The notes under the pieces are model-generated. The model saw nothing but the letters and a program-made list of their open reading frames with translations, made no database searches and was not told the origin of the DNA. DNA of 64,000 bases from Photobacterium sanguinicancri. Its GTDB lineage: Bacteria; Pseudomonadota; Gammaproteobacteria; Enterobacterales; Vibrionaceae. The translations under genes were made by a program, and so were the position numbers. Below, one piece after another: positions 1 through 64,000 of this stretch. Within the stretch, counting starts at the first letter, position 1. Each line of letters begins with the position of its first letter. Where the stretch lies: NCBI RefSeq assembly GCF_024346675.1, contig NZ_AP024850.1, positions 1,674,001 to 1,738,000 of the forward strand. The letters run 5' to 3'.

Positions 1-1
1 A

Positions 2-469
2 TGTTCGCAATCTTCAGGATCGCCAGATCCTGCATGTGAGGGGCTAGGCCTTGTTCCTGCAACTGTGACTAATAATGTTGAATATCCTGACTTTTTTAAC
101 TTTCAAAATTCTATCAGCATTGATGTATTAGCTAACTCAATTGAGGTGGCCTTTGAAAATGGTCCGTATTGTGGGTGGTTCACATGTGACGGACAAGGCT
201 TTTTGCAATTTGATTTAACGGATCTTGATTGGATTTCGATGCCAACAAGTTTTATTTCAAGTCTGGACGTAGTGACTAACATGACGGGTGTTTTGACGAG
301 CTTTGGCCCTGATAGTGTCTCTTTTTCATTACCAGAGACACAGGTAACGAACGATATGTTTTTGACTATTAATCTGATTACAGCAGCCATTCCTGAGCCT
401 TCTGTTTTTCTTGTGCTTTTAATGCTAATTATCGGCTCGACGGCATATCGAATGAAAAAACAGTGGTAG
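2..469 (+). CDS. PEP-CTERM protein, 5' end cut by window
   Basis: The reading frame is open from the first bases of the window, so the true start lies outside; the GTG at 65 is internal. The visible 155 residues are a secreted, beta-rich sequence without a recognised domain. The C-terminus carries a PEP-CTERM tag: an Ile-Pro-Glu-Pro motif about 24 residues from the end, a hydrophobic stretch, then Arg/Lys residues. In known systems this tag is recognised by an exosortase (EpsH/XrtA type) for sorting to the cell surface. A rho-independent terminator follows at 514-538. A second PEP-CTERM gene lies at 1683-2471 on the other strand. The tag call is firm; the function of the rest is unknown. Confidence 0.75.
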   Translation, partial: CSQSSGSPDPACEGLGLVPATVTNNVEYPDFFNFQNSISIDVLANSIEVAFENGPYCGWFTCDGQGFLQFDLTDLDWISMPTSFISSLDVVTNMTGVLTSFGPDSVSFSLPETQVTNDMFLTINLITAAIPEPSVFLVLLMLIIGSTAYRMKKQW

Positions 470-513
470 TGAAATACAGCAAGACTCAAACATTATAGAA
501 TTAAGCACGTATT

Positions 514-538
514 ATTCCCCCTTTAAAAGAGGGGGAAT
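514..538 (+). terminator. Terminator after PEP-CTERM gene
   Basis: An inverted repeat with arms built on ATTCCCCCT and AGGGGGAAT and a short A-rich loop lies 45 bp after the stop codon at 469. The tract after it is only moderately T-rich (ACTGTTATTTCTT). Confidence 0.6.
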
Positions 539-794
539 ACTGTTATTTCTTCCTATCTTCAATCTTCCTATATATCATTTCCCTTCCGAGAGACTCCCTG
601 TATAGCGGCATATGTCTTGAATGTAGAGTTCAGCCGTATAATTAAAGCAATAAAGCGTGGCCAACTTTAGCTGACCACTAAAAGGGCTATCCGCTTTCAC
701 CCTTCATTACGACAGCACAAAAAGCACTAAGCTAACGTTTTTACTCTATGATTTTTGTATTCAATACAGAGCTTGCTATTGTAGATACAGTGTA
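539..794. other. Intergenic, no gene seen
   Basis: With the terminator, the gene-free stretch runs from 470 to 794. It holds no credible reading frame. The part next to 795 should contain the promoter of the following gene, but no convincing -35/-10 pair was picked out. Confidence 0.4.
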
Positions 795-1508
795 ATGGCA
801 GCAAAAGAGGCGCTTATCAAGCATCTTAAATGTGTGGATTTAACACAGTCAAAACAATGGTTACAGCCAGAGCAGAGGCAAGCGTTGGCAGAGATCATCA
901 TTGCGAGCTTCTCTAATGTTGATCCTGAAGCCTATTTGTTTAAGTACTTTGATAGTAGCGAACCTTATCAGAGGAAATTGCGCCTGTACTTCGATCAGGA
1001 ACGGATTGTCGGCTACTGTTTACTGACTTTCACCAATATTTCCAACAAGGTTGTCATCAAGGCATCCGCTGCATTTTTGCCTGATTATCGAAAGGGCAGC
1101 AATACTTTTATTTTTTCACTTCAGGAAAGCTTAAAAAGTTGGCTGAGTAAACCTTGGCGTAAGCACTATTATGCAGACACTATGCTTAGCCCGGCCATGT
1201 ACCGTGCTATCGCGAAGAATACTGGGGTCATTTGGCCGCATTTTTCACATCGTGCGCCAGAAGCGCTATTTGACCATTTTAACCCAGACGGAGATTCTAG
1301 CGCAGAGAATGCACTTCGGTGTTTGGTTTCGGTCGATAGGGTGAGTAATTACAACCAAGCAGAATTGGACATGTTACTGACCAGTGATAAACCAGAAATT
1401 CAGTATTATTGTAAGTTGAACCCGCACTTTAATAGCGGTGTTGCACTCTTTGTTATTATTCCTGTAAATCTGAAGCAATTCTTACTGACATTACTTAAAA
1501 ACAAGTAA
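795..1508 (+). CDS. Hypothetical protein, GNAT-like
   Basis: This 237-residue soluble protein is not firmly recognised. Its middle part reads like an acetyltransferase core: a strand-forming segment RIVGYCLLTF, a second strand, then a DYRKGSNT turn followed by a helix, as in the acyl-CoA binding region of GNAT proteins. The canonical Q/RxxGxG/A loop is not clear, so this is a fold-level guess. The ATG at 795 is the first in frame, with no strong Shine-Dalgarno. The 3' end runs into a short direct repeat (ACAAGTAAAA twice at 1501-1520). Confidence 0.5.
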   Translation: MAAKEALIKHLKCVDLTQSKQWLQPEQRQALAEIIIASFSNVDPEAYLFKYFDSSEPYQRKLRLYFDQERIVGYCLLTFTNISNKVVIKASAAFLPDYRKGSNTFIFSLQESLKSWLSKPWRKHYYADTMLSPAMYRAIAKNTGVIWPHFSHRAPEALFDHFNPDGDSSAENALRCLVSVDRVSNYNQAELDMLLTSDKPEIQYYCKLNPHFNSGVALFVIIPVNLKQFLLTLLKNK

Positions 1509-1682
1509 AAACAAGTAAAAACAACATGTAAATTAACTCATTAGGCTTAATAGTCTACGAAGAAGGACTTTTAGGTTTATAAATGAATCCGTATTATATT
1601 TAGTTTGCTTAAAATGAGATTAAGAGCCACCTCAAATAAGATGACCCCTTAGTTAGTGTCTGTATTAGAGTTCTAATTAATA

Positions 1683-2471
1683 TTAACTACGAGCTTTACG
1701 GCGTACTAAACATAAGCTCAAAAGACCCATTCCAAAAAGAGCAGCGGGTTCAGGTACACGGATTGTTAAACCTTCGACATCTGTACCGTTTCTTGTAATA
1801 ACAGTTGCTAAACCTGTTAATGGATCAATTTTGAAGTAATCGCCGTCATCATCTGCTGCAAATAAGTTAATACCATCTGTTGCAAGAGCAGCCTCTGCGC
1901 TAAGACCTGAAAGAGTACTCCCAGCACCCACTAAGGAAGCAACGCCTGTCATGGTATCTATGGTGTAGAGGCTATCTTCGCCAGCATCGACGCCAAATAA
2001 GATGTCGCCCAGAAAAGTTAGCCCCTCAAGATCAAACCCCACTGAGCTGTTAAGAGAAGTTGCCGCACCTGTCATAAGATCAATGGTCCAAAGATCGTTA
2101 GAATCACCCGCGATAGCTAAACCACTAGTAGAAATAGCAAACCCCGGATTCCTAATATTAGTACCAAGTGCACCAACAGATGTACCGACACCTGTTGTTG
2201 TATCGATTGTGATGAGGGAATTGCTTGAATCATCGATACCGTAGAGCGTTGAGCCAAAAAATGAAATGCCTTCAACGTCACTAAAACCAACTGCGCCAAC
2301 ACTACCGATAACAGTACCCATCCCAGTCGCAAAATCAATGGTATAGAGTGTTGAGCTTGTTGTGTCACCATCAACACCAAATCCAATCGGGGCTGATTGG
2401 GCTGTACTTGCAAAGATTGAAGCTGCGAATAATCCAGCCGCTTTGATTAAGTTGCTTCTACAATTAGTCAT
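1683..2471 (-). CDS. PEP-CTERM secreted protein, repeat-rich
   Basis: The 262-residue product has an N-terminal signal peptide ending near STAQSA. About five imperfect repeats of the form LYTIDxxTGxxTxVG follow, resembling the beta-propeller-like blades of DUF4394 or NHL-like extracellular proteins. The C-terminus has a PEP-CTERM signal: Val-Pro-Glu-Pro, a hydrophobic helix, then an Arg/Lys tail. It should be exported by Sec and processed by an exosortase, whose gene is not in this window. The role is unknown; surface matrix or biofilm association is the usual inference for this class. Confidence 0.75.
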   Translation of the reverse strand: MTNCRSNLIKAAGLFAASIFASTAQSAPIGFGVDGDTTSSTLYTIDFATGMGTVIGSVGAVGFSDVEGISFFGSTLYGIDDSSNSLITIDTTTGVGTSVGALGTNIRNPGFAISTSGLAIAGDSNDLWTIDLMTGAATSLNSSVGFDLEGLTFLGDILFGVDAGEDSLYTIDTMTGVASLVGAGSTLSGLSAEAALATDGINLFAADDDGDYFKIDPLTGLATVITRNGTDVEGLTIRVPEPAALFGMGLLSLCLVRRKARS

Positions 2472-2788
2472 CTATATTCCTTATTCCTTTATGGATAGTT
2501 ATAACGCTATATCTAAGAGAGAGCACAAAATATGCCATATTATAATATTTTTATATTTCAGATGGTTATGATGGGTATTGTTTATATTGAGAGTAAATAT
2601 GTAAATATTTCTGACAGTAATTCTTAATAATAATATTAAATCGTTTTACTTGGAGACGAGTGTGAAATGGGTTGGGATTGATCTTGTTTAGCAAGGGGAG
2701 AGTGGCAGATAAAAAGAAGGTAGTTATATGGTGATATCAAGCGAGGGTATATATGAGCATCTTAAATAAAATGTATCCAACTGCGATG
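2472..2788. other. AT-rich intergenic region
   Basis: This lies between two minus-strand genes. It should hold the promoter of the PEP-CTERM gene next to 2471. No reading frame or RNA gene was recognised. Confidence 0.4.
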
Positions 2789-2815
2789 AAAGGCCTAAAA
2801 AGGTTGTAGGCCTTT
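2789..2815 (-). terminator. Hairpin after OM barrel gene
   Basis: Perfect 9-bp arms AAAGGCCTA and TAGGCCTTT lie 14 bp beyond the stop of the minus-strand gene at 2829-3329. The T-tract on the minus strand is short, so termination may be weak. Confidence 0.5.
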
Positions 2816-2828
2816 ATGATTAGTGGCA

Positions 2829-3329
2829 TTAGTTGAATCGGTAATTAATACCAGCACTTAAGCTATCTTCTTGAATATTATCTTGACTGGCTCTCATTCC
2901 GAATGAGTGATTGTAATTACTCACAATCTGGAAATGATCATTAATGTTGTAACCTAATGATGCGCCGAGCATTAGCCCGAGATCTGATACTTTCATATGA
3001 TCATCTTTATAGCGGGCATAGGTTACCCCACCTTCAGGAGAAACAAAGAAGTTGCTCTGTTGAATGCTAAATGGCTTTTCAATAGCCAGGGTGTAATTGT
3101 CGTAGTCTGCACCATCGCCTTTTAATGATGAAGCCGATCCTTTTAGGTTTCCCCACGCCAGTTCGCTGCCAGCTTGGAATTTGAATCCATTCATATTGGC
3201 GTGCTGGCTTCCAACTTTGACATTACCGTACTCGTAATTAGCACCAAAGTATGAATTTACACCCTGAGCTTGAGATAGAGCAGGTAGCAGGATACCCATA
3301 GTAATGATAAGTACTTTAATTTTTCTCAT
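2829..3329 (-). CDS. Small outer-membrane beta-barrel protein
   Basis: The 166-residue product has a signal peptide cleaved after about residue 21 (ALSQAQG). Alternating hydrophobic/polar strands rich in Gly, Tyr and Asn follow, and the chain ends in INYRFN. This is the pattern of an 8-stranded porin-like or OmpX/OmpA-type barrel. The start is supported by a GAGGAG Shine-Dalgarno a few bases upstream on the minus strand. It stands alone between divergent and convergent neighbours. Substrate or partner cannot be told from the sequence. Confidence 0.65.
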   Translation of the reverse strand: MRKIKVLIITMGILLPALSQAQGVNSYFGANYEYGNVKVGSQHANMNGFKFQAGSELAWGNLKGSASSLKGDGADYDNYTLAIEKPFSIQQSNFFVSPEGGVTYARYKDDHMKVSDLGLMLGASLGYNINDHFQIVSNYNHSFGMRASQDNIQEDSLSAGINYRFN

Positions 3330-3492
3330 TGTTATTCTCCTCTATGGCTGAACAATTCCATAATATTTAAAACGCCGTTCATTTAAAGTGTTATATTAGC
3401 TAAATTAGATTGTGTTTATGGTGGAAGCACATTAAAGCTAGGTAGGCTACCGTGATGCTTCATGCATGCAGTGACGAGGAAGGAGAGTAAAA

Positions 3493-3972
3493 ATGAATTG
3501 TGAAGTAATAACACCTGATAATGAACATGAATATGTGGGGTTTTGGGCCCGAGTAGGGGCTTCTTTAATTGATTGTGTACTCATAATATTAATAATAATG
3601 CCACTAATGTACATTGTTTATGGTGAGAGTTATTTATATTCTGAAGATATGCTACTTGGGGGAACAGATGCTTTACTTAATTACGTTTTCCCGTTATGTG
3701 CAACAATCGCCTTTTGGACATATAAATCAGCAACACCAGGAAAAATGGCGATCAAGGCAACAGTTGTCGATGCTAAAACGGGCAACCCTTTAACGTTAAA
3801 ACAGTCTTTTCTCCGTTACTTTGGTTATTTTGTTTCGACCATACCATTAGGGCTTGGTTTGTTTTGGGTGGGATGGGATAAAAAGAAACAAGGTTGGCAT
3901 GATAAAATGGCTGGTTCAGTTGTTATCCGTATTCGCAGTAAAGGAACTGATAAAGTAACCTTTAGCCAATAA
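3493..3972 (+). CDS. RDD family membrane protein
   Basis: The 159-residue protein has the RDD family layout. A first helix begins with FWARVGASLIDCVLI (the Arg and Asp of the name are present), followed by a second helix. A third segment contains the family signature TPGKMAIKATVVDAKTG, and a last helix is followed by KKKQGWHDKMAGSVV. RDD proteins are small inner-membrane proteins, some proposed to act in transport, with no general function established. A GGAAGGAGAG Shine-Dalgarno precedes the ATG at 3493. Confidence 0.8.
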   Translation: MNCEVITPDNEHEYVGFWARVGASLIDCVLIILIIMPLMYIVYGESYLYSEDMLLGGTDALLNYVFPLCATIAFWTYKSATPGKMAIKATVVDAKTGNPLTLKQSFLRYFGYFVSTIPLGLGLFWVGWDKKKQGWHDKMAGSVVIRIRSKGTDKVTFSQ

Positions 3973-4224
3973 TCGTTTAAAGCTGGTTTGAGGTCTTCTG
4001 CATTATTATACCACGTCAAATCAGCCATTTAAGTGGGATGGAAACCTGAATTTAACCTTTAAATGTCAGACATAATCAAGCTAGGAGTAGAAATTAGGTG
4101 TAAAATCAGGTTTCAGAATACACTGGTATTTCAACGGGTATTGTTGGCACATCAGCAGTAAACAGTGTGAACAAGCATAAACCTTCGATATCTCCTCGAT
4201 TAACGTTCTAACAAGAAGAAAAAC

Positions 4225-4776
4225 ATGATCAAACGGCCACTTATCATTCCGCGAAATTTACTACCGCTTAATGTTGACACCTATCCACCCAAGTTTGCGA
4301 ATAACACTAACGTTTATTTCTATGATTGCCACCAAGCCCAGCCTGCTTGGTTACAGCAGTTATTCACTGTTTGGGGGATTGTACGTGATGTGGCTTTTGA
4401 TGATGATATGAAAGAAGTGGTTTATCAGCTTTACTTACCAAAAGAGCGACGCTCTATCTATGTGTATGAAAAAGAACTAGTGTCTGACTGTCGTGATAAT
4501 CAAAGTGAGTGCCCATGGGGAGAGGTAGAGTCGACAGTACAAGATGGGATCATGGTGAAAGTAGCTGATCGGTTAGCACCTGACGTTTTACTGGATGATG
4601 TTGTAAAAGCTCTAGAGTTAGATGCCATTAGCTATATGCGTCATAAACGTAGGATTCACGTGTTACTCAGAACCGCTAAATCAGTTGTACGTGTTAGTTA
4701 CGATCGTCAGCCAGAATATCGAGTTTTTGCAAAACGAGCGAGTTTATCGGAAGCTAAGCAAGCCCTAATGATGTAA
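4225..4776 (+). CDS. Hypothetical protein
   Basis: This 183-residue protein is soluble, without signal peptide or membrane segment. It has a Pro-rich start and a charged C-terminal half containing a dibasic MRHKRRIHVLL segment. I do not recognise a family. It stands alone, and the sequence before the ATG is A-rich (AAGAAGAAAAAC) with a weak Shine-Dalgarno. It is convincing as a gene because of its length, codon use and lack of an overlapping alternative. Confidence 0.6.
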   Translation: MIKRPLIIPRNLLPLNVDTYPPKFANNTNVYFYDCHQAQPAWLQQLFTVWGIVRDVAFDDDMKEVVYQLYLPKERRSIYVYEKELVSDCRDNQSECPWGEVESTVQDGIMVKVADRLAPDVLLDDVVKALELDAISYMRHKRRIHVLLRTAKSVVRVSYDRQPEYRVFAKRASLSEAKQALMM

Positions 4777-4993
4777 TCGGATCCTGTTAGGGGATACACC
4801 GAGTCAGAACGGAAACTTTACTATCAAATTCAAATAATAAGAACTACTCTGACATTGAATATCCACCTCTGGTGCTACATATTATACAAGTATAATAGTG
4901 CATGTTGAGAGTGCCCAGTTCGGGCGCATAGTTCGAGAGTTGTGCTTAATATGGAGAGAGCACAGGTTTGAGTTTGAGTTTAATGGAGGCGGA

Positions 4994-5470
4994 ATGAAAA
5001 TAAAAATCTTGATAATACTTCTTGTGAGTCACTTATCTGTGGGTGCCATTGGCTTTGCGCTAGGGATATATGCATTACCCATTCTTATTGCTCCGACGTC
5101 ACCAACAGCCACTGAAGTATCTACAATGTCTTCACAAGCTCAATATTCTGCAGAGTTTCGAAAAGATCTAAAAGACAGTGATTCATTTCACTGGGGGCAA
5201 GGTCAGGTTTCCGTTGGGCCTGAATTTATCACCCTGATGGGAGAACTTGCACCGGGACCCGACTATAACCTTTATCTATCGCCTGAGTTTGTTGAAACAG
5301 AAGCCGATTTTAACCGCATCAAAGCGAGCATGGTCCAAGTTGGTGAGGTAAAAACCTTTGAAAACTTTGTCGTGCAAGTACCACAAGGCGTTGACCCTTC
5401 TCGTTATAACGCCGTGATCATTTGGTGTGAAACTTTTGGTGAGTTTATTACTGCCGCTAAGTATCAATAA
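4994..5470 (+). CDS. DM13 domain protein, membrane-anchored
   Basis: The start is set at the ATG at 4994 because a GGAGGCGG Shine-Dalgarno sits just upstream and the next residues form a signal-anchor helix (IKILIILLVSHL). The frame is open further 5' but that part looks non-coding. The mature part matches the DM13 domain: a strand series, then a YNLYLSPEFV segment and the diagnostic end YNAVIIWCETFGEFITAA with its conserved Cys. DM13 is proposed to act in electron transfer or redox steps at the cell surface. YbjQ follows after about 50 bp and may share the transcript. Confidence 0.75.
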   Translation: MKIKILIILLVSHLSVGAIGFALGIYALPILIAPTSPTATEVSTMSSQAQYSAEFRKDLKDSDSFHWGQGQVSVGPEFITLMGELAPGPDYNLYLSPEFVETEADFNRIKASMVQVGEVKTFENFVVQVPQGVDPSRYNAVIIWCETFGEFITAAKYQ

Positions 5471-5523
5471 TAACCACAGCTAGCAGACGCTTTGGTATGG
5501 AAGATTACCCTTACGGAGATATT

Positions 5524-5841
5524 ATGAAATTTGTAACAACAGAAAATATTATTGGCGAAGAGATTGAAGCAGCACTTGGTGTTGTGACAGGCAATGTTGT
5601 GCAATCTAAGCATGTTGGCCGCGATATTATGGCAAACTTAAAAGGTATTGTCGGTGGTGAACTAAAGGGATACACCGAGATGCTGGCGGAAGCACGCGGC
5701 ATAGCGATTGAACGCTTGCTTGAAGATGCGCAAAGCCAAGGTGCAGATGCCGTAGTTGGTGTCAGGTTTACAACCAGCGCCATAACCCAAGGTGCATCAG
5801 AAATTATGGCTTATGGTACAGCTGTAAAATTAAAAAGATAA
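5524..5841 (+). CDS. ybjQ: YbjQ/UPF0145 family protein
   Basis: The 105-residue product matches the YbjQ (UPF0145) family along its full length. It has the start VTTENIIGEEI, the central GRDIMANLKGIVGGELKGYTE, and the end with AQSQGADAVVGVRF and a closing MAYGTAV strand. Family members form small pentameric or decameric beta-rich assemblies of unknown function. The ATG at 5524 is preferred over the upstream in-frame start at 5497 because of the ACGGAG element before it and because it begins exactly at the family's N-terminus. Confidence 0.85.
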   Translation: MKFVTTENIIGEEIEAALGVVTGNVVQSKHVGRDIMANLKGIVGGELKGYTEMLAEARGIAIERLLEDAQSQGADAVVGVRFTTSAITQGASEIMAYGTAVKLKR

Positions 5842-6492
5842 ATAAGAAACGGATGTTTGTACTATAGATTTTGCACACATCAGAAATGCTATATTTCAAG
5901 TTTCAGTTTCAATTTAAAGGTGTGCAGGTGACATTTATACCTAATAAGGTCATCTGCAACTTATTATATACTCCATATAATTAATGTGATACTTCACATG
6001 TAAGTTTTAATAATTTATTTATTGTGTGTTTAATTACTGTTTTTTTATAAAAGTCATTTTATTTAACAATATAAATTACATTATCTTATTCTCTATGATT
6101 TATTTATATATATTCCTAGTGTGAAATTTAATTGGGAGCAATATGTCATTTATGCATGCAGATTATTGCTAAGTGTTTCTATCAGCGCATTATATGCCTA
6201 GTCATATTGCTAGTGGGTATTTAATTGTTCGCTAAAGGTTTCTCTGTTGTTAATGGCGAATAACATACTCACTTTCTTTATTGACTAAGATTCTTGTTCA
6301 TATCTTAACTTTTAAGGTACAGGCTGCTTGCCTTTATCTGTATATCTATAGCTAGATGAATTTAGGTACGACTATGAACAAGAGGCGTCGCTTGTTCCCT
6401 CCGATAATTACCTATGATGGGGTGAATAAAGCGATGGTCTAAAAAAGAAATGTTTGGGCATTTCAAGGGACAATATAGCTAGGAAATAAATC
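5842..6492. other. Long AT-rich region upstream of cytolysin gene
   Basis: These 651 bp are strongly AT-rich and carry no convincing gene. Such length and composition upstream of a toxin gene are compatible with H-NS-type silencing and regulator binding, which is inference. A hairpin with arms GAACAAG/CTTGTTC lies at 6376-6397, inside a 22-codon frame (6374-6442) that has no Shine-Dalgarno and is not called. Confidence 0.4.
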
Positions 6493-8325
6493 ATGATAAG
6501 AAAAAATATTATAACGCTTGCTATACTAGGGCTAGTGGCAACCACAACAGTTAGTGCAACAGAAATGACTGAACCTGTAGGCTCGGCCGTTAATATGTTA
6601 AGTGAACTACAAGATGTTAGTGATGTTAACTATATTAATGCAGGGTATTTAGTCGAGGAAAATGCGGTTCCTCCGTCATTGTCCGAGATCAAAACACAGG
6701 TTTTAGACCTTGGGAAACGTTACTTTATCGACTTCAGTAATATCGCGACTGAAGACGCTAAGAATAAAGCAAAAGATAAATTACGCAAAAGTATCGGGGT
6801 CTTTTTATCTGGTGATATGATCATCATCAGCCCGTATAAAGGTGAGTTGATGTTCTCGTTGCTGGATGGCATTGATGATCCCAATATCACTCTGTTAGAA
6901 GCTCAGCCAAAACGCGCCTCACGTTCGAAGCGAAGTGCGCCATTACTCTCTAGTTCTGACAATACTATTCCTAATATGGCTTTTTACTTAAATGCTTACC
7001 GCCGAATTTCAGATGACGAATGTAACCTGACGTTCAATACTTATCAGGGGCCAATAAAAAGCCGTCAGATGTGTAATAACGGTCATATCTCTCTGATCTA
7101 CAAAGTGAACCTTCAGCGTTCATTGCGGTATGGTACACAAGGATCTGCAACACCAGATGCGAAAATCGTCCGCATTGGTATCGATGATTCCACCCAAGGG
7201 ACGGGTATTCACCTAAATGATGCGGTTGAAAAAAGACTGTTGGCGATGCGTGGTATTGAATGGCCACTAGGCGGTGATGAAGCAGAACTTGTCACGACAG
7301 CGATAGCCCGCAGTTACGACTTTAACTTTGATGCGTCGAATAATAAAGCCAGCATTCTTCGTACAGTGCCTGCGTCTAACCTGAATGCCAATTATAACCA
7401 TAAAGAAGTGTCGACGTTTAATTTTGGGATAAGTGGTGGGGTTGAAGTAAATAAAGATGGCCCTAAAGGTAAGTTAGATGTGAACGCGAGCTGGAGTGAG
7501 TCTAAATGGCTGACGTTTGATACTCGTGATTATCGCGTAGAGCGAAGTACTCATGGTGCAAAACATGTTGAATTCAAATGGGCAAGACAGCAATATCCTA
7601 ATGCTGAATCAATTAAGAAAACAACAATTCATGGTTATACTGCAGGCTTAGTATTACCCGCTGATACGAGTAAAGTTAATTCAATTGGGTATGAGAGTTT
7701 TACGCCTAAAATGGAGGTGATCTATAAAGCTGCTCCAACGGAAACGGGGACAACAACGCTATCGGTAGATTCAGCGGTAGATATTACAGGGTTTAGATAT
7801 TACACCAATGTCACAGGTTTCTTTGGTGTTCGTACTTATTACTCGAAAGACAGTGATAATCAAGTTAAACACATTAATAACAAAGTAAGCTTTGTGGTGG
7901 ATTGGGATCACCCTGTATTTACTGGTGGTCGACCTGTTAACTTGCAATTGGCTAGTTTTAATAACAAGTGTATTGCAGGTGATTACCTAAATAAGTTAAG
8001 TGCTAAGACATGTAATGAGGATAACTTCCAACAAGCCTTTATTTATAACAAGGTAGGGCAGTTTGTCAGCGCCCAAAATACCAAGTTATGTTTAGATGGT
8101 GAAAACCTAAATCAGCTTGGAACATGTGGTGCTAATCTTTCACAACGCTGGACATGGAAAGAAGGTACCAACCAACTGCAAAATGTGTTTACCCAAGAAT
8201 ACTTAGGTCACAATAAAACGACAGGTGATCTAATTATGGCTGCTGGGCCGACGAGTACTATCAGTACTGATTGGTATTCTGCTTATGTAAATGTATTTAA
8301 ACAGTCATCGGTACACAGAAACTAG
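6493..8325 (+). CDS. hlyA: Pore-forming cytolysin, VCC/phobalysin type
   Basis: The 610-residue product is a secreted beta-barrel pore-forming toxin of the Vibrio cholerae cytolysin family. A signal peptide ends near VSATE. A pro-domain of about 125 residues follows and ends in a basic stretch (KRASRSKRSAP) suited to proteolytic activation. A leukocidin-type cytolysin domain spans roughly residues 150-460. A ricin-type beta-trefoil lectin domain with paired Cys (CIAG, CLDG, GTCG) spans about 465-600. The beta-prism domain of full-length VCC (741 residues in V. cholerae) is absent, so the architecture is that of Photobacterium damselae phobalysin. It should insert into host membranes after glycan binding. 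A strong terminator follows, and a C25 protease gene converges on it. Confidence 0.88.
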   Translation: MIRKNIITLAILGLVATTTVSATEMTEPVGSAVNMLSELQDVSDVNYINAGYLVEENAVPPSLSEIKTQVLDLGKRYFIDFSNIATEDAKNKAKDKLRKSIGVFLSGDMIIISPYKGELMFSLLDGIDDPNITLLEAQPKRASRSKRSAPLLSSSDNTIPNMAFYLNAYRRISDDECNLTFNTYQGPIKSRQMCNNGHISLIYKVNLQRSLRYGTQGSATPDAKIVRIGIDDSTQGTGIHLNDAVEKRLLAMRGIEWPLGGDEAELVTTAIARSYDFNFDASNNKASILRTVPASNLNANYNHKEVSTFNFGISGGVEVNKDGPKGKLDVNASWSESKWLTFDTRDYRVERSTHGAKHVEFKWARQQYPNAESIKKTTIHGYTAGLVLPADTSKVNSIGYESFTPKMEVIYKAAPTETGTTTLSVDSAVDITGFRYYTNVTGFFGVRTYYSKDSDNQVKHINNKVSFVVDWDHPVFTGGRPVNLQLASFNNKCIAGDYLNKLSAKTCNEDNFQQAFIYNKVGQFVSAQNTKLCLDGENLNQLGTCGANLSQRWTWKEGTNQLQNVFTQEYLGHNKTTGDLIMAAGPTSTISTDWYSAYVNVFKQSSVHRN

Positions 8326-8363
8326 TGTCGGTTAATCGACGTTAATTATTATCACTTTAAAAA

Positions 8364-8386
8364 GGGGAGCCTAAGTTAGGCTCCCC
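8364..8386. terminator. Bidirectional terminator, cytolysin/C25 protease
   Basis: Perfect 11-bp arms (GGGGAGCCTAA and its complement) are separated by one base. The hairpin is flanked by an A-tract on the left and AATTTTTTATT on the right. It sits between the convergent ends at 8325 and 8393 and can serve both genes. Confidence 0.85.
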
Positions 8387-8392
8387 AATTTT

Positions 8393-11266
8393 TTATTGAA
8401 CGATCATAGTGTGTGTCGAGGAAGATGACTTCCCTTTATCATCAGTCACTGTCAGTTGGAAGGTTAACTTAGCATTCACATTTGGTGTTAGTGCATAAGC
8501 ATAACGGCTGGTTGGGTAAGCTATTTGTACTGTTGGACCTGAAACTTGGCGCCACTGGTATTGGCTGATCGAACCATCAGGATCAGTTGATTTAGTTCCA
8601 TTTAGCGCAGCCCATTGAGAGAAAGAGGCGATTTGCTTCTCAGGGACGATAGCAATAGGCGCTTTATTATTATCCGGATTTTCAGACTTAACGACGATAG
8701 TTTGAATAGCCGAATCTGTGTTGCCATTCTCATCAGTCATGGTGAGTTTAAACTTCAACGTTGTGCTGTAATCTGGCGTAACTGCGTAGGCATAATTTTT
8801 GTCTGCGTAATCAATGCGTACTTTAGGCCCTTCAATCTGTGTCCATTGAAAATGTACTTTGGTGCCTTCAGTGAAAGTTGATTGAGTACCATCTAATACC
8901 ACCCATTGGCGGGCTGGTGATTCTTGGCTAGCAGACACTTTTGCTGTAAGACTGGTATTGCCTCCAACAGCGATCTCACCTTCATAAGCGGGGGCGTTGT
9001 GTTCGGTGACAGTGAGTGTCATTGATTCCGTCGGTGTGATATCGAAGTGTGCGACACCATTTTCATCTGTTGTGACAACATGCGACTGACCTGACCTGAC
9101 TTGACCTGACTTGCCCTGTCTTGATTTGGCAACAAGGGCAACACGTGCATCTTTAAGTCGAGTACCATTGCTTTGTACAACCACATCAAATGCAGATTGA
9201 GCGCCACTCGCGATGTTTTCAGGGTAGGTTACTGTTAATGCTTGTGGGCGTTGAGTGCGTAACTCTAGTTCCGGATCACCAAACCAGCTAAAGAAGCGGG
9301 CAGTGGAAAGCGCAGTACCTTGGGTGCCGTAATGGCTAAATAGACGGTGTTTAGCACGGTTTACTGCCATTGCTGGACGCCAAGATACAGGGTAGATATT
9401 ACTTGACCAGTTACCGTCGTAATCGTCCCAGAAGCTATCCATGATTGCGGCATGCATTAGGTCGTTGTAACCGGAGTAACTCACTCGCACAGCACCAGTA
9501 AAGCCAACTGCACCACCATTAGGGTTACGCATCCAAGACTCTGCAAAAGAATCTTTGCCGTCGAACCAACCCGTTGCACAGTTTAAACTGAAAACAACAG
9601 GTGACATGTTACCGTTAGCGAGTGCGTTGACATCGGTTGCCGTATAGTGAGGATCAGCCCAGCCAGAACCATCACCGTAACCATGATCTCGGTGCATGAC
9701 TAAGCTAACACCTTGATTGATCGCGTCTGAGATTTGCACATGGTTGCCGTTGCCTTGGTCTTTCCAAGCTTGGGGTACAGGGCTTGGTGGTGTTACACGA
9801 GCACTACCGTAATCCCAACCACCGTATTTTAGTTCTTTGGATAAATCGGCATCCCACTGAAGTGCCGTGTGGATTTGAAAACCCTTATTAAATAAATCAC
9901 CAGGACCGCCAAAGAAGTCATAGTCAGGGCCTAAGAAGTCAGCGACACGATGGAGATCTTCCATAAACATACGATCAGCTTTTCTATTGCCATCGTTATC
10001 TTGGTATTGTCCAGCAAGTAATACATTGTTGTAGCGTTCTGAATCAACAGGTGTTTTTTCGTAATTTAAAGTACGAGTAACCATGCTGGTGATCTGCGCT
10101 TCGGTATCACCTGGAAGGCGACCTAGTACCAAGTCTGGGTACTTATCAGTGCCATCGACTAAGGTGTATTCGAAATCTGTATGCCACTTGTGGTTCTTAC
10201 CGTGATAGCCGTGACCTGTGATTTCCCATGCAGGAATATCTTCATGATCACCAACAAGTAGTACGTACGAGGTCATTGTCCCGTTGCTGTAAGAGTCTGT
10301 AATATATTTCTTGATGTCTTCTTGTGTATTACCTGTTTCTGTCACAGTGGCAACATGGACCTTGTAGCCTTTTTGGCGCTTCCAAGCTGCTAATGGTGCA
10401 ATGGCATCTTTGAATCGATCTGCGGTGATGATCAAGTAATCTGCATTTTGTGCAGGTGTTAGCGCAGCATTGTTTTGAACATTAGGTTGAGCTTGTTCAG
10501 CTTTAGAACGGATATCAATAACAGAATCTGTTGGTGCATCAAACCCTAACTGATCAGTGCGTTTTGAGTGCGCCCCTTTGTTTTTAGGCAAAGTGTAGTC
10601 AACGTGAAAGCGCACTTTTTTGGCGAAACGGACTGTTTTTTCAATCGCACTAAAATCCATTGGACGATACGAAATAACCGCGTAACTTTTGCCACGAACA
10701 CGCACTGTTTCAACGACAGCAACGGGTGGCATCTTGGCATCTGTCACTAAGCTATAAGCGTCTTCATCTTTTACAAATGGCATATTTTGGTCTGGGCGGG
10801 AGCCATCCATTTCAACCACATCAGGGAAGGGGAGTTGAACAGGATCAACTAATGTGTCTTTGAACGTTTCAGACCATTCGACCTCATCAATAATAATATT
10901 CAGTTGCGCGCCATCTGGAATGCGAATTAGCTGTTGGTAGCCAGTTAGGTTTGGCTTTCCTGGTTCAACCGGGCCGCTGCCATCTGGTAATATAATACGG
11001 TCATAAATATTACCATCAGCCATTTTTACTTTAGCCATCGTGAGGGTGGTTAGTTTAGCCTCAAATATAGCTTTACTGTTATTAATACTTAACAGAGAAA
11101 AATAAGGATTAGCTTTTTCGTCTTCTGCAGCAGAAGCAATATCCGCTGCCAAATCAAAATTGATAATACGCTCATTAAAAATAGAGGCGTCAACATGCTC
11201 GACAGCAAATGTGGATTGTGAAAATAGTGCGAGCGTTAAAAGTAATCTCGTTTTATTGAGTTTCAT
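8393..11266 (-). CDS. Secreted gingipain-like cysteine protease (C25) with PKD domains
   Basis: The 957-residue product has a signal peptide (ending near STFAVE) and a pro-region of about 270 residues. A peptidase C25 catalytic domain runs from about 275 to 690 and contains YVLLVGDHEDIPAW. The catalytic His lies in MHRDHGYGDG (about residue 526) and the catalytic Cys in FSLNCATGW (about 562). An Ig-like segment follows, then two PKD-like domains of about 85 residues each at the end. No type IX sorting domain is present, so export is probably by Sec and type II secretion. A 10-bp imperfect tandem repeat lies inside the gene at 9086-9123. A CGGAGA Shine-Dalgarno precedes the ATG. The target is unknown; activation of the neighbouring cytolysin is possible but unproven. 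Confidence 0.82.
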   Translation of the reverse strand: MKLNKTRLLLTLALFSQSTFAVEHVDASIFNERIINFDLAADIASAAEDEKANPYFSLLSINNSKAIFEAKLTTLTMAKVKMADGNIYDRIILPDGSGPVEPGKPNLTGYQQLIRIPDGAQLNIIIDEVEWSETFKDTLVDPVQLPFPDVVEMDGSRPDQNMPFVKDEDAYSLVTDAKMPPVAVVETVRVRGKSYAVISYRPMDFSAIEKTVRFAKKVRFHVDYTLPKNKGAHSKRTDQLGFDAPTDSVIDIRSKAEQAQPNVQNNAALTPAQNADYLIITADRFKDAIAPLAAWKRQKGYKVHVATVTETGNTQEDIKKYITDSYSNGTMTSYVLLVGDHEDIPAWEITGHGYHGKNHKWHTDFEYTLVDGTDKYPDLVLGRLPGDTEAQITSMVTRTLNYEKTPVDSERYNNVLLAGQYQDNDGNRKADRMFMEDLHRVADFLGPDYDFFGGPGDLFNKGFQIHTALQWDADLSKELKYGGWDYGSARVTPPSPVPQAWKDQGNGNHVQISDAINQGVSLVMHRDHGYGDGSGWADPHYTATDVNALANGNMSPVVFSLNCATGWFDGKDSFAESWMRNPNGGAVGFTGAVRVSYSGYNDLMHAAIMDSFWDDYDGNWSSNIYPVSWRPAMAVNRAKHRLFSHYGTQGTALSTARFFSWFGDPELELRTQRPQALTVTYPENIASGAQSAFDVVVQSNGTRLKDARVALVAKSRQGKSGQVRSGQSHVVTTDENGVAHFDITPTESMTLTVTEHNAPAYEGEIAVGGNTSLTAKVSASQESPARQWVVLDGTQSTFTEGTKVHFQWTQIEGPKVRIDYADKNYAYAVTPDYSTTLKFKLTMTDENGNTDSAIQTIVVKSENPDNNKAPIAIVPEKQIASFSQWAALNGTKSTDPDGSISQYQWRQVSGPTVQIAYPTSRYAYALTPNVNAKLTFQLTVTDDKGKSSSSTHTMIVQ
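9086..9123. repeat. Imperfect 10-bp tandem repeat inside protease gene
   Basis: About three and a half copies of a unit close to CTGACCTGAC / TTGACCTGAC / TTGCCCTGTC occur in coding sequence. On the coding strand they give a short Ser/Gly/Gln/Lys/Arg-rich linker between the C25 and PKD parts. Because the unit is 10 bp, slippage by one unit would shift the frame and remove the PKD domains. Confidence 0.6.
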
Positions 11267-11858
11267 TGTTGTCTCCGGTATGTGTTGTGTTGTTTGAATT
11301 TTGAGTTTTTTATATTTTATAAAATGACCGGTCTGATATTTCAGCCAGTTATTGTTGTATTGAGTGTTTTCTTATTATTTAATTTATACAGTTGTATTTG
11401 AATTATTCCTGAAAATGGGCTGTCGCTTTAAGTTGTTGTTTATGCTCTGTTTTGTGTCTTTGCTTCACGTCATCTCTATGAGTTTTTATCTTTTTAATAT
11501 CGAGTTGATAAAGAATGTATATCATAAATAGATAAGTGCATCGCAGAAAAGTGCATGTATATTTTGGTTTTGTAATACAAATGTGATGTTGCTCTAATAA
11601 AATATTCTCCTGACTGTTTGTTTTTGTCCTAATGCTGACCCTTATTAGGGGGGCTGTTTATTTTTTTATAAATTAAAATGTAATGAATTTTAATTTTGTA
11701 GAGGGGGATGCTTCGATTGTTAAGATAAAATAGATTAGGTCGCTTTATTGTTTTTAATGTGGAGGTGTTAAAGTTTCAAGGTGAATGAAAGTTCTAATAA
11801 ACCGTCAAGGTATACGCTATCTAGCATTAAGTGTCATAACGGTTTAAATGATTTTTAC
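11267..11858. other. AT-rich intergenic region before octamer repeat
   Basis: This divergent region should hold the promoter of the protease gene on its left side. It is very AT-rich. A GGAGGTG element at 11761-11767 precedes a GTG-started frame (11781-11972) whose second half is simply the translation of the octamer repeat. I do not call that frame a gene. Confidence 0.4.
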
Positions 11859-11946
11859 TTGGCTACTTGGCTACTTGGCTACTTGGCTACTTGGCTACTT
11901 GGCTACTTGGCTACTTGGCTACTTGGCTACTTGGCTACTTGGCTAC
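11859..11946. repeat. Octanucleotide tandem repeat, 11 perfect copies
   Basis: Eleven uninterrupted copies of the 8-bp unit TTGGCTAC span 88 bp. A perfect array of this length is expected to change copy number by slipped-strand mispairing. It lies about 170 bp upstream of the EamA transporter start. The repeat-containing small frame closes with a TGA at 11970-11972, in the same frame as the transporter, so no change in copy number can fuse it directly to the transporter. Any effect would have to act through transcription, mRNA structure or coupling. Confidence 0.9.
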
Positions 11947-12119
11947 TGAGTACTCACTTATCTTTTAGTTGATCTTTTCGTGGTGGGGACAAAATAGTGC
12001 TTGTTGCTTATGGCAAAGCTGATGAAGTAAACAGAGTAATTATTGTGTTTTTCCCTTTCATTCCGTCGCTCAGTTCCATAAGATCACATCTTCTATACAC
12101 ATCAAATAATTACGGATTT

Positions 12120-13028
12120 ATGCCAGCTCAATTTATGAATTTTATTCCCATTGGTGTCAGATATATGTTGGTATCTGCACTGGCTTTTGCACTTATGTCT
12201 AGCTGCGTAAAACTGGTTAGCACACATGGTATTCCTGTTTTTGAAATAGTGGCAGCGAGAGCGATTGTTTCCCTGATCATCAGTTATGTGGATGTGAAGC
12301 GAAAGGGCATTTCAATTTGGGGTAACAACAAAAAATTACTGGTGGCACGTGGTGTTGCAGGTTCACTTGCGCTGGTTTGTGTGTATTACGCTGTGGCGAC
12401 ATTGCCCTTAGCCGAAGCGACAATTCTTCAATACATGCACCCTGTTTTTACGGCTATTTTAGCCTTGGTATTTCTGCGTGAAAGAGTACAAGCCTCGACT
12501 GCTATATGTATCGCCTGCTGTATTTTAGGCTTAGGGTTAATCGTAAGCCCTAACTTGTCTGCTGAAAGTGCTGCTGAGCTACCTATGTTTAGTGTGATTG
12601 TCGCGTTACTGGGTGCGCTGGGTAGCGCCGTTGCCTATGTGATCGTAAAGCGATTGAGTAAAAGTGAAGACAGTTCCGTGATCATTTTCTATTTCCCACT
12701 TATTGCTTTGCCATTTTCACTCTTTTTGTTGGGCGATGATTTTGTGATGCCGAATACAGAAGCTTTATTCTTGCTGTTATTTGTGGGTATTTTTACTCAG
12801 ATAGGGCAAGTAGGGCTAACCAAATCAATGCAAACTGTCGCTGCTGGTAAAGCAACAGCATACTCGTATGTACAAGTGGTCTTTTCGATCATACTGGGTG
12901 TGTTCTTGTTTAATGAAATACCATCAGGGTGGACATTGGCTGGTGGGGCATTAATCATTATTGGTGCTTTAATTAATGTCTTTGGTAGCATGAGACCTAA
13001 GCCGATGAAAGCAAAAGAAGTAAATTGA
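12120..13028 (+). CDS. EamA/DMT family transporter
   Basis: This inner-membrane permease has about ten transmembrane helices arranged as two EamA repeats, which is the RhaT/YdcZ-like drug/metabolite transporter layout. The first repeat includes EATILQYMHPVFTAILALVFLRE and the second includes KATAYSYVQVVFSIILGVFLFNE; these matching endings mark the internal duplication. The ATG at 12120 is chosen because it begins just before the first helix. The frame is open to a GTG at 11997 that would add an atypical 41-residue leader. The substrate is unknown. Confidence 0.78.
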   Translation: MPAQFMNFIPIGVRYMLVSALAFALMSSCVKLVSTHGIPVFEIVAARAIVSLIISYVDVKRKGISIWGNNKKLLVARGVAGSLALVCVYYAVATLPLAEATILQYMHPVFTAILALVFLRERVQASTAICIACCILGLGLIVSPNLSAESAAELPMFSVIVALLGALGSAVAYVIVKRLSKSEDSSVIIFYFPLIALPFSLFLLGDDFVMPNTEALFLLLFVGIFTQIGQVGLTKSMQTVAAGKATAYSYVQVVFSIILGVFLFNEIPSGWTLAGGALIIIGALINVFGSMRPKPMKAKEVN

Positions 13029-13050
13029 TAGGTTGTTAATGAGTGATGAA

Positions 13051-13072
13051 AAGACCTACTAGGGTAGGTCTT
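13051..13072. terminator. Hairpin between convergent genes
   Basis: Perfect 9-bp arms AAGACCTAC and GTAGGTCTT with a 4-base loop lie between the transporter stop at 13028 and the small minus-strand gene ending at 13082. The flanking T-tracts are short. Confidence 0.55.
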
Positions 13073-13081
13073 AACCTAGGG

Positions 13082-13285
13082 TTAGAGATTAAAAAGTGTC
13101 TCTAACAAAGCGTCTTCTGAGTTAAACCACAGTGTTGATAACTCATTATCTCTGTTGACTTTAATAAATGATGAAAACACTTTTGATTCTTGGTTTTTAT
13201 CTAGAAAAGTCAGAGCATTCGCGACTGAACTAAATGATTCGCCATTTTCATAATTGATCATAATATTACATGCTACAAATTCCAT
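13082..13285 (-). CDS. Small hypothetical protein (67 aa)
   Basis: This 67-residue soluble, acidic protein is not assigned to a family. It is supported as a gene by a TTGGAGTG Shine-Dalgarno about 8 bases before the ATG on the minus strand and by a hairpin just after its stop. Confidence 0.5.
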   Translation of the reverse strand: MEFVACNIMINYENGESFSSVANALTFLDKNQESKVFSSFIKVNRDNELSTLWFNSEDALLETLFNL

Positions 13286-13470
13286 ATGTTTTCACTCCAA
13301 GCTTATCTTCCATTGACGTATAAATAGTAACTAATGATTATTAATTTATTCTATAGTTATTACTCTCACATTAATTTGAAATTTGTTAAATATCTTTCGT
13401 TATTCCGTTAATTAATTCTTACATTTTTTATTGTTAATGATGTTCGTTTTTAGTGCGAGTTTTTTTGATA

Positions 13471-13490
13471 CGATTAATTATCATTAATCG
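13471..13490. promoter_or_regulatory. Perfect inverted repeat, operator-like
   Basis: Arms CGATTAAT and ATTAATCG are separated by 4 bp. The site lies upstream of the small minus-strand gene 13082-13285. Its length and symmetry suit a dimeric regulator, but the protein is unknown. The rest of the 13286-13660 gap shows nothing else. Confidence 0.4.
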
Positions 13491-13660
13491 ACTTGTTCAT
13501 AATGATAAGATATTGCTGTTATACATAGTTAGACGCACGCTTAATATGTGCTTTAACTTATCTGGGAAATAAATTGAATAAGTGAGAGACAAAATTATAA
13601 AAAATGAGGGAGTGTGAAAATATAATGGAATACGAAAGGTACACAATTAGAAAACTATAT

Positions 13661-13700
13661 AAAAAGCTACTGAGAATAACTGACACTACAGTAGCTTTTT
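13661..13700 (-). terminator. Terminator after YfcC-type carrier
   Basis: Perfect 12-bp arms AAAAAGCTACTG and CAGTAGCTTTTT lie just beyond the stop of the minus-strand carrier gene at 13725. On the minus strand the second arm ends in a T-run. Confidence 0.75.
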
Positions 13701-13724
13701 AAAAGTGTTGTAGAGGGCGTTAAT

Positions 13725-15251
13725 CTAAAGCATCATCACCTGTGCAACCAGTAATAGCGAACCAAAGCCCAGCAAGAAGATAACGATGGGCAGCACGAAC
13801 TTGATCCATTTGTTAAATGGAATGTCGAGCATTTGTAAAGTCACCAGCACTAAACCTGTTGGTGCTAAGAATAGCATTGCGTATTGCCCCCAGTTGTAAG
13901 CTGATACCACAATGTCGCGAGGGATCATAACTGTGTCAGCCAGCGGTGCCATAATAGGCATGGCCAATACAGCTAAACCCGATGAAGACGGCACAACTAA
14001 GCCTAACAAGAAGAAAATAAACATTTGCGAGACAGCAAACACACTGCCGTGCATGCCAGTTACTAACTGTGATGCCCACGCCAAGATAGTGTCAGACACC
14101 ATACCTTGTTCAAGGATGATATTAACACCACGGGCCATCCCAATAATCAGTGATACTGCCACCAATTCAGACGCACCTTGAGTGAAGGCTTCAACCGCTT
14201 CTTTTTCTTTCAGACCAGAGATAAAGATAATAATAATGGCAATGGTTAAGAACGAAGCTGCCATTTGTCCAAACCACCAACCTTGAGTCGATACGCCCCA
14301 AATCATCATTGGGAACGCGATGGCGAACAAACCTAGAATAACTTTACGGCGTAAGGTGAAAGGGATTTTTTCATTCAGATCTTTGCCTTTCAAGAAACGT
14401 TCGCTGAAAGCTTCTCGGTCTTCATAGGTGTAAGAGAATGAAGGATCGGCTTTGATCTTCTTGCAGTACCAGTACAGATAGCTGATCACTGTGGTAATAC
14501 CGACAACCAAACCAAATGTACGCACGCCAATCCCTTCGGTAAATGAAATCCCCGCGGCATTAGAGGCGATAACGACACTGAATGGGTTAATGGTCGAGAA
14601 AGCCGTACCAATGGAAGCGGCCAAGAAAATTGCGCCGACACAAACGATAGAGTCAAAGCCAAGCGTTAAGAAAATAGGCACAAGGATAGGGTAGAAAGCG
14701 ACGGCTTCTTCTTCTAATCCGCAAGAGGTGCCACCCAGTGCCATCACGATACAAACAATGGCAACAAACAGGAACTCTCGCCCTTTTGTTTTCTCTGACA
14801 GCCTAACTAGCCCAGCATTAAAAGCGCCGGTCTTGTTAATCACGCCAATCATGCCACCTAAAATTAAGATGAAGACAATAATGTCAGCGCCTTCAACCGT
14901 ACCTTCTACCATCGCAATGGCAATATCGCTGAAACCTTTGGGTGACTGAACCAGTTGCTCATAGGTGTCGGGAATCGCAATTGGTTTGCGAATGGTGCCG
15001 TTAACAAATTGGTCGATACCTATGTTGATGTTGAGTTTTTCTAGCTCAACTTGTGTTGCTGGCACCGTAGTAACTTCACCCATCGGGCTAGAGACATGAA
15101 GTGCATTTTGACTGGCGTCGTAAGAGAGTTTTGAATAAGAGCCTGCAGGAACAAGCCAAGTTAAACCGATCGCAAATAAAGTAATGATAAATAAAATAGT
15201 GAAGGCGGTTGGGAACTGAAACGTTTTGCCTTTTTGTTTGGTAAGCAGCAT
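13725..15251 (-). CDS. YfcC family carrier
   Basis: The 508-residue inner-membrane protein has about 12 helices and a large periplasmic loop after the first helix (residues 40-110). It matches the YfcC/C4-dicarboxylate anaerobic carrier-like family: GADIIVFILILGGMIGVINKTGAFNAG, MALGGTSCGLEEEAVAFYPILVP, and near the end VVPSSSGLAVLAMPIMAPLAD. Members are thought to transport amino acids or small acids, and some sit beside arginine deiminase or peptidase genes. No partner gene is next to it here, so the substrate is open. A GAGGAAAT Shine-Dalgarno precedes the ATG. Confidence 0.8.
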   Translation of the reverse strand: MLLTKQKGKTFQFPTAFTILFIITLFAIGLTWLVPAGSYSKLSYDASQNALHVSSPMGEVTTVPATQVELEKLNINIGIDQFVNGTIRKPIAIPDTYEQLVQSPKGFSDIAIAMVEGTVEGADIIVFILILGGMIGVINKTGAFNAGLVRLSEKTKGREFLFVAIVCIVMALGGTSCGLEEEAVAFYPILVPIFLTLGFDSIVCVGAIFLAASIGTAFSTINPFSVVIASNAAGISFTEGIGVRTFGLVVGITTVISYLYWYCKKIKADPSFSYTYEDREAFSERFLKGKDLNEKIPFTLRRKVILGLFAIAFPMMIWGVSTQGWWFGQMAASFLTIAIIIIFISGLKEKEAVEAFTQGASELVAVSLIIGMARGVNIILEQGMVSDTILAWASQLVTGMHGSVFAVSQMFIFFLLGLVVPSSSGLAVLAMPIMAPLADTVMIPRDIVVSAYNWGQYAMLFLAPTGLVLVTLQMLDIPFNKWIKFVLPIVIFLLGFGSLLLVAQVMML

Positions 15252-15515
15252 AAGAATTTCCTCTAAGCCGTATTATTAGACAGGAGAGATAGTCAATCCA
15301 TGCATATACGGTAATATGTTACCAAATGTAATAACGTCGATTTGATCACGAAGTTAAGACTGTCTTTTATGAATAAAACTGATCTTAGAAGTGCGTGAAT
15401 AACCAAAGTTAATATATTGTAAACCCATAGCGTTAAAACAAGATTTGTTTTCAAATCATCAAATGGTATGATGTTCTGTATGTTGGGTGGGGAATATTAA
15501 TAAAGTAGGTAGCGA

Positions 15516-18062
15516 GTGAATTTTCAAGATTTAGTCAGCAAACTTGAACAATATGGGTTTCGTAACGACGGCATCAATAAGGACTTTGAATATCGTTATG
15601 AGAACAATAACGAGATAGGTAAGGTATTTTATCAAGGGCTAAAACCGTTATTTGAATGGTTAAGCGAACGTAATGATATTTCCTTTTCTACAGGGAGTTA
15701 TGGAGATAAATATAATCTGAAATTTTACTTAGATAGAGCAAGCGAAGATGCTGGTTCGGGTACGTTTATATTTAGTCTAAATCTTCAAGTAAACAGTGGA
15801 TACCTTTCATTTTCTCAGACAGAAAATCTATTACTTGCTTTCTCATTCCAAGCGGTTCTCAGTGATGGATATCACCCGATTGTTACCCCAAGGAATAATA
15901 TCCGTCGTCGAGTTGATTTTTTAGAGCAAAAAAAAGCGTCAGGCTTAGCAATTATCCCTACTCAAGACATTTCACAATACTGGCAAGCATGTTTGGTTGA
16001 GCTTGGTATTTCCTTTAGTGATACAAGCCCTCAATTTTGGCAACGTTGCGATCAAATCTCTCAACCAGCAGAGCAAGCTTTTTTATTTGGTATTGCACGT
16101 CAGCTTTCGCAAATCCTTCGATACTATAATGCGCAAGCATATTCCAATAATGACAATCAGTTTCTTTATCAAACGAGTAATAACACACTAGGTGGAATGA
16201 AGCTTGGGGCTGCTGGTTTGAGTTTTGAATTTAATTTGTCGCAAGCGAATAGTAAGCAAATAAGCTTTTATCAAAATATTAAGAGCGTTCTGAGTGAACT
16301 TAACTTGCCTTTTACGCAAGAAGATAATTGGTTAAAAATCGCGATTAATAACAATACCTTTTACAAAGCTCTTACTTTGATGAAGCGGTGGTCTAAAACC
16401 ATTGAACCTGTATTATCCGACCAACAAGAGGATGGCGAAATGACGGCTGAAAATCACAACGGTACGACTATAACTTATTCACCACTTAACCAAATTCTAT
16501 TTGGCCCTCCAGGTACAGGTAAAACCTTTGAAACAACAGAAGCTGCAGTAAAAGCGGCTGATCCTGCGTTTTATTGTCAGCTTAATATTGATCCCGCAGC
16601 GGGAGCGACCACAGAACAGCGTCAAGCGTTAACAACAAAATATAAAGCCTTGTCGGAAGCTGGACGTATTCGCTTTGTGACCTTTCATCAAAGCTATGGC
16701 TATGAAGAGTTTGTCGAAGGCCTAAGAGCGGAAACCACAGAAGATAATCAGATTAGCTATAAAGTGAGTGACGGTATTTTTAAGTCGATATCTAATGCGG
16801 CTTCTGTCTCAGAATTACACTTGGATGCTGATATTAATCATAATGGCCGAGTGTGGAAGCTTTCAATTGAAGGCGCTCATAGCAATGCCGCAAAAAGTCA
16901 CTGTTTAGAGGCGAATATCGGCGCTATTGGCTGGGGGAAAACCGGCGATCTGAGCCAAGAACCGCGCAATGAATACTTTTTATCGCAAGGTACTAACAAT
17001 CAAAACTCGCTCAATTACTTCTCGCAAGAAATGGAAGAAGGCGATCTTGTTCTTTGTATCGATAGTAAAACATCGGTAGAAGCGATAGGGGTTGTGTCGG
17101 GGCCGTATCGTTATGTTGAAGACGGTGTACCGTCTCGCCATGATTATTGTCACCAGTTGCCAATAAAGTGGCTGGCAAAAGACTTCTCTGTCGACTTTAA
17201 AGAGCTGAATAATAACACGCAATTTAGCTTGCCCACCTGTTATCCGTTATCGCGCTTGAGTGTTGCCGAAGTGCTGAATCACCTGCATAGTCACGGGATT
17301 GAATTAAGTGACAGTGCCCCTTCACCTGCACAAAGCCACGTTGAACAGCATAATCATGTACTGGTTATTGACGAGATAAACCGTGGCAATATCTCTAAAA
17401 TCTTTGGTGAGCTTATTACGCTAATCGAAGAGTCTAAACGTGCCGGCAATAATGAAGAGATCACGTTAACCTTACCGTATTCCGGCAAAACGTTTGCAGT
17501 TCCGAATAACCTTTACATCATAGGCACGATGAATACGGCTGATCGCTCACTTGTTACGATGGATACCGCACTGCGTCGCCGTTTCGATTTCAAAGAGATG
17601 ATGCCAAAGCCCGAATTATTCAATAACAGAACAGTGAAGGGTATCGATCTAACGCGTTTACTAGCAACATTGAATAAACGCATTGACGTTTTATATGACC
17701 GAGAACATACGCTGGGCCATGCTTTTCTTTTCCCTGTGTTCAATGAGGCGAACGAAGACAATGCCTTTATTAAGCTGAAGGATGCATTCAAGAACAAAAT
17801 TATTCCATTACTAGAGGAATACTTCTACGAGGATTGGAATAAAATCCGCTTGGTACTTGGCGATAACCAAAAAGAATTGGCTGACGGTCGCGATTACGCT
17901 TTTATCCACACTCATACTGACTCTTACGATGCACTGTTTGGTAATAACCACGGTTTAGAAACGTATGAAGATAGCAAGGTCACCTACAAGCTGAAAGCCT
18001 TTGACGATGCGGTATGGGATCAGCCTGAAGCTTACATTACGATTTACTCTAAGAGTGAGTAA
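15516..18062 (+). CDS. mcrB: McrB-type restriction GTPase with EVE-like insert
   Basis: This 848-residue protein is the motor subunit of a McrBC-type, modification-dependent restriction system. Residues 1-310 form an unassigned N-terminal region, probably for target recognition. Walker A is GPPGTGKT at 330-337. FVTFHQSYGYEEFVEG follows at the usual McrB position. Walker B plus the McrB signature VLVIDEINRGN starts at 615, and the sensor region IGTMNTADRSL with DTALRRRF lies near 670-690. About 285 residues separate Walker A from Walker B, far more than in classic McrB. The extra segment (about 446-595) starts VWKLSIEG and contains GAIGWG and GDLVLCI, as in EVE/YTH-like modified-base-binding domains. 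It starts with GTG, and mcrC follows after 3 bp. Confidence 0.85.
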   Translation: MNFQDLVSKLEQYGFRNDGINKDFEYRYENNNEIGKVFYQGLKPLFEWLSERNDISFSTGSYGDKYNLKFYLDRASEDAGSGTFIFSLNLQVNSGYLSFSQTENLLLAFSFQAVLSDGYHPIVTPRNNIRRRVDFLEQKKASGLAIIPTQDISQYWQACLVELGISFSDTSPQFWQRCDQISQPAEQAFLFGIARQLSQILRYYNAQAYSNNDNQFLYQTSNNTLGGMKLGAAGLSFEFNLSQANSKQISFYQNIKSVLSELNLPFTQEDNWLKIAINNNTFYKALTLMKRWSKTIEPVLSDQQEDGEMTAENHNGTTITYSPLNQILFGPPGTGKTFETTEAAVKAADPAFYCQLNIDPAAGATTEQRQALTTKYKALSEAGRIRFVTFHQSYGYEEFVEGLRAETTEDNQISYKVSDGIFKSISNAASVSELHLDADINHNGRVWKLSIEGAHSNAAKSHCLEANIGAIGWGKTGDLSQEPRNEYFLSQGTNNQNSLNYFSQEMEEGDLVLCIDSKTSVEAIGVVSGPYRYVEDGVPSRHDYCHQLPIKWLAKDFSVDFKELNNNTQFSLPTCYPLSRLSVAEVLNHLHSHGIELSDSAPSPAQSHVEQHNHVLVIDEINRGNISKIFGELITLIEESKRAGNNEEITLTLPYSGKTFAVPNNLYIIGTMNTADRSLVTMDTALRRRFDFKEMMPKPELFNNRTVKGIDLTRLLATLNKRIDVLYDREHTLGHAFLFPVFNEANEDNAFIKLKDAFKNKIIPLLEEYFYEDWNKIRLVLGDNQKELADGRDYAFIHTHTDSYDALFGNNHGLETYEDSKVTYKLKAFDDAVWDQPEAYITIYSKSE

Positions 18063-18065
18063 GCC

Positions 18066-19475
18066 ATGGTGAAGCCAAAGAAAGAAATCACCGTATTTGA
18101 GTTTGATTTTGTAGCTAAGGCGATAAAAGCCGAATGTGGTACCAGCCATCCTAACGTTCATACCGTGACAGCCAAGAGTTACGATTACTTGAAGTTGATG
18201 TGCTTAGGCGAGAAGAGTGATCGTAAGTTATTTAAGCTGCGCAGTATTGATGGGATGGAAGTCTTGCAAGTGCAAAACTATGCCGGGGTCATATTCACGC
18301 CAGACAAGACGCAAATTGAAGTGCTGCCTAAAATTGGACGGCATTTAGATGCTGGTGAACAGGGTATTCAGCAGGCGCGTCTATCCTTAATCACTATGCT
18401 TAGAGCATTAAAGGGGTTTGAGCATGTACAAACCGCGAGTGCGAATATTGCAGCGGAAAAGATGCCTTTACTTGAGGTGTTCATTACGCAATTTTTGCAA
18501 TCAGTGAATTACCTCGTTAAGCGAGGGTTACGAAGTGATTATGCACGCCGAGAAGACAATTTATCCTTCTTGAAAGGTAAGCTGAATATAGGCAAGCAGC
18601 TACGCCATAATGTGGTTAATAAGCATAAGTTGTATTGTGAGTACGATGAGTTCTTACTGGATCGCCCTGCAAATCGGCTACTGCACTCTGCATTACAAAA
18701 AGTGAAAGCGCTCACGCGAAGTGTTTCTAATCAGAAGTTACTGCAAGAGCTTGCGTTTGTTTTTCATGACATACCGAAAAGTCAGGATCACCAAACGGAT
18801 TTTACCAAGTTGAAGCTGGATAGGAGTATGGATCACTACCAAGTTCCGATGCAGTGGTGCCAGCTGATATTAAACGGTTACTCACCACAGAGCATGAAAG
18901 GGGCAACCCATGCTGCGTCTTTATTGTTCCCGATGGAGAGAGTGTTTGAAGACTATGTGGCGAAAACACTGAAAGATCAGCTCGCTAATAAAAGGTCAGA
19001 CTTACAGCTAGACACGCAGGCAAGCGGTAAGCATTTAGCGGTTTACCAAGGGAAAGGTAAGTTTAGTCTTCGCCCTGATTTGCTTATTAAGCGGGGGATG
19101 TACAACAAGGTCGTACTTGATACTAAGTGGAAACTGCTCGATAGCGATGTCTATAACGCCAATATCTCTCAGTCTGATATTTACCAGATGTTTGCTTATG
19201 CGAAAAAGTACTTAAACCAAGGCGGCGATCTTGAACAGAGTAGAGAGCTTCAACAAGGCAGAGAGCTTCAGCAAGGTCGAGATGTCGTGTTGATTTATCC
19301 CATGCAGCCTCATTTCAAGCAAGCACTGCCAGCTCCTTTCGATTTGGATGATGGTCATCGACTCTGGGTTGTTCCATTCGACATTGCGCCTAAGAAAAGC
19401 CAATGCCATTGGGCTGAAGCCTTACTAAGCAGTGATGAGAGCCAGTACTTTGATCATTTAGTCGCTAGCGCCTAA
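18066..19475 (+). CDS. mcrC: McrC-type nuclease subunit
   Basis: The 469-residue protein is the nuclease partner of McrB, starting 3 bp after the mcrB stop and so translationally linked. The N-terminal half is the McrC beta-rich part (GVIFTPDKTQIEVLPKIG). The C-terminal half holds a PD-(D/E)xK nuclease core: RPDLLIKR, then VVLDTKWKLL with the D-x-K pair, followed by ISQSDIYQMFAYAKKYL. Near residue 390 there are tandem copies of SREL-QQG that look like a recent in-frame expansion. A terminator follows at 19483. The complex is expected to cut modified foreign DNA. Confidence 0.87.
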   Translation: MVKPKKEITVFEFDFVAKAIKAECGTSHPNVHTVTAKSYDYLKLMCLGEKSDRKLFKLRSIDGMEVLQVQNYAGVIFTPDKTQIEVLPKIGRHLDAGEQGIQQARLSLITMLRALKGFEHVQTASANIAAEKMPLLEVFITQFLQSVNYLVKRGLRSDYARREDNLSFLKGKLNIGKQLRHNVVNKHKLYCEYDEFLLDRPANRLLHSALQKVKALTRSVSNQKLLQELAFVFHDIPKSQDHQTDFTKLKLDRSMDHYQVPMQWCQLILNGYSPQSMKGATHAASLLFPMERVFEDYVAKTLKDQLANKRSDLQLDTQASGKHLAVYQGKGKFSLRPDLLIKRGMYNKVVLDTKWKLLDSDVYNANISQSDIYQMFAYAKKYLNQGGDLEQSRELQQGRELQQGRDVVLIYPMQPHFKQALPAPFDLDDGHRLWVVPFDIAPKKSQCHWAEALLSSDESQYFDHLVASA

Positions 19476-19482
19476 GTAAAAT

Positions 19483-19513
19483 CGAAAGCGAGGGGCATGG
19501 CTTCTCGCTTTCG
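19483..19513. terminator. Terminator between mcrC and MBL gene
   Basis: Perfect 10-bp arms CGAAAGCGAG and CTCGCTTTCG flank an 11-base loop and lie between two convergent genes. Confidence 0.7.
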
Positions 19514-19535
19514 TATTTCAAAACCAGATCGGGGT

Positions 19536-20426
19536 TTAAACGTCGACACGTCGCCCTGTCGGTAAGTGCTCAAGCTTATCGCCAAGTACTTCTTTGAGTA
19601 GCGCGAATGCTTTCATACCAGTGCAATGACCAGTGTAAAGCTTGTCTATAGGGTAGGAGAGTAGCTGTTTACCAATTTCACGGATGTCTTCTTTACTTCC
19701 ACCAATGCTATTGAATACGGGTAAACCCACTAAATGAAAACCACCGACAACTGCTTTTATACGGGTATCAGGAAATAGCGTGACCGCCGTATCAACCATG
19801 TTAAGTACGCCGTTGTGCGCACACCCCGTAAAGACAATCAGTCCATCTTCTTCTTTCACTACCATCATGAGTTCATGATCAAAACTATCGTGCTGGCAGC
19901 CGTGCTCTGATTCGGTGTACAGGTATTGATTCCCCTTTGGCTGAGGGTATTTTTGATTGATGTTAATGATCAAAAATACATTCGGCAGTATCTCAGTGGT
20001 GTCTTGTATCAAGTTAAGCTGGGAATTGTTTTTTCCGGGTAAGCCTTTATCGAATACGCCTTTATCGAATAAGAGTTCGTCGAGTAAGCCTTTGTCGATC
20101 CCGACGTTACTGGTAAACCCAAAGGCTTTGAACCGATAATCTTGGCTTTCACAATCTCTAAAATAAACGGATGCGGATGTATTACGCTCGATAAAATGTC
20201 TCACACCATTACAGTGATCGTGATGACGGTGAGAGATAGCCACAGCATCTACGTCTTGAATACGAATACCCAGTCGCGCCGCGTTATCGCAGAAAGTCTG
20301 ACCGCTTCCTGCATCAAATAAGAGTTGCTTACCCATGGTGCTAATATGGAGCGATAACCCTCGTTCAACACCTAAATCTGGTCTGTTTTCTAAGCGGGAA
20401 TTATCAACGAGTGCGGTAACTATCAT
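19536..20426 (-). CDS. Metallo-beta-lactamase-fold hydrolase
   Basis: The 296-residue protein has the MBL-fold metal site SHRHHDHCNG (HxHxDH type) with supporting residues in FTGCAHNGVLN and GHCTG. It resembles the subfamily annotated as 7,8-dihydropterin-6-yl-methyl-4-(beta-D-ribofuranosyl)aminobenzene-5'-phosphate synthase-like hydrolases. The exact substrate is unknown. Around residues 112-132 there is a Lys/Gly/Phe-Asp-rich stretch with near-repeats (FDKGVFDKG) caused by a short tandem DNA duplication, absent from typical homologues as far as I can judge. The MFS gene lies upstream on the same strand with a 59-bp gap. Confidence 0.78.
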   Translation of the reverse strand: MIVTALVDNSRLENRPDLGVERGLSLHISTMGKQLLFDAGSGQTFCDNAARLGIRIQDVDAVAISHRHHDHCNGVRHFIERNTSASVYFRDCESQDYRFKAFGFTSNVGIDKGLLDELLFDKGVFDKGLPGKNNSQLNLIQDTTEILPNVFLIININQKYPQPKGNQYLYTESEHGCQHDSFDHELMMVVKEEDGLIVFTGCAHNGVLNMVDTAVTLFPDTRIKAVVGGFHLVGLPVFNSIGGSKEDIREIGKQLLSYPIDKLYTGHCTGMKAFALLKEVLGDKLEHLPTGRRVDV

Positions 20427-20485
20427 AACGTCCTTGAGTCTAAATTTGTCCCCAGTTGTCAGCGGGGAGAAGATCGGTTTGCCAT

Positions 20486-21730
20486 TCAGGATTTAGCCGC
20501 TGGAGCCTTATCATACTCTCGTTTGTTGCTGCCATTGTTAACCCACCAAAGGATGGGTGTCAGCATGATTAAAACCGTAGCGACAGTGATAACCTGAGTA
20601 AAATCAGGGGCTGAATCTGATCGTAAGGTTATCAGAGTACTACTTATGGTACTACCAAGCCCAACAGCAAAGTGTTGAATGGCACTCTGGAGACTGATTA
20701 TTTTTGTCCGCGTATTGGCTCCCAATGAACTGATAAGCTCAGTGGTAATGATCAAGGTTCTAACGGAGCTGGCAATAACAAAAATAGTGAAGGTTATCGC
20801 AGCGAACATGGCATCTAAAGTGTTAAAGCCAAGGTGAATCGCAACAATCATCGCAATAGATAGCAAAGCAATCAGGCGACTGATGGAACTGCTTTTCACC
20901 GACATTCTGGCATAGGTTTGGACTGCCAAAAAAGAACCGAGCCCGCTAATGGTATAACACAAACTAAGCTGTGAGCTTGGAATATCAAGCGTGGTAATTA
21001 ACATCACGGGATACTGTGTCGAAATAACGAAGGTACTGACCACAGCGCTAGTGATAATAAGCAGAGCCAACTGCAATACGCGGTTTGTGGCTGGTGGTTC
21101 GGGAGTCGTGCTCTCGGGTGTGAAAGGGGGAGTTGGCGGCGTTACTGTTGAACCTTGGCAATGCTTAGAAAGTGTAAATAGGATTGAAATACAGATAAAT
21201 CCGCTACCAAGTAGCTGAAAGCCAAGCTGCCACTGCGTTGCTGATGTTGAAAATAGAAGCAAAGGCACACCGAGTGCGAGCGCCAACGGGAAGGCACTGA
21301 GTAAAATCGCCATGTTTTTCTTTCTATTGTTGTCGCTTGAAACCAAAAGCAGGTAATTCAAATTAACAACAGCCAAGGCCCCGCCAAAGATCCCTGTTAG
21401 TAGTCGTGTAAACAGTATGAGATAAAAGTCATTTAGAACGGATGCAAGTAGGGTTGTTACTGTGACTCCTGTAAGTAAAAGGAGGATCCGCTTTCGCTCA
21501 TGGTTTGCATTTTTACTGCCCTTTATCACCAAGCAGATCACGGCGGCAGATAATGCATAAGCCGCAGTGAGGTAACCCGCTTGAGCCCCCGTGACGCCTG
21601 TATCTAATGCGATTGATGCACTAAACGGAACAATGATTAGCATATCGAGCGCAATCAAGAAGTGTAGCGAAAAACAGCAAAGAATGAGGCTTATGTCACT
21701 AACTTTCAGTTGGTTAAGTTGTATTTTCAT
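20486..21730 (-). CDS. MFS transporter
   Basis: The 414-residue protein has 12 predicted helices in two bundles, with a Pro/Thr-rich central loop (about residues 195-215). After helix 2 there is a basic loop of the MFS type. Such permeases with a divergent LysR neighbour are often drug or metabolite exporters. The gene is transcribed away from the LysR gene at 21829, probably with the MBL gene. No substrate can be named. Confidence 0.75.
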   Translation of the reverse strand: MKIQLNQLKVSDISLILCCFSLHFLIALDMLIIVPFSASIALDTGVTGAQAGYLTAAYALSAAVICLVIKGSKNANHERKRILLLLTGVTVTTLLASVLNDFYLILFTRLLTGIFGGALAVVNLNYLLLVSSDNNRKKNMAILLSAFPLALALGVPLLLFSTSATQWQLGFQLLGSGFICISILFTLSKHCQGSTVTPPTPPFTPESTTPEPPATNRVLQLALLIITSAVVSTFVISTQYPVMLITTLDIPSSQLSLCYTISGLGSFLAVQTYARMSVKSSSISRLIALLSIAMIVAIHLGFNTLDAMFAAITFTIFVIASSVRTLIITTELISSLGANTRTKIISLQSAIQHFAVGLGSTISSTLITLRSDSAPDFTQVITVATVLIMLTPILWWVNNGSNKREYDKAPAAKS

Positions 21731-21828
21731 AGTTATTTCTTATCAATAGAAAGCAACTATTGTAGGTGTTAGTGTCGCAGGATAAAGTGGCCTAAATGGA
21801 TTTGATAATCCTAAAAAATGGGATAGTT

Positions 21829-22725
21829 ATGATTGACCAAATCGATCAGCAGTGGCTGAGAAGTTTTCACTGCGTGTATGAAAACAACAGCTTTAAACAA
21901 GCGGCAGAATACCTTGGCATGCCGACATCAAATGTTAGCCGTCATGTTGCCTTACTTGAAGAGCAGCTAAACGTACGCTTGTTGAATCGAACAACACGTC
22001 GTGTCACACCAACAGAGTTTGGTGAACAACTGTATGGCTCAACCATCAACTTAGTTGGTGCCTTGAATGATGCATTTAAGGAAATTAGCTATCACTCTCA
22101 AGCGGTATCAGGACAGCTGAAAGTGTTAATGCCGGATATCCCGATGCTTGCAGATGCTGCCGTCTCATTTTGTCTTCAATATCCAGAAATCTCTTTCTTG
22201 TGCGAAACCAGCTTGAGCCCCAAAGAAGACTTGCTCGATGGCTATGATTTGGTTGTGACGTTCAACCGAGGAAAGCTGGCTGATAGCGGCTGGGTGGCGA
22301 AAGAGATCATGCGCTACCCAAGTGTGGTTGTCGCAGCCCCGAGTGTTATTGAACGTTACGGGCGTCCCCATAAGCTTGCAGAGCTAAGTCAGTTACCTTG
22401 TATAACAAGCCTGACAGCATTAAATGGCGTGCCTTGGGTATTTAAAGACAGCGCAGGCCAACATGTTCATCAGCACGTAAAGTCATCATTTAAAGTAAAC
22501 AGCGGCACCATGGCGAGATCGGCAGCCTTAGCTGGGATTGGCTTTTCAATTCTCCCTCAGTGGTCATGCGTAGCTGAAATTAACGCGGGTTTACTTAAAA
22601 AAGTAGAACTAGAAGCACAGCCAGAGGATTTGGTGTTATATGCTTTTCATGCAGGAAGAAAGCATTTAGCCACCAAGATATCTTTGTTCGTTGAATGTCT
22701 GCAAAAGGCGCTCAACAACAGCTAA
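21829..22725 (+). CDS. LysR family transcriptional regulator
   Basis: The roughly 298-residue protein has an N-terminal winged helix (WLRSFHCVYENNSFKQAAEYLGMPTSNVSRHVALLEEQL), a linker ending in RRVTPTEFG, and a LysR substrate-binding domain. The second ATG at 21829 is preferred because it places the helix-turn-helix at the usual distance from the N-terminus; an upstream ATG at 21796 is in frame. It is divergent from the MFS gene, with about 100 bp between them, and most likely controls that promoter. Confidence 0.8.
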   Translation: MIDQIDQQWLRSFHCVYENNSFKQAAEYLGMPTSNVSRHVALLEEQLNVRLLNRTTRRVTPTEFGEQLYGSTINLVGALNDAFKEISYHSQAVSGQLKVLMPDIPMLADAAVSFCLQYPEISFLCETSLSPKEDLLDGYDLVVTFNRGKLADSGWVAKEIMRYPSVVVAAPSVIERYGRPHKLAELSQLPCITSLTALNGVPWVFKDSAGQHVHQHVKSSFKVNSGTMARSAALAGIGFSILPQWSCVAEINAGLLKKVELEAQPEDLVLYAFHAGRKHLATKISLFVECLQKALNNS

Positions 22726-22778
22726 AAACGAAAGTGGCTATAGCAGAAAAACTTACAGCAGGAGAGCTTCAGAAAAAA

Positions 22779-22808
22779 GCTCAATATGATGGGGTAATCA
22801 TATTGAGC
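22779..22808. terminator. Strong hairpin between LysR gene and small gene
   Basis: Perfect 12-bp arms GCTCAATATGAT and ATCATATTGAGC flank a 6-base loop. A run of A on the left gives a T-tract on the minus strand, so it can terminate the small minus-strand gene as well as the LysR gene. Confidence 0.7.
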
Positions 22809-22894
22809 AGAAAAAGTAGTGATGAAAGTTACTTATATTATTGTTGTTATCACCGTTCAAAATAGTGGAGCGGCATCAGATCGGTCTGCAGCCA

Positions 22895-23077
22895 TTAAAA
22901 GGTGCCGGTGAGTAAATCAATGAGTTCACTTTCAGTTGTTGGCATTGTATCTAGTTCAATAAGTGCTGAGGCACCGCCTTTCAACATGTAAGCGGTTGCT
23001 GTGCCGTGATCATGGTGAAACCATTTACCGTTAACACACACGTCCGTGTAGCATCGTGAATCTTGTTTTAATTTCAT
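22895..23077 (-). CDS. Small hypothetical protein (60 aa)
   Basis: The 60-residue soluble protein contains FHHDHGTATAYMLKGGASALIEL and resembles no family I can name. The GAGGTGAC Shine-Dalgarno directly before the ATG on the minus strand makes it a credible gene. Another 60-residue orphan of similar layout lies at 35134-35316, but the two are not clearly related. Confidence 0.55.
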   Translation of the reverse strand: MKLKQDSRCYTDVCVNGKWFHHDHGTATAYMLKGGASALIELDTMPTTESELIDLLTGTF

Positions 23078-23276
23078 TTGTCACCTCTTGTTGACTGTTA
23101 ACGCATTATTAACATGCCTGAAAGTTCGCCAAGGTGAATATGATTTAGATCAATATTGTAAATGTTTACCACTATAGTGTTATCCATTTGAGTGGGTTTT
23201 GTGGTGTTGGTGTTGCTTTTGAAATGGGCAGGCATTCAATTTTTGGAACGAAGATAACGAATTTATAGTAAGAAGG
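23078..23276. other. Intergenic, possible small RNA ahead of terminator
   Basis: The gene-free stretch runs from 23078 to 23468. No plus-strand gene was found between 22725 and the strong plus-strand terminator at 23277-23307. A short transcript ending there (a small RNA) is therefore possible, but no clear promoter was recognised. Confidence 0.3.
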
Positions 23277-23307
23277 ACGCCTGAATAAGTATTCAGGCGT
23301 TTTTTTT
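23277..23307 (+). terminator. Strong orphan rho-independent terminator
   Basis: Perfect 10-bp arms ACGCCTGAAT and ATTCAGGCGT enclose a 4-base loop and are followed by a run of T. It points rightwards, but there is no plus-strand gene directly before it. Confidence 0.85.
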
Positions 23308-23380
23308 AGTCTGTAGATTATTGCACATACTTTACGGTATGGTGTTTTGTTTGTTTTTTAAATATGTATAATGTGCGTCA

Positions 23381-23401
23381 CATTATGTCGTATCCATAAT
23401 G
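23381..23401. promoter_or_regulatory. Inverted repeat upstream of WYL gene
   Basis: Perfect 7-bp arms CATTATG and CATAATG are separated by 7 bp and end about 67 bp before the start of the WYL regulator. WYL regulators of defence loci (BrxR/CapW type) commonly bind inverted repeats in their own promoters, so autoregulation is a reasonable inference. Confidence 0.45.
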
Positions 23402-23468
23402 ATAATAATCATAACAACCAATGATGTAGCGTAATTTTGCGTTGTGGTAAAAGGCCTGATTGATCAAT

Positions 23469-24422
23469 ATGGCAAAAAGATCCAGTACACAAGAATCGGT
23501 AGCGTTAGCATTTGAACTGTTAAAACGTATTCCTCGTCACAGAAAAGTGACGGCCAGTGAGTTGCGTAATCAGCTTGAAAGTATCGGCATTACGCGAGAT
23601 ATAAGAACGATACAACGTAACTTAGAAACCTTATGTGAACATTTTAATATCACCCGCGATGAACGCAGTAAACCGTATGGTTACTCGTGGAATAAGTGTG
23701 GCGAAGGGCTGGCAATGCCGAACTTAAGCTCTCATGAGGCGTTGTTATTGAGTATGGCTGAGGACTACTTAGCCAACCTATTGCCTTCAAATGTGATGGC
23801 ATCGCTAGATGGGTTCTTCTCGGAAGCGAGATACAAGCTCAATCCACACTGTGATAACAGCAAAGATAGAAACTGGCTCAAAAAGGTCAGGGTAGTAAGT
23901 GAAACCCAGCCATTGCTGCCACCTAAGCTAGATAGCGAAGTGTTGAAAGCGGTAAGCGGGGCTTTATATAACGACAGACTACTGAATGTGGAATATCACA
24001 ATGCACGCCAACAAACACGCACTGCACTTGTGATGCCGCTTGGACTTGCGCAGCAAGGCTGCCGTATGTACTTAGTTTGTCGGTTCGATGGTTATGACAA
24101 CGAGCGCGCTTTAGCCTTGCACAGAATAACGAAGGCAGTCGTCTCTTCATTTAGTTTTGAGCGGCCTAAAGACTTTCGATTGAGCCAATATGATGCTGAT
24201 GGGCGATTTGGTTTTGGCGAAGGCGATAAATGTAAAATCGTATTTTGTATTACGAAGCCAGCAGGGTATCACTTGCTTGAAACACCACTGGCAGAAAACC
24301 AAACTGTCGAAGAGTTTGATGAACACTATAGTATTTCAGCAACCGTTATTGATTCACTAAGACTAAAAATGTGGGTACGAGGTTTTGGTGATGATATTTG
24401 GAATGTAAGTTACGGTAAATAA
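23469..24422 (+). CDS. WYL-domain transcriptional regulator
   Basis: The 317-residue protein has an N-terminal winged helix (VTASELRNQLESIGITRDIRTIQRNLETL), a linker region, and a WYL domain from about 165. The WYL domain includes LNVEYHNARQQT, MPLGLAQQGCRMYLVCRFDGYDNERALALHRI and a C-terminal extension. This layout is shared with BrxR and CapW, which repress phage-defence operons and may sense nucleic-acid or nucleotide signals. It lies about 165 bp upstream of a five-gene operon on the same strand and is the likely regulator. The ATG at 23469 is preferred to the TTG at 23460. Confidence 0.82.
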   Translation: MAKRSSTQESVALAFELLKRIPRHRKVTASELRNQLESIGITRDIRTIQRNLETLCEHFNITRDERSKPYGYSWNKCGEGLAMPNLSSHEALLLSMAEDYLANLLPSNVMASLDGFFSEARYKLNPHCDNSKDRNWLKKVRVVSETQPLLPPKLDSEVLKAVSGALYNDRLLNVEYHNARQQTRTALVMPLGLAQQGCRMYLVCRFDGYDNERALALHRITKAVVSSFSFERPKDFRLSQYDADGRFGFGEGDKCKIVFCITKPAGYHLLETPLAENQTVEEFDEHYSISATVIDSLRLKMWVRGFGDDIWNVSYGK

Positions 24423-24449
24423 AACGAGCGTGACTTCTTTTACAACAAC

Positions 24450-24486
24450 ATGAATAAAAATCAACTTGGTGAATGTTTTTATTCAT
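24450..24486 (+). terminator. Hairpin after WYL gene
   Basis: Perfect 11-bp AT-rich arms ATGAATAAAAA and TTTTTATTCAT flank a 15-base loop. The hairpin lies 28 bp after the WYL stop and would separate the regulator from the operon. Confidence 0.5.
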
Positions 24487-24526
24487 CATGGTGACTCATC
24501 ATATCTGAAATAAACGTATGACTTTT

Positions 24527-24545
24527 ACTCTTTCATATAAAGAGT
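24527..24545. promoter_or_regulatory. Inverted repeat upstream of five-gene operon
   Basis: Perfect 7-bp arms ACTCTTT and AAAGAGT with a 5-bp spacer end about 42 bp before the ATG at 24588, overlapping where the operon promoter should be. It is a candidate operator for the WYL protein, though its sequence differs from the repeat at 23381. Confidence 0.4.
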
Positions 24546-24587
24546 CATTTAACAAAAATATTAATAATATATAAGTAAGGACGCAGT

Positions 24588-25658
24588 ATGGCATTACCAT
24601 TTATTTTAGCGGGTGCGGCAGTTGCAGCTGCAAGTTTTGGGGCAAAGAAAGGGTATGATGGTTATCAAGATAAATCATTAGCGAATGATATTTTGGAATC
24701 AGCGAAAAGCGATTACGAAAATGATAAAAAATTATTCGACAAAGCAAATGAACGCACAACGAAAAGCCTTACTCAGTTGGGCGAGCTACAGCTGAAAGTG
24801 GGTGAAGATTTTAAAGAGTTTCGTACTATTGCAGACAAGTTGCTTGAAAAAATTAATCAAGCGGGCTCGAAAGATATCAACATCGATTTTCCCCAGCACA
24901 AGCTGGATAAAATTGATGGTTTAGCGTTATCAACCACAGCCTATTTGGGTAAAGTTGCAGGCGCAGGTATTGGTGGTGCGGCGGCGGCATACGCGGTATA
25001 CGGTGGTGTAATGGCACTGGCAGCAGCATCAACGGGTACGCCCATTGCGGCACTTTCAGGCGCCGCGGCCTATAACGCAACGATGGCGGCAATTGGTGGT
25101 GGTTCGCTGGCTGCGGGCGGCTTTGGTATGGCTGGTGGCGCAATGGTATTAGGTGGTGTTGTTGCTGCACCTATTATGGCAATTGCAGGTTGGGCATTTG
25201 CAGCACATGCAGAAGAAGCATTAAGTGATGCACGCAAAACACGCGATGAAGTTGATGATGCCATTTCAAAAATGACCAAAGGTCGTAGCCAGTTAAATAA
25301 GACACGTGGTTATGTTGTTCAAATTAAAACCGAAACACAGCGTCTCTATGAAGTATTCCAAACATACTTTGATAGCTTGAAAGCGATGGATCATTTGATA
25401 AAAACAGGTGCAAATATCGATGCATTTAGTGATGATCTTATTCAAATCATTCAAAACGGCTACCAAGTAGCAGCAATCTTGACTGATATTATTACTACGC
25501 CATTGTTTAAACCTAAATTTGATGAAAACGGTAAAGTCATTATTAAAGATAACATAGTGCAAATTGAAACAGACAAAGAAGGCATGCAGGTAATTAACGG
25601 TGCCGCTATTGATGCAACGCTAGCGAAAGCGCAGTTTGATTCAAAACAATTCAATTAA
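24588..25658 (+). CDS. Gly/Ala-rich membrane protein with coiled coils
   Basis: The 356-residue protein starts with a hydrophobic helix (LPFILAGAAVAAASFGAKKG), then a charged coiled-coil region (about 35-95). A long Gly/Ala-rich hydrophobic core of glycine-zipper type spans about 120-205. A second coiled coil follows (about 210-270), then a polar tail. The order helix bundle / glycine-zipper hairpin / helix recalls apolipoprotein-L-like and colicin-like pore formers, but that is a structural guess. Databases sometimes label similar proteins chemotaxis protein without basis. It is the first gene of the operon, and a stem-loop separates it from the next gene. Confidence 0.7.
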   Translation: MALPFILAGAAVAAASFGAKKGYDGYQDKSLANDILESAKSDYENDKKLFDKANERTTKSLTQLGELQLKVGEDFKEFRTIADKLLEKINQAGSKDINIDFPQHKLDKIDGLALSTTAYLGKVAGAGIGGAAAAYAVYGGVMALAAASTGTPIAALSGAAAYNATMAAIGGGSLAAGGFGMAGGAMVLGGVVAAPIMAIAGWAFAAHAEEALSDARKTRDEVDDAISKMTKGRSQLNKTRGYVVQIKTETQRLYEVFQTYFDSLKAMDHLIKTGANIDAFSDDLIQIIQNGYQVAAILTDIITTPLFKPKFDENGKVIIKDNIVQIETDKEGMQVINGAAIDATLAKAQFDSKQFN

Positions 25659-25665
25659 TAACTAA

Positions 25666-25694
25666 TGAAAGGTGGCAATAAATGTCACCTTTCA
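25666..25694 (+). promoter_or_regulatory. Intergenic stem-loop within operon
   Basis: Perfect 9-bp arms TGAAAGGTG and CACCTTTCA flank an 11-base loop in the 56-bp gap between the first and second operon genes. With no T-tract it is more likely to tune mRNA stability or partial read-through than to stop transcription. Confidence 0.5.
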
Positions 25695-25714
25695 CGTTAT
25701 GGAGTATGTAATTC

Positions 25715-27433
25715 ATGTCTGCAACATCAGCCTCTGTACGCGCCGATTTTCATTTAACTGAAGAACTAAACAAAACCGTAGTACAAAGTTTAGTGAGCTC
25801 ATTTGGCCTCGATTTTTTACTGTTTGAAGATAAAAAAGGCGGCGAAGTTGCCACTGTTCATAACGTACGTAAACACCATAATGGTGAGTCTGATATCTAC
25901 GTTGCTGAGCAAGTAAAACAAGAATATGAAAACAGAGGTGCTTATAAGCCTGCAAAACTTGATGCGGACGGTAATCAAGTGTTCAACAGTAAAGGTAAAG
26001 CGGTAAAAGTTGATCGCTACCATGCTGACAGTGGATATAAAAGCCGAGGAGCCGTTGATAAGACATTGCAGCAAGAAGGCCAATTATACGATGCATATCG
26101 TGGTCAAAATATGGCACAAAACGACAATCGCCAGCTTGATCATATTATTTCATCGAATGAAGTGCACAACGATGCTGGCCGTGTACTTGCAGGGCTAGAT
26201 GGTGTCGAATTAGCGAATCGAGGTTCAAATTTTCAATCTACTCATTCATATATTAATAACCTTAAATCAGCGCACTCAATGGATGCATTTTTAGGGGATG
26301 TACTGCCTCGCACCCTAGAATCTAAAAAAGCACGGATAAAAACAAATCAAGATAAACTGGTAGCAATGCCAGAAAGTACGCCACAACAGCGCCATGAAAA
26401 ACGTAAGCTTGAAGGCAGCATTGCGAAAGACAAAGGCCACGTTGAAGTATTAGAAAGCATCGACGCAGACAAAATGCGTGAAGCGGATAAGCAAGCGCGT
26501 CAGCAGTACGATGGTCAGATCAATGCCAAGTACTATACCAGCAGTAAGTTCCTTAAAAGCACCGGGTATGAATCTGCAAAATCAGGGCTAAAAATGGGCA
26601 TGCGCCAAGCCTTAGGTATGATTTTGGCCGAAGTGTGGTTTGAACTAAAAGAACACATTCCGTCGCTTTATAAAGACTCGCAAGGTAACTTCACTTTAGA
26701 GCGTTTTCTTGATCGTTTAAAAACGATGGCCGTTGATATTTGGACCCGCATTAAAGCGAGATTTAAAGACATTCTTACCGAATTCAAAGACGGCGCTATC
26801 GGCGGTGTACTTTCTAGCTTGACCACCACTGTCATGAATATCTTTTTCACCACTCAAAAGTTGATTGGTAAGTTGATCCGAGAGATGTGGACCAGCTTAG
26901 TGTCAGCAGCAAAAATGGTGTTTTTTAATCCCAGTAAACTGTCGGCTGGCGACTTAGCGCGTGAAGTCACCCGTATTTTGTCCACGGGTGTCGCAGTCGC
27001 TATGGGGGTTATATTGAATCAGCACCTAGCAACGGTAATGACATTTCCTTTAGGTTCAGAACTTGCTGCATTTCTTAGTGCCATTGCCACAGGCCTGATG
27101 ACATTAGGTATCACATACTTTTTAGATCACAGCGAGGTGATGCAAAAGGTGTGGAACTTCCTTAATCAATTTAAAAGCGAAGCGCGTCGCACATTAGAAT
27201 ACTTCCAAAAAGTGAATGTTGAACTAGACCGTTATTTGGTTGAGCTGGCCGCCCTAGAATTTAATTTAGCCCCACAAGAAATGGCGCAATTTACCGATAG
27301 TTTAGTCGCCGTTAATAGTGAATATGAGAAAGGCTTGATTCTTACGCAGGAAATCAAAAAGCGCGATATTGAATTACCATTTGAAGCGGGTAACTTAGAT
27401 AGCACGCGGAGTTGGTTGAAGAGCTTATGTTAA
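25715..27433 (+). CDS. HNH-like nuclease domain fused to membrane region
   Basis: This 572-residue protein is not a named family to me. Residues 139-185 carry an HNH/beta-beta-alpha-metal-like signature without Cys: LDHIIS, then EVHNDAGR, ELAN, and a closing Asn/Lys helix (INNLKSA). Residues 200-265 are a charged coiled coil. From about 290 to 475 there are several amphipathic or hydrophobic helices, including VAVAMGVIL and a second pair at 445-470. A final coiled coil ends in Leu-Cys. A nuclease domain fused to a membrane module suggests a toxin-like or abortive effector. It overlaps the next gene by 7 bp. Confidence 0.65.
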   Translation: MSATSASVRADFHLTEELNKTVVQSLVSSFGLDFLLFEDKKGGEVATVHNVRKHHNGESDIYVAEQVKQEYENRGAYKPAKLDADGNQVFNSKGKAVKVDRYHADSGYKSRGAVDKTLQQEGQLYDAYRGQNMAQNDNRQLDHIISSNEVHNDAGRVLAGLDGVELANRGSNFQSTHSYINNLKSAHSMDAFLGDVLPRTLESKKARIKTNQDKLVAMPESTPQQRHEKRKLEGSIAKDKGHVEVLESIDADKMREADKQARQQYDGQINAKYYTSSKFLKSTGYESAKSGLKMGMRQALGMILAEVWFELKEHIPSLYKDSQGNFTLERFLDRLKTMAVDIWTRIKARFKDILTEFKDGAIGGVLSSLTTTVMNIFFTTQKLIGKLIREMWTSLVSAAKMVFFNPSKLSAGDLAREVTRILSTGVAVAMGVILNQHLATVMTFPLGSELAAFLSAIATGLMTLGITYFLDHSEVMQKVWNFLNQFKSEARRTLEYFQKVNVELDRYLVELAALEFNLAPQEMAQFTDSLVAVNSEYEKGLILTQEIKKRDIELPFEAGNLDSTRSWLKSLC

Positions 27434-27771
27434 CCGAAAACCTCAAACCATTTCCGTGTAACGGCTGTGGGAAATGCTGCGCGAACGTTCACCTGTCAGA
27501 AATAACGCTGCCACTAAGTCGAGGTGATGGCATCTGCCGTCACCTTGATACCGCGACAAGGCGTTGCAAAATTTATGATAACAGGCCAAAGATTTGCCAA
27601 GTAGAACTGCAATATCGAGAGCATTATTCAGAACAGTTTTCATGGGATGATTTTATCGCGATTAACCTAGAAATTTGTGAGAGTCTGCCTGATAGAATTA
27701 CCAACAATCCTGATGATCTTGAGAGTGATAGAAGTAGAACATCAGCGAAAGACGAAGGAATAAAATGCTAG
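27427..27771 (+). CDS. YkgJ-type cysteine cluster protein
   Basis: The 114-residue protein has the YkgJ/CxxCxxCC signature near its start (PCNGCGKCCANVHL), followed by CRHLDTATRRCKIYDNRPKICQ. This matches the family proposed to bind zinc or an iron-sulfur cluster. The ATG at 27427 overlaps the end of the HNH-like gene by 7 bp, and the stop overlaps the next start by 7 bp. This shows tight translational coupling on both sides and strongly suggests a common function. Its role could be metal supply to, or modification of, an operon partner. Confidence 0.78.
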   Translation: MLTENLKPFPCNGCGKCCANVHLSEITLPLSRGDGICRHLDTATRRCKIYDNRPKICQVELQYREHYSEQFSWDDFIAINLEICESLPDRITNNPDDLESDRSRTSAKDEGIKC

Positions 27772-28094
27772 GTAAAATTGAATCGGCACTGGAGAAATTT
27801 AATGCCTCAGCAGTAGAGGCTAAAGCCGTTGTCGATAGTACACAGAATCTCGCACTAGAGGCGAAAGAGTTAGCGCCAATGCTCGACTTGGTTGATGAAC
27901 GTATTCAAAAAGCCGCCGTAAATCTAAAAAAAGAAGTGCTAGAAACGATCGACCAAGCACATGCTAAACACAAGCAGGAAATGGAAGCACAATTTACAAT
28001 AGAGCGAAGCCATCAAAAAAAGATGTTATTGCTTAACGTGGGTATCGCGACCATGGCTGTTATTACATTCGTCTTTCAGCGTATTCTTAGTTAG
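27765..28094 (+). CDS. Coiled-coil, C-terminally anchored small protein
   Basis: The 109-residue protein is almost wholly helical. Charged heptad-like sequence runs over residues 5-80, and one hydrophobic helix closes the protein (MLLLNVGIATMAVITFVFQRIL), so it should be tail-anchored in the inner membrane. It overlaps the preceding cysteine-cluster gene by 7 bp. It may scaffold or anchor a soluble partner such as the hydrolase encoded next. No family recognised. Confidence 0.65.
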   Translation: MLGKIESALEKFNASAVEAKAVVDSTQNLALEAKELAPMLDLVDERIQKAAVNLKKEVLETIDQAHAKHKQEMEAQFTIERSHQKKMLLLNVGIATMAVITFVFQRILS

Positions 28095-28123
28095 CTTTAT
28101 CTTACAAAGGAATCCAAATAACA

Positions 28124-28996
28124 GTGCTCAGTAAACTCAAAGCCATTAAAGCGGCATTACCTCGCGTAAACCGTAATCAATCAATGTCCGATCCAAGCTC
28201 TGCCGTTGAATTGCATGTCATTCGTGAAGGTAAGCAAAAGCCCGAGACCAAAACCGAGACCAAGACCAAAACCAAGGCAAATGCAGCAACCATACTCGTG
28301 ATTAACGGTTTTATGTCGGGCAAAGGTTGTGATGTTTCTGACTGGCTCGAAATTGTCGATACCTTATACCCTGATCACAAAGTGATCCATGTGAAATGGA
28401 AGGCGGGTAACTTGAGCGACTTGCTGTTGGACGATGGCTTAATTCAGTTAATGCCGAGTGTGACCACACAAGATTCGTTAATCAAAAAGTTAGGTGTAGC
28501 AGGATTTTCTGCGATCAATAAAGTCTCTGGGCATTGGCGAAAAGCGTTTGCTGAAACCGAAGTTGTGGGTGTCGCACTGGCCGATTTAATTGAGAAAGAT
28601 CCTGAATTAAATGGTTGTGTGTTGATGGGGCATTCACTCGGTGCTCGCATTATTCGTCACACCATGGAAAGGCTGACAACCAACAAAGTTAGCCAATGTT
28701 ATTTGTTAGCGGGGGCAGTGTCATCGCATTCTAAATTGTGGAATACGGTTTTTGATAAACACGCGACCACCGCTTTTATCAACTGCATGAGTAAGACAGA
28801 TTCAGTACTAAAATACGCTTATAAAGCGGGGACATTATTTCGGGAATCACCGATAGGTTTACATGCGTTAGAGCACAAAAATCATACCGCGATTACTAAC
28901 CTTGATGTTACTGACGTTGCTAGTAAGCACACCAAGTTTAAGCATAAAGCCTTGGGTGAGTTGTTGAAGAAAGCATTTTCTGACATGAAATCCTGA
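28124..28996 (+). CDS. Alpha/beta hydrolase, DUF726-like
   Basis: The 290-residue protein starts with GTG. After a low-complexity Lys/Thr/Glu stretch (about 43-53, from a short tandem DNA repeat) comes an alpha/beta hydrolase core. It has a first strand ATILVINGFMSG, the nucleophile elbow LMGHSLGARI, then YLLAGAVSS, a likely acid in SKTDSVLKYAYK and a likely His near the end. The pattern matches DUF726 (TMCO4/Mil1-like) lipases or esterases. It is the last gene of the operon. A lipase-like enzyme beside membrane proteins suggests membrane attack or lipid signalling; neither is shown. Confidence 0.72.
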   Translation: MLSKLKAIKAALPRVNRNQSMSDPSSAVELHVIREGKQKPETKTETKTKTKANAATILVINGFMSGKGCDVSDWLEIVDTLYPDHKVIHVKWKAGNLSDLLLDDGLIQLMPSVTTQDSLIKKLGVAGFSAINKVSGHWRKAFAETEVVGVALADLIEKDPELNGCVLMGHSLGARIIRHTMERLTTNKVSQCYLLAGAVSSHSKLWNTVFDKHATTAFINCMSKTDSVLKYAYKAGTLFRESPIGLHALEHKNHTAITNLDVTDVASKHTKFKHKALGELLKKAFSDMKS

Positions 28997-29042
28997 GTAG
29001 AAGTATCGCGAGATCCTAAAATAAAGAGACAAGGACGTTTAA

Positions 29043-29393
29043 ATGAATATTAGCCAATTTTCAGCGCTGACTGGATTGTCGCCTCATACCTTAAGGTATT
29101 ACGAAAAGATTGGTTTGTTAGCATCTGTTTCTAGAAACCAAAGTGGTCATCGTAATTATTCAAAGAAAGACCAAGAGTGGGTCGCTTTCATTACTCGTCT
29201 TAAAGAAACGGGTATGCCGTTGAATCAGATCATGGAGTATGCAAAATTGCGTGAACAAGGGATTGAAACCGCGGATCAAAGGAAAGACCTGCTTGAACAG
29301 CATTCAGACAACCTTCAAAAAAGAATAGCAAGTGAACTTGACCACTTAGAAGCGTTGAAGAAGAAAATTGACTATTACAATCAGCTAATTTAA
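29043..29393 (+). CDS. MerR family transcriptional regulator
   Basis: The 116-residue protein has a MerR winged helix (ISQFSALTGLSPHTLRYYEKIGLL) and the following RNYSKKD turn. A dimerisation coiled coil completes it, with no metal-binding Cys, so it belongs with organic-ligand or stress MerR regulators. It sits directly before the carboxymuconolactone-decarboxylase-like gene. The intervening promoter has the elongated spacer typical of MerR control. Confidence 0.85.
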   Translation: MNISQFSALTGLSPHTLRYYEKIGLLASVSRNQSGHRNYSKKDQEWVAFITRLKETGMPLNQIMEYAKLREQGIETADQRKDLLEQHSDNLQKRIASELDHLEALKKKIDYYNQLI

Positions 29394-29396
29394 CCA

Positions 29397-29427
29397 TTGA
29401 CTTAGAGTTAACTCTAACAAGTATCGT
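29397..29427 (+). promoter_or_regulatory. MerR-type promoter with 19-bp spacer
   Basis: A -35 box TTGACT (29397-29402) and a -10-like TATCGT (29422-29427) are separated by 19 bp. The spacer holds an inverted repeat centred on AGTTAACT. A long spacer with a palindrome is the hallmark of promoters that MerR proteins activate by DNA distortion. Confidence 0.7.
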
Positions 29428-29458
29428 CGCTTTAGTGTTTATTAACTGGAGTGTAGAA

Positions 29459-29836
29459 ATGGACAATCAACGATATGTAAATGGGTTAAACAAGCTTAAT
29501 GAGATTGATGGTGAAGCAGGGCAAAATGTCTTAAAGAGTTTGAATGATATTTGCCCCGATCTTGCTAAATACATCATTGAGTATCCCTTTGGAGATATTT
29601 ATCAACGTGATGGCCTTGATTTAAGAACAAGAGAATTAGTCACGGTTGCGGCATTAACGGCTTTAGGTCACTGTCAGCCGCAATTAAATGTGCATATTAA
29701 TGGTGCATTAAATGTTGGCTGTACACCCAAGGCGATCACCGAAGTGATCCTACAAATGTCTGTTTATGCGGGCTTTCCCGCATCATTAAATGGGATGTTC
29801 GTTGCTAAAGAAGTTTTTAAATTACGTGAAGAATAA
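29459..29836 (+). CDS. Carboxymuconolactone decarboxylase-like protein
   Basis: The 125-residue protein matches the CMD/AhpD-like fold: [60 protein letters not shown]. It has one Cys in the helix where AhpD enzymes have a CxxC pair. The ATG at 29459 follows a CTGGAGTG Shine-Dalgarno and is preferred to the in-frame upstream start. Control by the adjacent MerR protein is indicated by the promoter. The last ~150 bp recur at 31909-32065 as a fragment. Confidence 0.82.
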   Translation: MDNQRYVNGLNKLNEIDGEAGQNVLKSLNDICPDLAKYIIEYPFGDIYQRDGLDLRTRELVTVAALTALGHCQPQLNVHINGALNVGCTPKAITEVILQMSVYAGFPASLNGMFVAKEVFKLREE

Positions 29837-29885
29837 GTCGTGTAAAGCAATTTACATATGCGTTAATTCTATTAGTAAGCGATTA

Positions 29886-29927
29886 ATAAACGATAAAGCA
29901 GCTATTTCTAGCTGCTTTATCGTTTAT
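29886..29927 (+). terminator. Strong terminator after CMD gene
   Basis: A perfect 19-bp stem with a 4-base TTTC loop lies 50 bp after the stop. The right arm is T-rich and is followed by further weak T-content. Confidence 0.75.
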
Positions 29928-30317
29928 AGGTGTAAGCAGACCGATTAACCTTGCCATCGATAGTCCTCATTTTATGTGTCTGAACATTGATGATGGCACT
30001 GCTATGGTTAGAGCTATGCATATAGGCCTCCCTAATATCAATATGATAGTCAGCTAACCTAATAAAGACTCCCATTTAATGAAGGTTTTTCATTTTGGTT
30101 TAAATGTACGTTTGTTTATTATTTGGTCAATCAAGTCAATATGGAAGGTGAAAGCAATATTTAACTCACATTTTAAATGGTTTCCTATTATAATCACCCA
30201 TATTCAACTGGTTGATATGGCTTTGGTTTTACTTGGTTGGGTTGGATTATAGCAGGTATTAACATACTGAATACTATCTATGCATTTTATTGTTTTTTAT
30301 TTAAAAGAGGGTTAATC
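29928..30317. other. Left part of inserted segment, no gene seen
   Basis: This stretch separates the CMD gene from the lipoprotein gene. It is AT-rich and has no start codon with a useful frame. The 30237 start in frame with the lipoprotein lacks a Shine-Dalgarno and would put 27 residues before the lipoprotein signal. Confidence 0.35.
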
Positions 30318-30932
30318 GTGCCATATGTGTTTTTGATACTAGCTGTTATCTTACTTGGAGGTTGTGCTTCTAAGACTGAATCTAAATGGATATACCAAAC
30401 GAGAAAAGCCACACAAGAAGAGGTTAGCAAAGCAAAAATAGAATGTGACTGGGATTTAAAGCTTGATCTTGCTTATCGACAGATATTATCGTCCCCATCA
30501 GCTAAGATTACACCTGAAATTAATTCTATTTATAAATCAATGAGGCGTTGTATGGCGATACAAGGTTTTATCTCTGAATCAATAATTGAGAAAAACACAA
30601 ATACAATGTTAGCTGAAGTCACAAAAAGAAATAATGAATCATGTCCTATTATCATTGATGAATATACTAAGCTCGACCGTATATATAGTACTGACAAGCA
30701 GTACATTGCATTGTATACACTTACGGGATTGAACTTTGACTATATCGATAAATATGAGTTTTTTACAAAAATAAAAAAGGCACTTATTGAAAATGTTTGC
30801 TCAAACTATATCAATATAGCATTTATGAATAATGGTGTTGATTTTAATTATATTTATAAAGATGATAATCAAAATGAAGTTATTTCTATAATAATCGAAA
30901 AGTCTGATTGTGTAGACGAAAGTGTTTTATAA
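30318..30932 (+). CDS. Predicted lipoprotein
   Basis: Starting at the GTG at 30318, preceded by AGAGGG, the product is about 204 residues. It has a short hydrophobic signal and a lipobox LLGGC, so Cys 17 or so would be lipidated. The rest is helical, with four further Cys and many charged residues, and no family is recognised. It is AT-rich like its neighbour encoding a signal peptidase. The two genes form the cargo between the CMD gene and its duplicated 3' fragment. Confidence 0.6.
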   Translation: MPYVFLILAVILLGGCASKTESKWIYQTRKATQEEVSKAKIECDWDLKLDLAYRQILSSPSAKITPEINSIYKSMRRCMAIQGFISESIIEKNTNTMLAEVTKRNNESCPIIIDEYTKLDRIYSTDKQYIALYTLTGLNFDYIDKYEFFTKIKKALIENVCSNYINIAFMNNGVDFNYIYKDDNQNEVISIIIEKSDCVDESVL

Positions 30933-30983
30933 AATTAAAGATTTAATGTTAAATTGATTGTGGTTTTTGCTTAAGGAGTGAGT

Positions 30984-31880
30984 GTGGGTACGTTTTGGAA
31001 ACCAAATATCTTGGTCGTAATCGTCTTAGGGTTAATAGTTCAGCCATTTGTTTTTCTTTATGTTAATAAACCAAGGTACTTTGTTTTATACTTTCTATTA
31101 CTGATAGGTGTAATGATATTTTCGCCTGATTTTATCGGTGCTTTAATTCTAATATGTCCTATTCATGGCTATATCATTGCTCGAAGATATAAAGGTCAAG
31201 GTGTCAGACCTTGGTTTGCTCGATGGTGGGTCACTATACTTTGTTTTTTAGTCATGCTTTCTCTACTGATTACAATTCGAGTGTTTTTCTTCGATTTATT
31301 TAGAGTACCTGCTAACTCTATGAGTCCTTTTTTGAATCCAGGCGACAAATTGGTGGTGGATAAGCGAGGGTTTGGTAATTATAGATATTTTGGAATGCAG
31401 TTTTCGAAAATACCTGCATCAGTTAATTTAGAAAGAGGGGATGTGATTGTTTTTCAATATCCAAAGAACACTAGTATTGATTTTGTGAAAAGAATTGTAG
31501 CTTTACCGGGGGATAAAATTACATATATAAACAAAAAAATTCAGATTGAAAAATATTGTCGTAAAACTAGTTGTAGCGGGGATGGTAATAGCGATTATTT
31601 AAATATTGTGAGAAATGATAAAGGTAAATTACTTGATAAAGGCCTTTGGCTATATGAAGAATATGCTGGTAATAATAAATACGACATTTTGATAGATAAA
31701 ACAAAAAAAGATAGAACTAGTAAGTACTTTACTCAAGAAAATTCTAAAGTTGGTGAGTGGATCGTTCCTTTAGGGCACTATTTTGTCTTAGGTGATTATA
31801 GAGATAAAAGCCTTGATAGTCGTTATTGGGGCTTTGTTCCGCAAGGAAATATAATTGGAACTGTAGCAATAGCTTGGTAA
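30984..31880 (+). CDS. Signal peptidase I-like protein
   Basis: The roughly 298-residue protein has three or four N-terminal hydrophobic helices (about 8-105), more than the two in standard LepB. The S26 peptidase domain follows: VPANSMSPFLNPGD holds the catalytic Ser, DFVKRIVALPGD the catalytic Lys, and YFVLGDYRDKSLDSRYWGFV is the conserved end. A Cys pair (YCRKTSC) sits in the middle. An AGGAG directly overlapping the first GTG favours the GTG at 30984. It is probably an accessory signal peptidase with its own substrate, perhaps the adjacent lipoprotein region, which is inference. Confidence 0.8.
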   Translation: MGTFWKPNILVVIVLGLIVQPFVFLYVNKPRYFVLYFLLLIGVMIFSPDFIGALILICPIHGYIIARRYKGQGVRPWFARWWVTILCFLVMLSLLITIRVFFFDLFRVPANSMSPFLNPGDKLVVDKRGFGNYRYFGMQFSKIPASVNLERGDVIVFQYPKNTSIDFVKRIVALPGDKITYINKKIQIEKYCRKTSCSGDGNSDYLNIVRNDKGKLLDKGLWLYEEYAGNNKYDILIDKTKKDRTSKYFTQENSKVGEWIVPLGHYFVLGDYRDKSLDSRYWGFVPQGNIIGTVAIAW

Positions 31881-31908
31881 TTTGTAAAAGGTAACTGCTA
31901 CAGTAATC

Positions 31909-32065
31909 AAATGTGCATATTAATGGTGCATTAAATGTTGGCTGTACACCCAAAGCGATCACCGAAGTGATCCTACAAATGTCTGTATATGCGGGCTTTC
32001 CCGCATCATTAAATGGGATGTTCGTTGCTAAAGAAGTCTTTGAATCACGCAATGAATTGACATAG
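31909..32065 (+). pseudogene. 3' fragment of a CMD gene (duplicate)
   Basis: About 150 bp match the 3' end of the CMD gene (from 29686) at roughly 95% identity, including its central [20 protein letters not shown] region. The fragment ends in a slightly different C-terminus and TAG stop. It has no start and no promoter. The intact gene and the fragment bracket the lipoprotein/signal peptidase insert. Confidence 0.8.
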
Positions 32066-32130
32066 TAGAGTCACCAAGTGATAGCTGGTAGATTTCGCCT
32101 TACCTGACAGTGAACAGTGTTAATTAAAGT

Positions 32131-32157
32131 GATGGGAGAGCGTTGAGTGTTCCCATC
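32131..32157. terminator. Hairpin before LysR gene
   Basis: Perfect 7-bp arms GATGGGA and TCCCATC flank a 13-base loop. On the minus strand it lies about 60 bp after the LysR stop. Confidence 0.4.
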
Positions 32158-32215
32158 ATTTACTTGTTATCACGTGTTTGGTTGATGAAAATGGGGCGCA
32201 GATACTTAATTCTTA

Positions 32216-33166
32216 TTAGCAATATAGCTGCTTAATTGTCTCTTTCAACCACTGAATCTTAGGGTTATGGCCATTTCTTTTATGCCAGATCATAGTGAAC
32301 GGAATACTGAGCTTGGCGTGTGCTTCTGCTTCTAAAGGAATAGGTAAGCAGACGAGATCTGGGTGTAACTGCTGGGTATATTGCTGGCAATATTGAGGTG
32401 CAGTGGTGATCATGTCGTGCCCTGATTGTGCCGCCATAAACAGTGATTGTTCAAAACTTGCCATGGTTAGTGCGACATTACGGGTTAAACCGATTTCAGC
32501 GAGTACTTCGTCTAGCGCCCAAGATTCGCTCTTTTCCCACACAATATTGATGTGCGGATACTGCAAGAATGCCTCTAGATCCCAATCTTGTTGTAATGCT
32601 GGGTGGTCTTTGTGTAAGAAGACCACTGGTGAATCATGAAACAAGACTTCAAAGTCGATGAAATACGGCAGTAAATCGAGGGATTCTTTCGAGCGTGGGT
32701 GCGATTCTCGCCCTGTAAAACCAATATCCGTTTCGCCCTGAATGATTGATTCGAGTGAATCGTAATCCCAGTTTTTAACTTTGATTTTTGCGGCTGGATA
32801 AGTGCGGTAAATTTCTTGTGATAGCGCATTAAACATAAGCAGCAAGAGTGGCGATTCTATGGTGAGATTGAATTGCACACCTTCAGGCTTATCATCGTTT
32901 CGCATCGCTAAAAGCTGGCTGCCAATTTGCAGCCAGTCTGAAAGATCTTGTGACATACTCTGTGCGAGAGTCGTCGGCCGTAGCCCTTGTGGCGTTTTGA
33001 CAAATAAAGGGTCGTCGAACCAATCGCGAAGCTTCGTCAGTGATTTACTCACCGTTGATGGCGTTACATTCAACTTCTTCGCTGTCTTAGAGACACTTTG
33101 CTCCTGTAATAGAAGCTGCAAAGTGAACAGTAAGTTAAGATCAAGCCGTGCTAACGATTTCTTCAT
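32216..33166 (-). CDS. LysR family transcriptional regulator
   Basis: The 316-residue protein has a LysR winged helix ([43 protein letters not shown]) and the [14 protein letters not shown] linker typical of the family, then an inducer-binding domain. Its start overlaps the end of the upstream MFS gene by 26 bp on the same strand, so the two are co-transcribed with the transporter first. It probably regulates its own operon. Confidence 0.82.
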
Positions 33167-34355
33167 TGGTCGAATAATTTAAGGATGGCGATGGCACCAA
33201 TAATATTAGAGCGACGCAGATAATGCCACCAAACGCTAATACTATCGCCAACATATTCAATGCACTAACGCCAATAACGCCCATAAACCAAATGAATAAT
33301 GCCGAGCTACAAACCTGCATGATCCCCAGTAACGAACTTGCCATGCCAGCCCTTAGCGAAAATGGACTGAGCGCCTGACTCATAGATACACCAAACCCAA
33401 GTGAGAAACCCGCACAAATAAGCGCAAAGCTAAACAGGTTTATTGTCGGGTTTAGTTCAGCTAAGCCGGTCACTGTGAGGATGAGTCCAGCCGCAAGTAA
33501 CAGTATTTGAGAAACGAGCATTAAGGTACGTTGTTTAAACATAGCCAGCGAAAAAGGTGCGGAAAACGAGGTGATCATACTCACCAAAGCCGTTAATGCC
33601 ATGACCGATGAATAGTCACCGCGGCTATAGCCCATGTTGCCCATGATCAGCATAGGTGAGGTATTCACATAGGTAAGAATGGTCGTGACACCAATAGAGG
33701 TAATAATCAAACGGCTGACGAAAAAGCGCTCCCAGAACGGTTCTTGTTCTGCGGTATTACTCTCGGGTTGATCAGATTTGTCTGCAGTAATGCGTGATTT
33801 TTTGTGTTGATTGGTTTCTCGTAATACAAACACTGCGATTAAGCACACCAAGACGCCCATAGCTGCCATGGTGGTAAATAATGTCGGCCATGGAAATTTC
33901 AACATGATTAAGTGCCCAAGCACAGGCGCTAATACTGGCACAATACAAGTGATCCCATTGATCATCGATAGCACTTTGGCACGACGTTGATCGTCTAAGG
34001 TGTCGCGCAATATTGCAAAAGCGACTACGTAACAAGAGCCTGCACCGATACCTTGAGCAAATCTAGCCATCAAAAAGGTACTACTGCTTTCAGCTAAGCC
34101 GCCTAGCTGAGAGGCTAATGCAAAGGTAATAGCCCCAAAAATAGCAACGGGCTTACGGCCAATCGAATCTGAAAATTTACCTGCAAACAGCATGGTTGTT
34201 GCCATACCTGCCAGATAAATCGAAAAAGCGATATGAAGCTGAGATTCACTTGCTCCAAGATCTTTCGCGATATGTGGTAAACCGACTAAGTACAAATCAA
34301 TCGCGGTGGGGTAAAGCAAAACAAGTGCAAAACTACAAAGAAGATATCGAACCAT
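33141..34355 (-). CDS. MFS multidrug transporter, Bcr/CflA type
   Basis: The 404-residue permease has 12 helices. The MFS motif A is in the loop after helix 2 ([16 protein letters not shown]), and motif C-like sequence occurs in helix 5 ([12 protein letters not shown]), which marks drug/H+ antiporters. This is closest to the Bcr/CflA family of bicyclomycin and chloramphenicol exporters. The end overlaps the LysR gene. A TGAGG element precedes the ATG. Confidence 0.8.
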
Positions 34356-34659
34356 GAAAACCTCACTAAAATGTTGTGAGGATATTAGTCGTCAAACCTA
34401 TTTAACGCGAGTTACAAATCTGACAACAGGTATTTCCATTTAGGACAAACCCTTAGATTGGTAAGCGCCTCCATTTTTGGTTGTTAATTTTTTGGCTAAT
34501 AGTGCGAGTATGGCGATTGAACCAGGTTAGGCGTATGCATTGGTCAGATTTAGTGCATTTGAACGATAATAAATCGGTTAAACCAGTGCTGGTGGCGATT
34601 TACTTTATAATGATGAGGAAAATAGATAAGCACAACTAGACAAGAAAAGTAGGTAGCAT
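34356..34659. other. Divergent intergenic region
   Basis: About 300 bp lie between the MFS gene and the VOC gene. They should hold both promoters, and a LysR site would be expected here, but no convincing T-N11-A palindrome was picked out. Confidence 0.35.
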
Positions 34660-35076
34660 ATGCAGCAAAATATTGTTCACATTGCACTGGTAGTAAAAGA
34701 CTACGATGAAGCAATAGATTTTTATGTAAACAAACTAAAATTTGAACTTATCGAAGATACCTATCAACCAGAGCAAGATAAAAGGTGGGTTGTTATCGCA
34801 CCACCAAATTCTCGTGGCGTCAGTATATTATTAGCAAGGGCATCAAAACCTGAGCAGCATGATTTTATTGGCAATCAAACGGGGGGACGCGTCTTTCTTT
34901 TCTTAAGCACGGATGATTTTTGGCGTGACTATGAGCGTATGAAGTCGATTGGTATTAACTTTGTCCGTGAACCTCAAGAGCAGGACTACGGCACAGTTGC
35001 TGTGTTTGAAGATTTGTATGGGAACCTTTGGGATTTACTTCAGTTAAGCCCTGAGCATCCAATGGCAAAAAGGTAA
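34660..35076 (+). CDS. VOC superfamily (glyoxalase-like) protein
   Basis: The 138-residue protein has the vicinal oxygen chelate layout. It opens with HIALVVKDYDEAIDFYVNKLKFELI, with the metal-ligand His at the start of strand 1. The second half has RVFLFLSTDDFWRDYERMKSIG and ends EDLYGNLWDLLQL, with the final metal-ligand Glu. It resembles small glyoxalase/bleomycin-resistance-type proteins. Substrate unknown; such genes often lie near drug transporters like the one upstream. Confidence 0.82.
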   Translation: MQQNIVHIALVVKDYDEAIDFYVNKLKFELIEDTYQPEQDKRWVVIAPPNSRGVSILLARASKPEQHDFIGNQTGGRVFLFLSTDDFWRDYERMKSIGINFVREPQEQDYGTVAVFEDLYGNLWDLLQLSPEHPMAKR

Positions 35077-35095
35077 TTCTTTCGCGTCGAAAGGG

Positions 35096-35122
35096 CATGA
35101 GCTCTTAGAATGAGAGCTCATG
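35096..35122. terminator. Terminator between convergent genes
   Basis: Perfect 10-bp arms CATGAGCTCT and AGAGCTCATG with a 7-base loop lie between the VOC gene and the small minus-strand gene. Confidence 0.6.
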
Positions 35123-35133
35123 GAAGACGAGAG

Positions 35134-35316
35134 CTAGTGTTGAATCACGATACTTTCTTTATCTGTCGTGAATAAGTTCGCTCTATTTTGGTCGATAAGT
35201 TGAGCGGCGTAAGATGGTGTTACCGCTTGCACTTCACCTTTTGCTTTTAGGGTTAGTGATTCCCACGCATGATCTTTGTACTTACCTGTTTGCGTGTACT
35301 GAATGAGTATTTTCAC
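35134..35316 (-). CDS. Small hypothetical protein (60 aa)
   Basis: The 60-residue basic protein is not recognised. It contains a strand-rich pattern (MKILIQYTQTGKY, then TLKAKGEVQAVTPSYAAQLID). A terminator lies just after its stop, and no other frame competes. Its coding status rests mainly on length and composition. Confidence 0.5.
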   Translation of the reverse strand: MKILIQYTQTGKYKDHAWESLTLKAKGEVQAVTPSYAAQLIDQNRANLFTTDKESIVIQH

Positions 35317-35633
35317 TGACTTGTCTCGCTTATTATTGCTATTAACGTGCTACTAACATTAATCGCTTTACTGCAGTTACACACCCGTTAAATGTGGAAC
35401 ATAAGATTAACCAAACCGACAAGTAAAGTTAACGAACCTTATGGCCCTTTATATGTCACTCGTGTGCTTTCCTGCTTTAGATATTGCGACTTCATTCAGC
35501 CAGCCCATTTTGTATATCCGCTATGCTTACCCTAATATCTTTAATACCTTTTGAAATTATATAGATAAAACCAATCTCAGGTTGGTGATGTGTTAATTAC
35601 AGTTAGATAACTTCAATAAAATGGAATATAACC
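35317..35633. other. Intergenic, no gene seen
   Basis: The 317 bp between divergent genes hold only AT-rich sequence. The promoter of the serine hydrolase gene is expected in the right half. Confidence 0.35.
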
Positions 35634-36878
35634 ATGCTAATCAAAAGCTTAAACACCTTTAGCGCAGCGGCGGTCTTTACTTTATTAACCAGTTTTTCTC
35701 AAAATGTGCATGCAGACACTCAGGTAACACTAAATGATTTCTATCGTCCTTTTGAGTTATCCGAAATTACACCTCAAAATATGCAAACTTGGCCGTATTA
35801 TCGATATACGTCAATGAATTGGGATGACTATGGCTTGTTTGGCACTGTCACGATTCTAGCGGCGAGAGAACCGGCTAAATTGGTAAGTGCGCAGAAAGGT
35901 TTCGATATAGAGCAAGATCTTGGTGATGGGCGTAAGTTGGTTGAATCATTAACGGCCACTCAAACCAAAGGTTTTCTGATCCTTAAAAACAACGAGGTTC
36001 TTGCTGAATTTTACGATAATGGATTTACTCAGAAGCAAACACAGCTGCTGCAATCATCGTCTAAGACCTACGCGGGCATCGTGGTTTCAACATTGATCGA
36101 TGAAGGCAAAATAGATCCTGCTGCAACCATTGATTCTTACTTGCCCGATTTTAAAGATTCAAAACTCGGTAAGGCAACAGTACAGCAAGTGCTTGATATG
36201 CAGTCTGGCCTGCTACCCGCAACGGATTATCATGTTCCGGGTGGCGAAGCATTCATGTTTGAAGCAGAACAAGGCTTAAAACTGGGAGAGACGGTAGGCC
36301 ACCGCAACGCGATAATTACTACCAAAGCACAGAATGCGCCGGGCGAAGTGTATACCTATAACGATAAGAATACGGATCTTCTTGCCATATTGGCAGAGGC
36401 CGTTTCGGGTCAACACTTTAATAAGCTGCTGTCGAGTATGTTTAATGATTTTGGTGCAACCAGTAATGGGTCGATTGCACTCACTGTCGATGGAACCGCC
36501 AGCCCGTCATACGGCATAAGTTCATCGCTGCGAGATTACGGTTTATTCCACCAGTGGATAGCCCAAGGCAAAGCCCCTAAAAGTTTTTACGATTCGGTTC
36601 ACGACACAAAGAAAGATTTACTCGCTAAATCCGAGAAAGGCAAGGGCATGGCGGCAGGCTTAGGAACGCTAGTCACCTATGGTTCACAAGGGTGGTACTT
36701 ACCCGAGCATAAAATCATCGTATCCATCGGTTCTTATGGTCAGGTGGGTTTCAGTGATATGAAAAGCGGGGTGTCAGTGGTGTTTATGCAAGACTGGGAA
36801 GACAACGGTGTGGCAGAAAAATTAGCGCAGAATCTAACTAATGCGTTATTCGTTATAGAAAAACTCAGCCAAAATTGA
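35634..36878 (+). CDS. Secreted serine hydrolase, beta-lactamase-like
   Basis: The 414-residue protein has a signal peptide ending near NVHAD. The class C beta-lactamase/DD-peptidase-like fold follows: the SxxK motif is in LLQSSSKTYAGIVV, a Tyr-based second motif is in YTYNDKNTDLLAI, and the helix DEGKIDPAATIDSYLPDF between them is typical of family serine hydrolases. These act in the periplasm as esterases, peptidases or lactamases. Nothing indicates true beta-lactamase activity. Confidence 0.8.
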   Translation: MLIKSLNTFSAAAVFTLLTSFSQNVHADTQVTLNDFYRPFELSEITPQNMQTWPYYRYTSMNWDDYGLFGTVTILAAREPAKLVSAQKGFDIEQDLGDGRKLVESLTATQTKGFLILKNNEVLAEFYDNGFTQKQTQLLQSSSKTYAGIVVSTLIDEGKIDPAATIDSYLPDFKDSKLGKATVQQVLDMQSGLLPATDYHVPGGEAFMFEAEQGLKLGETVGHRNAIITTKAQNAPGEVYTYNDKNTDLLAILAEAVSGQHFNKLLSSMFNDFGATSNGSIALTVDGTASPSYGISSSLRDYGLFHQWIAQGKAPKSFYDSVHDTKKDLLAKSEKGKGMAAGLGTLVTYGSQGWYLPEHKIIVSIGSYGQVGFSDMKSGVSVVFMQDWEDNGVAEKLAQNLTNALFVIEKLSQN

Positions 36879-36997
36879 GGCCTCTAACAGGTCTTGATGT
36901 CTATAACAGGTAAAACAAGTGAGGCTGTCAAATTGATAGCCTCTTGTTCAATCTTAGTGTATTACATCTGCTTTATTCTAAACCTAAAAAAATAACC

Positions 36998-37402
36998 ATG
37001 AAGTCATTAAATTTCGGTATCAGTGCGGTTTATCTTGTGTTTGTAACTTGCACTGTACTTTTTTCTCACGCGCCCGTTGAATTTTTAGCGAGCTATATTG
37101 TTCTTAGTCTTTTTACTTTTGCTGTTTACGCGAAAGATAAAAGGGCAGCGGTTAAAGGCGAGTGGCGAACGAGAGAAAGTACACTTCACTTGCTTGCATT
37201 ATTAGGTGGCTGGCCAGGAGCTTTGATCGCACAAAGTAAATTGCGACATAAGACTAAGAAACAATCATTTAAGTTGGTATTATGGATAATAGTTGCTTTA
37301 AATTGTGCGGCTTTTGTTTGGACTCAAACGCCGACAGGAAGTGCTCTTAGCTATACCGTGTTAGCGCAACTACATCAGTTGTTAGCAACGGTACTAAGTT
37401 AG
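36998..37402 (+). CDS. DUF1294 membrane protein
   Basis: The 134-residue protein has four helices. It carries the DUF1294 signature: a loop VYAKDKRAAVKGEWRTRESTLHLLALLGGWPGALIAQSKLRHKTKKQSF. This small inner-membrane family is often fused to cold-shock domains; here it stands alone. The ATG at 36998 is chosen because it begins at the first helix, and the open frame upstream (36944) has no family match. Confidence 0.8.
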   Translation: MKSLNFGISAVYLVFVTCTVLFSHAPVEFLASYIVLSLFTFAVYAKDKRAAVKGEWRTRESTLHLLALLGGWPGALIAQSKLRHKTKKQSFKLVLWIIVALNCAAFVWTQTPTGSALSYTVLAQLHQLLATVLS

Positions 37403-37513
37403 CTGGCGTTTATAAATGAAGGTCTATGTCTAGTTTGGCTTTTAGAGTGAACTTCAGTCCAGCAAAAAGCTAAAGAGTATAAAGTGTGTTGTTATTTTAA
37501 TGAGTAAGCATTG

Positions 37514-37870
37514 ATGGATGTATTATTAATTAGCGTTATTGTGCTTTTGATGTTTTTTGTCTTTCCTTATGTGAGTTCTCGATTCAACGATGCAGTCAAT
37601 GACAGTCACCGCATTATTGAAGTAACAGGCGATCATATTTGTGTTCGTCAGTTTGCAGCCCAAAGGATACTGAAGTTACGTGGTAAATCACTTTCAGTAT
37701 CGGACATTATTCGTATTCAGTACGCAACACAATTGCCCCAAGGTATTTGTGTTTCACTCTTCAACAAAAGCGATGCAGCTGTTGATTTTTGGGTGTCTGA
37801 ACTTCAGCTTAAAGCCATTCAGTCGACATTGCGCAAAGCTTGTCCTTTGGCAATAGTTGAACGCACCTGA
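37514..37870 (+). CDS. Membrane-anchored small hypothetical protein
   Basis: The 118-residue protein starts with one membrane helix (VLLISVIVLLMFFVFPYV). A soluble, strand-rich domain follows (EVTGDHICVRQFAAQRILKLRGKSLSVSDI) that resembles a small PH-like domain. No named family. A short direct repeat of TTATTGAGTAAGAG lies in the gap after it (37908-37942). Confidence 0.55.
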   Translation: MDVLLISVIVLLMFFVFPYVSSRFNDAVNDSHRIIEVTGDHICVRQFAAQRILKLRGKSLSVSDIIRIQYATQLPQGICVSLFNKSDAAVDFWVSELQLKAIQSTLRKACPLAIVERT

Positions 37871-38133
37871 TGCGCCGTAATGTAAAGGCACTGTGTTGTA
37901 TAAGGGCTTATTGAGTAAGAGCCATTATTGAGTAAGAGGCGTTATTGAAAATGACAGCGCTAGATGCATTTGTGTTGCCATTTAACAAACACCAGCCTAA
38001 TTAGGTAGGGTTGTATGTAACTGATGCTTTTGTAGTTTCAAAAGCAATAAAGATTACTCGTATATAAAGTATTGAAATAGGACAGAGTAGGTTGCTAATC
38101 ATATAATTTCGATGAATTTATATGGAGTTAAAA

Positions 38134-38604
38134 ATGAATAATGTTATCAAGCTTTCTTTATTATCATTTGCAATGTCTGGTTTTAATACTTACGCAGGAA
38201 GCTTTTCTCTGGAGTCTTACTCTGACAATCAATACATTCTAAAAGGTAACGGTAATAGTGCGTTTGTTGATACTCAGGGAGCAAATGCGTTAATGCTTGT
38301 TGATGAGTTCAGCGTCACTTGTGAAAAGCGTCATTACCTTGTGCCGTTGGTTAAAGGCCGCATTGATAACGGTGAATCTAACGCAGAGTCTTTTGAATAT
38401 TTTGTGTTTAATAAGAACAAAGATACCTACTCGCCACTAAAAACAGTGAGTTCATATAGCGCAATCGATCGTAAATCTGGTGAGGTAATAACCAGTCACC
38501 TATTGAACCCAGCGAGCGAAAATTTCACCAAGACACTCTGTATTTTTATTACCAATGAAACAGATTTCGAATATCCCATTCAAGTGATTGATAACCAATT
38601 ATAG
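38134..38604 (+). CDS. Secreted hypothetical protein
   Basis: The 156-residue product has a signal peptide ending near FNTYAGS and a beta-rich mature part with two Cys (FSVTCEKR and KTLCIF) that could form a disulfide. The ATG at 38134 is selected because a TGGAGTT Shine-Dalgarno lies in the sequence before it. No family recognised; periplasmic location is likely. Confidence 0.6.
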   Translation: MNNVIKLSLLSFAMSGFNTYAGSFSLESYSDNQYILKGNGNSAFVDTQGANALMLVDEFSVTCEKRHYLVPLVKGRIDNGESNAESFEYFVFNKNKDTYSPLKTVSSYSAIDRKSGEVITSHLLNPASENFTKTLCIFITNETDFEYPIQVIDNQL

Positions 38605-38853
38605 CCGCGTGCTTATTCTTAATGGCAGGCTCGCCTTAGAGATTGATTGTATTGTGTTGTGTTGCCTCTTTGTTTCAGAGCGATGGCATCAATACAATTG
38701 TTTGGTAAAACTGAATAGTTAATTCAAATAAAGCTCAATTATCAAACTATTTCGAATAGATACAATGTACGGCTATGTTCGTACATTCTAATCATCGCTT
38801 TCCCCTTATAATTTATTCAGGTAGGCGACTTAATAGTAAAATTGGCGCTTATC

Positions 38854-39744
38854 ATGAGAATATTCCTAGCTATGCTTGCCCCATTATTGTGGGGTACCAC
38901 CTATGTGGTTGTGTCTAACTACTTCACTCACTGGTCTCCCTTTGCATTAGCGGTTTGGCGTGCACTGCCTGCGGGCCTACTACTCCTTGCCTTAAAACCG
39001 ACATTCCCCAAAATGCACGAACTGCTGGGGATCTTAATTGTGGGTTTCCTTAACATCACATTATTTTTCGGTATGCTCTTTAACAGTGCATTGCACATGC
39101 CTAGTGCTTTGGTGGGGGTGGGTATGATGGCATTACCTGTAATAGGCGTGCTGGTGGTTGGTGTTATTCATCATCAAAAACCATCTTGGCTACAAATAAC
39201 CTCGGCATTACTTTTGGTAGCCTGTGCTGGGTATCTATTCATAATGAATAACCCGCATATTAGCGTGTCTGCAATCTTGTTTTTACTGGGTGCGATGACA
39301 ACCTTGATCACTGGTAGCATTGTCACTAAACATATTATGAAGTCGATCCACTGGTGGAAATTACTGACTTGGAAATTGATTTTTGGTGGTTTGATGCTAG
39401 CTCCACTTGCATGGTGGGATATTCATAGTCACACAAATTATGTATCACCAATACCCAGTACACTCATGCAGTGGGGCGCGATGTTCTGGCTGGTGGTTGC
39501 GCTAACATCGCTGGCTTATAGTGTCTATGTCTATACTATTCCGCTTATTACTACGACAGAGCTAAGTTTCTTTGGTACGTTTAATCCAATACTCGCTATG
39601 GTACTTGGCGCGACTTTAGTGAGTGACGCCTTTAGTGAAAAGCAGATCATTATTATGGCGGTAATGGTCATGATTAATCTCGCTACACAGTACTATGAAA
39701 GCCGTAAATCTAAGGCTTCTCCAGATGCCGTCATCGAGTATTAA
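38854..39744 (+). CDS. EamA/DMT family transporter
   Basis: The roughly 296-residue inner-membrane protein has ten helices in two EamA repeats. It opens with FLAMLAPLLWGTTYVVVS and the loop FALAVWRALPAGLLLLAL, a signature of this family. The second repeat ends with TTELSFFGTFNPILAMVLGATLV. It resembles YdcZ/RhtA-like exporters. Substrate unknown. The GNAT gene starts 36 bp later and may be co-transcribed. Confidence 0.8.
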   Translation: MRIFLAMLAPLLWGTTYVVVSNYFTHWSPFALAVWRALPAGLLLLALKPTFPKMHELLGILIVGFLNITLFFGMLFNSALHMPSALVGVGMMALPVIGVLVVGVIHHQKPSWLQITSALLLVACAGYLFIMNNPHISVSAILFLLGAMTTLITGSIVTKHIMKSIHWWKLLTWKLIFGGLMLAPLAWWDIHSHTNYVSPIPSTLMQWGAMFWLVVALTSLAYSVYVYTIPLITTTELSFFGTFNPILAMVLGATLVSDAFSEKQIIIMAVMVMINLATQYYESRKSKASPDAVIEY

Positions 39745-39780
39745 ATTGGCTATAACCGTTTCGTTGCTAACAAGGAAGAT

Positions 39781-40269
39781 ATGAAACTAAGAACGTTTGA
39801 CCAACAGGACTATCATCAGCTTATTCAATGGATAGTGTCAGCTGAAATCAACTATATGTGGGGTGGTCCTGCTTTTACTTATCCGCTTGATACCGAGCAA
39901 ATTCACATCCATTGCCAACAAAGCCAGATTTTTCCTTTTCTGTTTACTTGCTCGGACAGCAAGCTTGGTTACGTGGAGTTGTATCAAGAATCTTGCGATC
40001 ATTTTCGTATTTGTCGTGTCTTTATTGCAGGTGATCACCGCGGACAGGGCTTAGCCAAACAAATGCTGCTTCAGCTTATCGACAAAGCCGTGAATACTTT
40101 TAATGCTAAGCAAGTGAGCTTGGCAGTTTTCGATCATAATCATGCTGCCAAAGCGTGTTATTTATCGCTAGGGTTCGAGGTTAGTTCAACGGAAAAAGGG
40201 CTTCGTTCTTTTAACGGTGAACCGTGGGATTTAGTAATAATGTCAAAGGCGGTGCGGTCCAAGGTGTAA
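39781..40269 (+). CDS. GNAT acetyltransferase, copy 1
   Basis: The 162-residue protein is a RimI-like GNAT acetyltransferase. RICRVFIAGDHRGQGLAKQMLLQL holds the acetyl-CoA-binding RGQGLA loop, and AVFDHNHAAKACYLSLGFE is the typical last helix and strand. A second copy lies at 45478-45954. Bases 39931-40233 are almost identical to it while the first 150 bp and the tails are diverged, which points to gene conversion. Confidence 0.85.
   Translation: MKLRTFDQQDYHQLIQWIVSAEINYMWGGPAFTYPLDTEQIHIHCQQSQIFPFLFTCSDSKLGYVELYQESCDHFRICRVFIAGDHRGQGLAKQMLLQLIDKAVNTFNAKQVSLAVFDHNHAAKACYLSLGFEVSSTEKGLRSFNGEPWDLVIMSKAVRSKV
39931..40233 (+). repeat. Converted tract shared by two GNAT genes
   Basis: These 303 bp match 45628-45930 with only about two differences visible by eye (GATCACC/GAACACC and GGCAGTT/GGCGGTT). 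Flanking coding sequence of the same two genes differs at roughly a quarter of positions. Confidence 0.9.
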
Positions 40270-40322
40270 CATATTATTAGTCCTGATTTTCATCCTCATC
40301 TATAAAAGAAGACAAAATAACC

Positions 40323-40403
40323 ATGAATAAGTTGAGTGACAGTTTATTCGGTATTTTTGTTTTATTATTCGAGCTGGCGCTTAATACGATCATTATTTAC
40401 TAA
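40323..40403 (+). CDS. Possible 26-residue membrane peptide
   Basis: ATG to TAA encodes 26 residues, mostly hydrophobic (LFGIFVLLFELALNTIIIY), like small inner-membrane peptides. There is no clear Shine-Dalgarno, so coding status is weak. Confidence 0.2.
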   Translation: MNKLSDSLFGIFVLLFELALNTIIIY

Positions 40404-40533
40404 TAAACGATGTTTTGAATATTTATAAGATTGCAAAAAAACACTTTGTATTAAATGGAATTTATATACAATACCATTTCAATTAGCTGCAATTCATGTG
40501 GTTGCATTTCGTTTTATAAATTAAGTGGGAATA

Positions 40534-41010
40534 ATGAAATATAAAGGAATTATAAATGTATGGGTTGTATTTATAACTTTACTTATCTCGGGGTGCGTAA
40601 CACGTGGACCTATGGAATCTTTCTATGGTCCAATCGAAACACCTAATTATACTGAATTACTTAAAGGTTCAGTTATAAATAATGATGAGAAAATTATATC
40701 TGTGTCAGAAGGTACATCTGCAGTTGGAATGAGAGCAATTGGTGGGGCTGTATTAGTTTCTGATAAGCGAGTCTTTTTTGCTCAATGGAGCACTGATTTA
40801 TTAAAATATTATACTGTTTACTCGGTAAACTATGACGATATCAAATCGTATGGCATGTGCAGCCCACTAGCTTCAACAGTATCTTTAATTGGCAAAGTTT
40901 TCTGTGTTAACGATGGTACAGAGGAAATTCTATTTGCAACTGAGCAGGTAGATAGCATCCTGTATGAAATCAAGCGTCATAATTCAGTCGCAAAAAGAGA
41001 AGATGACTAA
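40534..41010 (+). CDS. Predicted lipoprotein
   Basis: The 158-residue product has a signal with lipobox LLISGC and Thr after the Cys. A beta-rich domain follows with a PH-like feel (RVFFAQWSTDLLKYYTVYSVNYDDIKSYG). The ATG at 40534 is preferred to the GTG at 40525 because GTGGGA then serves as Shine-Dalgarno. Function unknown. Confidence 0.6.
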   Translation: MKYKGIINVWVVFITLLISGCVTRGPMESFYGPIETPNYTELLKGSVINNDEKIISVSEGTSAVGMRAIGGAVLVSDKRVFFAQWSTDLLKYYTVYSVNYDDIKSYGMCSPLASTVSLIGKVFCVNDGTEEILFATEQVDSILYEIKRHNSVAKREDD

Positions 41011-41179
41011 TAATGGAGGTTATGGACGGCAATTCGCCAGCTATAACAAAGCTGCAAATGCCAAGCACTAACACCAATGCTTAGTATTTTTAATACAACG
41101 TTGTGTCGTGTTTTACGGCGCAATGATTTGTATTTTGTGGCATTATATAAATGCAACGGATATAGTGATGAGATTAAAT

Positions 41180-41575
41180 ATGAATAAAATTCTTAAATGT
41201 ATATTAGTTTCATTCTGCTTGTTTTCATTATCGGCTTGGGCTGACAGTGGAGTGCTGAAACAAGCTTATGAAGCGCATCAAAGTGATATTCAGGTGCAAG
41301 GTTTTGGCACGGTAATTCGAATACTTCCTGATGACACTAAAGGGTCTCGGCACCAAAAATTTATTCTGCGGTTAGATAATCACCAAACGATTTTGATTGC
41401 CCATAATATTGATTTAGCCCCACGCGTTACAAACCTGAAAGTTGGGGATACTGTTCGTTTTAACGGTGAGTATGAGTGGAACAGCAAAGGTGGTGTCATT
41501 CACTGGACGCACCGCGATCCTCACCACCACCACGCTCATGGCTGGCTGAAACATAATGGACGAGTGTTTAGCTAA
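41180..41575 (+). CDS. DUF3465 family secreted protein
   Basis: The roughly 131-residue product has a signal peptide ending in LSAWADS. The mature domain is an OB-like beta-barrel: VQGFGTVIRILPDDTKGSRHQKFILRL, then ILIAHNIDLAPRV, VGDTVRFNGEYEWN and a His-rich end (HWTHRDPHHHHAHGWL). This matches DUF3465, a periplasmic family of unknown function. The ATG at 41180 is the best start by signal peptide shape; 41168 is also in frame. Confidence 0.8.
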   Translation: MNKILKCILVSFCLFSLSAWADSGVLKQAYEAHQSDIQVQGFGTVIRILPDDTKGSRHQKFILRLDNHQTILIAHNIDLAPRVTNLKVGDTVRFNGEYEWNSKGGVIHWTHRDPHHHHAHGWLKHNGRVFS

Positions 41576-41714
41576 GATATTGAAAAAGCTGTGTACCTCA
41601 TGATTTCACTATTGCGTGAAAGGCACAGCTTGAGGCATGGGGCTCTTCCCTTGTTTCATGCCATAACTTGAAAGAATATATACGGTAAACGTCTATATTT
41701 TCTTTCTTGTTATG
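41576..41714. other. Intergenic, hairpin-like sequence only
   Basis: A rough inverted repeat around GGCACAGCTTGAGGC lies near 41620. Nothing else was recognised before the leader block. Confidence 0.3.
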
Positions 41715-41935
41715 TGTTTTTGTCCAATTAACCATACCAATTGTTAGGTTTAATAATAAACGCATTGTTAAAATACTGATTTCACATCTTGTGTTAAGCT
41801 CGCATCAAAAATGCTTAAGTTAAGTGAAAGTTTTACGTATGATCTTCATTTACATCATGTGTTGAGAATGCCCGTTGTACTAGATATATGCAGCAGTGGC
41901 GTAGATGTGAATGTTAGTATTCAGGAGGAGTTCAT
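41715..41935 (+). promoter_or_regulatory. Leader block A of mini cassette array
   Basis: This ~220-bp block aligns by eye with 53815-54036, which leads the large cassette array. Shared points are TTTGTCCAA-TAACCATAC, a T-rich TTTAATAATAAAC/TTTGATAATAAAC segment, GCAG-GTGGCGT-GATGTG, and a final Shine-Dalgarno (AGGAGGAG). It contains a -10-like TAAAAT. It may be a cassette promoter region or a decayed attI-side sequence; no integrase gene is near. Confidence 0.45.
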
Positions 41936-42421
41936 GTGACAGTGATTAAACCTAATCCAATTATCCAGCTGTTGTTTATCTTAGGCTCTTTAACTGGTTT
42001 TATTATAATGTTCGCTCTACTAGTTGAGTTATTTATAGCTGGGGATTTTCAGAGTGTGTATTTCATTCTAGTCGCTATTTGTATTTTGTTAGGCTTGGCA
42101 ACAAGCTTTTTTTAAAAAGCTGTATTAGGCTCAAAAATTACCGCAAGCAAACAGGGTGTTGGTCTAGGTAATCAGCAGTATTTTTCGTGGTCAGAGGTAT
42201 CAAAGGTTGAGGCTACTACGTGGACAGGCCGCTATGCTGGAATTTAGAGATACCTAAGAAAAAACATTTACAATGACGTACCCTTCTGGAAAAGACCAAT
42301 GGGCTGCAAAGAGCTATATTATGTTGAATTCAATACGGGTATGCTGTTTACGGCTTCATCACAAGATATCGTTGATGTACTCATCGAAGCACAGCGAAAA
42401 GAATTCATACAATCTGTTTAA
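41936..42421 (+). pseudogene. Decayed cassette gene with two in-frame stops
   Basis: A single frame of 161 codons runs from the GTG at 41936 (strong AGGAGGAG Shine-Dalgarno) to TAA at 42419. It is interrupted by in-frame TAA at 42113 and TAG at 42245, without a frameshift. The conceptual product has two membrane helices, then a PH-like domain (SKQGVGLGNQQYFSWSEVSKVE). It is followed at once by an attC site, so it is a former integron cassette gene. Confidence 0.7.
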
Positions 42422-42525
42422 GAGTGATTCGCAATGCGTGGCATTTTCACCATGCGTTGGTTTTGGTGTTTAAGGTAGTATGCGGGAGCTTAGGTATTGC
42501 GTTGCTTACACCGTAACAGGGCTAG
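42413..42525 (+). repeat. attC site, VPR-like
   Basis: It contains the Vibrio attC core GATTCGCAATGCGTGGCATTTT, the partner CATGCGTTGG, GTGTTTAAGGT, and a right end CACCGTAACAGGGC. The right core GTTAGG is decayed to CTAG. It closes the cassette of the preceding pseudogene. Confidence 0.8.
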
Positions 42526-42540
42526 TTTTCGGGAGTTTTT

Positions 42541-42990
42541 ATGAAGCCTTCAAAACCAATAGGCAAATATATTTCTGGTCTCAAAACAGCACTGAGGTCT
42601 TACGGTGCTACTCAGCGGGATCAGTATTCATGGGTTGCAAAAACAGACGAGTTCTTTGTATTTACAGCTGAGAGTGATCACCTAGATAAGGTAAACAACG
42701 TATATTCACATGGTGGTGGGTCATTTGCTAAAAAGGTGCGGCCGCTATCGACAGCCTCTGGTGATGCATCATTGACTGTAAGTCATGCAAAGGAGCTATT
42801 TGATGCGATTAGTGTTACGTATACTAACAATGAATATTGCAAATTGCTGATCGTAAAAGGTACCAAATATGGCACCGACAAAGGTGGAGTGAAGGCGGTA
42901 ATGGATCCAGACCTATGGCAGGCTACTTCGTTCTCAGGTTCTGTGGAGGGCGGCTTTGAGTTTCAACTTGATCGCACTAAAGAAAACTAA
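42541..42990 (+). CDS. Integron cassette protein, unknown
   Basis: The 149-residue protein is soluble and basic and not recognised. It contains YSWVAKTDEFFVFTAESD and SVEGGFEFQLDRTK. It fills the space between two attC sites with its stop inside the second, the standard layout of a single-gene cassette. A GGGAG element precedes the ATG. Confidence 0.65.
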   Translation: MKPSKPIGKYISGLKTALRSYGATQRDQYSWVAKTDEFFVFTAESDHLDKVNNVYSHGGGSFAKKVRPLSTASGDASLTVSHAKELFDAISVTYTNNEYCKLLIVKGTKYGTDKGGVKAVMDPDLWQATSFSGSVEGGFEFQLDRTKEN

Positions 42991-43103
42991 CGAATTGCTT
43001 AAGAGTGACGGCTACCTCTGGCATTTTGGATTAGGTTGAGTTCAGTGATTACGGTGGCTTTGCTTGAGTTTCGTGGTAGTTAGCCGCACCTTAGCAAGGC
43101 GTT
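42986..43103 (+). repeat. attC site, split by IS
   Basis: It starts with ACTAACGAATTGCTTAAGAG, has GGCATTTTGG in the middle, and ends CACCTTAGCAAGGCGTT. The IS begins at the next base. The missing right core GTTAGCC is found at 44932-44938, just after the IS. Confidence 0.8.
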
Positions 43104-44931
43104 GAGGCTGTAGAATTTCTCGCTTTTTAGCCGATTTTCCATGTTTGATCGCCATTTATTCTACAGACAATGCCCTAAATGCTGCGCGATGATAGTGGCC
43201 TTTATCATGGTAAGGAAAGATATAGCGGCAAGATGAGAGTTTAGCGGCGTTTTTCGTTGATTTGAGAGGTTTTACCCTCTATATAATGCAATTTCGTAGC
43301 TTTTCTATGTTGTGGAGCATGCTGAACATCGCCCATTGGGCGTTTACTTTCTCTTTTCCTCTCAGCGTAAACCGGTTCATCTGTTTGTTGACGGTGATGT
43401 TGCCAAAAACAGGTTCAACGCACCCAAGCCGCTTACTGTATTGCCGCCTTCCTTCTGGGCTATCAATCTTGTCTTTCATAGCTTGCATGTGGTCAAAGCC
43501 TTTGGTGTTTTTGTAGATGAAGAACACTTGTCGGCCGACTTGCTTGCCAGGTGGTTTTCTCATGCACTGTGACTGGTGAACACATTGTCGGCAATCATTG
43601 AGATAACCACAAAACTGAGCGCCCCGTTCACCACGGATGACAGCATTTTTACTGCTTAGCCGCATTATTTTTCCGGCAGGGCAGCGACAAGTCATTTCGT
43701 CTTGGTTGAATTCAAACATGGAAATGGGGTAACAGGTTTTGCCTGTTTTCGAGCGTTTCTTTCGTTTTTTCGCTTGCTCAGTTTGATAGGTTTCACTGCT
43801 TTGAAACAGTGGGTTGCGGCTGCGAAAACCGGTATCGGCGACGTAACAGTCGTATGGCGTTTCTGCTAAGAACTTGAGGTTGGTTTTACTGTGAAAGCCA
43901 CTATCAGCGGTGAACTTGGTGGTGTACTGTGCCATATTCGGTAGCTTATCCAGTTGGGCTTTTAATGCGAGTACAGCAGGCTTCAGTGTTTGCTGCTCAC
44001 CAACGCTTCCCCATACTTGGCTGTGCAGAATGATTTGGTGTTTGTCATCGGTGATGGCGATGCCGTTATAACCTTGAATAGTACCTTTAGACGTAGTCAT
44101 TTTGGCGCTGTCGTTGTCGGTAATATTGCTTTTTATAGGTTTGTTGCTGCTGCCAAGTTTATCTTGAGTATTAGCGAGAAACGCCCCAATTTTATCGGCG
44201 CCCTTATCAAGCTTTTGCTTTTGTCGTAAGTCTTGTTCGATAACGTCATTTGGGAGTGCATCTTGGCTTTGATGACGCTCGATAATACGTTGGCTGGCGC
44301 GTTGAAGTTTCTCTTTCTTGCGTCGTAACTCGTCGTGTGTGCCACTCCATTCTTTACTGGCATTGGATGAAATTTTACAGCCATCAATAGCAAACATGTT
44401 ACGCCCGATAAGGCCTTGTTCATCACATATCATTAGAACTTGAGTAAACAGTGGCTCAATGGTGTCCTTCATCTGTGCGATGAAAGACGCAATAGTGGTG
44501 AAATGTGGTCTTGCATCCCCAGATAAACACATAAAGGTGACATTGTTGATGCAGGCTCTTTCTATGCGTCGGCTAGATAACATGCCGAGGGAATAGGCGT
44601 AAAAGACAACCTTAAGCATGATAGAAGGAGGGTAAGCCGCAGCCCCATTTTTGTCGTTGTGGTAGTGCGCATTAAAGGGCGAGAGGTCGAGGTGATTATC
44701 AACAATGTGGGAAATCGCATACTCGATAGTGCCGGGGATGAGTTGTTCATCGATGATGACAGGAACGAACATGTTTTGGTTCGAGTAATCGGTTTTGAAG
44801 TTGGGCATAACCGTGTCTCGTTGTGAATAATTTAGATTAGATCACAAGGAGTTAGTGCGTTCAAGTTCATGTCGTGATGAAATGGCGGTAGGATCAGAAT
44901 TGAGACGGGCGAGAAGAAATTCTACAGCCTC
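43104..44931. mobile_element. IS1182-family insertion sequence
   Basis: The element is 1828 bp, bounded by perfect 17-bp terminal inverted repeats (GAGGCTGTAGAATTTCT at 43104-43120 and its complement at 44915-44931). It carries one full-length transposase gene on the minus strand. GTT stands on both sides (43101-43103 and 44932-44934), as a 3-bp target duplication or part of the attC core. It looks intact. Confidence 0.88.
43279..44808 (-). CDS. IS1182-family transposase
   Basis: The 509-residue DDE transposase is of the IS1182 type. The N-terminal domain has YPPSIMLKVVFYAYSLGMLSSRRIERAC. The first catalytic Asp is in FAIDGCKISSNASKEW and the second in FTADSGFHS. A Cys-rich segment CRCPAGK-CGYLNDCRQCVHQSQC is typical of this family. 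The last part holds the Glu region (SKRLGCVEPVFGNI). No stop or frameshift is present, so the element could be active. Confidence 0.9.
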   Translation of the reverse strand: MPNFKTDYSNQNMFVPVIIDEQLIPGTIEYAISHIVDNHLDLSPFNAHYHNDKNGAAAYPPSIMLKVVFYAYSLGMLSSRRIERACINNVTFMCLSGDARPHFTTIASFIAQMKDTIEPLFTQVLMICDEQGLIGRNMFAIDGCKISSNASKEWSGTHDELRRKKEKLQRASQRIIERHQSQDALPNDVIEQDLRQKQKLDKGADKIGAFLANTQDKLGSSNKPIKSNITDNDSAKMTTSKGTIQGYNGIAITDDKHQIILHSQVWGSVGEQQTLKPAVLALKAQLDKLPNMAQYTTKFTADSGFHSKTNLKFLAETPYDCYVADTGFRSRNPLFQSSETYQTEQAKKRKKRSKTGKTCYPISMFEFNQDEMTCRCPAGKIMRLSSKNAVIRGERGAQFCGYLNDCRQCVHQSQCMRKPPGKQVGRQVFFIYKNTKGFDHMQAMKDKIDSPEGRRQYSKRLGCVEPVFGNITVNKQMNRFTLRGKEKVNAQWAMFSMLHNIEKLRNCII

Positions 44932-44938
44932 GTTAGCC

Positions 44939-45271
44939 CTCAGAGTCCTCCACGTTTTGTAGACACTTTACTAAGTTAGAACTACATCGATTTAAACCAA
45001 CACGAATTCACCTTAATTAAATTCTAATAAATAGAAAAAATGCAGGTATAAGCAGGGAGCTGTTATGCCTGCAAAATTATTGTATTTAACCTTCTATATG
45101 CTGCGTTTTTTAGAACAGGCAATCTAAGCCTATTTTTCCATTCAAATGTAATTTTTTCTTGTGATACCTTTCTCTAACCTCTGAATATTCTGGGTTATAA
45201 TGAAATGAGCTTATACAATTTAATATATCAGTGCTTTTAAGCTGTGACTGTTAATTGCTAAGGAGGTGAGT
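44939..45271. other. Remnant after IS, no clear gene
   Basis: Right of the attC half-core there is no frame of note. A rough hairpin with GCAGG/CCTGC arms lies at 45042-45072. The segment may be what is left of another cassette. Confidence 0.35.
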
Positions 45272-45421
45272 ATGACATTAGCTCAAAAAATAGCGTTAGG
45301 CTTAGGCTCGGGGTTATTGGCAGGCTCGGTGGCAGAGGTTTTAACTGAGTGGCAATTTAGCTGCTTTGCGCTAGGCCTTTTGTTGCTCAATTGCACGTTT
45401 GTCTCTATGAGCCTAAAGTGA
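45272..45421 (+). CDS. Small membrane protein (49 aa)
   Basis: A strong Shine-Dalgarno (AAGGAGGTGAG) stands 1-8 bp before ATG. The 49-residue product is hydrophobic with a Gly-rich first helix (IALGLGSGLLAGSVAEVL) and a second (FALGLLLLNCTFVSM). It is too short to match a family by eye but has better start signals than many genes here. Confidence 0.6.
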   Translation: MTLAQKIALGLGSGLLAGSVAEVLTEWQFSCFALGLLLLNCTFVSMSLK

Positions 45422-45477
45422 TCGCTGTTTGATGACTCTCATCGCGTTTCTAACCTGATTTTATTAACAAGAAAGAT

Positions 45478-45954
45478 ATGAAGTTAAGTCCCTTTGAGCA
45501 ACAGGACTATCACCAGCTTATTAAATGGATAATATCAGCTGAAACTAACTATTTATGGGGTGGCCCTGTTTTTTCTTACCCGCTTGATACGGAACAAATT
45601 CGCATTCACTGCAAGCAACACCAAGTCTTTCCTTTTCTGTTTACTTGCTCGGACAGCAAGCTTGGTTACGTGGAGTTGTATCAAGAATCTTGCGATCATT
45701 TTCGTATTTGTCGTGTCTTTATTGCAGGTGAACACCGCGGACAGGGCTTAGCCAAACAAATGCTGCTTCAGCTTATCGACAAAGCCGTGAATACTTTTAA
45801 TGCTAAGCAAGTGAGCTTGGCGGTTTTCGATCATAATCATGCTGCCAAAGCGTGTTATTTATCGCTAGGGTTCGAGGTTAGTTCAACGGAAAAAGGGCTT
45901 CGTTCTTTTAACGGTGAACCGTGGGATTTAATATTGATGGAAAAACACTTATAA
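45478..45954 (+). CDS. GNAT acetyltransferase, copy 2
   Basis: The 158-residue paralogue of the gene at 39781-40269 has the same RGQGLA acetyl-CoA loop and AVFDHNHAAKACYLSLGFE end. The N-terminal 50 residues differ at about ten positions (for example KWIISAETNYLWGG against QWIVSAEINYMWGG) while the rest is nearly identical. The two copies lie 5.7 kb apart in the same orientation, on either side of the IS and mini array. Confidence 0.85.
   Translation: MKLSPFEQQDYHQLIKWIISAETNYLWGGPVFSYPLDTEQIRIHCKQHQVFPFLFTCSDSKLGYVELYQESCDHFRICRVFIAGEHRGQGLAKQMLLQLIDKAVNTFNAKQVSLAVFDHNHAAKACYLSLGFEVSSTEKGLRSFNGEPWDLILMEKHL
45628..45930 (+). repeat. Converted tract, second copy
   Basis: These 303 bp are the partner of 39931-40233. 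The abrupt edges against more diverged sequence mark it as a conversion tract or the junction of an unequal exchange. Confidence 0.9.
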
Positions 45955-46067
45955 ATCATATCTTTAGATTTATTTTCGAGCGCCGGTTTAAGCTAAGTGC
46001 GCGTGTTGATACAAAGACCACTCATAGTCCAAGCCTCACTCTACACTCTGTCGATAGGTCGCATTTA

Positions 46068-46088
46068 TTACTAAACATTGTTTAGTAA
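46068..46088. promoter_or_regulatory. 21-bp palindrome, probable ROK operator
   Basis: Perfect 10-bp arms TTACTAAACA and TGTTTAGTAA around one central base lie 91 bp before the DUF5107-TPR gene. Two imperfect copies, each 17 of 21 bases by eye, stand in the promoter region of the ROK repressor gene (52538-52558 and 52580-52600). Sharing of the motif within one sugar locus makes it the likely operator of that repressor. Confidence 0.75.
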
Positions 46089-46178
46089 AGCGCGTGATTG
46101 CTTCATACATTCTGCTAACAAAATATTCCTTACACTGCTCATAACTTAATCATAACGGCTGACAGGTGGTTATAAGTC

Positions 46179-49100
46179 ATGAGTACGAATGCAAAAGCTT
46201 GGGTTGAACAGGTTGTTCTTCCTACTTACCCAACGGGCAAGGTTGATCCCAATCCGCTGTTTTTAGAGAACCGTGTTTATCAAGGCTCATCGGGTTCTGT
46301 TTATCCTTACGGTGTCATTGATAGCATTACGGATCAAAAAGTCGATCAAAGCTATCAAGCGGTATATATCGAAAATGATTACATTAAAGTCATGCTACTT
46401 CCTGAGCTTGGTGGACGCATTCACCGCGCGTATGACAAGGTAAAAGGGCGTGACTTTGTGTACTACAACGAAGTGGTTAAACCCGCACTGGTTGGCTTAT
46501 TAGGCCCGTGGATTTCTGGTGGTATCGAATTTAACTGGCCGCAACATCACCGCCCGACGACTTTTATGTCGACTGATTTCACCATAGAGCATCATGATGA
46601 TGGCGCCGTGACCGTGTGGATGGGCGAAGTCGAGCACATGTACGGTTTGCAAATCATGGCGGGCTTTAAGGTTTACCCAAACAAAGCGCTGATTGAGATC
46701 ACGGGTAAAGTCTATAACGGTAACGAAACGCCCCGTCAATTCTTGTGGTGGTCGAACCCAGCCGTTAAAGGTGGTGATGATCATCAAAGTATCTTCCCGC
46801 CTGATGTGACCGCGGTATACGATCACGGCAAGCGCGATGTTTCTAATTTTCCAATCGCAACGGGCGAATATTACAAGGTGGATTACTCGCCAGGTACTGA
46901 TATCTCGCGCTATAAAAACCTGCCTGTACCAACGTCTTATATGGCGGATAAATCGGCTTACGACTTTGTCGGTGCATACAGCCACGACGAGCAGGGCGGT
47001 TTGCTTCATGTTGCCAATCACCATGTCTCACCGGGTAAAAAACAATGGACCTGGGGTAACTGCGATTTCGGTATTGCATGGGATCGTCAACTCACTGATA
47101 CCAACGGCCCCTACATTGAATTAATGACAGGTGTCTTTACCGACAACCAACCCGATTTTACATGGATCGATAGCCATGAAGAGAAGGTGTTTGTTCAGCA
47201 CTTCTTGCCATACAGCAACCTTGGCAATGTGCATAACGCCAATACCGATGTGGCGATAAAACTTGAACGCTCAAATGGCAAACTAGCGTGGGCAGTGTAC
47301 GCCATTGCAGAAATTACTGATTACACCATGGTGATTTCAGACGGTAAGCATACCCTGTGTGAAACGTCATTAACCATGATGCCGGGTGAAACTCGCCAAG
47401 GGGAGTGCTTGCTTGATGGCCAATGTCTTGATCAATGTTTTGGTCAATGTGTCGACCATGTCGATCAGAGCGAACTCACAACAGCTAACCGCTTAACCAT
47501 GATAGTCACTGCTGCAGATGGTTTCAGCTCGTTATCTTATAGCGAACATATCGCCGCAACGGACGAACCAACGCCAGAACCTGCCACGCCGCCCGCATTA
47601 CCTGCTGACGTCGACAGTGTTGAAGCCTTGTATTTCATCGGTCAGCACCTTCAGCAATACCATCATGCAACGCGAAGCCCAGTTGATTACTACCAAGAAG
47701 CGTTAACGCGTGACCCGAACCATTACCAAACCAATGTGGCCATGGCATCGCTGGCGTACGAGGGGGCTGATTACCCCGCAACACTTTCCTACGCCAATGC
47801 CGCACTGGCACGAGCTCATCAATTTAATAAGAACCCGCTGTGCGGCAAAGCGAGTTACTTGCGAGGTTGTGCCAATGAGAAGTTAGGCCACTTGGACCAT
47901 GCCTTTAGCGATGTCTTTAAGGCAACGTGGAGTGCTAACTGCCGTGATACTGGGTTTTATGCCGCAGCTCGTATTGCGACTAAGCAATCTCGTTGGGGGG
48001 AAGCGCTGGATTATGCGAGCCGTGCTTTACAGCTTAACGGCATGCATTACCAAGCAGCGACTCTGAAAGCGCACTTGCTGATCACGCTGAACCGCGCCAC
48101 CGAAGCGGCTGCCTTTATTAAAACGCAAAAAACGATTCAGCCGCTGGGCTATGGCTTGGCTTTCGAGCAATACCAGCTCAGTCAAACAACCGCAGATTTA
48201 GCCTTATTCAAACACCTAATGAACGGGCGCGAAGCCAATGCGATCCATCTGGTGAATTTCTATTTGTCGATTGGGGCTACGGAAAGTGCAAAAACCGTAT
48301 TAGCTCAGTGTGATAGCCAAGGCGCGATGACTTGTATCTACCAAGCTTATTTATCTGATGTGAAAGCTGACGTTAAGACGTGGCTAGACACGGCGGCAGA
48401 GACCTTCGCAGATAACGTGTTGTTCCCCAATACATTGACGGAAATTGGGGTGCTGGATGCTTTCCCTGATCACTATTTTACTCAGTACTTATTGGGTTGC
48501 TTCTTCTACGCCAAACGTAATTATTCTCGCGCAGTACGCCACTGGGAACAGGTCTTACACCTAAATCCTGACTATGCGCCGGTATTACGTAACTTGTCGG
48601 TTCACGCATACAACAAATGCCAAGATCCACAGAAAGCCATTGAGTTGATGTCGCGTGCGTTTGCACTTTCGCCTGACGATGCCCGTATTTTGTACGAGTT
48701 AGATTTCCTTCATCAAGCTGTAACGACCGAGCCTGCAACGCGATTAGCACTGTTACAATCGCACTTAGAGGTGGTTGAAAAACGGGATGATTTAACCGCA
48801 GAGCTGCTCAACTTGTGCAATATCACAGGGCAGTTAGAGCAGGCTGCTGAGTGTTTAGCAACAAGACAATTCCATCCATGGGAAGGAGGCGAAGGACGCA
48901 TCACAGGCCAGTTTGTGGTGAACAAATTACGCGCAGCTCTGGGCTTAATAAACCAGCATGCCTATACCGATGCAATTGCATGTTTACAAGCTGCGCTACA
49001 TTACCCGCATAACTTGGGTGAAGGGCGTTTAGTTGGGCAAACCGATAACGATCTGTATTACTACCTAGGTTATTGCTACCAACAGCTAGATCAACATCAA

Positions 49101-49595
49101 CAGGCTGCTCAATATTTCAAATGTGCTACACAGGGTAAACAAGAAATAGGGCAAAGCCGTTATTATAACGATCAACCTGCGGATTACTTGTTCTATCAAG
49201 CCGCGGCACTGCATCAATTAGGCGAGACTGAAAAAGCGGTTTCACTGAATGAAAATATGGTGGCGTGGGCTGACGTAGAAGCTGATACACCCGTTGAGAC
49301 GGACTTCTTCGCGGTATCGCTGCCTGCCTTGATTGTGTTTGATGGTGATTTACAAGCCGAGCATCAACAGCATTGCTTGTTCGTGAAAGCCATGGGGCTG
49401 CTGGGGTTGGCGTTGATAACCGAACAGGGTAATCATATTGCGTACAGCACAGAAGATGCCGAGACAGATCAGCAACTAACGTTTGAACACACTTTGCAGG
49501 CATTGTTAACCCAATCGCCAGCACATACTAAAGCGAACTTATTTAAAGAAGTCGCGCAACATCGCTACGCCTTTGGCCGTTACGGTCAAATGTAA
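46179..49595 (+). CDS. DUF5107 domain protein with TPR repeats
   Basis: The 1138-residue protein has no signal peptide. Residues 40-340 match DUF5107, a beta-sandwich of galactose-mutarotase-like type (ENDYIKVMLLPELGGRIHRAYDK, GGIEFNWPQHHRP, FLWWSNPAV, KQWTWGNCDFGIAWDR). From about 500 to 1060 it consists of TPR-like helical pairs (for example YFYAKRNYSRAVRHWEQVLHLNPDYAPVLRNL). Genes of this type lie with sugar transporters. A role in binding or processing a saccharide in the cytoplasm is likely, but the reaction is not established here. It is the first gene of a transcript with the sugar porter and carries the ROK palindrome in front. Confidence 0.8.
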   Translation: MSTNAKAWVEQVVLPTYPTGKVDPNPLFLENRVYQGSSGSVYPYGVIDSITDQKVDQSYQAVYIENDYIKVMLLPELGGRIHRAYDKVKGRDFVYYNEVVKPALVGLLGPWISGGIEFNWPQHHRPTTFMSTDFTIEHHDDGAVTVWMGEVEHMYGLQIMAGFKVYPNKALIEITGKVYNGNETPRQFLWWSNPAVKGGDDHQSIFPPDVTAVYDHGKRDVSNFPIATGEYYKVDYSPGTDISRYKNLPVPTSYMADKSAYDFVGAYSHDEQGGLLHVANHHVSPGKKQWTWGNCDFGIAWDRQLTDTNGPYIELMTGVFTDNQPDFTWIDSHEEKVFVQHFLPYSNLGNVHNANTDVAIKLERSNGKLAWAVYAIAEITDYTMVISDGKHTLCETSLTMMPGETRQGECLLDGQCLDQCFGQCVDHVDQSELTTANRLTMIVTAADGFSSLSYSEHIAATDEPTPEPATPPALPADVDSVEALYFIGQHLQQYHHATRSPVDYYQEALTRDPNHYQTNVAMASLAYEGADYPATLSYANAALARAHQFNKNPLCGKASYLRGCANEKLGHLDHAFSDVFKATWSANCRDTGFYAAARIATKQSRWGEALDYASRALQLNGMHYQAATLKAHLLITLNRATEAAAFIKTQKTIQPLGYGLAFEQYQLSQTTADLALFKHLMNGREANAIHLVNFYLSIGATESAKTVLAQCDSQGAMTCIYQAYLSDVKADVKTWLDTAAETFADNVLFPNTLTEIGVLDAFPDHYFTQYLLGCFFYAKRNYSRAVRHWEQVLHLNPDYAPVLRNLSVHAYNKCQDPQKAIELMSRAFALSPDDARILYELDFLHQAVTTEPATRLALLQSHLEVVEKRDDLTAELLNLCNITGQLEQAAECLATRQFHPWEGGEGRITGQFVVNKLRAALGLINQHAYTDAIACLQAALHYPHNLGEGRLVGQTDNDLYYYLGYCYQQLDQHQQAAQYFKCATQGKQEIGQSRYYNDQPADYLFYQAAALHQLGETEKAVSLNENMVAWADVEADTPVETDFFAVSLPALIVFDGDLQAEHQQHCLFVKAMGLLGLALITEQGNHIAYSTEDAETDQQLTFEHTLQALLTQSPAHTKANLFKEVAQHRYAFGRYGQM

Positions 49596-49601
49596 TGGAT
49601 A

Positions 49602-49635
49602 GGTCACCTCGGGTGATCTATCGCCTGAGGTGACC
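49602..49635 (+). promoter_or_regulatory. Long imperfect palindrome between operon genes
   Basis: Arms GGTCACCTC and GAGGTGACC enclose further paired bases (GG/CC, GAT/ATC), giving a nearly continuous 34-nt hairpin 7 bp after the DUF5107 stop and 46 bp before the transporter. With no T-run behind it, it may protect or process the mRNA, or reduce read-through into the porter gene. Confidence 0.6.
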
Positions 49636-49681
49636 ATAAAACAATAACTTGAATAGACGTGTACCTCTACAAGGATTGATT

Positions 49682-51109
49682 ATGAGTAAGACAAGCGATC
49701 AACTCAACATGAGAAATATCTGGCTCATCAGCCTGGTTGCTGCCTGCGGTGGGTTGTTATTTGGTTATGACTGGGTGGTTATTGGTGGGGCAAAGCCCTT
49801 TTATGAAGCCTACTTTAATATTACTAGTGCGTCGTTGTCGGGTTGGGCAATGAGTTCGGCGTTACTGGGTTGCATGGCAGGGGCGTTCATCGCAGGTACT
49901 GTCTCTGACAAATACGGACGTAAACGTCCTTTGATCTTAGCGGCACTCTTGTTTGTGATTTCAGCATGGGGCACCGCAGCGGCAGACAGTTTTAATGCCT
50001 TTATTGTCTTTCGTATTATTGGCGGGGTAGGGATAGGTTTAGCCTCTGCGTTATCACCTATGTATATCGCCGAAATAGCACCTGCAGAAAAACGCGGTAA
50101 GTTTGTAGCGATTAACCAGCTAACCATAGTGATTGGGGTATTAGCGGCACAAATCATTAACTTGATGATTGCAGAGCCTGTGGCAACTGGCGCGGCACAA
50201 GCCGACATTTTACAATCATGGAACGGCCAAATGGGTTGGCGCTACATGTTTGGTGCCGAATTGGTGCCAGCACTCGCGTTTTTACTTTTGATGTTTGTGG
50301 TGCCTGAATCGCCACGTTGGTTAGTGAAAATGGGAATGGCAGAAAAAGCCAAAGGCACATTACGTCGCATTGGTAGTGAAAGCTATGCTAGCCGCACCGT
50401 GGCAGAAATTGAAAGTACACTGTCAGCCGAAACCCGTTCGCTACCTTTTAGTGCGCTGTTAAAGCCAGATGTAAAACCCATTTTGATCATTGGTGTGGTG
50501 TTGGCAGCGTTCCAGCAGTGGTGTGGGATCAACGTGATCTTCAATTACGCCCAAGAGATTTTTGCTTCCGCTGGGTTTGACATTAACGACACCTTGAAAT
50601 CGATTGTTGCCACGGGCTTAATCAACCTGGTCTTTACGATTTTGGCGATTCCGTTTGTTGATAAAATCGGCCGTCGTAAATTAATGATTGTTGGCTCATT
50701 TGGCCTAACCATTATTTACGGCTTAATGTCTGCGGCTTATGCATTCGGCATGTTAGGACTGCCTGTGCTGTTATTGGTGCTGGTGGCTATTTCTATCTAC
50801 GCACTGACATTGGCACCTGTGACTTGGGTCTTGCTGTCTGAAATCTTCCCGAACAAAGTGCGTGGTACCGCCATGTCGGTTAGTACGCTTGCACTCTGGG
50901 TGGCGTGTTTCGCACTTACATATACCTTCCCATTACTTAACGCTGGGTTAGGCGCATCGGGTTCTTTCTTACTGTACGGTGTTATTTGTGCTTGTGGCTT
51001 TGTTTTCATCTATCGCCACGTGCCAGAAACCAAAGGTCGTTCATTAGAAGAGTTAGAGAAAGAGCTGGTGGCACAATCGGCTAATCTAGGCAAAAAAGTA
51101 AACGCATAA
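49682..51109 (+). CDS. Sugar porter family MFS transporter
   Basis: The 475-residue permease of the XylE/GalP sugar porter type has 12 helices and the family signatures: GGLLFGYDWVVIGG, the loop GTVSDKYGRKRPLIL, the helix-4/5 motif RIIGGVGIGLASALSPMYIAEIAPAEKRG, VPESPRWLV before the central loop, FQQWCGINVIFNYAQEIF, and PETKGRSLEELE at the end. The ATG at 49682 with AAGGATTG before it is preferred over the upstream in-frame start at 49649. The substrate is probably the monosaccharide released or bound by the DUF5107 protein and mutarotated by the epimerase. Confidence 0.88.
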   Translation: MSKTSDQLNMRNIWLISLVAACGGLLFGYDWVVIGGAKPFYEAYFNITSASLSGWAMSSALLGCMAGAFIAGTVSDKYGRKRPLILAALLFVISAWGTAAADSFNAFIVFRIIGGVGIGLASALSPMYIAEIAPAEKRGKFVAINQLTIVIGVLAAQIINLMIAEPVATGAAQADILQSWNGQMGWRYMFGAELVPALAFLLLMFVVPESPRWLVKMGMAEKAKGTLRRIGSESYASRTVAEIESTLSAETRSLPFSALLKPDVKPILIIGVVLAAFQQWCGINVIFNYAQEIFASAGFDINDTLKSIVATGLINLVFTILAIPFVDKIGRRKLMIVGSFGLTIIYGLMSAAYAFGMLGLPVLLLVLVAISIYALTLAPVTWVLLSEIFPNKVRGTAMSVSTLALWVACFALTYTFPLLNAGLGASGSFLLYGVICACGFVFIYRHVPETKGRSLEELEKELVAQSANLGKKVNA

Positions 51110-51176
51110 GCGTAAAAAGCGATACCAGTAGCAACGGCGATAACCACTGCTACAACAGTAGAAACAAGCATAACGG

Positions 51177-51206
51177 AAAAAGATCACCCCAGCGGTGATC
51201 TTTTTT
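51177..51206. terminator. Bidirectional terminator, porter/ROK
   Basis: Perfect 12-bp arms with AAAAAGATCACC and GGTGATCTTTTT have T-runs on both strands. It lies exactly between convergent stops at 51109 and 51205. Confidence 0.88.
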
Positions 51207-52485
51207 ATGCGAGAAACAAACTATCCAGTTCCTGTTCAACCCATAAATAGCTCATGCCCATCACACGTTCTATTTGGCTTAGCTGACCAAACGACACCAG
51301 TGTTTGATCTTGGCGGCGGGCATTCTTATCTTCAAACGGATTCGTGAGTGTTTGATCTGTGATCGTATTTAACCAAGGTTGACCCAAGGCACAAGTGTTA
51401 CCGTACAGAATGATTTTATTGATGTTCAGAGTGATCAGAAAATTATACAAAGCTTGACCAAGTACTGTTGCAGCGCGTTGCGCGACATCTAACGCGATAG
51501 GATCGTGTTGTTGATAGCGCAGAACAAAATCATCAAATGCGAGAGTTTGTCCTTTTTCTATCTTTATCTCTCGTGTTTGCGGAAAGTGCGCACTCTCATC
51601 CTTACGAGTTGTCTTGTTATGACGGTGTAACGCAGAGTGTTGAGCATAGCGCTCGCACAAGGCTTTTGAACTGGCTTCGGTCTCTAAACATCCTTCGCGG
51701 CCACAACCGCAAATAATGTCGTTATTTGCCACTTTAGTGTGACCGATTTGCCCACTGCCAAACATTTTGCCGCGGTAGATATTATTGTTGATCAGGAACG
51801 AAGAGCCGATCCCGTAATCGATATTCAGTACGCAGAAATCCTGCCCACTGTGGCCGCCTAACCACTTTTCTGCCAGTGCCATCATCACACAATCATTATC
51901 GACCAACACATCAACATGTAAGCGTTGTTCGAGAATGTATTTAAGCTCTATGGCTTGTGTCCACGGGGCTTGTGGCATCCGCATTGACGATCCAACATGA
52001 GTATCCACTTGTCCATGTACCGCAATCGATAGTCGATACGGTGTGGTGCGGTTCACTTGGCGACAGGCAACAATTACAGCAACAATATCGTCGATGAGTG
52101 CCTCTGGCGTAGCAGGTGCAATGGCTTGATTGATGAACGCAGAGCAGGGGGTAATTTCATTATCGACCATGATGGCCTGAATGCGGGTTGGAGACACGTT
52201 AAGGCAAATGGTATCGGGGCGATGGCGCGATACATTGTACAAGCCTTTAAAGTTGCCCTTGCTAACGTGTGGCGACACGGTATTTTCAACGCGGCCTTGC
52301 TCGATTAATGCATCAATGATCTTGGTGATCGCTGGAATGCTTAATTGTGTTGCCTGCGCCAGTTGTGATTTGGTCATCCCTTTGTTTTTATACAGCAACG
52401 CCATGATGATACGGCAGTTATATTGTCGCACCTGTTGGTTGTTAAGGCCCTTATGGCCATTGAACCCTAAGGTATTGGTCATCAT
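51205..52485 (-). CDS. ROK family transcriptional repressor
   Basis: The 426-residue protein is of the NagC/Mlc/XylR type. It has an N-terminal winged helix (RIIMALLYKNKGMTKSQLAQATQLSIPAITKIIDALIEQGRV), then a ROK sugar-kinase-like domain. DNDCVMMALAEKWLGG and the zinc-binding segment GHTKVANNDIICGCGREGCLETEAS hold the His and three Cys of ROK proteins. It is divergent from the epimerase gene, with two palindrome copies in the 248-bp gap. It is expected to release DNA on binding a sugar. Confidence 0.87.
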   Translation of the reverse strand: MMTNTLGFNGHKGLNNQQVRQYNCRIIMALLYKNKGMTKSQLAQATQLSIPAITKIIDALIEQGRVENTVSPHVSKGNFKGLYNVSRHRPDTICLNVSPTRIQAIMVDNEITPCSAFINQAIAPATPEALIDDIVAVIVACRQVNRTTPYRLSIAVHGQVDTHVGSSMRMPQAPWTQAIELKYILEQRLHVDVLVDNDCVMMALAEKWLGGHSGQDFCVLNIDYGIGSSFLINNNIYRGKMFGSGQIGHTKVANNDIICGCGREGCLETEASSKALCERYAQHSALHRHNKTTRKDESAHFPQTREIKIEKGQTLAFDDFVLRYQQHDPIALDVAQRAATVLGQALYNFLITLNINKIILYGNTCALGQPWLNTITDQTLTNPFEDKNARRQDQTLVSFGQLSQIERVMGMSYLWVEQELDSLFLA

Positions 52486-52537
52486 TGTTTGTCACCACCT
52501 AATCAAAGTCGCTTTACTGGCTGCGTCATTAACCCTA

Positions 52538-52600
52538 TTACTAACCACTCTTTAGGAATCCGTGTTTGTTCATAAGCCTTTAGTAATAAGTGTTTAGTAA
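52538..52600. promoter_or_regulatory. Two ROK operator copies in divergent promoter
   Basis: At 52538-52558 and 52580-52600 stand two 21-bp sequences that each agree at 17 positions with the perfect palindrome at 46068. Their centres are 42 bp apart, about four helix turns, so both would face the same side of the DNA. They lie between the ROK gene and the epimerase gene and could serve autoregulation and control of both directions. Confidence 0.7.
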
Positions 52601-52733
52601 TCCCTGTGACCTCGCTATCACTCAACGAACCATCATCCTCTTACAGTAGCTTTTATTAAGCAGATTTCGGGCTAATTACTTATTGAGTTAATTAACAAGT
52701 AGCACGGTATCACAACGGTAGAAGGGTTAATTT

Positions 52734-53687
52734 ATGGCAACTCACACACTCGAAAATGACACATTGAAACTGGTAATTAATGAGCGGGGTGGGGTTATTG
52801 ATGCCTTCCAATACACGTATAACAATGGATGCGAATATGTCTGCAATCAAGGCGAAGAACATGCTTTCAATATTCTGCGGCCACGAACAAAACTGAGTGA
52901 GCACAGCGCGGGGGAAGCCAGCATGTTCCCTATGGTGCCCATGGTGAACCGCATTCGAGGTAACAACTTTGAATGGCAGGGACGCCAAGTAACATTGCCG
53001 ATTAATTCACAAGTGGATCCCGATTTCTTTTTACACGGTGATGGCTGGTTAACCCATTGGCAACTGTGTCGGCAGAACCCGCAAGAGTTATGGCTTGAAT
53101 TAGTGATGACGTCAGACATTAAAGGTGTGTGTCACTACCAAGCCAAGCAGCGTTTTCAGCTAGAACAAGACAGCCTGATTGTCACCATGACAGTGACCAA
53201 CCTTAGCGAGGAAGCCTTTCCGTTCGGGGCGGGTTTTCATCCCTTCTTTCATTGCTTACCCGATACACAGGTGCAGTTCTCTGCGCTTGGCGTATGGCGG
53301 GAAGATGCGACTTATCTGCCAAGCGACTATACAACGGCTATTCCCACAGTATTCGATTTTGAACAAGCCAAACCTATCCCCAACGCATGGATAAACAATG
53401 GTTATCGGATGGATAAATCGGGGGTAACAGCCACCTTGAACCACAATAATGGGTTACTCGTCACGCTCACCAGCCCGTGCCATTACTTGCAAGTGTATAA
53501 ACCTGAAGGGCAAGCGGGTTTTCTGTGTTTAGAACCACAAAGCCAAGCGGTAAATGCCCACGCAGAATTAGCGTCGTTGGCTATAACACCATTAGATACG
53601 GCTAGTCACCGTGAAAGCCTAACAATATTGGCACCAAAGCAGAGCATGCAGATCACCATGACGATTAAGGTTCAGGCCACGGTGTAA
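52734..53687 (+). CDS. Aldose 1-epimerase-like protein
   Basis: The 317-residue protein has the galactose mutarotase-like fold. SMFPMVPMVNRIRGNNFEWQGRQ carries the Asn-Arg motif, FFLHGDGWLTHWQL the catalytic His, GAGFHPFFHCLP a second conserved His, and a late GFLCLEPQSQAVNAH the catalytic Glu. It probably interconverts anomers of the sugar imported by the adjacent porter. It is divergent from the ROK gene and ends at a strong terminator. Confidence 0.85.
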   Translation: MATHTLENDTLKLVINERGGVIDAFQYTYNNGCEYVCNQGEEHAFNILRPRTKLSEHSAGEASMFPMVPMVNRIRGNNFEWQGRQVTLPINSQVDPDFFLHGDGWLTHWQLCRQNPQELWLELVMTSDIKGVCHYQAKQRFQLEQDSLIVTMTVTNLSEEAFPFGAGFHPFFHCLPDTQVQFSALGVWREDATYLPSDYTTAIPTVFDFEQAKPIPNAWINNGYRMDKSGVTATLNHNNGLLVTLTSPCHYLQVYKPEGQAGFLCLEPQSQAVNAHAELASLAITPLDTASHRESLTILAPKQSMQITMTIKVQATV

Positions 53688-53691
53688 TACG

Positions 53692-53723
53692 CTCGAAACC
53701 TCGAAACCTCGAAACCTCGAAAC
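53692..53723. repeat. Octanucleotide tandem repeat, 4 copies
   Basis: Four perfect copies of CTCGAAAC follow the epimerase stop, and a partial fifth is mutated. It is in non-coding sequence between a stop and a terminator. It is the second 8-bp array in the window, with a different unit from that at 11859. Confidence 0.9.
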
Positions 53724-53765
53724 CTTGAAGCTCAACCTCCCGAACTTATTCCCTGCCTAAATCCT

Positions 53766-53806
53766 AAAAAGAAAAGCTATCACTCCAGTGCCTAGCTTTT
53801 CTTTTT
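53766..53806 (+). terminator. Strong terminator before cassette array
   Basis: Arms of 14 bp (AAAAAGAAAAGCTA and its complement) flank a 13-base loop and the right arm ends in a T-run. It separates the sugar locus from the cassette region. Confidence 0.85.
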
Positions 53807-53814
53807 TACTGTTG

Positions 53815-54036
53815 ATTTGTCCAAATAACCATACAAAAACCGAGTTTGATAATAAACATGTTGATATAATACCGCTCTCATATAATGAGTGCTTAGTTAG
53901 AACAATCATAGATAGGCTGAGTGAGGGGGTTACGTATGCGAATCGTTTATGCCATGCGGAGGTGATACTCGCTGCGGTAGATTGGTGCAGTGGTGGCGTG
54001 GATGTGGTTAGGCTAATCTACATATTCGGAGAATGT
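53815..54036 (+). promoter_or_regulatory. Leader block B of main cassette array
   Basis: The block is homologous to 41715-41935. It contains a near-consensus -10 TATAAT at 53874-53879 with T-rich sequence before it, and ends in a Shine-Dalgarno CGGAGAA before the first cassette gene. A longer frame through it (from 53788) reads as non-protein-like. It probably drives the first cassette gene. Whether it includes an attI site cannot be told, since no integrase gene is seen. Confidence 0.45.
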
Positions 54037-54597
54037 ATGCAGAAAAATAAGAAACCAACAGGGGTAAGCAGGAGAGTGTTGCAATCTATCAAGCATTTGC
54101 AAACTGATGATTTTGAGGGGGCTCTCGTTAATTTATTTCCGGCAATAGATCAAACGGCAAAACGACGAAGACCAAAAGATGGTGTAGGTAAAAGAATCAA
54201 AGCATTCCTAGAAGATGAAGAAAAACTAATCTCAACCATTGCCACAGGTAACTGTTTATCCAATATTGTATGTGATGGTATTAGCATTACAGATGCACTT
54301 TATAAGTTTGGTAGAACTTCAATTGCACATGAAGGTGAGCTCGACCCGAGGCTAGAGTTTAACTTGAATGGTTCGATACAGATCGGTTCAGATAAATGGA
54401 ATCTCCCAATAGGTTATATCACAGGCATGTGCGCAGCAGTGATTGTAGCCGAAGAGAATGTGGCAGAAAGTTTTGACGATCAATTGGTCATTTCCGTTTT
54501 TGGTAAGCAGTTTCCTGTCGAGTCACTATGGGGCAATTCTCAACAGATTAAGACACACATTTGCAACGAATTTAGAAATAGTGAACTCTTTGACTAA
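54037..54597 (+). CDS. Integron cassette protein, unknown
   Basis: The 186-residue soluble protein is not named. It contains LVNLFPAIDQTAKRRRPKDGVGKRIKAFLEDEE and YKFGRTSIAHEGELDP, a pattern seen in uncharacterised proteins with a conserved RTxxxHEG-type segment that may be catalytic or structural. The start at 54037 is chosen from its Shine-Dalgarno and the leader homology. It is followed directly by an attC site. Confidence 0.6.
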   Translation: MQKNKKPTGVSRRVLQSIKHLQTDDFEGALVNLFPAIDQTAKRRRPKDGVGKRIKAFLEDEEKLISTIATGNCLSNIVCDGISITDALYKFGRTSIAHEGELDPRLEFNLNGSIQIGSDKWNLPIGYITGMCAAVIVAEENVAESFDDQLVISVFGKQFPVESLWGNSQQIKTHICNEFRNSELFD

Positions 54598-54601
54598 ACT
54601 A

Positions 54602-54724
54602 GCCTAACACATATGCCATTAATACGACCAACGCTGGGTATTTTTGGTTGCAAATTGTAGCGTGGTGTTTAAGGTGGTTTTATTGAGTTTGGTGGTACGT
54701 TGCTCACCACTTAACGCGGCTACC
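54602..54724 (+). repeat. attC site
   Basis: It starts with GCCTAACACATATGCC, holds GGGTATTTTTGG and GTGTTTAAGGTGG, and ends CACCACTTAACGCGGCTACC. The left core is canonical; the right core is diverged. Confidence 0.75.
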
Positions 54725-54751
54725 AAAAGGGGGAATCCCCCCCTTAAATTG

Positions 54752-55030
54752 CTATTGATCCGATGCGATGAAATCTCGAATACCATCAGAATACCCAAGA
54801 GCGAATGCTTGGTGAACACTCTTATGTCGCCCATCGGCTCTTGCTTGGCTATCGCCCAATTCGTCGATATTTAAGTGGATCGAGTTTCTTAACTGTCGCC
54901 CTTGCTCATAACCGGAGTTGTATGCACATTGGCAACATTTATGGCGTCCATTGTCGTGCATTTGGTGGTTACTAAGGTTCGTGAGAACAGATTCATCTAA
55001 ACGGCGGATATGTGTTTGATTACAAGGCAT
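54752..55030 (-). CDS. Reverse-oriented cassette protein with GRHK repeats
   Basis: The 92-residue protein is transcribed against the rest of the array. It contains two similar units, NGRHKCCQCAYNSGYEQGRQ and DGRHKSVHQAFALGYSDGI, each with GRHK, an Ala and GYxxG. The first also has a Cys pair. It has an AGGAG Shine-Dalgarno and, upstream on the minus strand, a TTGCTA / TATGAT promoter-like pair, fitting reverse cassettes that bring their own promoter. Family unknown to me. Confidence 0.62.
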   Translation of the reverse strand: MPCNQTHIRRLDESVLTNLSNHQMHDNGRHKCCQCAYNSGYEQGRQLRNSIHLNIDELGDSQARADGRHKSVHQAFALGYSDGIRDFIASDQ

Positions 55031-55139
55031 AGCAAACTCCTATCATATAAAGTGTATAGCAAGTTATAATCGTATTTGCACATTAAGAACAATGCGTTAG
55101 ATCAAAGGTCTATTGCGCGTGGACGGAATTGGTATATAC

Positions 55140-55258
55140 AAACTGTTTAAGAGTAATTCGCAACGCGTGGCATTTTTTCTATGCGTTGAGTTTAGTGTTT
55201 AAGGTGTTATGCGGCGGCATCGGTATTGCTTTACTCACACCTTAACAAGTCGTTAAAT
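55140..55258 (+). repeat. attC site, VPR-like
   Basis: It has ATTCGCAACGCGTGGCATTT, its partner ATGCGTTGAG, GTGTTTAAGGTG and the end CACCTTAACAAGTCGTTAAA. This is the best-preserved Vibrio-type attC in the window. The gene-free stretch 55031-55363 holds this site plus short flanks. Confidence 0.88.
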
Positions 55259-55363
55259 GGCAAAAAATTCGATCTGTGTCGGAAGAATATTGACCATAAC
55301 ATGATGATATATCAAGACTAACTATAATCAGACATAGTGGATGGTTATAAAGTTAGAGGATAT

Positions 55364-55978
55364 ATGGTTACTGCAACTGAAAAGGCAGCACTAAAGGCAA
55401 AACTGGAAAATTATGAGGGCAAGGTTAATCATATGTACCTTGATTCGAAAGGTTATGTAACAGTAGGTGTTGGACATTTAATTAAAGATCTTGCTAGTGC
55501 ACAAAAAATCAATTTCAAAAAAACAAATGGATTATCAGCGACTGAAGACGAGATAAAAAGTGATTTTGAATCTGTAAAAAAACAGTTAAAAAATAGAGTT
55601 TCTAGCTACTATAAGAGGTTTGTTAGCTTAAAACTTCTAAATACGGAAATTGATACTTTAACTAACAAGCATATAGATAGTTTTGAGAATGAGCTGAAAA
55701 TTATTTTTCCTAGTTTTGCAACATATCCAACTGAAGTTAGGTTAGCTCTTTTTGATATCATTTTTAATGTTGGCATGACTGATTTGAATTCTAAGTGGCC
55801 TAACTTTAAAAAAGCAATAAAATCACAGGATTGGGAAACAGCGGCTAATGAATCCAATAGAAAACCGCCTGTTTCAGCTGAAAGAAATAAATATGTAAAA
55901 AATTTAATTTTGAAGGCGGCAGCAGACAAGAAAAAAAGAGAAGAAGCTAAAAAAAAGAAGGTGAAAAATGAGCAATAA
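55364..55978 (+). CDS. T4-type lysozyme (GH24-like)
   Basis: The 204-residue protein has the GH24 lysozyme start: KLENYEGKVNHMYLDSKGYV followed by TVGVGHLI, giving the catalytic Glu and the downstream Asp and Thr/Gly pattern. Later RLALFDIIFNVGMTDLNSKWPNF matches the second lobe. The C-terminal 25 residues are a Lys-rich tail (KKKREEAKKKK). No signal peptide is seen, so a peptidoglycan target would need a holin, a type VI system or similar. The ATG at 55364 with AGAGGA in front is preferred. It overlaps the next gene by 11 bp in one cassette. Confidence 0.82.
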   Translation: MVTATEKAALKAKLENYEGKVNHMYLDSKGYVTVGVGHLIKDLASAQKINFKKTNGLSATEDEIKSDFESVKKQLKNRVSSYYKRFVSLKLLNTEIDTLTNKHIDSFENELKIIFPSFATYPTEVRLALFDIIFNVGMTDLNSKWPNFKKAIKSQDWETAANESNRKPPVSAERNKYVKNLILKAAADKKKREEAKKKKVKNEQ

Positions 55979-56708
55979 ATCATGTTGTTTTTTTATTTTG
56001 CCAATATCGTTCATAGCCATGCTTTCAATTAGTGCGTGTAATGCAATTGAAAAAATACCTGTATCATTGGCTGATGGCCTAACTTTACCTGAGCTTTTAT
56101 CTTCCAATGTGGAGTTAATTAATGTAGATGAATTATCGACGTTAATAAAAGAACCTTGGTATTCTGAAATAGTAGTTAGGACAAATGGCGGGCATGAGTT
56201 AAGTTTATCTTCTTGTGATGAATATTTTATAGGCTCATCTCCTGAAGCACTAACAGTAAAACCATATGAGATGAATGCTTATCTTGAGCTAAAGGTTATG
56301 TGTGAAGCATCAAGGTTAATGTTAAGTGCAAAACCATCGAAGTTAAGCTATTTACCTATTCCTATATTAAAAGAAAGTTCGCCTGACTTTTGGCCGAAGC
56401 CATTATCTTTTATAACTTCATCAGCAGAGTCGAAACGAAGTAATCAAAACCCAGAGTTAAAGTATTGGTCTGATGTTACACCTATTACGAGTTTCAAAAA
56501 AAACTCTGAGTCAAGCTTTACGTATTATCACATTGGCGGATTTCAAGAGGTTGGTATTATTGGTAGAGGAGACCTCAATAATGATGAAATTGAGGATTTG
56601 ATTGTTGTAATTCGTGATCATGTATCAAATGGTAGTTACTTTAATATGCGCTTACTGGTTTTAAGCGTTGATAATCAGCAACGTTGGTCACTGATCTCAG
56701 AACATTAA
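55968..56708 (+). CDS. Predicted lipoprotein, partner of lysozyme
   Basis: The 246-residue product has a signal with a lipobox-like LSISAC, so it should sit in the periplasm on a lipid anchor. The last part (GRGDLNNDEIEDLIVVIRD) has a DxNxDxxxD calcium-binding-like loop as in FG-GAP/EF-type repeats. Its ATG lies inside the end of the lysozyme gene. A periplasmic protein tightly coupled to a peptidoglycan hydrolase fits the pattern of an immunity protein, which is inference. Confidence 0.65.
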   Translation: MSNKSCCFFILPISFIAMLSISACNAIEKIPVSLADGLTLPELLSSNVELINVDELSTLIKEPWYSEIVVRTNGGHELSLSSCDEYFIGSSPEALTVKPYEMNAYLELKVMCEASRLMLSAKPSKLSYLPIPILKESSPDFWPKPLSFITSSAESKRSNQNPELKYWSDVTPITSFKKNSESSFTYYHIGGFQEVGIIGRGDLNNDEIEDLIVVIRDHVSNGSYFNMRLLVLSVDNQQRWSLISEH

Positions 56709-56717
56709 GCATTCAAT

Positions 56718-56827
56718 ACATATGAGCCTTCGGGCCTCAAGCGGCAAAGTGGATCCTATCGACCGTGTTAGCGGTTGACAGTCGACTAACAAGCGCGTCC
56801 TCTTCGCTAGTCAGAATGGCCTTCAAG
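56718..56827 (+). repeat. 110-bp dispersed repeat, copy 1
   Basis: This block is about 90% identical to 57890-58003. It contains small palindromes (GACCG-CGGTT, GACTAAC-GCTAGTC) and the string CTAACAAGCGCGTCCTCTTC. Together with copy 2 it brackets the HNH endonuclease gene. It does not read as protein. Confidence 0.85.
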
Positions 56828-57061
56828 TGCACTGAGGCCATGAGTGATTAGAGTCTCTTTTTGTGAATGCTAGAGCATTGATTTTCTTGCGGCTCGTGTA
56901 GAATTTGGATATCACGCATCTTGCTTTCAATCTTTTGTGTTTATGGTGAATTCATTAGATCAGAAGGTAAGGTGCGTGTCTACTTATTGAACTACAAAGG
57001 TATTTTTTGGGGATTCGTAAGTGGCAGACGTTAGGTGCTATCAGTATATTGAGGAACAGTA
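56828..57061 (+). other. Region with attC-like right core before HNH gene
   Basis: Only GACGTTAGGTGC at 57028-57039 looks like an attC right end (core GTTAGGT). No standard left half was seen in the preceding 200 bp, possibly because the repeat displaced it. Confidence 0.4.
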
Positions 57062-57868
57062 ATGGAGCAGTTTTCAAAAAAACTTTCGGTAGAAGACTTC
57101 TTAGAGGTTACGGGTTATCCCATTTTTGACCGAATTAAGCAGCTAGTAGATTGTTTAGAGGTAAAGTATATACGCTGTTGGTCAACTGATGCTGTTACCA
57201 CTGCAGAAATTCACATCACTCACCCAGTAGCCAAGCACATTACTATCGGTACAGGAAAACACTATAGTGGTAGAACTCGAGTCGCAATAAGCCTAAAAGA
57301 AACGAGTTTATTTGAGAAGCTTTATGGAAAATTACCTCGAGAAAGCTCTTCAACTTACGTTAAATATAACGATGAAGGGTTTGAAATGCTCCAGCATATC
57401 GCTGGGAATTGGGAAAAAGTGCTCTCTCAGGGTGATGAAGATCTAATTAATACTATAAGCGTGGTTGCTGGTAGCAAGGATTATACAGAGTATGAGAAAA
57501 GTGCGCTGACTAAACAAAGAATTGGACACAGTACATATGCTAAGAAAGTAAAGGCTTCTGCTGGTAACAGGTGCCTTATTAATTCCAACATTAGTCGAAA
57601 TTTAATAGCGTCTCATATCAAGCCTTGGGCAGATTCTGAAAACTATGAAAAAGTGGATATTGCAAACGGTCTATGTCTATCTCCTAACTATGATGGCTTA
57701 TTTGAGGATGGAATAATAAGCTTTAATGATGATGGTAATATAATTATTAATGGCTTATCCAAATGTGAAATGAAGGCTTATGGGCTCACTGGCAAAGAAA
57801 TAATTACAGTTAATAAACCACAAATTAAGTATCTTTCCTGGCATCGAAAACATAGGCTTAAGAGTTAA
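57062..57868 (+). CDS. HNH endonuclease (restriction-like) cassette protein
   Basis: The 268-residue protein has an unassigned N-terminal region (1-150) and a C-terminal HNH_2-type nuclease. The latter has YAKKVKASAGNRCLI, then LIASHIKPWADSENYEKVDIANGLCLSPNYDGLFEDGIISFNDDGNI, with the His of SHIKPW and the Asn/His-like and Asp residues of the motif. This arrangement is shared with many stand-alone restriction endonucleases. No methyltransferase is adjacent, so it may target modified DNA or act as an abortive effector. Confidence 0.8.
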   Translation: MEQFSKKLSVEDFLEVTGYPIFDRIKQLVDCLEVKYIRCWSTDAVTTAEIHITHPVAKHITIGTGKHYSGRTRVAISLKETSLFEKLYGKLPRESSSTYVKYNDEGFEMLQHIAGNWEKVLSQGDEDLINTISVVAGSKDYTEYEKSALTKQRIGHSTYAKKVKASAGNRCLINSNISRNLIASHIKPWADSENYEKVDIANGLCLSPNYDGLFEDGIISFNDDGNIIINGLSKCEMKAYGLTGKEIITVNKPQIKYLSWHRKHRLKS

Positions 57869-57889
57869 TATCATAAGAACGCACATGAC

Positions 57890-58003
57890 ACATATGAGCC
57901 CTCGGGCGTCAAGCGGCAAAGTGGATCCTATCGACCGCGTTAGCGGTCGACTAAAAGTAGACTAACAAGCGCGTCCTCTTCGTTAGTCAGAATGGCCTTC
58001 AAG
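57890..58003 (+). repeat. 110-bp dispersed repeat, copy 2
   Basis: This is the partner of 56718-56827. Here the palindromes are perfect (GACCGC/GCGGTC and GACTAAC/GTTAGTC), so this copy may be closer to the original. The IS110 remnant follows it directly. Confidence 0.85.
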
Positions 58004-58620
58004 TTACGCTTGCGGCAAACACATATTGAGGATCTCTTACGCAGTTTCAACTGCTGCCTGTTTAGTTGCCTTCCATTGCGGTGAAACAGGGGCGCTAGAC
58101 ATTTATCGGTTAACCCACATCTGGCACTATTCAAAGAGTGATGGTTACGACATTCGTTCCAGTTGATTTCAGGCTCAGTGCGGGTGCAAACGTTCGCTTT
58201 GAGCATTGCATCATGACGCCGAATTTTCATTCGGCGACGTAATAAGTCACGTGTAGCACGCATTGATTTAGGGTAATGATAGGCGACAGGGAATGTACCC
58301 CCACGAAGTAGTTTAGCTATTTTAAAGGAATCAATTTAGTCGGTTTTAGCTTTACCGCCGTGAATTACTTTCATGTACAAAGCATGTCCGAGAATAAAGT
58401 CGACCGCATTGTCTTCGCACCAGTCGGCTACCAATACCAGCAATGCATACATTCAACGCCGACAATAATATTCCCGATATAGGGTTCAAGAATTCTCATT
58501 AAATGTTCGTGAGGCTTTAATCTCTTGATGGATACATATTTCACCATCATGGTTGATGATACAGATATATAAATAACAGATCATGGAGATCTATCCCGCA
58601 GTAATAAGGGGGGGCTTCGT
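58004..58620 (-). pseudogene. Decayed IS110-family transposase
   Basis: Read on the minus strand, fragments match the DEDD transposase of IS110/IS1111 elements: YCGIDLHD near the start, GNIIVGVECMH, VADWCEDNAVDFILGHALYMKVIHGGKAKTD, a TAA, IDSFKIAKLLRGGTFPVAYHYP and MRATRDLLRRR. At least one in-frame stop and several frameshifts are present and the C-terminal half is missing. The element is dead. IS1111-type elements that target attC sites are known. Confidence 0.8.
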
Positions 58621-58707
58621 ATAAAATTAGATATGAGTCTTCTCCGTTTGTTTGGTTTAGTCGCCTTTCAGCATACTCCTTTGGGGCATGTTGTCGGAGA
58701 AGGCTCA

Positions 58708-58807
58708 ATAAGTATCAAAGCAATTAAGGTGATGCTCGGCGGTTTTGGTATGGAGTTTAGTGTGCTTTGTTAGTTCTGTGAGGCACACCTTATTGCATGT
58801 GTTAAAT
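58708..58807 (+). repeat. attC-like site
   Basis: The site contains CAATTAAGGTGATGCTCGGC, GGTTTTGGT, and a right end ATTGCATGTGTTAAAT with core GTTAAAT. It shares the AAGGTGATG-CTCGG pattern with the next attC sites. Confidence 0.65.
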
Positions 58808-58816
58808 GAGGTACAT

Positions 58817-59425
58817 ATGACACAGTTTGAGTTTGGTTTAATGTTTATTGTTCCACTTTCAATATTAAGTGGGTTACTTTGTGTTTCATGGGCGTCAGGG
58901 AAAAATTTAAATTTAAAAATATGGGCTATAAATGGAGTTATTTTGGGGCCTTTTGCTCTATTTGTATTGGCATTTAAGAAAAGAAAAACTATTGATCCTC
59001 TAAGTCAAAGTAACCATAATTCAACATTTATGAGTAAATTACGTATTGTTGATGTTGCAGTTATTCTAATAATGGATGTTATTGCGATAAGTGTAGTCGC
59101 ATATTTAGTTCTGTCTCAGCAATTAGAGATTAATGAGTTTGAACAGAAAAATATGATTCAATTCGTGTTTTCTTTCTGTATGGTTTTTTTAAGTTTTGTT
59201 GTGATTTTTTCTAAGGATAAGTTTACTAACTTGTTCTTTTACATGATTTTAACTCTGTATCTTTTGAATTATTCGAGTTATGTTCTTCTATGGGAACCCA
59301 CTAATAGTTCTTCCGACTCAGTTAAGGCGTTAGTGGATCTGATTTTATCCCGATTGTTAATTATTAGAACAGTTCTCTGGCCAGTATATACTTTTGTGAA
59401 AGTAAAATTAGATCAGCGTCAGTAA
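58817..59425 (+). CDS. Cassette membrane protein
   Basis: The roughly 202-residue product has about six hydrophobic helices, starting LMFIVPLSILSGLLCVSWASG, and basic loops (FKKRKTIDPLSQS). No family recognised. The ATG at 58817 follows GAGGTACAT and is preferred to the 58745 start, which lies in the attC. Confidence 0.6.
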   Translation: MTQFEFGLMFIVPLSILSGLLCVSWASGKNLNLKIWAINGVILGPFALFVLAFKKRKTIDPLSQSNHNSTFMSKLRIVDVAVILIMDVIAISVVAYLVLSQQLEINEFEQKNMIQFVFSFCMVFLSFVVIFSKDKFTNLFFYMILTLYLLNYSSYVLLWEPTNSSSDSVKALVDLILSRLLIIRTVLWPVYTFVKVKLDQRQ

Positions 59426-59521
59426 GCACTCAATAGTGCTCAGGCTAGAAAAAAGTGGAACCAGTATTTAGTGACTTGAGTATCTAAATTAAAAATAACC
59501 ATTTGGTCACATTCGGCCCCA

Positions 59522-59624
59522 TTTAACAAAAAAATCAAGGTGATGCATACACTCGGAAATTTTGGTTTTGAGTTCGGCGTGCTTGGTTGGTTCAACGTGG
59601 TACACCTAGTTGTAGGCGTTAGGA
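59522..59624 (+). repeat. attC site
   Basis: It starts TTTAACAAAAAAATCAAGG, has ACACTCGG and TTTTGGTTTTGAG in the middle, and ends GTAGGCGTTAGGA with a canonical GTTAGGA right core. Confidence 0.82.
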
Positions 59625-59648
59625 AAATATTCATTCAATGTGGGTCTT

Positions 59649-60065
59649 ATGAATGTAATCAAAGAAACAAAGAAGATTATTAGGGTCATTTATTGGTATC
59701 AATACACTGGAGGTTTACACAGACCGCTTAATGGTTCCCATTTTCTTGGTGCAATCTACCTGATCTCTATGGGGGGAGTTTTTATTTTTGGGATATTTAA
59801 CTACTTAACAGCATTTCAGGTCAATCTTGTCATTAAGTATTATTATGTTTTTATTGGTGTTGGTTTTTTGCTTGGATTTTTCATTTGGCGATACGTGTGC
59901 TTGAAAAACAATGGGTATAAAGAAGGTGAAGGATATTTTGATTTAATACCCGAAAAGTCTAGAAAGAAAACGGGTTGGTGGATGAATCTAGTTTTTTCAG
60001 GTTTTTGTTTTTTTCCATATATATCATCTTTGCTACTTGGTATCGTAGTAAAAGTAATTAAATGA
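59649..60065 (+). CDS. Cassette membrane protein
   Basis: The 138-residue product has about four hydrophobic helices (FLGAIYLISMGGVFIFGIF, VFIGVGFLLGFFIW, FSGFCFFPYISSLLLGIV). No family recognised. It starts 25 bp after an attC right core and ends 20 bp before the next attC, a typical cassette fit. Confidence 0.6.
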   Translation: MNVIKETKKIIRVIYWYQYTGGLHRPLNGSHFLGAIYLISMGGVFIFGIFNYLTAFQVNLVIKYYYVFIGVGFLLGFFIWRYVCLKNNGYKEGEGYFDLIPEKSRKKTGWWMNLVFSGFCFFPYISSLLLGIVVKVIK

Positions 60066-60083
60066 GGTCTGCACTGCAACGTG

Positions 60084-60186
60084 TCTAACAAGGCCATCAA
60101 GTGTGGTGTGGACTTCGGTAGTTTTGGTTTGAAGTTCAGTTGGCTTGGTGAGTTCGGCGGGGGGCTCCTATGGCTGGCTTTAGGTA
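60084..60186 (+). repeat. attC site
   Basis: The left core TCTAACAAGGCCATCAAGTG is canonical. The middle has GGTAGTTTTGGTTTGAAGTT. The right end GGCTTTAGGT has lost one core base. Confidence 0.75.
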
Positions 60187-60197
60187 AAGGTAAGGAT

Positions 60198-60749
60198 ATG
60201 TCATCAAACAACCAAATAGCGAGGCTTCACAGGTGGATCATTAGAACTCTGCTTGTTCTAACTGCTTTTAGTGCTTTAGGAATGATAACGAAATTTGTAC
60301 CCAGTAACTCTTATGCTTTCTGTGCTCAGATAGTAGTAGGCGTAGCAGTTGTGATATTTTCACTTTTTATCTATTACCAGTTACACAGAGCTAACGTTAA
60401 TAATAAAAAACGTAACTCTAAAGAATATAAAAGCCTGAACCTTCCGGAAATTGTATCTCCTCCTTTAGTTGCATTTTTCTTGTTTTACTTCAGCTTAATC
60501 TACGGTTTTCCATCTTTAATTCACATCGTAATAGCTAATGATAAGGGAAGGGCTGAATTTATAGCTTATAAACCAACGGTTAGTTACTCTAGTACATCCG
60601 GTCGGTGCAAAGGTGCAATAAAAGTTGATACCCCGCTATTGTTTACCCAACGTATATGTAACGTGAATCAGAAAGCGTATGAGTCACTGAATGATGGCGA
60701 CACTTTAGTTGTGTATGGTCGGCAGTCAATTTTTGGCATAGGGCTGTAA
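60198..60749 (+). CDS. Cassette membrane protein
   Basis: The 183-residue product has three or four helices (IIRTLLVLTAFSALGMI, IVVGVAVVIFSLFIYY, VAFFLFYFSLIYGF) and a soluble C-terminal part with a Cys pair (GRCKGAI and RICNVN) that could lie outside. The ATG at 60198 has TAAGGAT before it. The longer frame from 60081 runs through the attC and is rejected. Confidence 0.6.
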   Translation: MSSNNQIARLHRWIIRTLLVLTAFSALGMITKFVPSNSYAFCAQIVVGVAVVIFSLFIYYQLHRANVNNKKRNSKEYKSLNLPEIVSPPLVAFFLFYFSLIYGFPSLIHIVIANDKGRAEFIAYKPTVSYSSTSGRCKGAIKVDTPLLFTQRICNVNQKAYESLNDGDTLVVYGRQSIFGIGL

Positions 60750-60831
60750 AAGGCCATCAAGTGTGAGGTATTACACTCGGTATTTTTGGTTTGAAGTTCA
60801 GAGGGGCGAACCTTATGGCAAGGCGCTATGT
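60744..60831 (+). repeat. attC-like site
   Basis: It contains AAAAGGCCATCAAGTGTGAG, TTACACTCGG, TTTTTGGTTTGAAGTTCAG and the right end AAGGCGCTATG. It overlaps the stop of the preceding gene. The cores are diverged. Confidence 0.65.
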
Positions 60832-60844
60832 GCTTAGAGGTAAT

Positions 60845-61339
60845 ATGGAAATTACGAAAGCAGATATTGGGCATGCAGAGCTGTTCAAAAACTATGCAGA
60901 AGACTGTGTACAAGAAGGTTTAGAGCTCTATGATGAGGCAAAGCTCGATAGTTATGCTTATTTAAAAAAGCGAATAGCTTATTCTGAGGGCAAAGAATTA
61001 CCTGCTGGTTGGGCTCCTATATCGACTTATTTCTATATTGAGTCAGGTATTATATGTGGTTCAATTAGATTCCGTCATGGCACAAACGAGTATATTGAAA
61101 ATGTTATTGGTCATATAGGTCATGACACTTTAGCGCGAGCTAGGGGCTGCGGCGTTGCGACAAAGATGCTTAGGTGGATAGTAAATAATATCATTGAGCA
61201 TCGAGTTATTATTACTTGTGACGAAGACAATACCGCATCGAGTAGAGTGATAGAAAAATGTGGTGGTGAGTACCTAAGCACTTTCTATTGCGAAGATGAG
61301 CAACGTAATGTCCTTCGTTATCAATTAGAGCGTACATAA
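60845..61339 (+). CDS. GNAT acetyltransferase, cassette-borne
   Basis: The 164-residue protein is a GNAT acetyltransferase: IICGSIRFRHGTN, then GHIGHDTLARARGCGVATKMLRWIV with the acetyl-CoA loop ARGCGVA, and DNTASSRVIEKCGGEY with the usual last helix. It is unlike the two GNAT copies at 39.8 and 45.5 kb. AGAGGTAAT precedes the ATG at 60845. The substrate is unknown; cassette GNATs include antibiotic acetyltransferases, but nothing specific points that way. Confidence 0.8.
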   Translation: MEITKADIGHAELFKNYAEDCVQEGLELYDEAKLDSYAYLKKRIAYSEGKELPAGWAPISTYFYIESGIICGSIRFRHGTNEYIENVIGHIGHDTLARARGCGVATKMLRWIVNNIIEHRVIITCDEDNTASSRVIEKCGGEYLSTFYCEDEQRNVLRYQLERT

Positions 61340-61440
61340 AAAATTGCTCAATCAGACAGCTAACGTGTGGCATTTTTGGTTTGCAGTTACGTATGCTTGC
61401 TTAAGGTAGTCGTAAGCACCGTTTAGTAAGGCGATAAGTT
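61337..61440 (+). repeat. attC site, VCR/VPR-like
   Basis: It contains TTGCTCAATCAGACAGC, AACGTGTGGCATTTTTGG, TTGCTTAAGGTAG and the right end TAGTAAGGCGATAAG. The middle matches the Vibrio core well; the right core is changed from GTTAAG to GATAAG. Confidence 0.75.
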
Positions 61441-61454
61441 TACAGGGAGGCTTA

Positions 61455-61955
61455 GTGAAAAAATTAATTGCTTGTCTACTTTTAATTATTTCTTTTTCTG
61501 CGTATGCCAATATGGTTTGGCCTGCAGTATATTTGGAAGCTCGATTATTCTCATGGTGGGCAATATCTGCTGGGTTAGTTATTGAATCTATTTTTGTGCT
61601 GAAATTATTTAATTTGCCTGCGATAAAGGCTTTCATTGCCACATTTTGTGCTAATTTTGTATCTGCTGTGGCAGGCATTATTTTAATCCCTCTATCGGGT
61701 ATTGCTTGGGAAATATTTCCAGGTTCTATCTTCAATGAATTATTTAATATGGGGACATTTAATCCAATTACATGGAGCGCTACATTCATAATCGCGTGCA
61801 TGATAAATGCTGCTATTGAAGGAGGAGTTTATCAAAAGTTATTTAAATTACCTTTCAAGTATAAAAGTAAAACATTTTTTTGGTTTCTAATAGCCAATGC
61901 ATTTAGTGTTGGTGTCGCTTTAATAAGTGTTTTTATTAACCCATTGAAATTGTGA
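61455..61955 (+). CDS. Cassette membrane protein
   Basis: The 166-residue product starts with GTG after an AGGGAGG Shine-Dalgarno. It has an N-terminal hydrophobic segment that may be a signal (LIACLLLIISFSAYAN), then four helices including AFIATFCANFVSAVAGIILIP and a final one. No family recognised. Confidence 0.62.
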   Translation: MKKLIACLLLIISFSAYANMVWPAVYLEARLFSWWAISAGLVIESIFVLKLFNLPAIKAFIATFCANFVSAVAGIILIPLSGIAWEIFPGSIFNELFNMGTFNPITWSATFIIACMINAAIEGGVYQKLFKLPFKYKSKTFFWFLIANAFSVGVALISVFINPLKL

Positions 61956-62053
61956 ACTTGCAGTGCCATCAAGGTGATACATTACACTCGGCGGTTTTGG
62001 TTTTAACTTATGTGGTTTCGCTGGTCTTTTTGAGTGCGGTGCAGTTGGCCGCA
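61956..62053 (+). repeat. attC-like site
   Basis: It has GCCATCAAGGTGATACATTA, ACACTCGGCGGTTTTGGTTT and a closing GTGCAGTTGGCC. The body agrees with the site at 59522; the cores are poor. Confidence 0.6.
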
Positions 62054-62101
62054 AAAAATTGATAGTAGTGAGTATTTGGAACGACTTCATAATAAGGGAC
62101 T

Positions 62102-62878
62102 ATGATGGAAGAACTTCAAGGTGGGCGTGAAGGGCTCATTTTTCGCTCGGAAGATAAAGTGTATCGACCAAGTGGTTTTTGGTCTGTTTCAATCCATAAA
62201 TTGCTGTCTCATCTCGAAAGTGAGGGCCTTAATGGTGTGCCAAAATCATTTGGTTTCGATGATAATGGGAATGAGGTTTTATCTTATGTGTGGGGTGATG
62301 TTTACAATTACCCTCTAGTTGGTGCTATCTCGACGACTGAAGCATTGTGTTCTGCTGCCGTACTTTTAAGTCAGTATCATGATGCAACAGTATCCTTTGT
62401 TCAAAGTGAACAATGTAAAGATTTAAGGTGGCGTTTACCTACAAGAGAGCCGCAAGAAGTCATCTGTCATGGTGATTATGCTCCATACAACGTGGCATTA
62501 AAGGAAGATACAGTTGTTGGTGTTTTTGACTTCGATACGGCTCATCCTGCACCAAGGATTTGGGACGTGGCTTATGCTATTTATTGTTGGGCGCCTTTTA
62601 AAACGAATCCATATGATTCGTTAGGTGATGTAACAGAGCAATCCATTCGTGCAAAGCAATTCTGTGATTCTTATGGCCTATCATATAAAGATCGTATTCA
62701 ATTAGTAGACACCATGGTGTCGAGGGTACAAGCCTTAGTTGATTTTATGCATAACGAAGCGGCCAAAGGTAATAAAGCATTTATAGCGAATATCAGAGAT
62801 GGACATCATTTGGCTTATATCGCTGATATTGAATATTTAAAGCGAAATAAAGAACAAGTAACTAACTATTTATTGTAA
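62102..62878 (+). CDS. Phosphotransferase, APH-like, cassette-borne
   Basis: The 258-residue protein is of the aminoglycoside phosphotransferase/choline kinase-like fold. VICHGDYAPYNVAL contains the catalytic Asp and metal-ligand Asn of the Brenner motif, and VVGVFDFDTAHPAPRIWDVAYAIY contains the second metal-ligand Asp. The N-terminal ATP-binding lobe is short. Members phosphorylate drugs or small metabolites; the actual substrate cannot be read from this sequence. AAGGGA precedes the ATG. Confidence 0.82.
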   Translation: MMEELQGGREGLIFRSEDKVYRPSGFWSVSIHKLLSHLESEGLNGVPKSFGFDDNGNEVLSYVWGDVYNYPLVGAISTTEALCSAAVLLSQYHDATVSFVQSEQCKDLRWRLPTREPQEVICHGDYAPYNVALKEDTVVGVFDFDTAHPAPRIWDVAYAIYCWAPFKTNPYDSLGDVTEQSIRAKQFCDSYGLSYKDRIQLVDTMVSRVQALVDFMHNEAAKGNKAFIANIRDGHHLAYIADIEYLKRNKEQVTNYLL

Positions 62879-62880
62879 AA

Positions 62881-62965
62881 ATATGACATCAAGCAAGGTG
62901 ACGTTACATTTTGCTATTTTGTTGATAGTTGGGGTGCTTGGTTGGTTTAGACTTAGCGTACATTA
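62881..62965 (+). repeat. attC-like site, diverged
   Basis: It shows GACATCAAGCAAGGTGACG, TTTGCTATTTTG, GGTGCTTGGTTGG and a right end TTAGCGTACATTAAG. It is similar to the 59522 site in the GGTGCTTGGTTGGTT stretch. Confidence 0.55.
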
Positions 62966-62966
62966 A

Positions 62967-63284
62967 GAAGGATGTTCCAAGGGCGCCTTTCTTGTTTTTT
63001 CTGAGGATGATTTAATCCAAGGCGTACCGAGTGGTAGTTATACCTGGTCGAATTTTAAGAAACAGTATGCTTTAGAGACTCTGAATTTATTAAACAAAAA
63101 CCCAAATAGTCAAAATGATCTAAAAAAATTCTGGGTACAGTCATATAGCTCGATATCTAAAATTCATAATAGTCAGATGGACGTTTGGTGTTTTCCTAGA
63201 GTGTGGTTGAATAAAGAGGGCAAGCTACAAGTTGTCTTGGCACATTCAACTGCTTTCGTGTTAAACAAATTTATCTGTATTTAG
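62967..63284 (+). pseudogene. Start-less cassette reading frame
   Basis: A 105-codon open frame (GAFLVFSEDDLIQGVPSGSYTWSNF onward split as GAFLVFSEDD and GVPSGSYTWSNF) begins right after a TAA and has no start codon before an internal Met near its last third. It reads like real protein and ends at TAG. It is probably a cassette gene that lost its 5' end when the attC junction formed. Confidence 0.5.
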
Positions 63285-63451
63285 TTATAACAGTTTTAGC
63301 GAACCTGATACCCACTTTTATCGTCGACAGCTGATAATGCATCTGGGTTGGGTACTGTCGTTGTATCTGGTAGTGTAACTAAGTTGGGTGAAAAATAATT
63401 TAAATAATAAATTCAGTTTCTTAATGTACATTAATTGCAAAGGAGGAAGTC

Positions 63452-64000
63452 GTGCAAGAAGAATACAGGGATTACTACGCAAAATTTGACGAAGATAAGC
63501 GTCTTCTATCTCAAAATATAACGCGTATTGAGTTTGATACAACACTAAGTGTATTGGGGCCTTATATTACGTCAGTAAGTCACTTAACTGAGCTTGGTGC
63601 CGCGACTGGTCGTTATTCACTGCACTATGCTCAGCAAGGTATGAATGTGACGGCAGTAGAGTTAGTTCCTGAATTAGTAGATCAACTCAATGGCAACGCT
63701 AAGAGTCAACATTTAGACTTGGCTGTTTACGAAGCAAATGCAACTAACGTAAGCTTTATTGAAAGCGGCACTCAAGATGTCGTTTTAATTTTAGGACCGC
63801 TTTATCACATACAATCGCAATCAGACAGAGAAGCGGTATTAAAAGAAGCAAGTCGCATATTAAAACCCAATGGTGTGGTTGCCATTGCGTATATCAGCCG
63901 TTTCTTTGTTGCGGGTTTGCTAGCAAAAATGTCCTGTAGTTTAGTTTCTCCTGAAGTGCTAAGTGAATTAAATGAAAGTGGCTTAGTCAGATCATCTAAT
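63452..64000 (+). CDS. SAM-dependent methyltransferase, 3' end cut by window
   Basis: The frame starts with GTG after a strong AAAGGAGGAAG Shine-Dalgarno and is open to the window end (183 codons). It is a class I methyltransferase: TELGAATGRYSLHYA is the SAM-binding motif I, VTAVELVP holds the acidic residue of motif II, DVVLILGPLYHI is motif IV-like, and EASRILKPNGVVAIAYIS is the post-motif region. Substrate unknown. No clear attC separates it from the start-less frame, so the array boundary here is uncertain. Confidence 0.82.
   Translation, partial: MQEEYRDYYAKFDEDKRLLSQNITRIEFDTTLSVLGPYITSVSHLTELGAATGRYSLHYAQQGMNVTAVELVPELVDQLNGNAKSQHLDLAVYEANATNVSFIESGTQDVVLILGPLYHIQSQSDREAVLKEASRILKPNGVVAIAYISRFFVAGLLAKMSCSLVSPEVLSELNESGLVRSSN

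Follow-up and report, generated by a model that had tools for sequence, protein, structure and literature searches.

Within a 64,000-nucleotide stretch of the Photobacterium sanguinicancri genome, called the window here, we found a conserved gene unit headed by a WYL regulator, which we lean towards reading as a mobile, WYL-controlled anti-phage (or anti-element) operon. It begins with a regulator of HTH-WYL-WCX type (317 aa, 23469-24422, forward strand), followed on the same strand by g1, a coiled coil with a Gly/Ala-rich membrane domain (356 aa, 24588-25658; PDC-M09A/LeoBC-like), g2, an HNH-like putative nuclease with a membrane domain (572 aa, 25715-27433; PDC-M40B family), g3, a CxxCxxCC (YkgJ-type) cysteine-cluster protein (27427-27771), g4, a 109-aa coiled coil with a C-terminal membrane anchor (27765-28094), and g5, a DUF726 alpha/beta hydrolase with a GHSLG motif (28124-28996). 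All of these genes lie where, and on the strand that, an earlier sequence-only reading had placed them, and the 7-bp overlaps that it noted for g2/g3 and g3/g4 hold provided that g3 starts at the ATG at 27427, an alternative start being the TTG at 27412. The operon is a real gene unit beyond chance, because its gene order repeats in Photobacterium and Vibrio, with g2 identity of about 60-99%, and in Enterobacteriaceae, with g2 identity of about 45%. The proposal of a five-gene system was too wide, however: WYL-g1-g2-g3 is the conserved unit, whereas g4 and g5 are accessory.

The distribution of the operon is patchy and mobile, not core. Matches to g2 occur in 11 of 52 genomes of the genus (four of them distant matches only), in 37 of 296 Vibrionaceae genomes at any match strength, in 376 of 5426 E. 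coli genomes, and in 64 of 72,556 plasmid records, 19 of the 64 being predicted conjugative; both available genomes of the species (2/2) carry the operon. A tyrosine integrase lies nearby in nine of 11 inspected E. coli loci, and the integration site, where resolved, is tRNA-Phe or glnH/dps. The g1-g2 pair is also carried by four Aeromonas jumbo phages, which belong to Chimalliviridae according to NCBI taxonomy, phage D9 included. In phage LAh10, the one inspected, the pair has no annotated WYL or YkgJ gene adjoining it. For the window itself, insertion of the operon is unsupported, because near-identical flanks, in this case the merR-cmd DNA downstream, come only from two close genomes that both have the operon. 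With this non-core distribution and a recurring WYL partner, the first proposal, a WYL-regulated operon for defence or conflict, is still the best reading.

The HNH-like nuclease assignment of g2 is supported by residue invariance and by a weak match of a phage homologue. Its motif spans residues 139-187 (26129-26275, forward strand), where all 25 homologues compared, some of them near-duplicates, keep D142, H143, N172, and N181, and 24 of them keep K184; the invariant residues (D142-H143, N172, N181) correspond to the conserved His-Asn-(His/Asn) metal site of HNH nucleases. The g2 homologue of phages matches endonuclease VII weakly (E 0.007), and a Pfam scan of g2 did not call the HNH domain. 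In the membrane-proximal part, all 25 homologues also share G301, T371, N375, T380, R389, and K400, and a Kyte-Doolittle scan predicts a transmembrane hairpin at residues 426-470 (26990-27124, forward strand). The best stretch of the match to PADLOC family PDC-M40B (2e-39) covers residues 248-471. A structural model of g2, built on a five-row alignment, was unusable, with a pLDDT of 45 and values mostly below 50 in the HNH motif. Scans of viral_contigs with an alignment and with a single protein gave no relative of g2.

The Gly/Ala-rich character first noticed in g1 is borne out, Gly and Ala making up 58% of residues 123-206. An ASTGTxI...GGG motif is invariant across 11 homologues, and g1 matches PADLOC PDC-M09A at 5e-24 and, over residues 31-255, LeoBC at 1e-7; PDC-M09A also matches g1 from E. 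coli, phage, and C. difficile. The predicted model of g1, again from a five-row alignment, is weak (pLDDT 57.5) and found no PDB structure at E<=0.001, and a solved-structure search gave nothing useful for g1, g2, or the JukA-TerB protein. Three weak g1-like places turned up when viral_contigs was scanned with alignments and single proteins, and none when the window g1 was used alone.

The descriptions given earlier for the three remaining genes also agree with our results. The cysteine-cluster protein g3 matches PF03692 (1e-7), and a YkgJ-family gene lies 3' of g2 also in Raoultella, E. coli, Acetobacter, and a C. difficile plasmid. Consistent with a tail anchor, g4 has a single hydrophobic segment near its C-terminus (residues 85-108), and its homologues are found in some Vibrionaceae loci only. 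The hydrolase g5 matches PF05277 (4e-14; 52.6 bits against a cut-off of 22.6), has its GHSLG nucleophile elbow at residue 169, and is present in four of 52 genus genomes plus two Vibrio loci.

The WYL protein matches PF13280 (2e-9) and the PADLOC WYL model (2e-15); its WCX match (0.0056) is below the cut-off, and its HTH was not called by the Pfam scan. Two inverted repeats had been noted near its gene, and both are present but differ in kind. One, in the gap that separates the WYL gene from the LysR gene upstream (23269-23308, 19-nt arms and a T run), lies outside the system proper and looks like an intrinsic terminator. The other, TGCGTCA-CATTA-TGTCGTA at 23374-23392, lies beside a -10-like TATAAT (23367-23372, forward strand) of the probable WYL promoter and is likely the operator of the WYL protein. 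Three related species keep both the TATAAT and the palindrome around 23368-23392. The consensus TGCGACA-N5-TGTCGCA occurs, with up to two mismatches, upstream of 22 of 27 effector-linked WYL loci, the window included, and the site at 23374-23392 is the sole match in the window, with just one other exact match elsewhere in the genome. With one mismatch allowed, the pattern is not enriched genome-wide (27 matches against 28 in a reversed control). Inverted repeats between the WYL gene and g1 were also considered, and we do not call them operators because they are not evidently conserved in relatives.

The regulator family also has other partners. WYL orthologues head further operons of conflict type: HerA-type six-gene operons (six loci, just three of them with the operator site), dynamin/patatin/TerB operons (two loci), IetA-type AAA operons (two loci, one with ZorA- and OmpA-like genes), and TerB/LeoB-like/HNH operons (three loci), and a WYL protein 51% identical to that of the window heads a plasmid operon with JukA. 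The window WYL protein has no close relative among the regulators at the E. coli and C. difficile copies, consistent with separate recruitment.

The McrBC neighbour put forward as a sign of defence is real, with solved-structure matches to McrB (2e-55) and McrC (5e-16), and about 4.0 kb separate the end of its genes from the WYL gene. This adjacency is weak evidence, because three unrelated genes intervene and neighbour enrichment could not be shown in Vibrionaceae. When neighbours were scored for known defence genes, as had been suggested, PADLOC at 1e-10 gave 17 family names near 11 core loci of Vibrionaceae and one relative (129 of 131 proteins scanned) versus 22 in 12 control regions (129 of 142 proteins scanned), so that the core loci are not clearly richer. 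Neighbours of the core loci matched PD-T4-2_B, Cas6f, TnsB, a methyl-directed restriction enzyme, CapH, and others, and the controls matched mainly helicases, along with ZorB-, SngC-, and PsyrT-type proteins. In E. coli, clear annotated defence genes lie within 12 kb at seven of 11 inspected loci, a count that comes from related islands and stands without a matched control. The Raoultella copy, with pco copper genes in its vicinity, and one inspected Klebsiella plasmid copy sit near copper-resistance genes. In the inspected Klebsiella locus, g2 is preceded by a gene for SMI1/KNR4, a domain common among immunity proteins.

We infer a mechanism in which the WYL protein would repress its own promoter and the operon through the 19-bp palindrome next to its -10 box and, by analogy with BrxR/CapW, would release the DNA on infection. 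The coiled coil and Gly/Ala-rich membrane hairpin of g1 may then sense or insert into a membrane altered by the phage, either the inner membrane where the phage injects or a vesicle of early infection, and g1 would recruit or activate g2. The membrane domain of g2 would keep its HNH nuclease membrane-bound, in a position to cut incoming DNA. The small g3 may bind metal or Fe-S and work with g2, perhaps as a redox or maturation switch, and some Vibrionaceae would add an effector module of the tail-anchored g4 and the lipase-like g5.

A narrower form of this explanation, possible though on the unlikely side, has g1 acting first as a JukB-like pore that opens the vesicle or host membrane, with g2 finishing the exposed DNA and nucleus-forming jumbo phages as the main targets. 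In two unrelated loci, relatives of g2 lie in one run of same-strand genes with the jumbo-phage sensor JukA, and g1-g2 travels in the four Chimalliviridae; Juk itself combines JukA with diverse effectors, of which JukB makes pores on the vesicle, according to a review (PMC13282480). However, the window proteins match neither JukA nor the PADLOC JukB model, and the g2 proteins paired with JukA lie outside the window g2 clade. We also think it improbable that the operon is a toxin-immunity or element-addiction module, in which a self-toxic membrane nuclease g2, restrained by the other genes, stabilizes plasmids and islands. Carriage on such elements, the SMI1/KNR4 gene before the inspected Klebsiella g2, and WYL control, which would suit a toxic product, fit such a module, but the LAh10 pair has neither a WYL nor a YkgJ gene annotated next to it, and a Pfam scan of the window operon does not find SMI1/KNR4.

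A tethered g2 might instead cut DNA arriving by conjugation or transformation, since a membrane HNH protein suits any entry route and the plasmid copies include predicted conjugative records. Phage carriage and the pairing of relatives with JukA favour phages as targets, however, and we regard such exclusion as distinctly improbable. Least credible, and very improbable in our view, is an envelope-stress or metal-homeostasis operon with no conflict role: the putative metal-binding YkgJ type of g3, the DUF726 hydrolase, and the closeness of the Raoultella copy to pco genes point that way, whereas the sporadic, mobile distribution and a WYL family common to conflict operons point away from it.

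Annotations label the g2 family "cobalamin adenosyltransferase", "ATPase", or "hypothetical", and the partner protein goes by "chemotaxis protein". If the anti-phage reading is true, hundreds of so-labelled E. coli and Klebsiella records would represent a phage-defence nuclease system, the anti-jumbo-phage world of Juk would be tied to nucleases, jumbo phages would themselves bear the same weapon, and the WYL operator would serve as a sequence tag for further unknown defence operons in Vibrionaceae. A bolder proposal, which we hold to be rather unlikely, is a new class of membrane-acting immunity to phages whose DNA is hidden in membrane vesicles, in which a Gly/Ala-rich membrane protein and an anchored HNH nuclease act at or in the early-infection vesicle, a WYL-operator cassette is plugged before many unrelated effectors, and nucleus-forming jumbo phages have captured the pair to exclude rivals.

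Among known systems, the operon was earlier called undescribed, and this holds in part: no named system that combines these genes came to light, and none of the papers listed in our literature searches describes them in its title or the opening of its abstract, but two of its proteins match candidates of PADLOC-DB 2.0.0. One is PDC-M40, to whose B component the window g2 belongs by match; PDC-M40 and PDC-M09 themselves were not found in the open-licence PMC literature, only sister names. K. pneumoniae L059 carries PDC-M40B (5e-281) followed by PDC-M40C (6.5e-127), whereas no window protein matches PDC-M40C at E<=1 in PADLOC; the window has g1, g3, and WYL in its place, and its g2 falls in a separate clade; PDC-M40, too, has only candidate status as a system. 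The other is PDC-M09, matched by g1, and a PADLOC search of the window proteins found no component of it beyond PDC-M09A. Eleos is similar through the weak LeoBC match of g1 and through the WYL orthologues that head dynamin/patatin/TerB operons, and a Pfam scan of the window operon gave no match to a dynamin GTPase. The regulator resembles BrxR/CapW in its probable HTH-WYL-WCX architecture and in its palindrome, which has a 5-bp spacer and adjoins the -10 box as described for BrxR/CapW (PMC9122601, PMC9122589, and PMC9122588); the genes that it accompanies are different ones. For Juk, neither JukA nor JukB was found among the six window proteins (PADLOC, E<=1), a JukA search of the host genome was empty at E<=0.001, and our own JukA profile did not match g1 and gave nothing better than 0.059 for g3-g5; the JukB model PDLC04114 was absent from the host genome, a weak test, as it matched none of 114 genomes and no controls. 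Distant g2 relatives have TerB-type proteins or, in the two loci above, JukA as partners instead. The likeness to Juk lies in this pairing of g2 relatives with JukA, in the logic of a membrane-acting effector, and in the link to jumbo phages, and the window effector g2 differs by its HNH-like nuclease domain.

Six genes on one strand, the WYL regulator (23469 to 24422, forward) and the five behind it, occupy positions 23469 to 28996 of the window, flanked by LysR and MerR genes, with coordinates in its gene table just as the sequence-only reading had placed them. Pfam confirmed WYL, the CxxCxxCC protein (g3) and the DUF726 hydrolase (g5), and gave nothing meaningful for g1 (coiled coil and Gly/Ala-rich membrane domain), g2 or g4 (coiled coil with C-terminal membrane anchor); structure models of g1 and g2 were poor. 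In PADLOC-DB, g1 matches candidate defence family PDC-M09A (5e-24) and LeoBC (1e-7), and g2 matches PDC-M40B (2e-39). The proposed McrBC neighbour is real, an upstream pair of 848 and 469 aa matching solved McrB (2e-55) and McrC (5e-16) chains, but three unrelated genes separate it from the operon.

Based on its residue pattern, g2 is a putative HNH-like nuclease fused to a predicted membrane domain. D142, H143, N172 and N181 are invariant in 25 homologues from Proteobacteria, Clostridia and one phage, several of them near-duplicates; K184 is kept in 24, and H151 is substituted in the phage homologue and in Paraclostridium. A second invariant set (G301, T371, N375, T380, R389, K400) lies N-terminal to a predicted membrane hairpin, 426-470.

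Comparing loci, we found the g1-g2-g3 order again in Photobacterium, Vibrio, E. coli, Raoultella, Duffyella, Allochromatium and Acetobacter, preceded in many records, not all, by a WYL or HTH regulator (plasmid gene tables being incomplete). A C. difficile plasmid has the order WYL-g2-g3-g1, its g1 called by PDC-M09A at 4e-29. Of the 52 genus genomes, four encode the hydrolase g5; g4 and g5 are present together in the Vibrio loci L106 and L107 as well, P. jeanii has g4 without g5, and the annotation of inspected E. coli and plasmid loci shows no similar pair 3' of g3. Thus, only part of the five-gene set originally proposed recurs as a unit: g1-g2-g3 is kept across these loci, and g4 and g5, seen in some of them, look like an accessory module.

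Distribution is patchy. Counting the window's own genome, a 5.5-Mb, two-contig Photobacterium genome conspecific with P. sanguinicancri, g2 is found in 11 of 52 genus genomes (64-100% in seven close ones, 27-28% in four distant ones), 37 of 296 Vibrionaceae regardless of match strength (many of the matches being weak) and 6 of 398 phylum genomes, and the PDC-M40B model matches in 5 of 274 class genomes. Plasmid records with g2 number 64 of 72,556, of which 39 are Klebsiella. One Klebsiella plasmid (L059:6424-9836) carries SMI1/KNR4, PDC-M40B and PDC-M40C genes close to copper-resistance genes, and the Acetobacter plasmid copy is adjoined by a phage Gp37/Gp68 family gene and TcmP (three-Cys-motif partner), which may form a further conflict pair (L054:9395-11028). 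Among 50,697 phage records, seven match, representing Aeromonas phages LAh10 (L043:6964-9560), D3, D6 and D9, each with g1 and g2 adjacent; NCBI taxonomy places them in Ludhianavirus, family Chimalliviridae. LAh10 annotation calls g1 a chemotaxis protein and g2 a cobalamin adenosyltransferase, the latter name finding no domain support by Pfam in three members (window, C. difficile, LAh10).

The g1-g2 query was found in 376 of 5426 E. coli genomes (365 matching 80% or more of its length), at 408 places, all chromosomal. We inspected 11 loci of the 376, six from the best 30 matches and five of ten spread down the ranking. A tyrosine integrase is close by in nine, and seven of the 11 could be placed: at tRNA-Phe by dicD/dsbD (five), at tRNA-Phe by yqgA/speC (one) and by glnH/dps (one). 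Annotation shows clear defence genes within 12 kb in seven of these mutually related loci, a count without matched control; some of the genes are pseudogenes or lie at the margin, and they include type I restriction, phosphorothioate-dependent restriction, type I-E CRISPR-Cas, Kiwa/Hachiman-like and Abi/methyltransferase genes; one locus is ambiguous (TerB/helicase cluster) and three, with P fimbriae or sucrose genes, have none. A phosphoethanolamine transferase gene lies 3' of the operon in all 11 (L048-L053, L211-L215) and an outer-membrane-protein gene 5' in 10, distant cargo being variable. Comparison of Vibrionaceae neighbourhoods showed no enrichment, and insertion-site comparison did not prove insertion of the window operon.

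Thirty of 247 Vibrionaceae encode an orthologue of the window's WYL regulator (E<=1e-50). The regulators of the operon in E. coli and C. difficile are not closely related to it. Among 20 further WYL loci, 10 head other conflict-type operons: HerA-type (6), dynamin/patatin-dynamin/TerB (2) and IetA-type AAA (2), with families scanned in one locus per type (L171, L175, L176) and the rest assigned via blastp clusters; the other 10 were set apart by gene layout alone. Three more loci read WYL, 389 aa, TerB, LeoB-like, HNH (L112 scanned, the others recognized by gene sizes and g2 match). The six-gene HerA-type operon (L171-L174, L177, L181), with a close WYL orthologue at its head, looks like an unnamed conflict system; in L171 it encodes 924 aa (no family), 219, a HerA-type ATPase of 988, 216, 162 and 280 aa.

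These regulators may share an operator. From the window site and partial matches elsewhere we read a putative palindrome, TGCGACA-N5-TGTCGCA, and searched for it with at most two mismatches within 300 bp upstream. It is present in 22 of 27 effector-linked loci versus 1 of 10 others: 11/13 g1-g2-g3, 3/3 TerB/LeoB/HNH, 3/6 HerA, 2/2 dynamin, 2/2 IetA and 1/1 JukA (exact). Fourteen of the 27 had suggested the motif, and 8 of the remaining 13 pass; because the loci are related, they are not independent tests. The window's site (23374-23392) lies downstream of a TATAAT (23367-23372). Two exact matches occur in its genome. The second lies 53 bp 5' of a further WYL gene, 31% identical (L240:5163-6217, about 493162-494216 of contig C2), and this gene is followed by a 177-aa gene, GIY-YIG-like by eye. 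Allowing one mismatch gives no genome-wide enrichment (27 matches versus 28 for a reversed control).

The g2 partners also appear to be exchanged. A FastTree phylogeny of 33 g2 proteins, midpoint rooted, has a clade of 18 with g1 partners (support 0.999), to which LAh10 and the C. difficile plasmid belong, a second group of 13 with TerB-type, JukA or PDC-M40C partners (node without support value; 0.72 for eleven), and two further Vibrio sequences on long branches. Second-group partners include Gly/Ala-rich proteins of about 200 aa whose C-terminal part is TerB-like, the TerB match being below cut-off for one (0.0021) and absent for another. A Citrobacter plasmid pairs g2 with a JukA fusion protein (JukA 2.4e-58) that carries a related C-terminal part and matches four of seven small partners by blastp at 1e-9 to 9e-7 and a fifth at 0.03, with two not listed; three near-identical plasmid records make this pair one lineage. 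In a second, unrelated locus, from another Photobacterium (L033), g2 lies in a same-strand run with a JukA-like gene (PADLOC JukA 2e-4; 50.6 bits with our profile of 12 JukA sequences). Among the operon proteins of the window, PADLOC-DB matched neither JukA nor JukB, and this profile identified no JukA.

Taken together, these comparisons suggest a mobile, patchy, WYL-controlled membrane-nuclease unit, with its core pair in jumbo phages and distant relatives beside JukA, best read as anti-phage immunity acting at a membrane. In this scheme, g1 would sense or perforate the membrane and g2 would then cut, in that presumed order.

The promoter layout resembles known systems: BrxR is reported to have half-sites 5 bp apart at its promoter and CapW palindromes overlapping the -10, and the window layout agrees with both (PMC9122601, PMC9122589, PMC9122588). 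Earlier work has described BrxR-family regulators beside diverse defence systems (PMC9122601). The other WYL-headed operons recall further systems. One (L175:1621-10481, scanned; L179, by blastp cluster) encodes dynamin, a patatin-dynamin fusion, TerB protein(s) and a third dynamin, a combination with an Eleos/Juk flavour, and another (L176:4632-9695), encoding an IetA-like AAA ATPase, a 427-aa protein, a ZorA/coiled-coil-like protein and an OmpA-domain protein, joins Zorya-like parts with an AAA protein. Juk itself, according to a review, combines JukA with diverse effectors, phospholipases among them, and JukB forms pores on the early-infection vesicle (PMC13282480). Speculatively, the DUF726 hydrolase g5 could be a lipid-acting add-on analogous to the Juk phospholipases.
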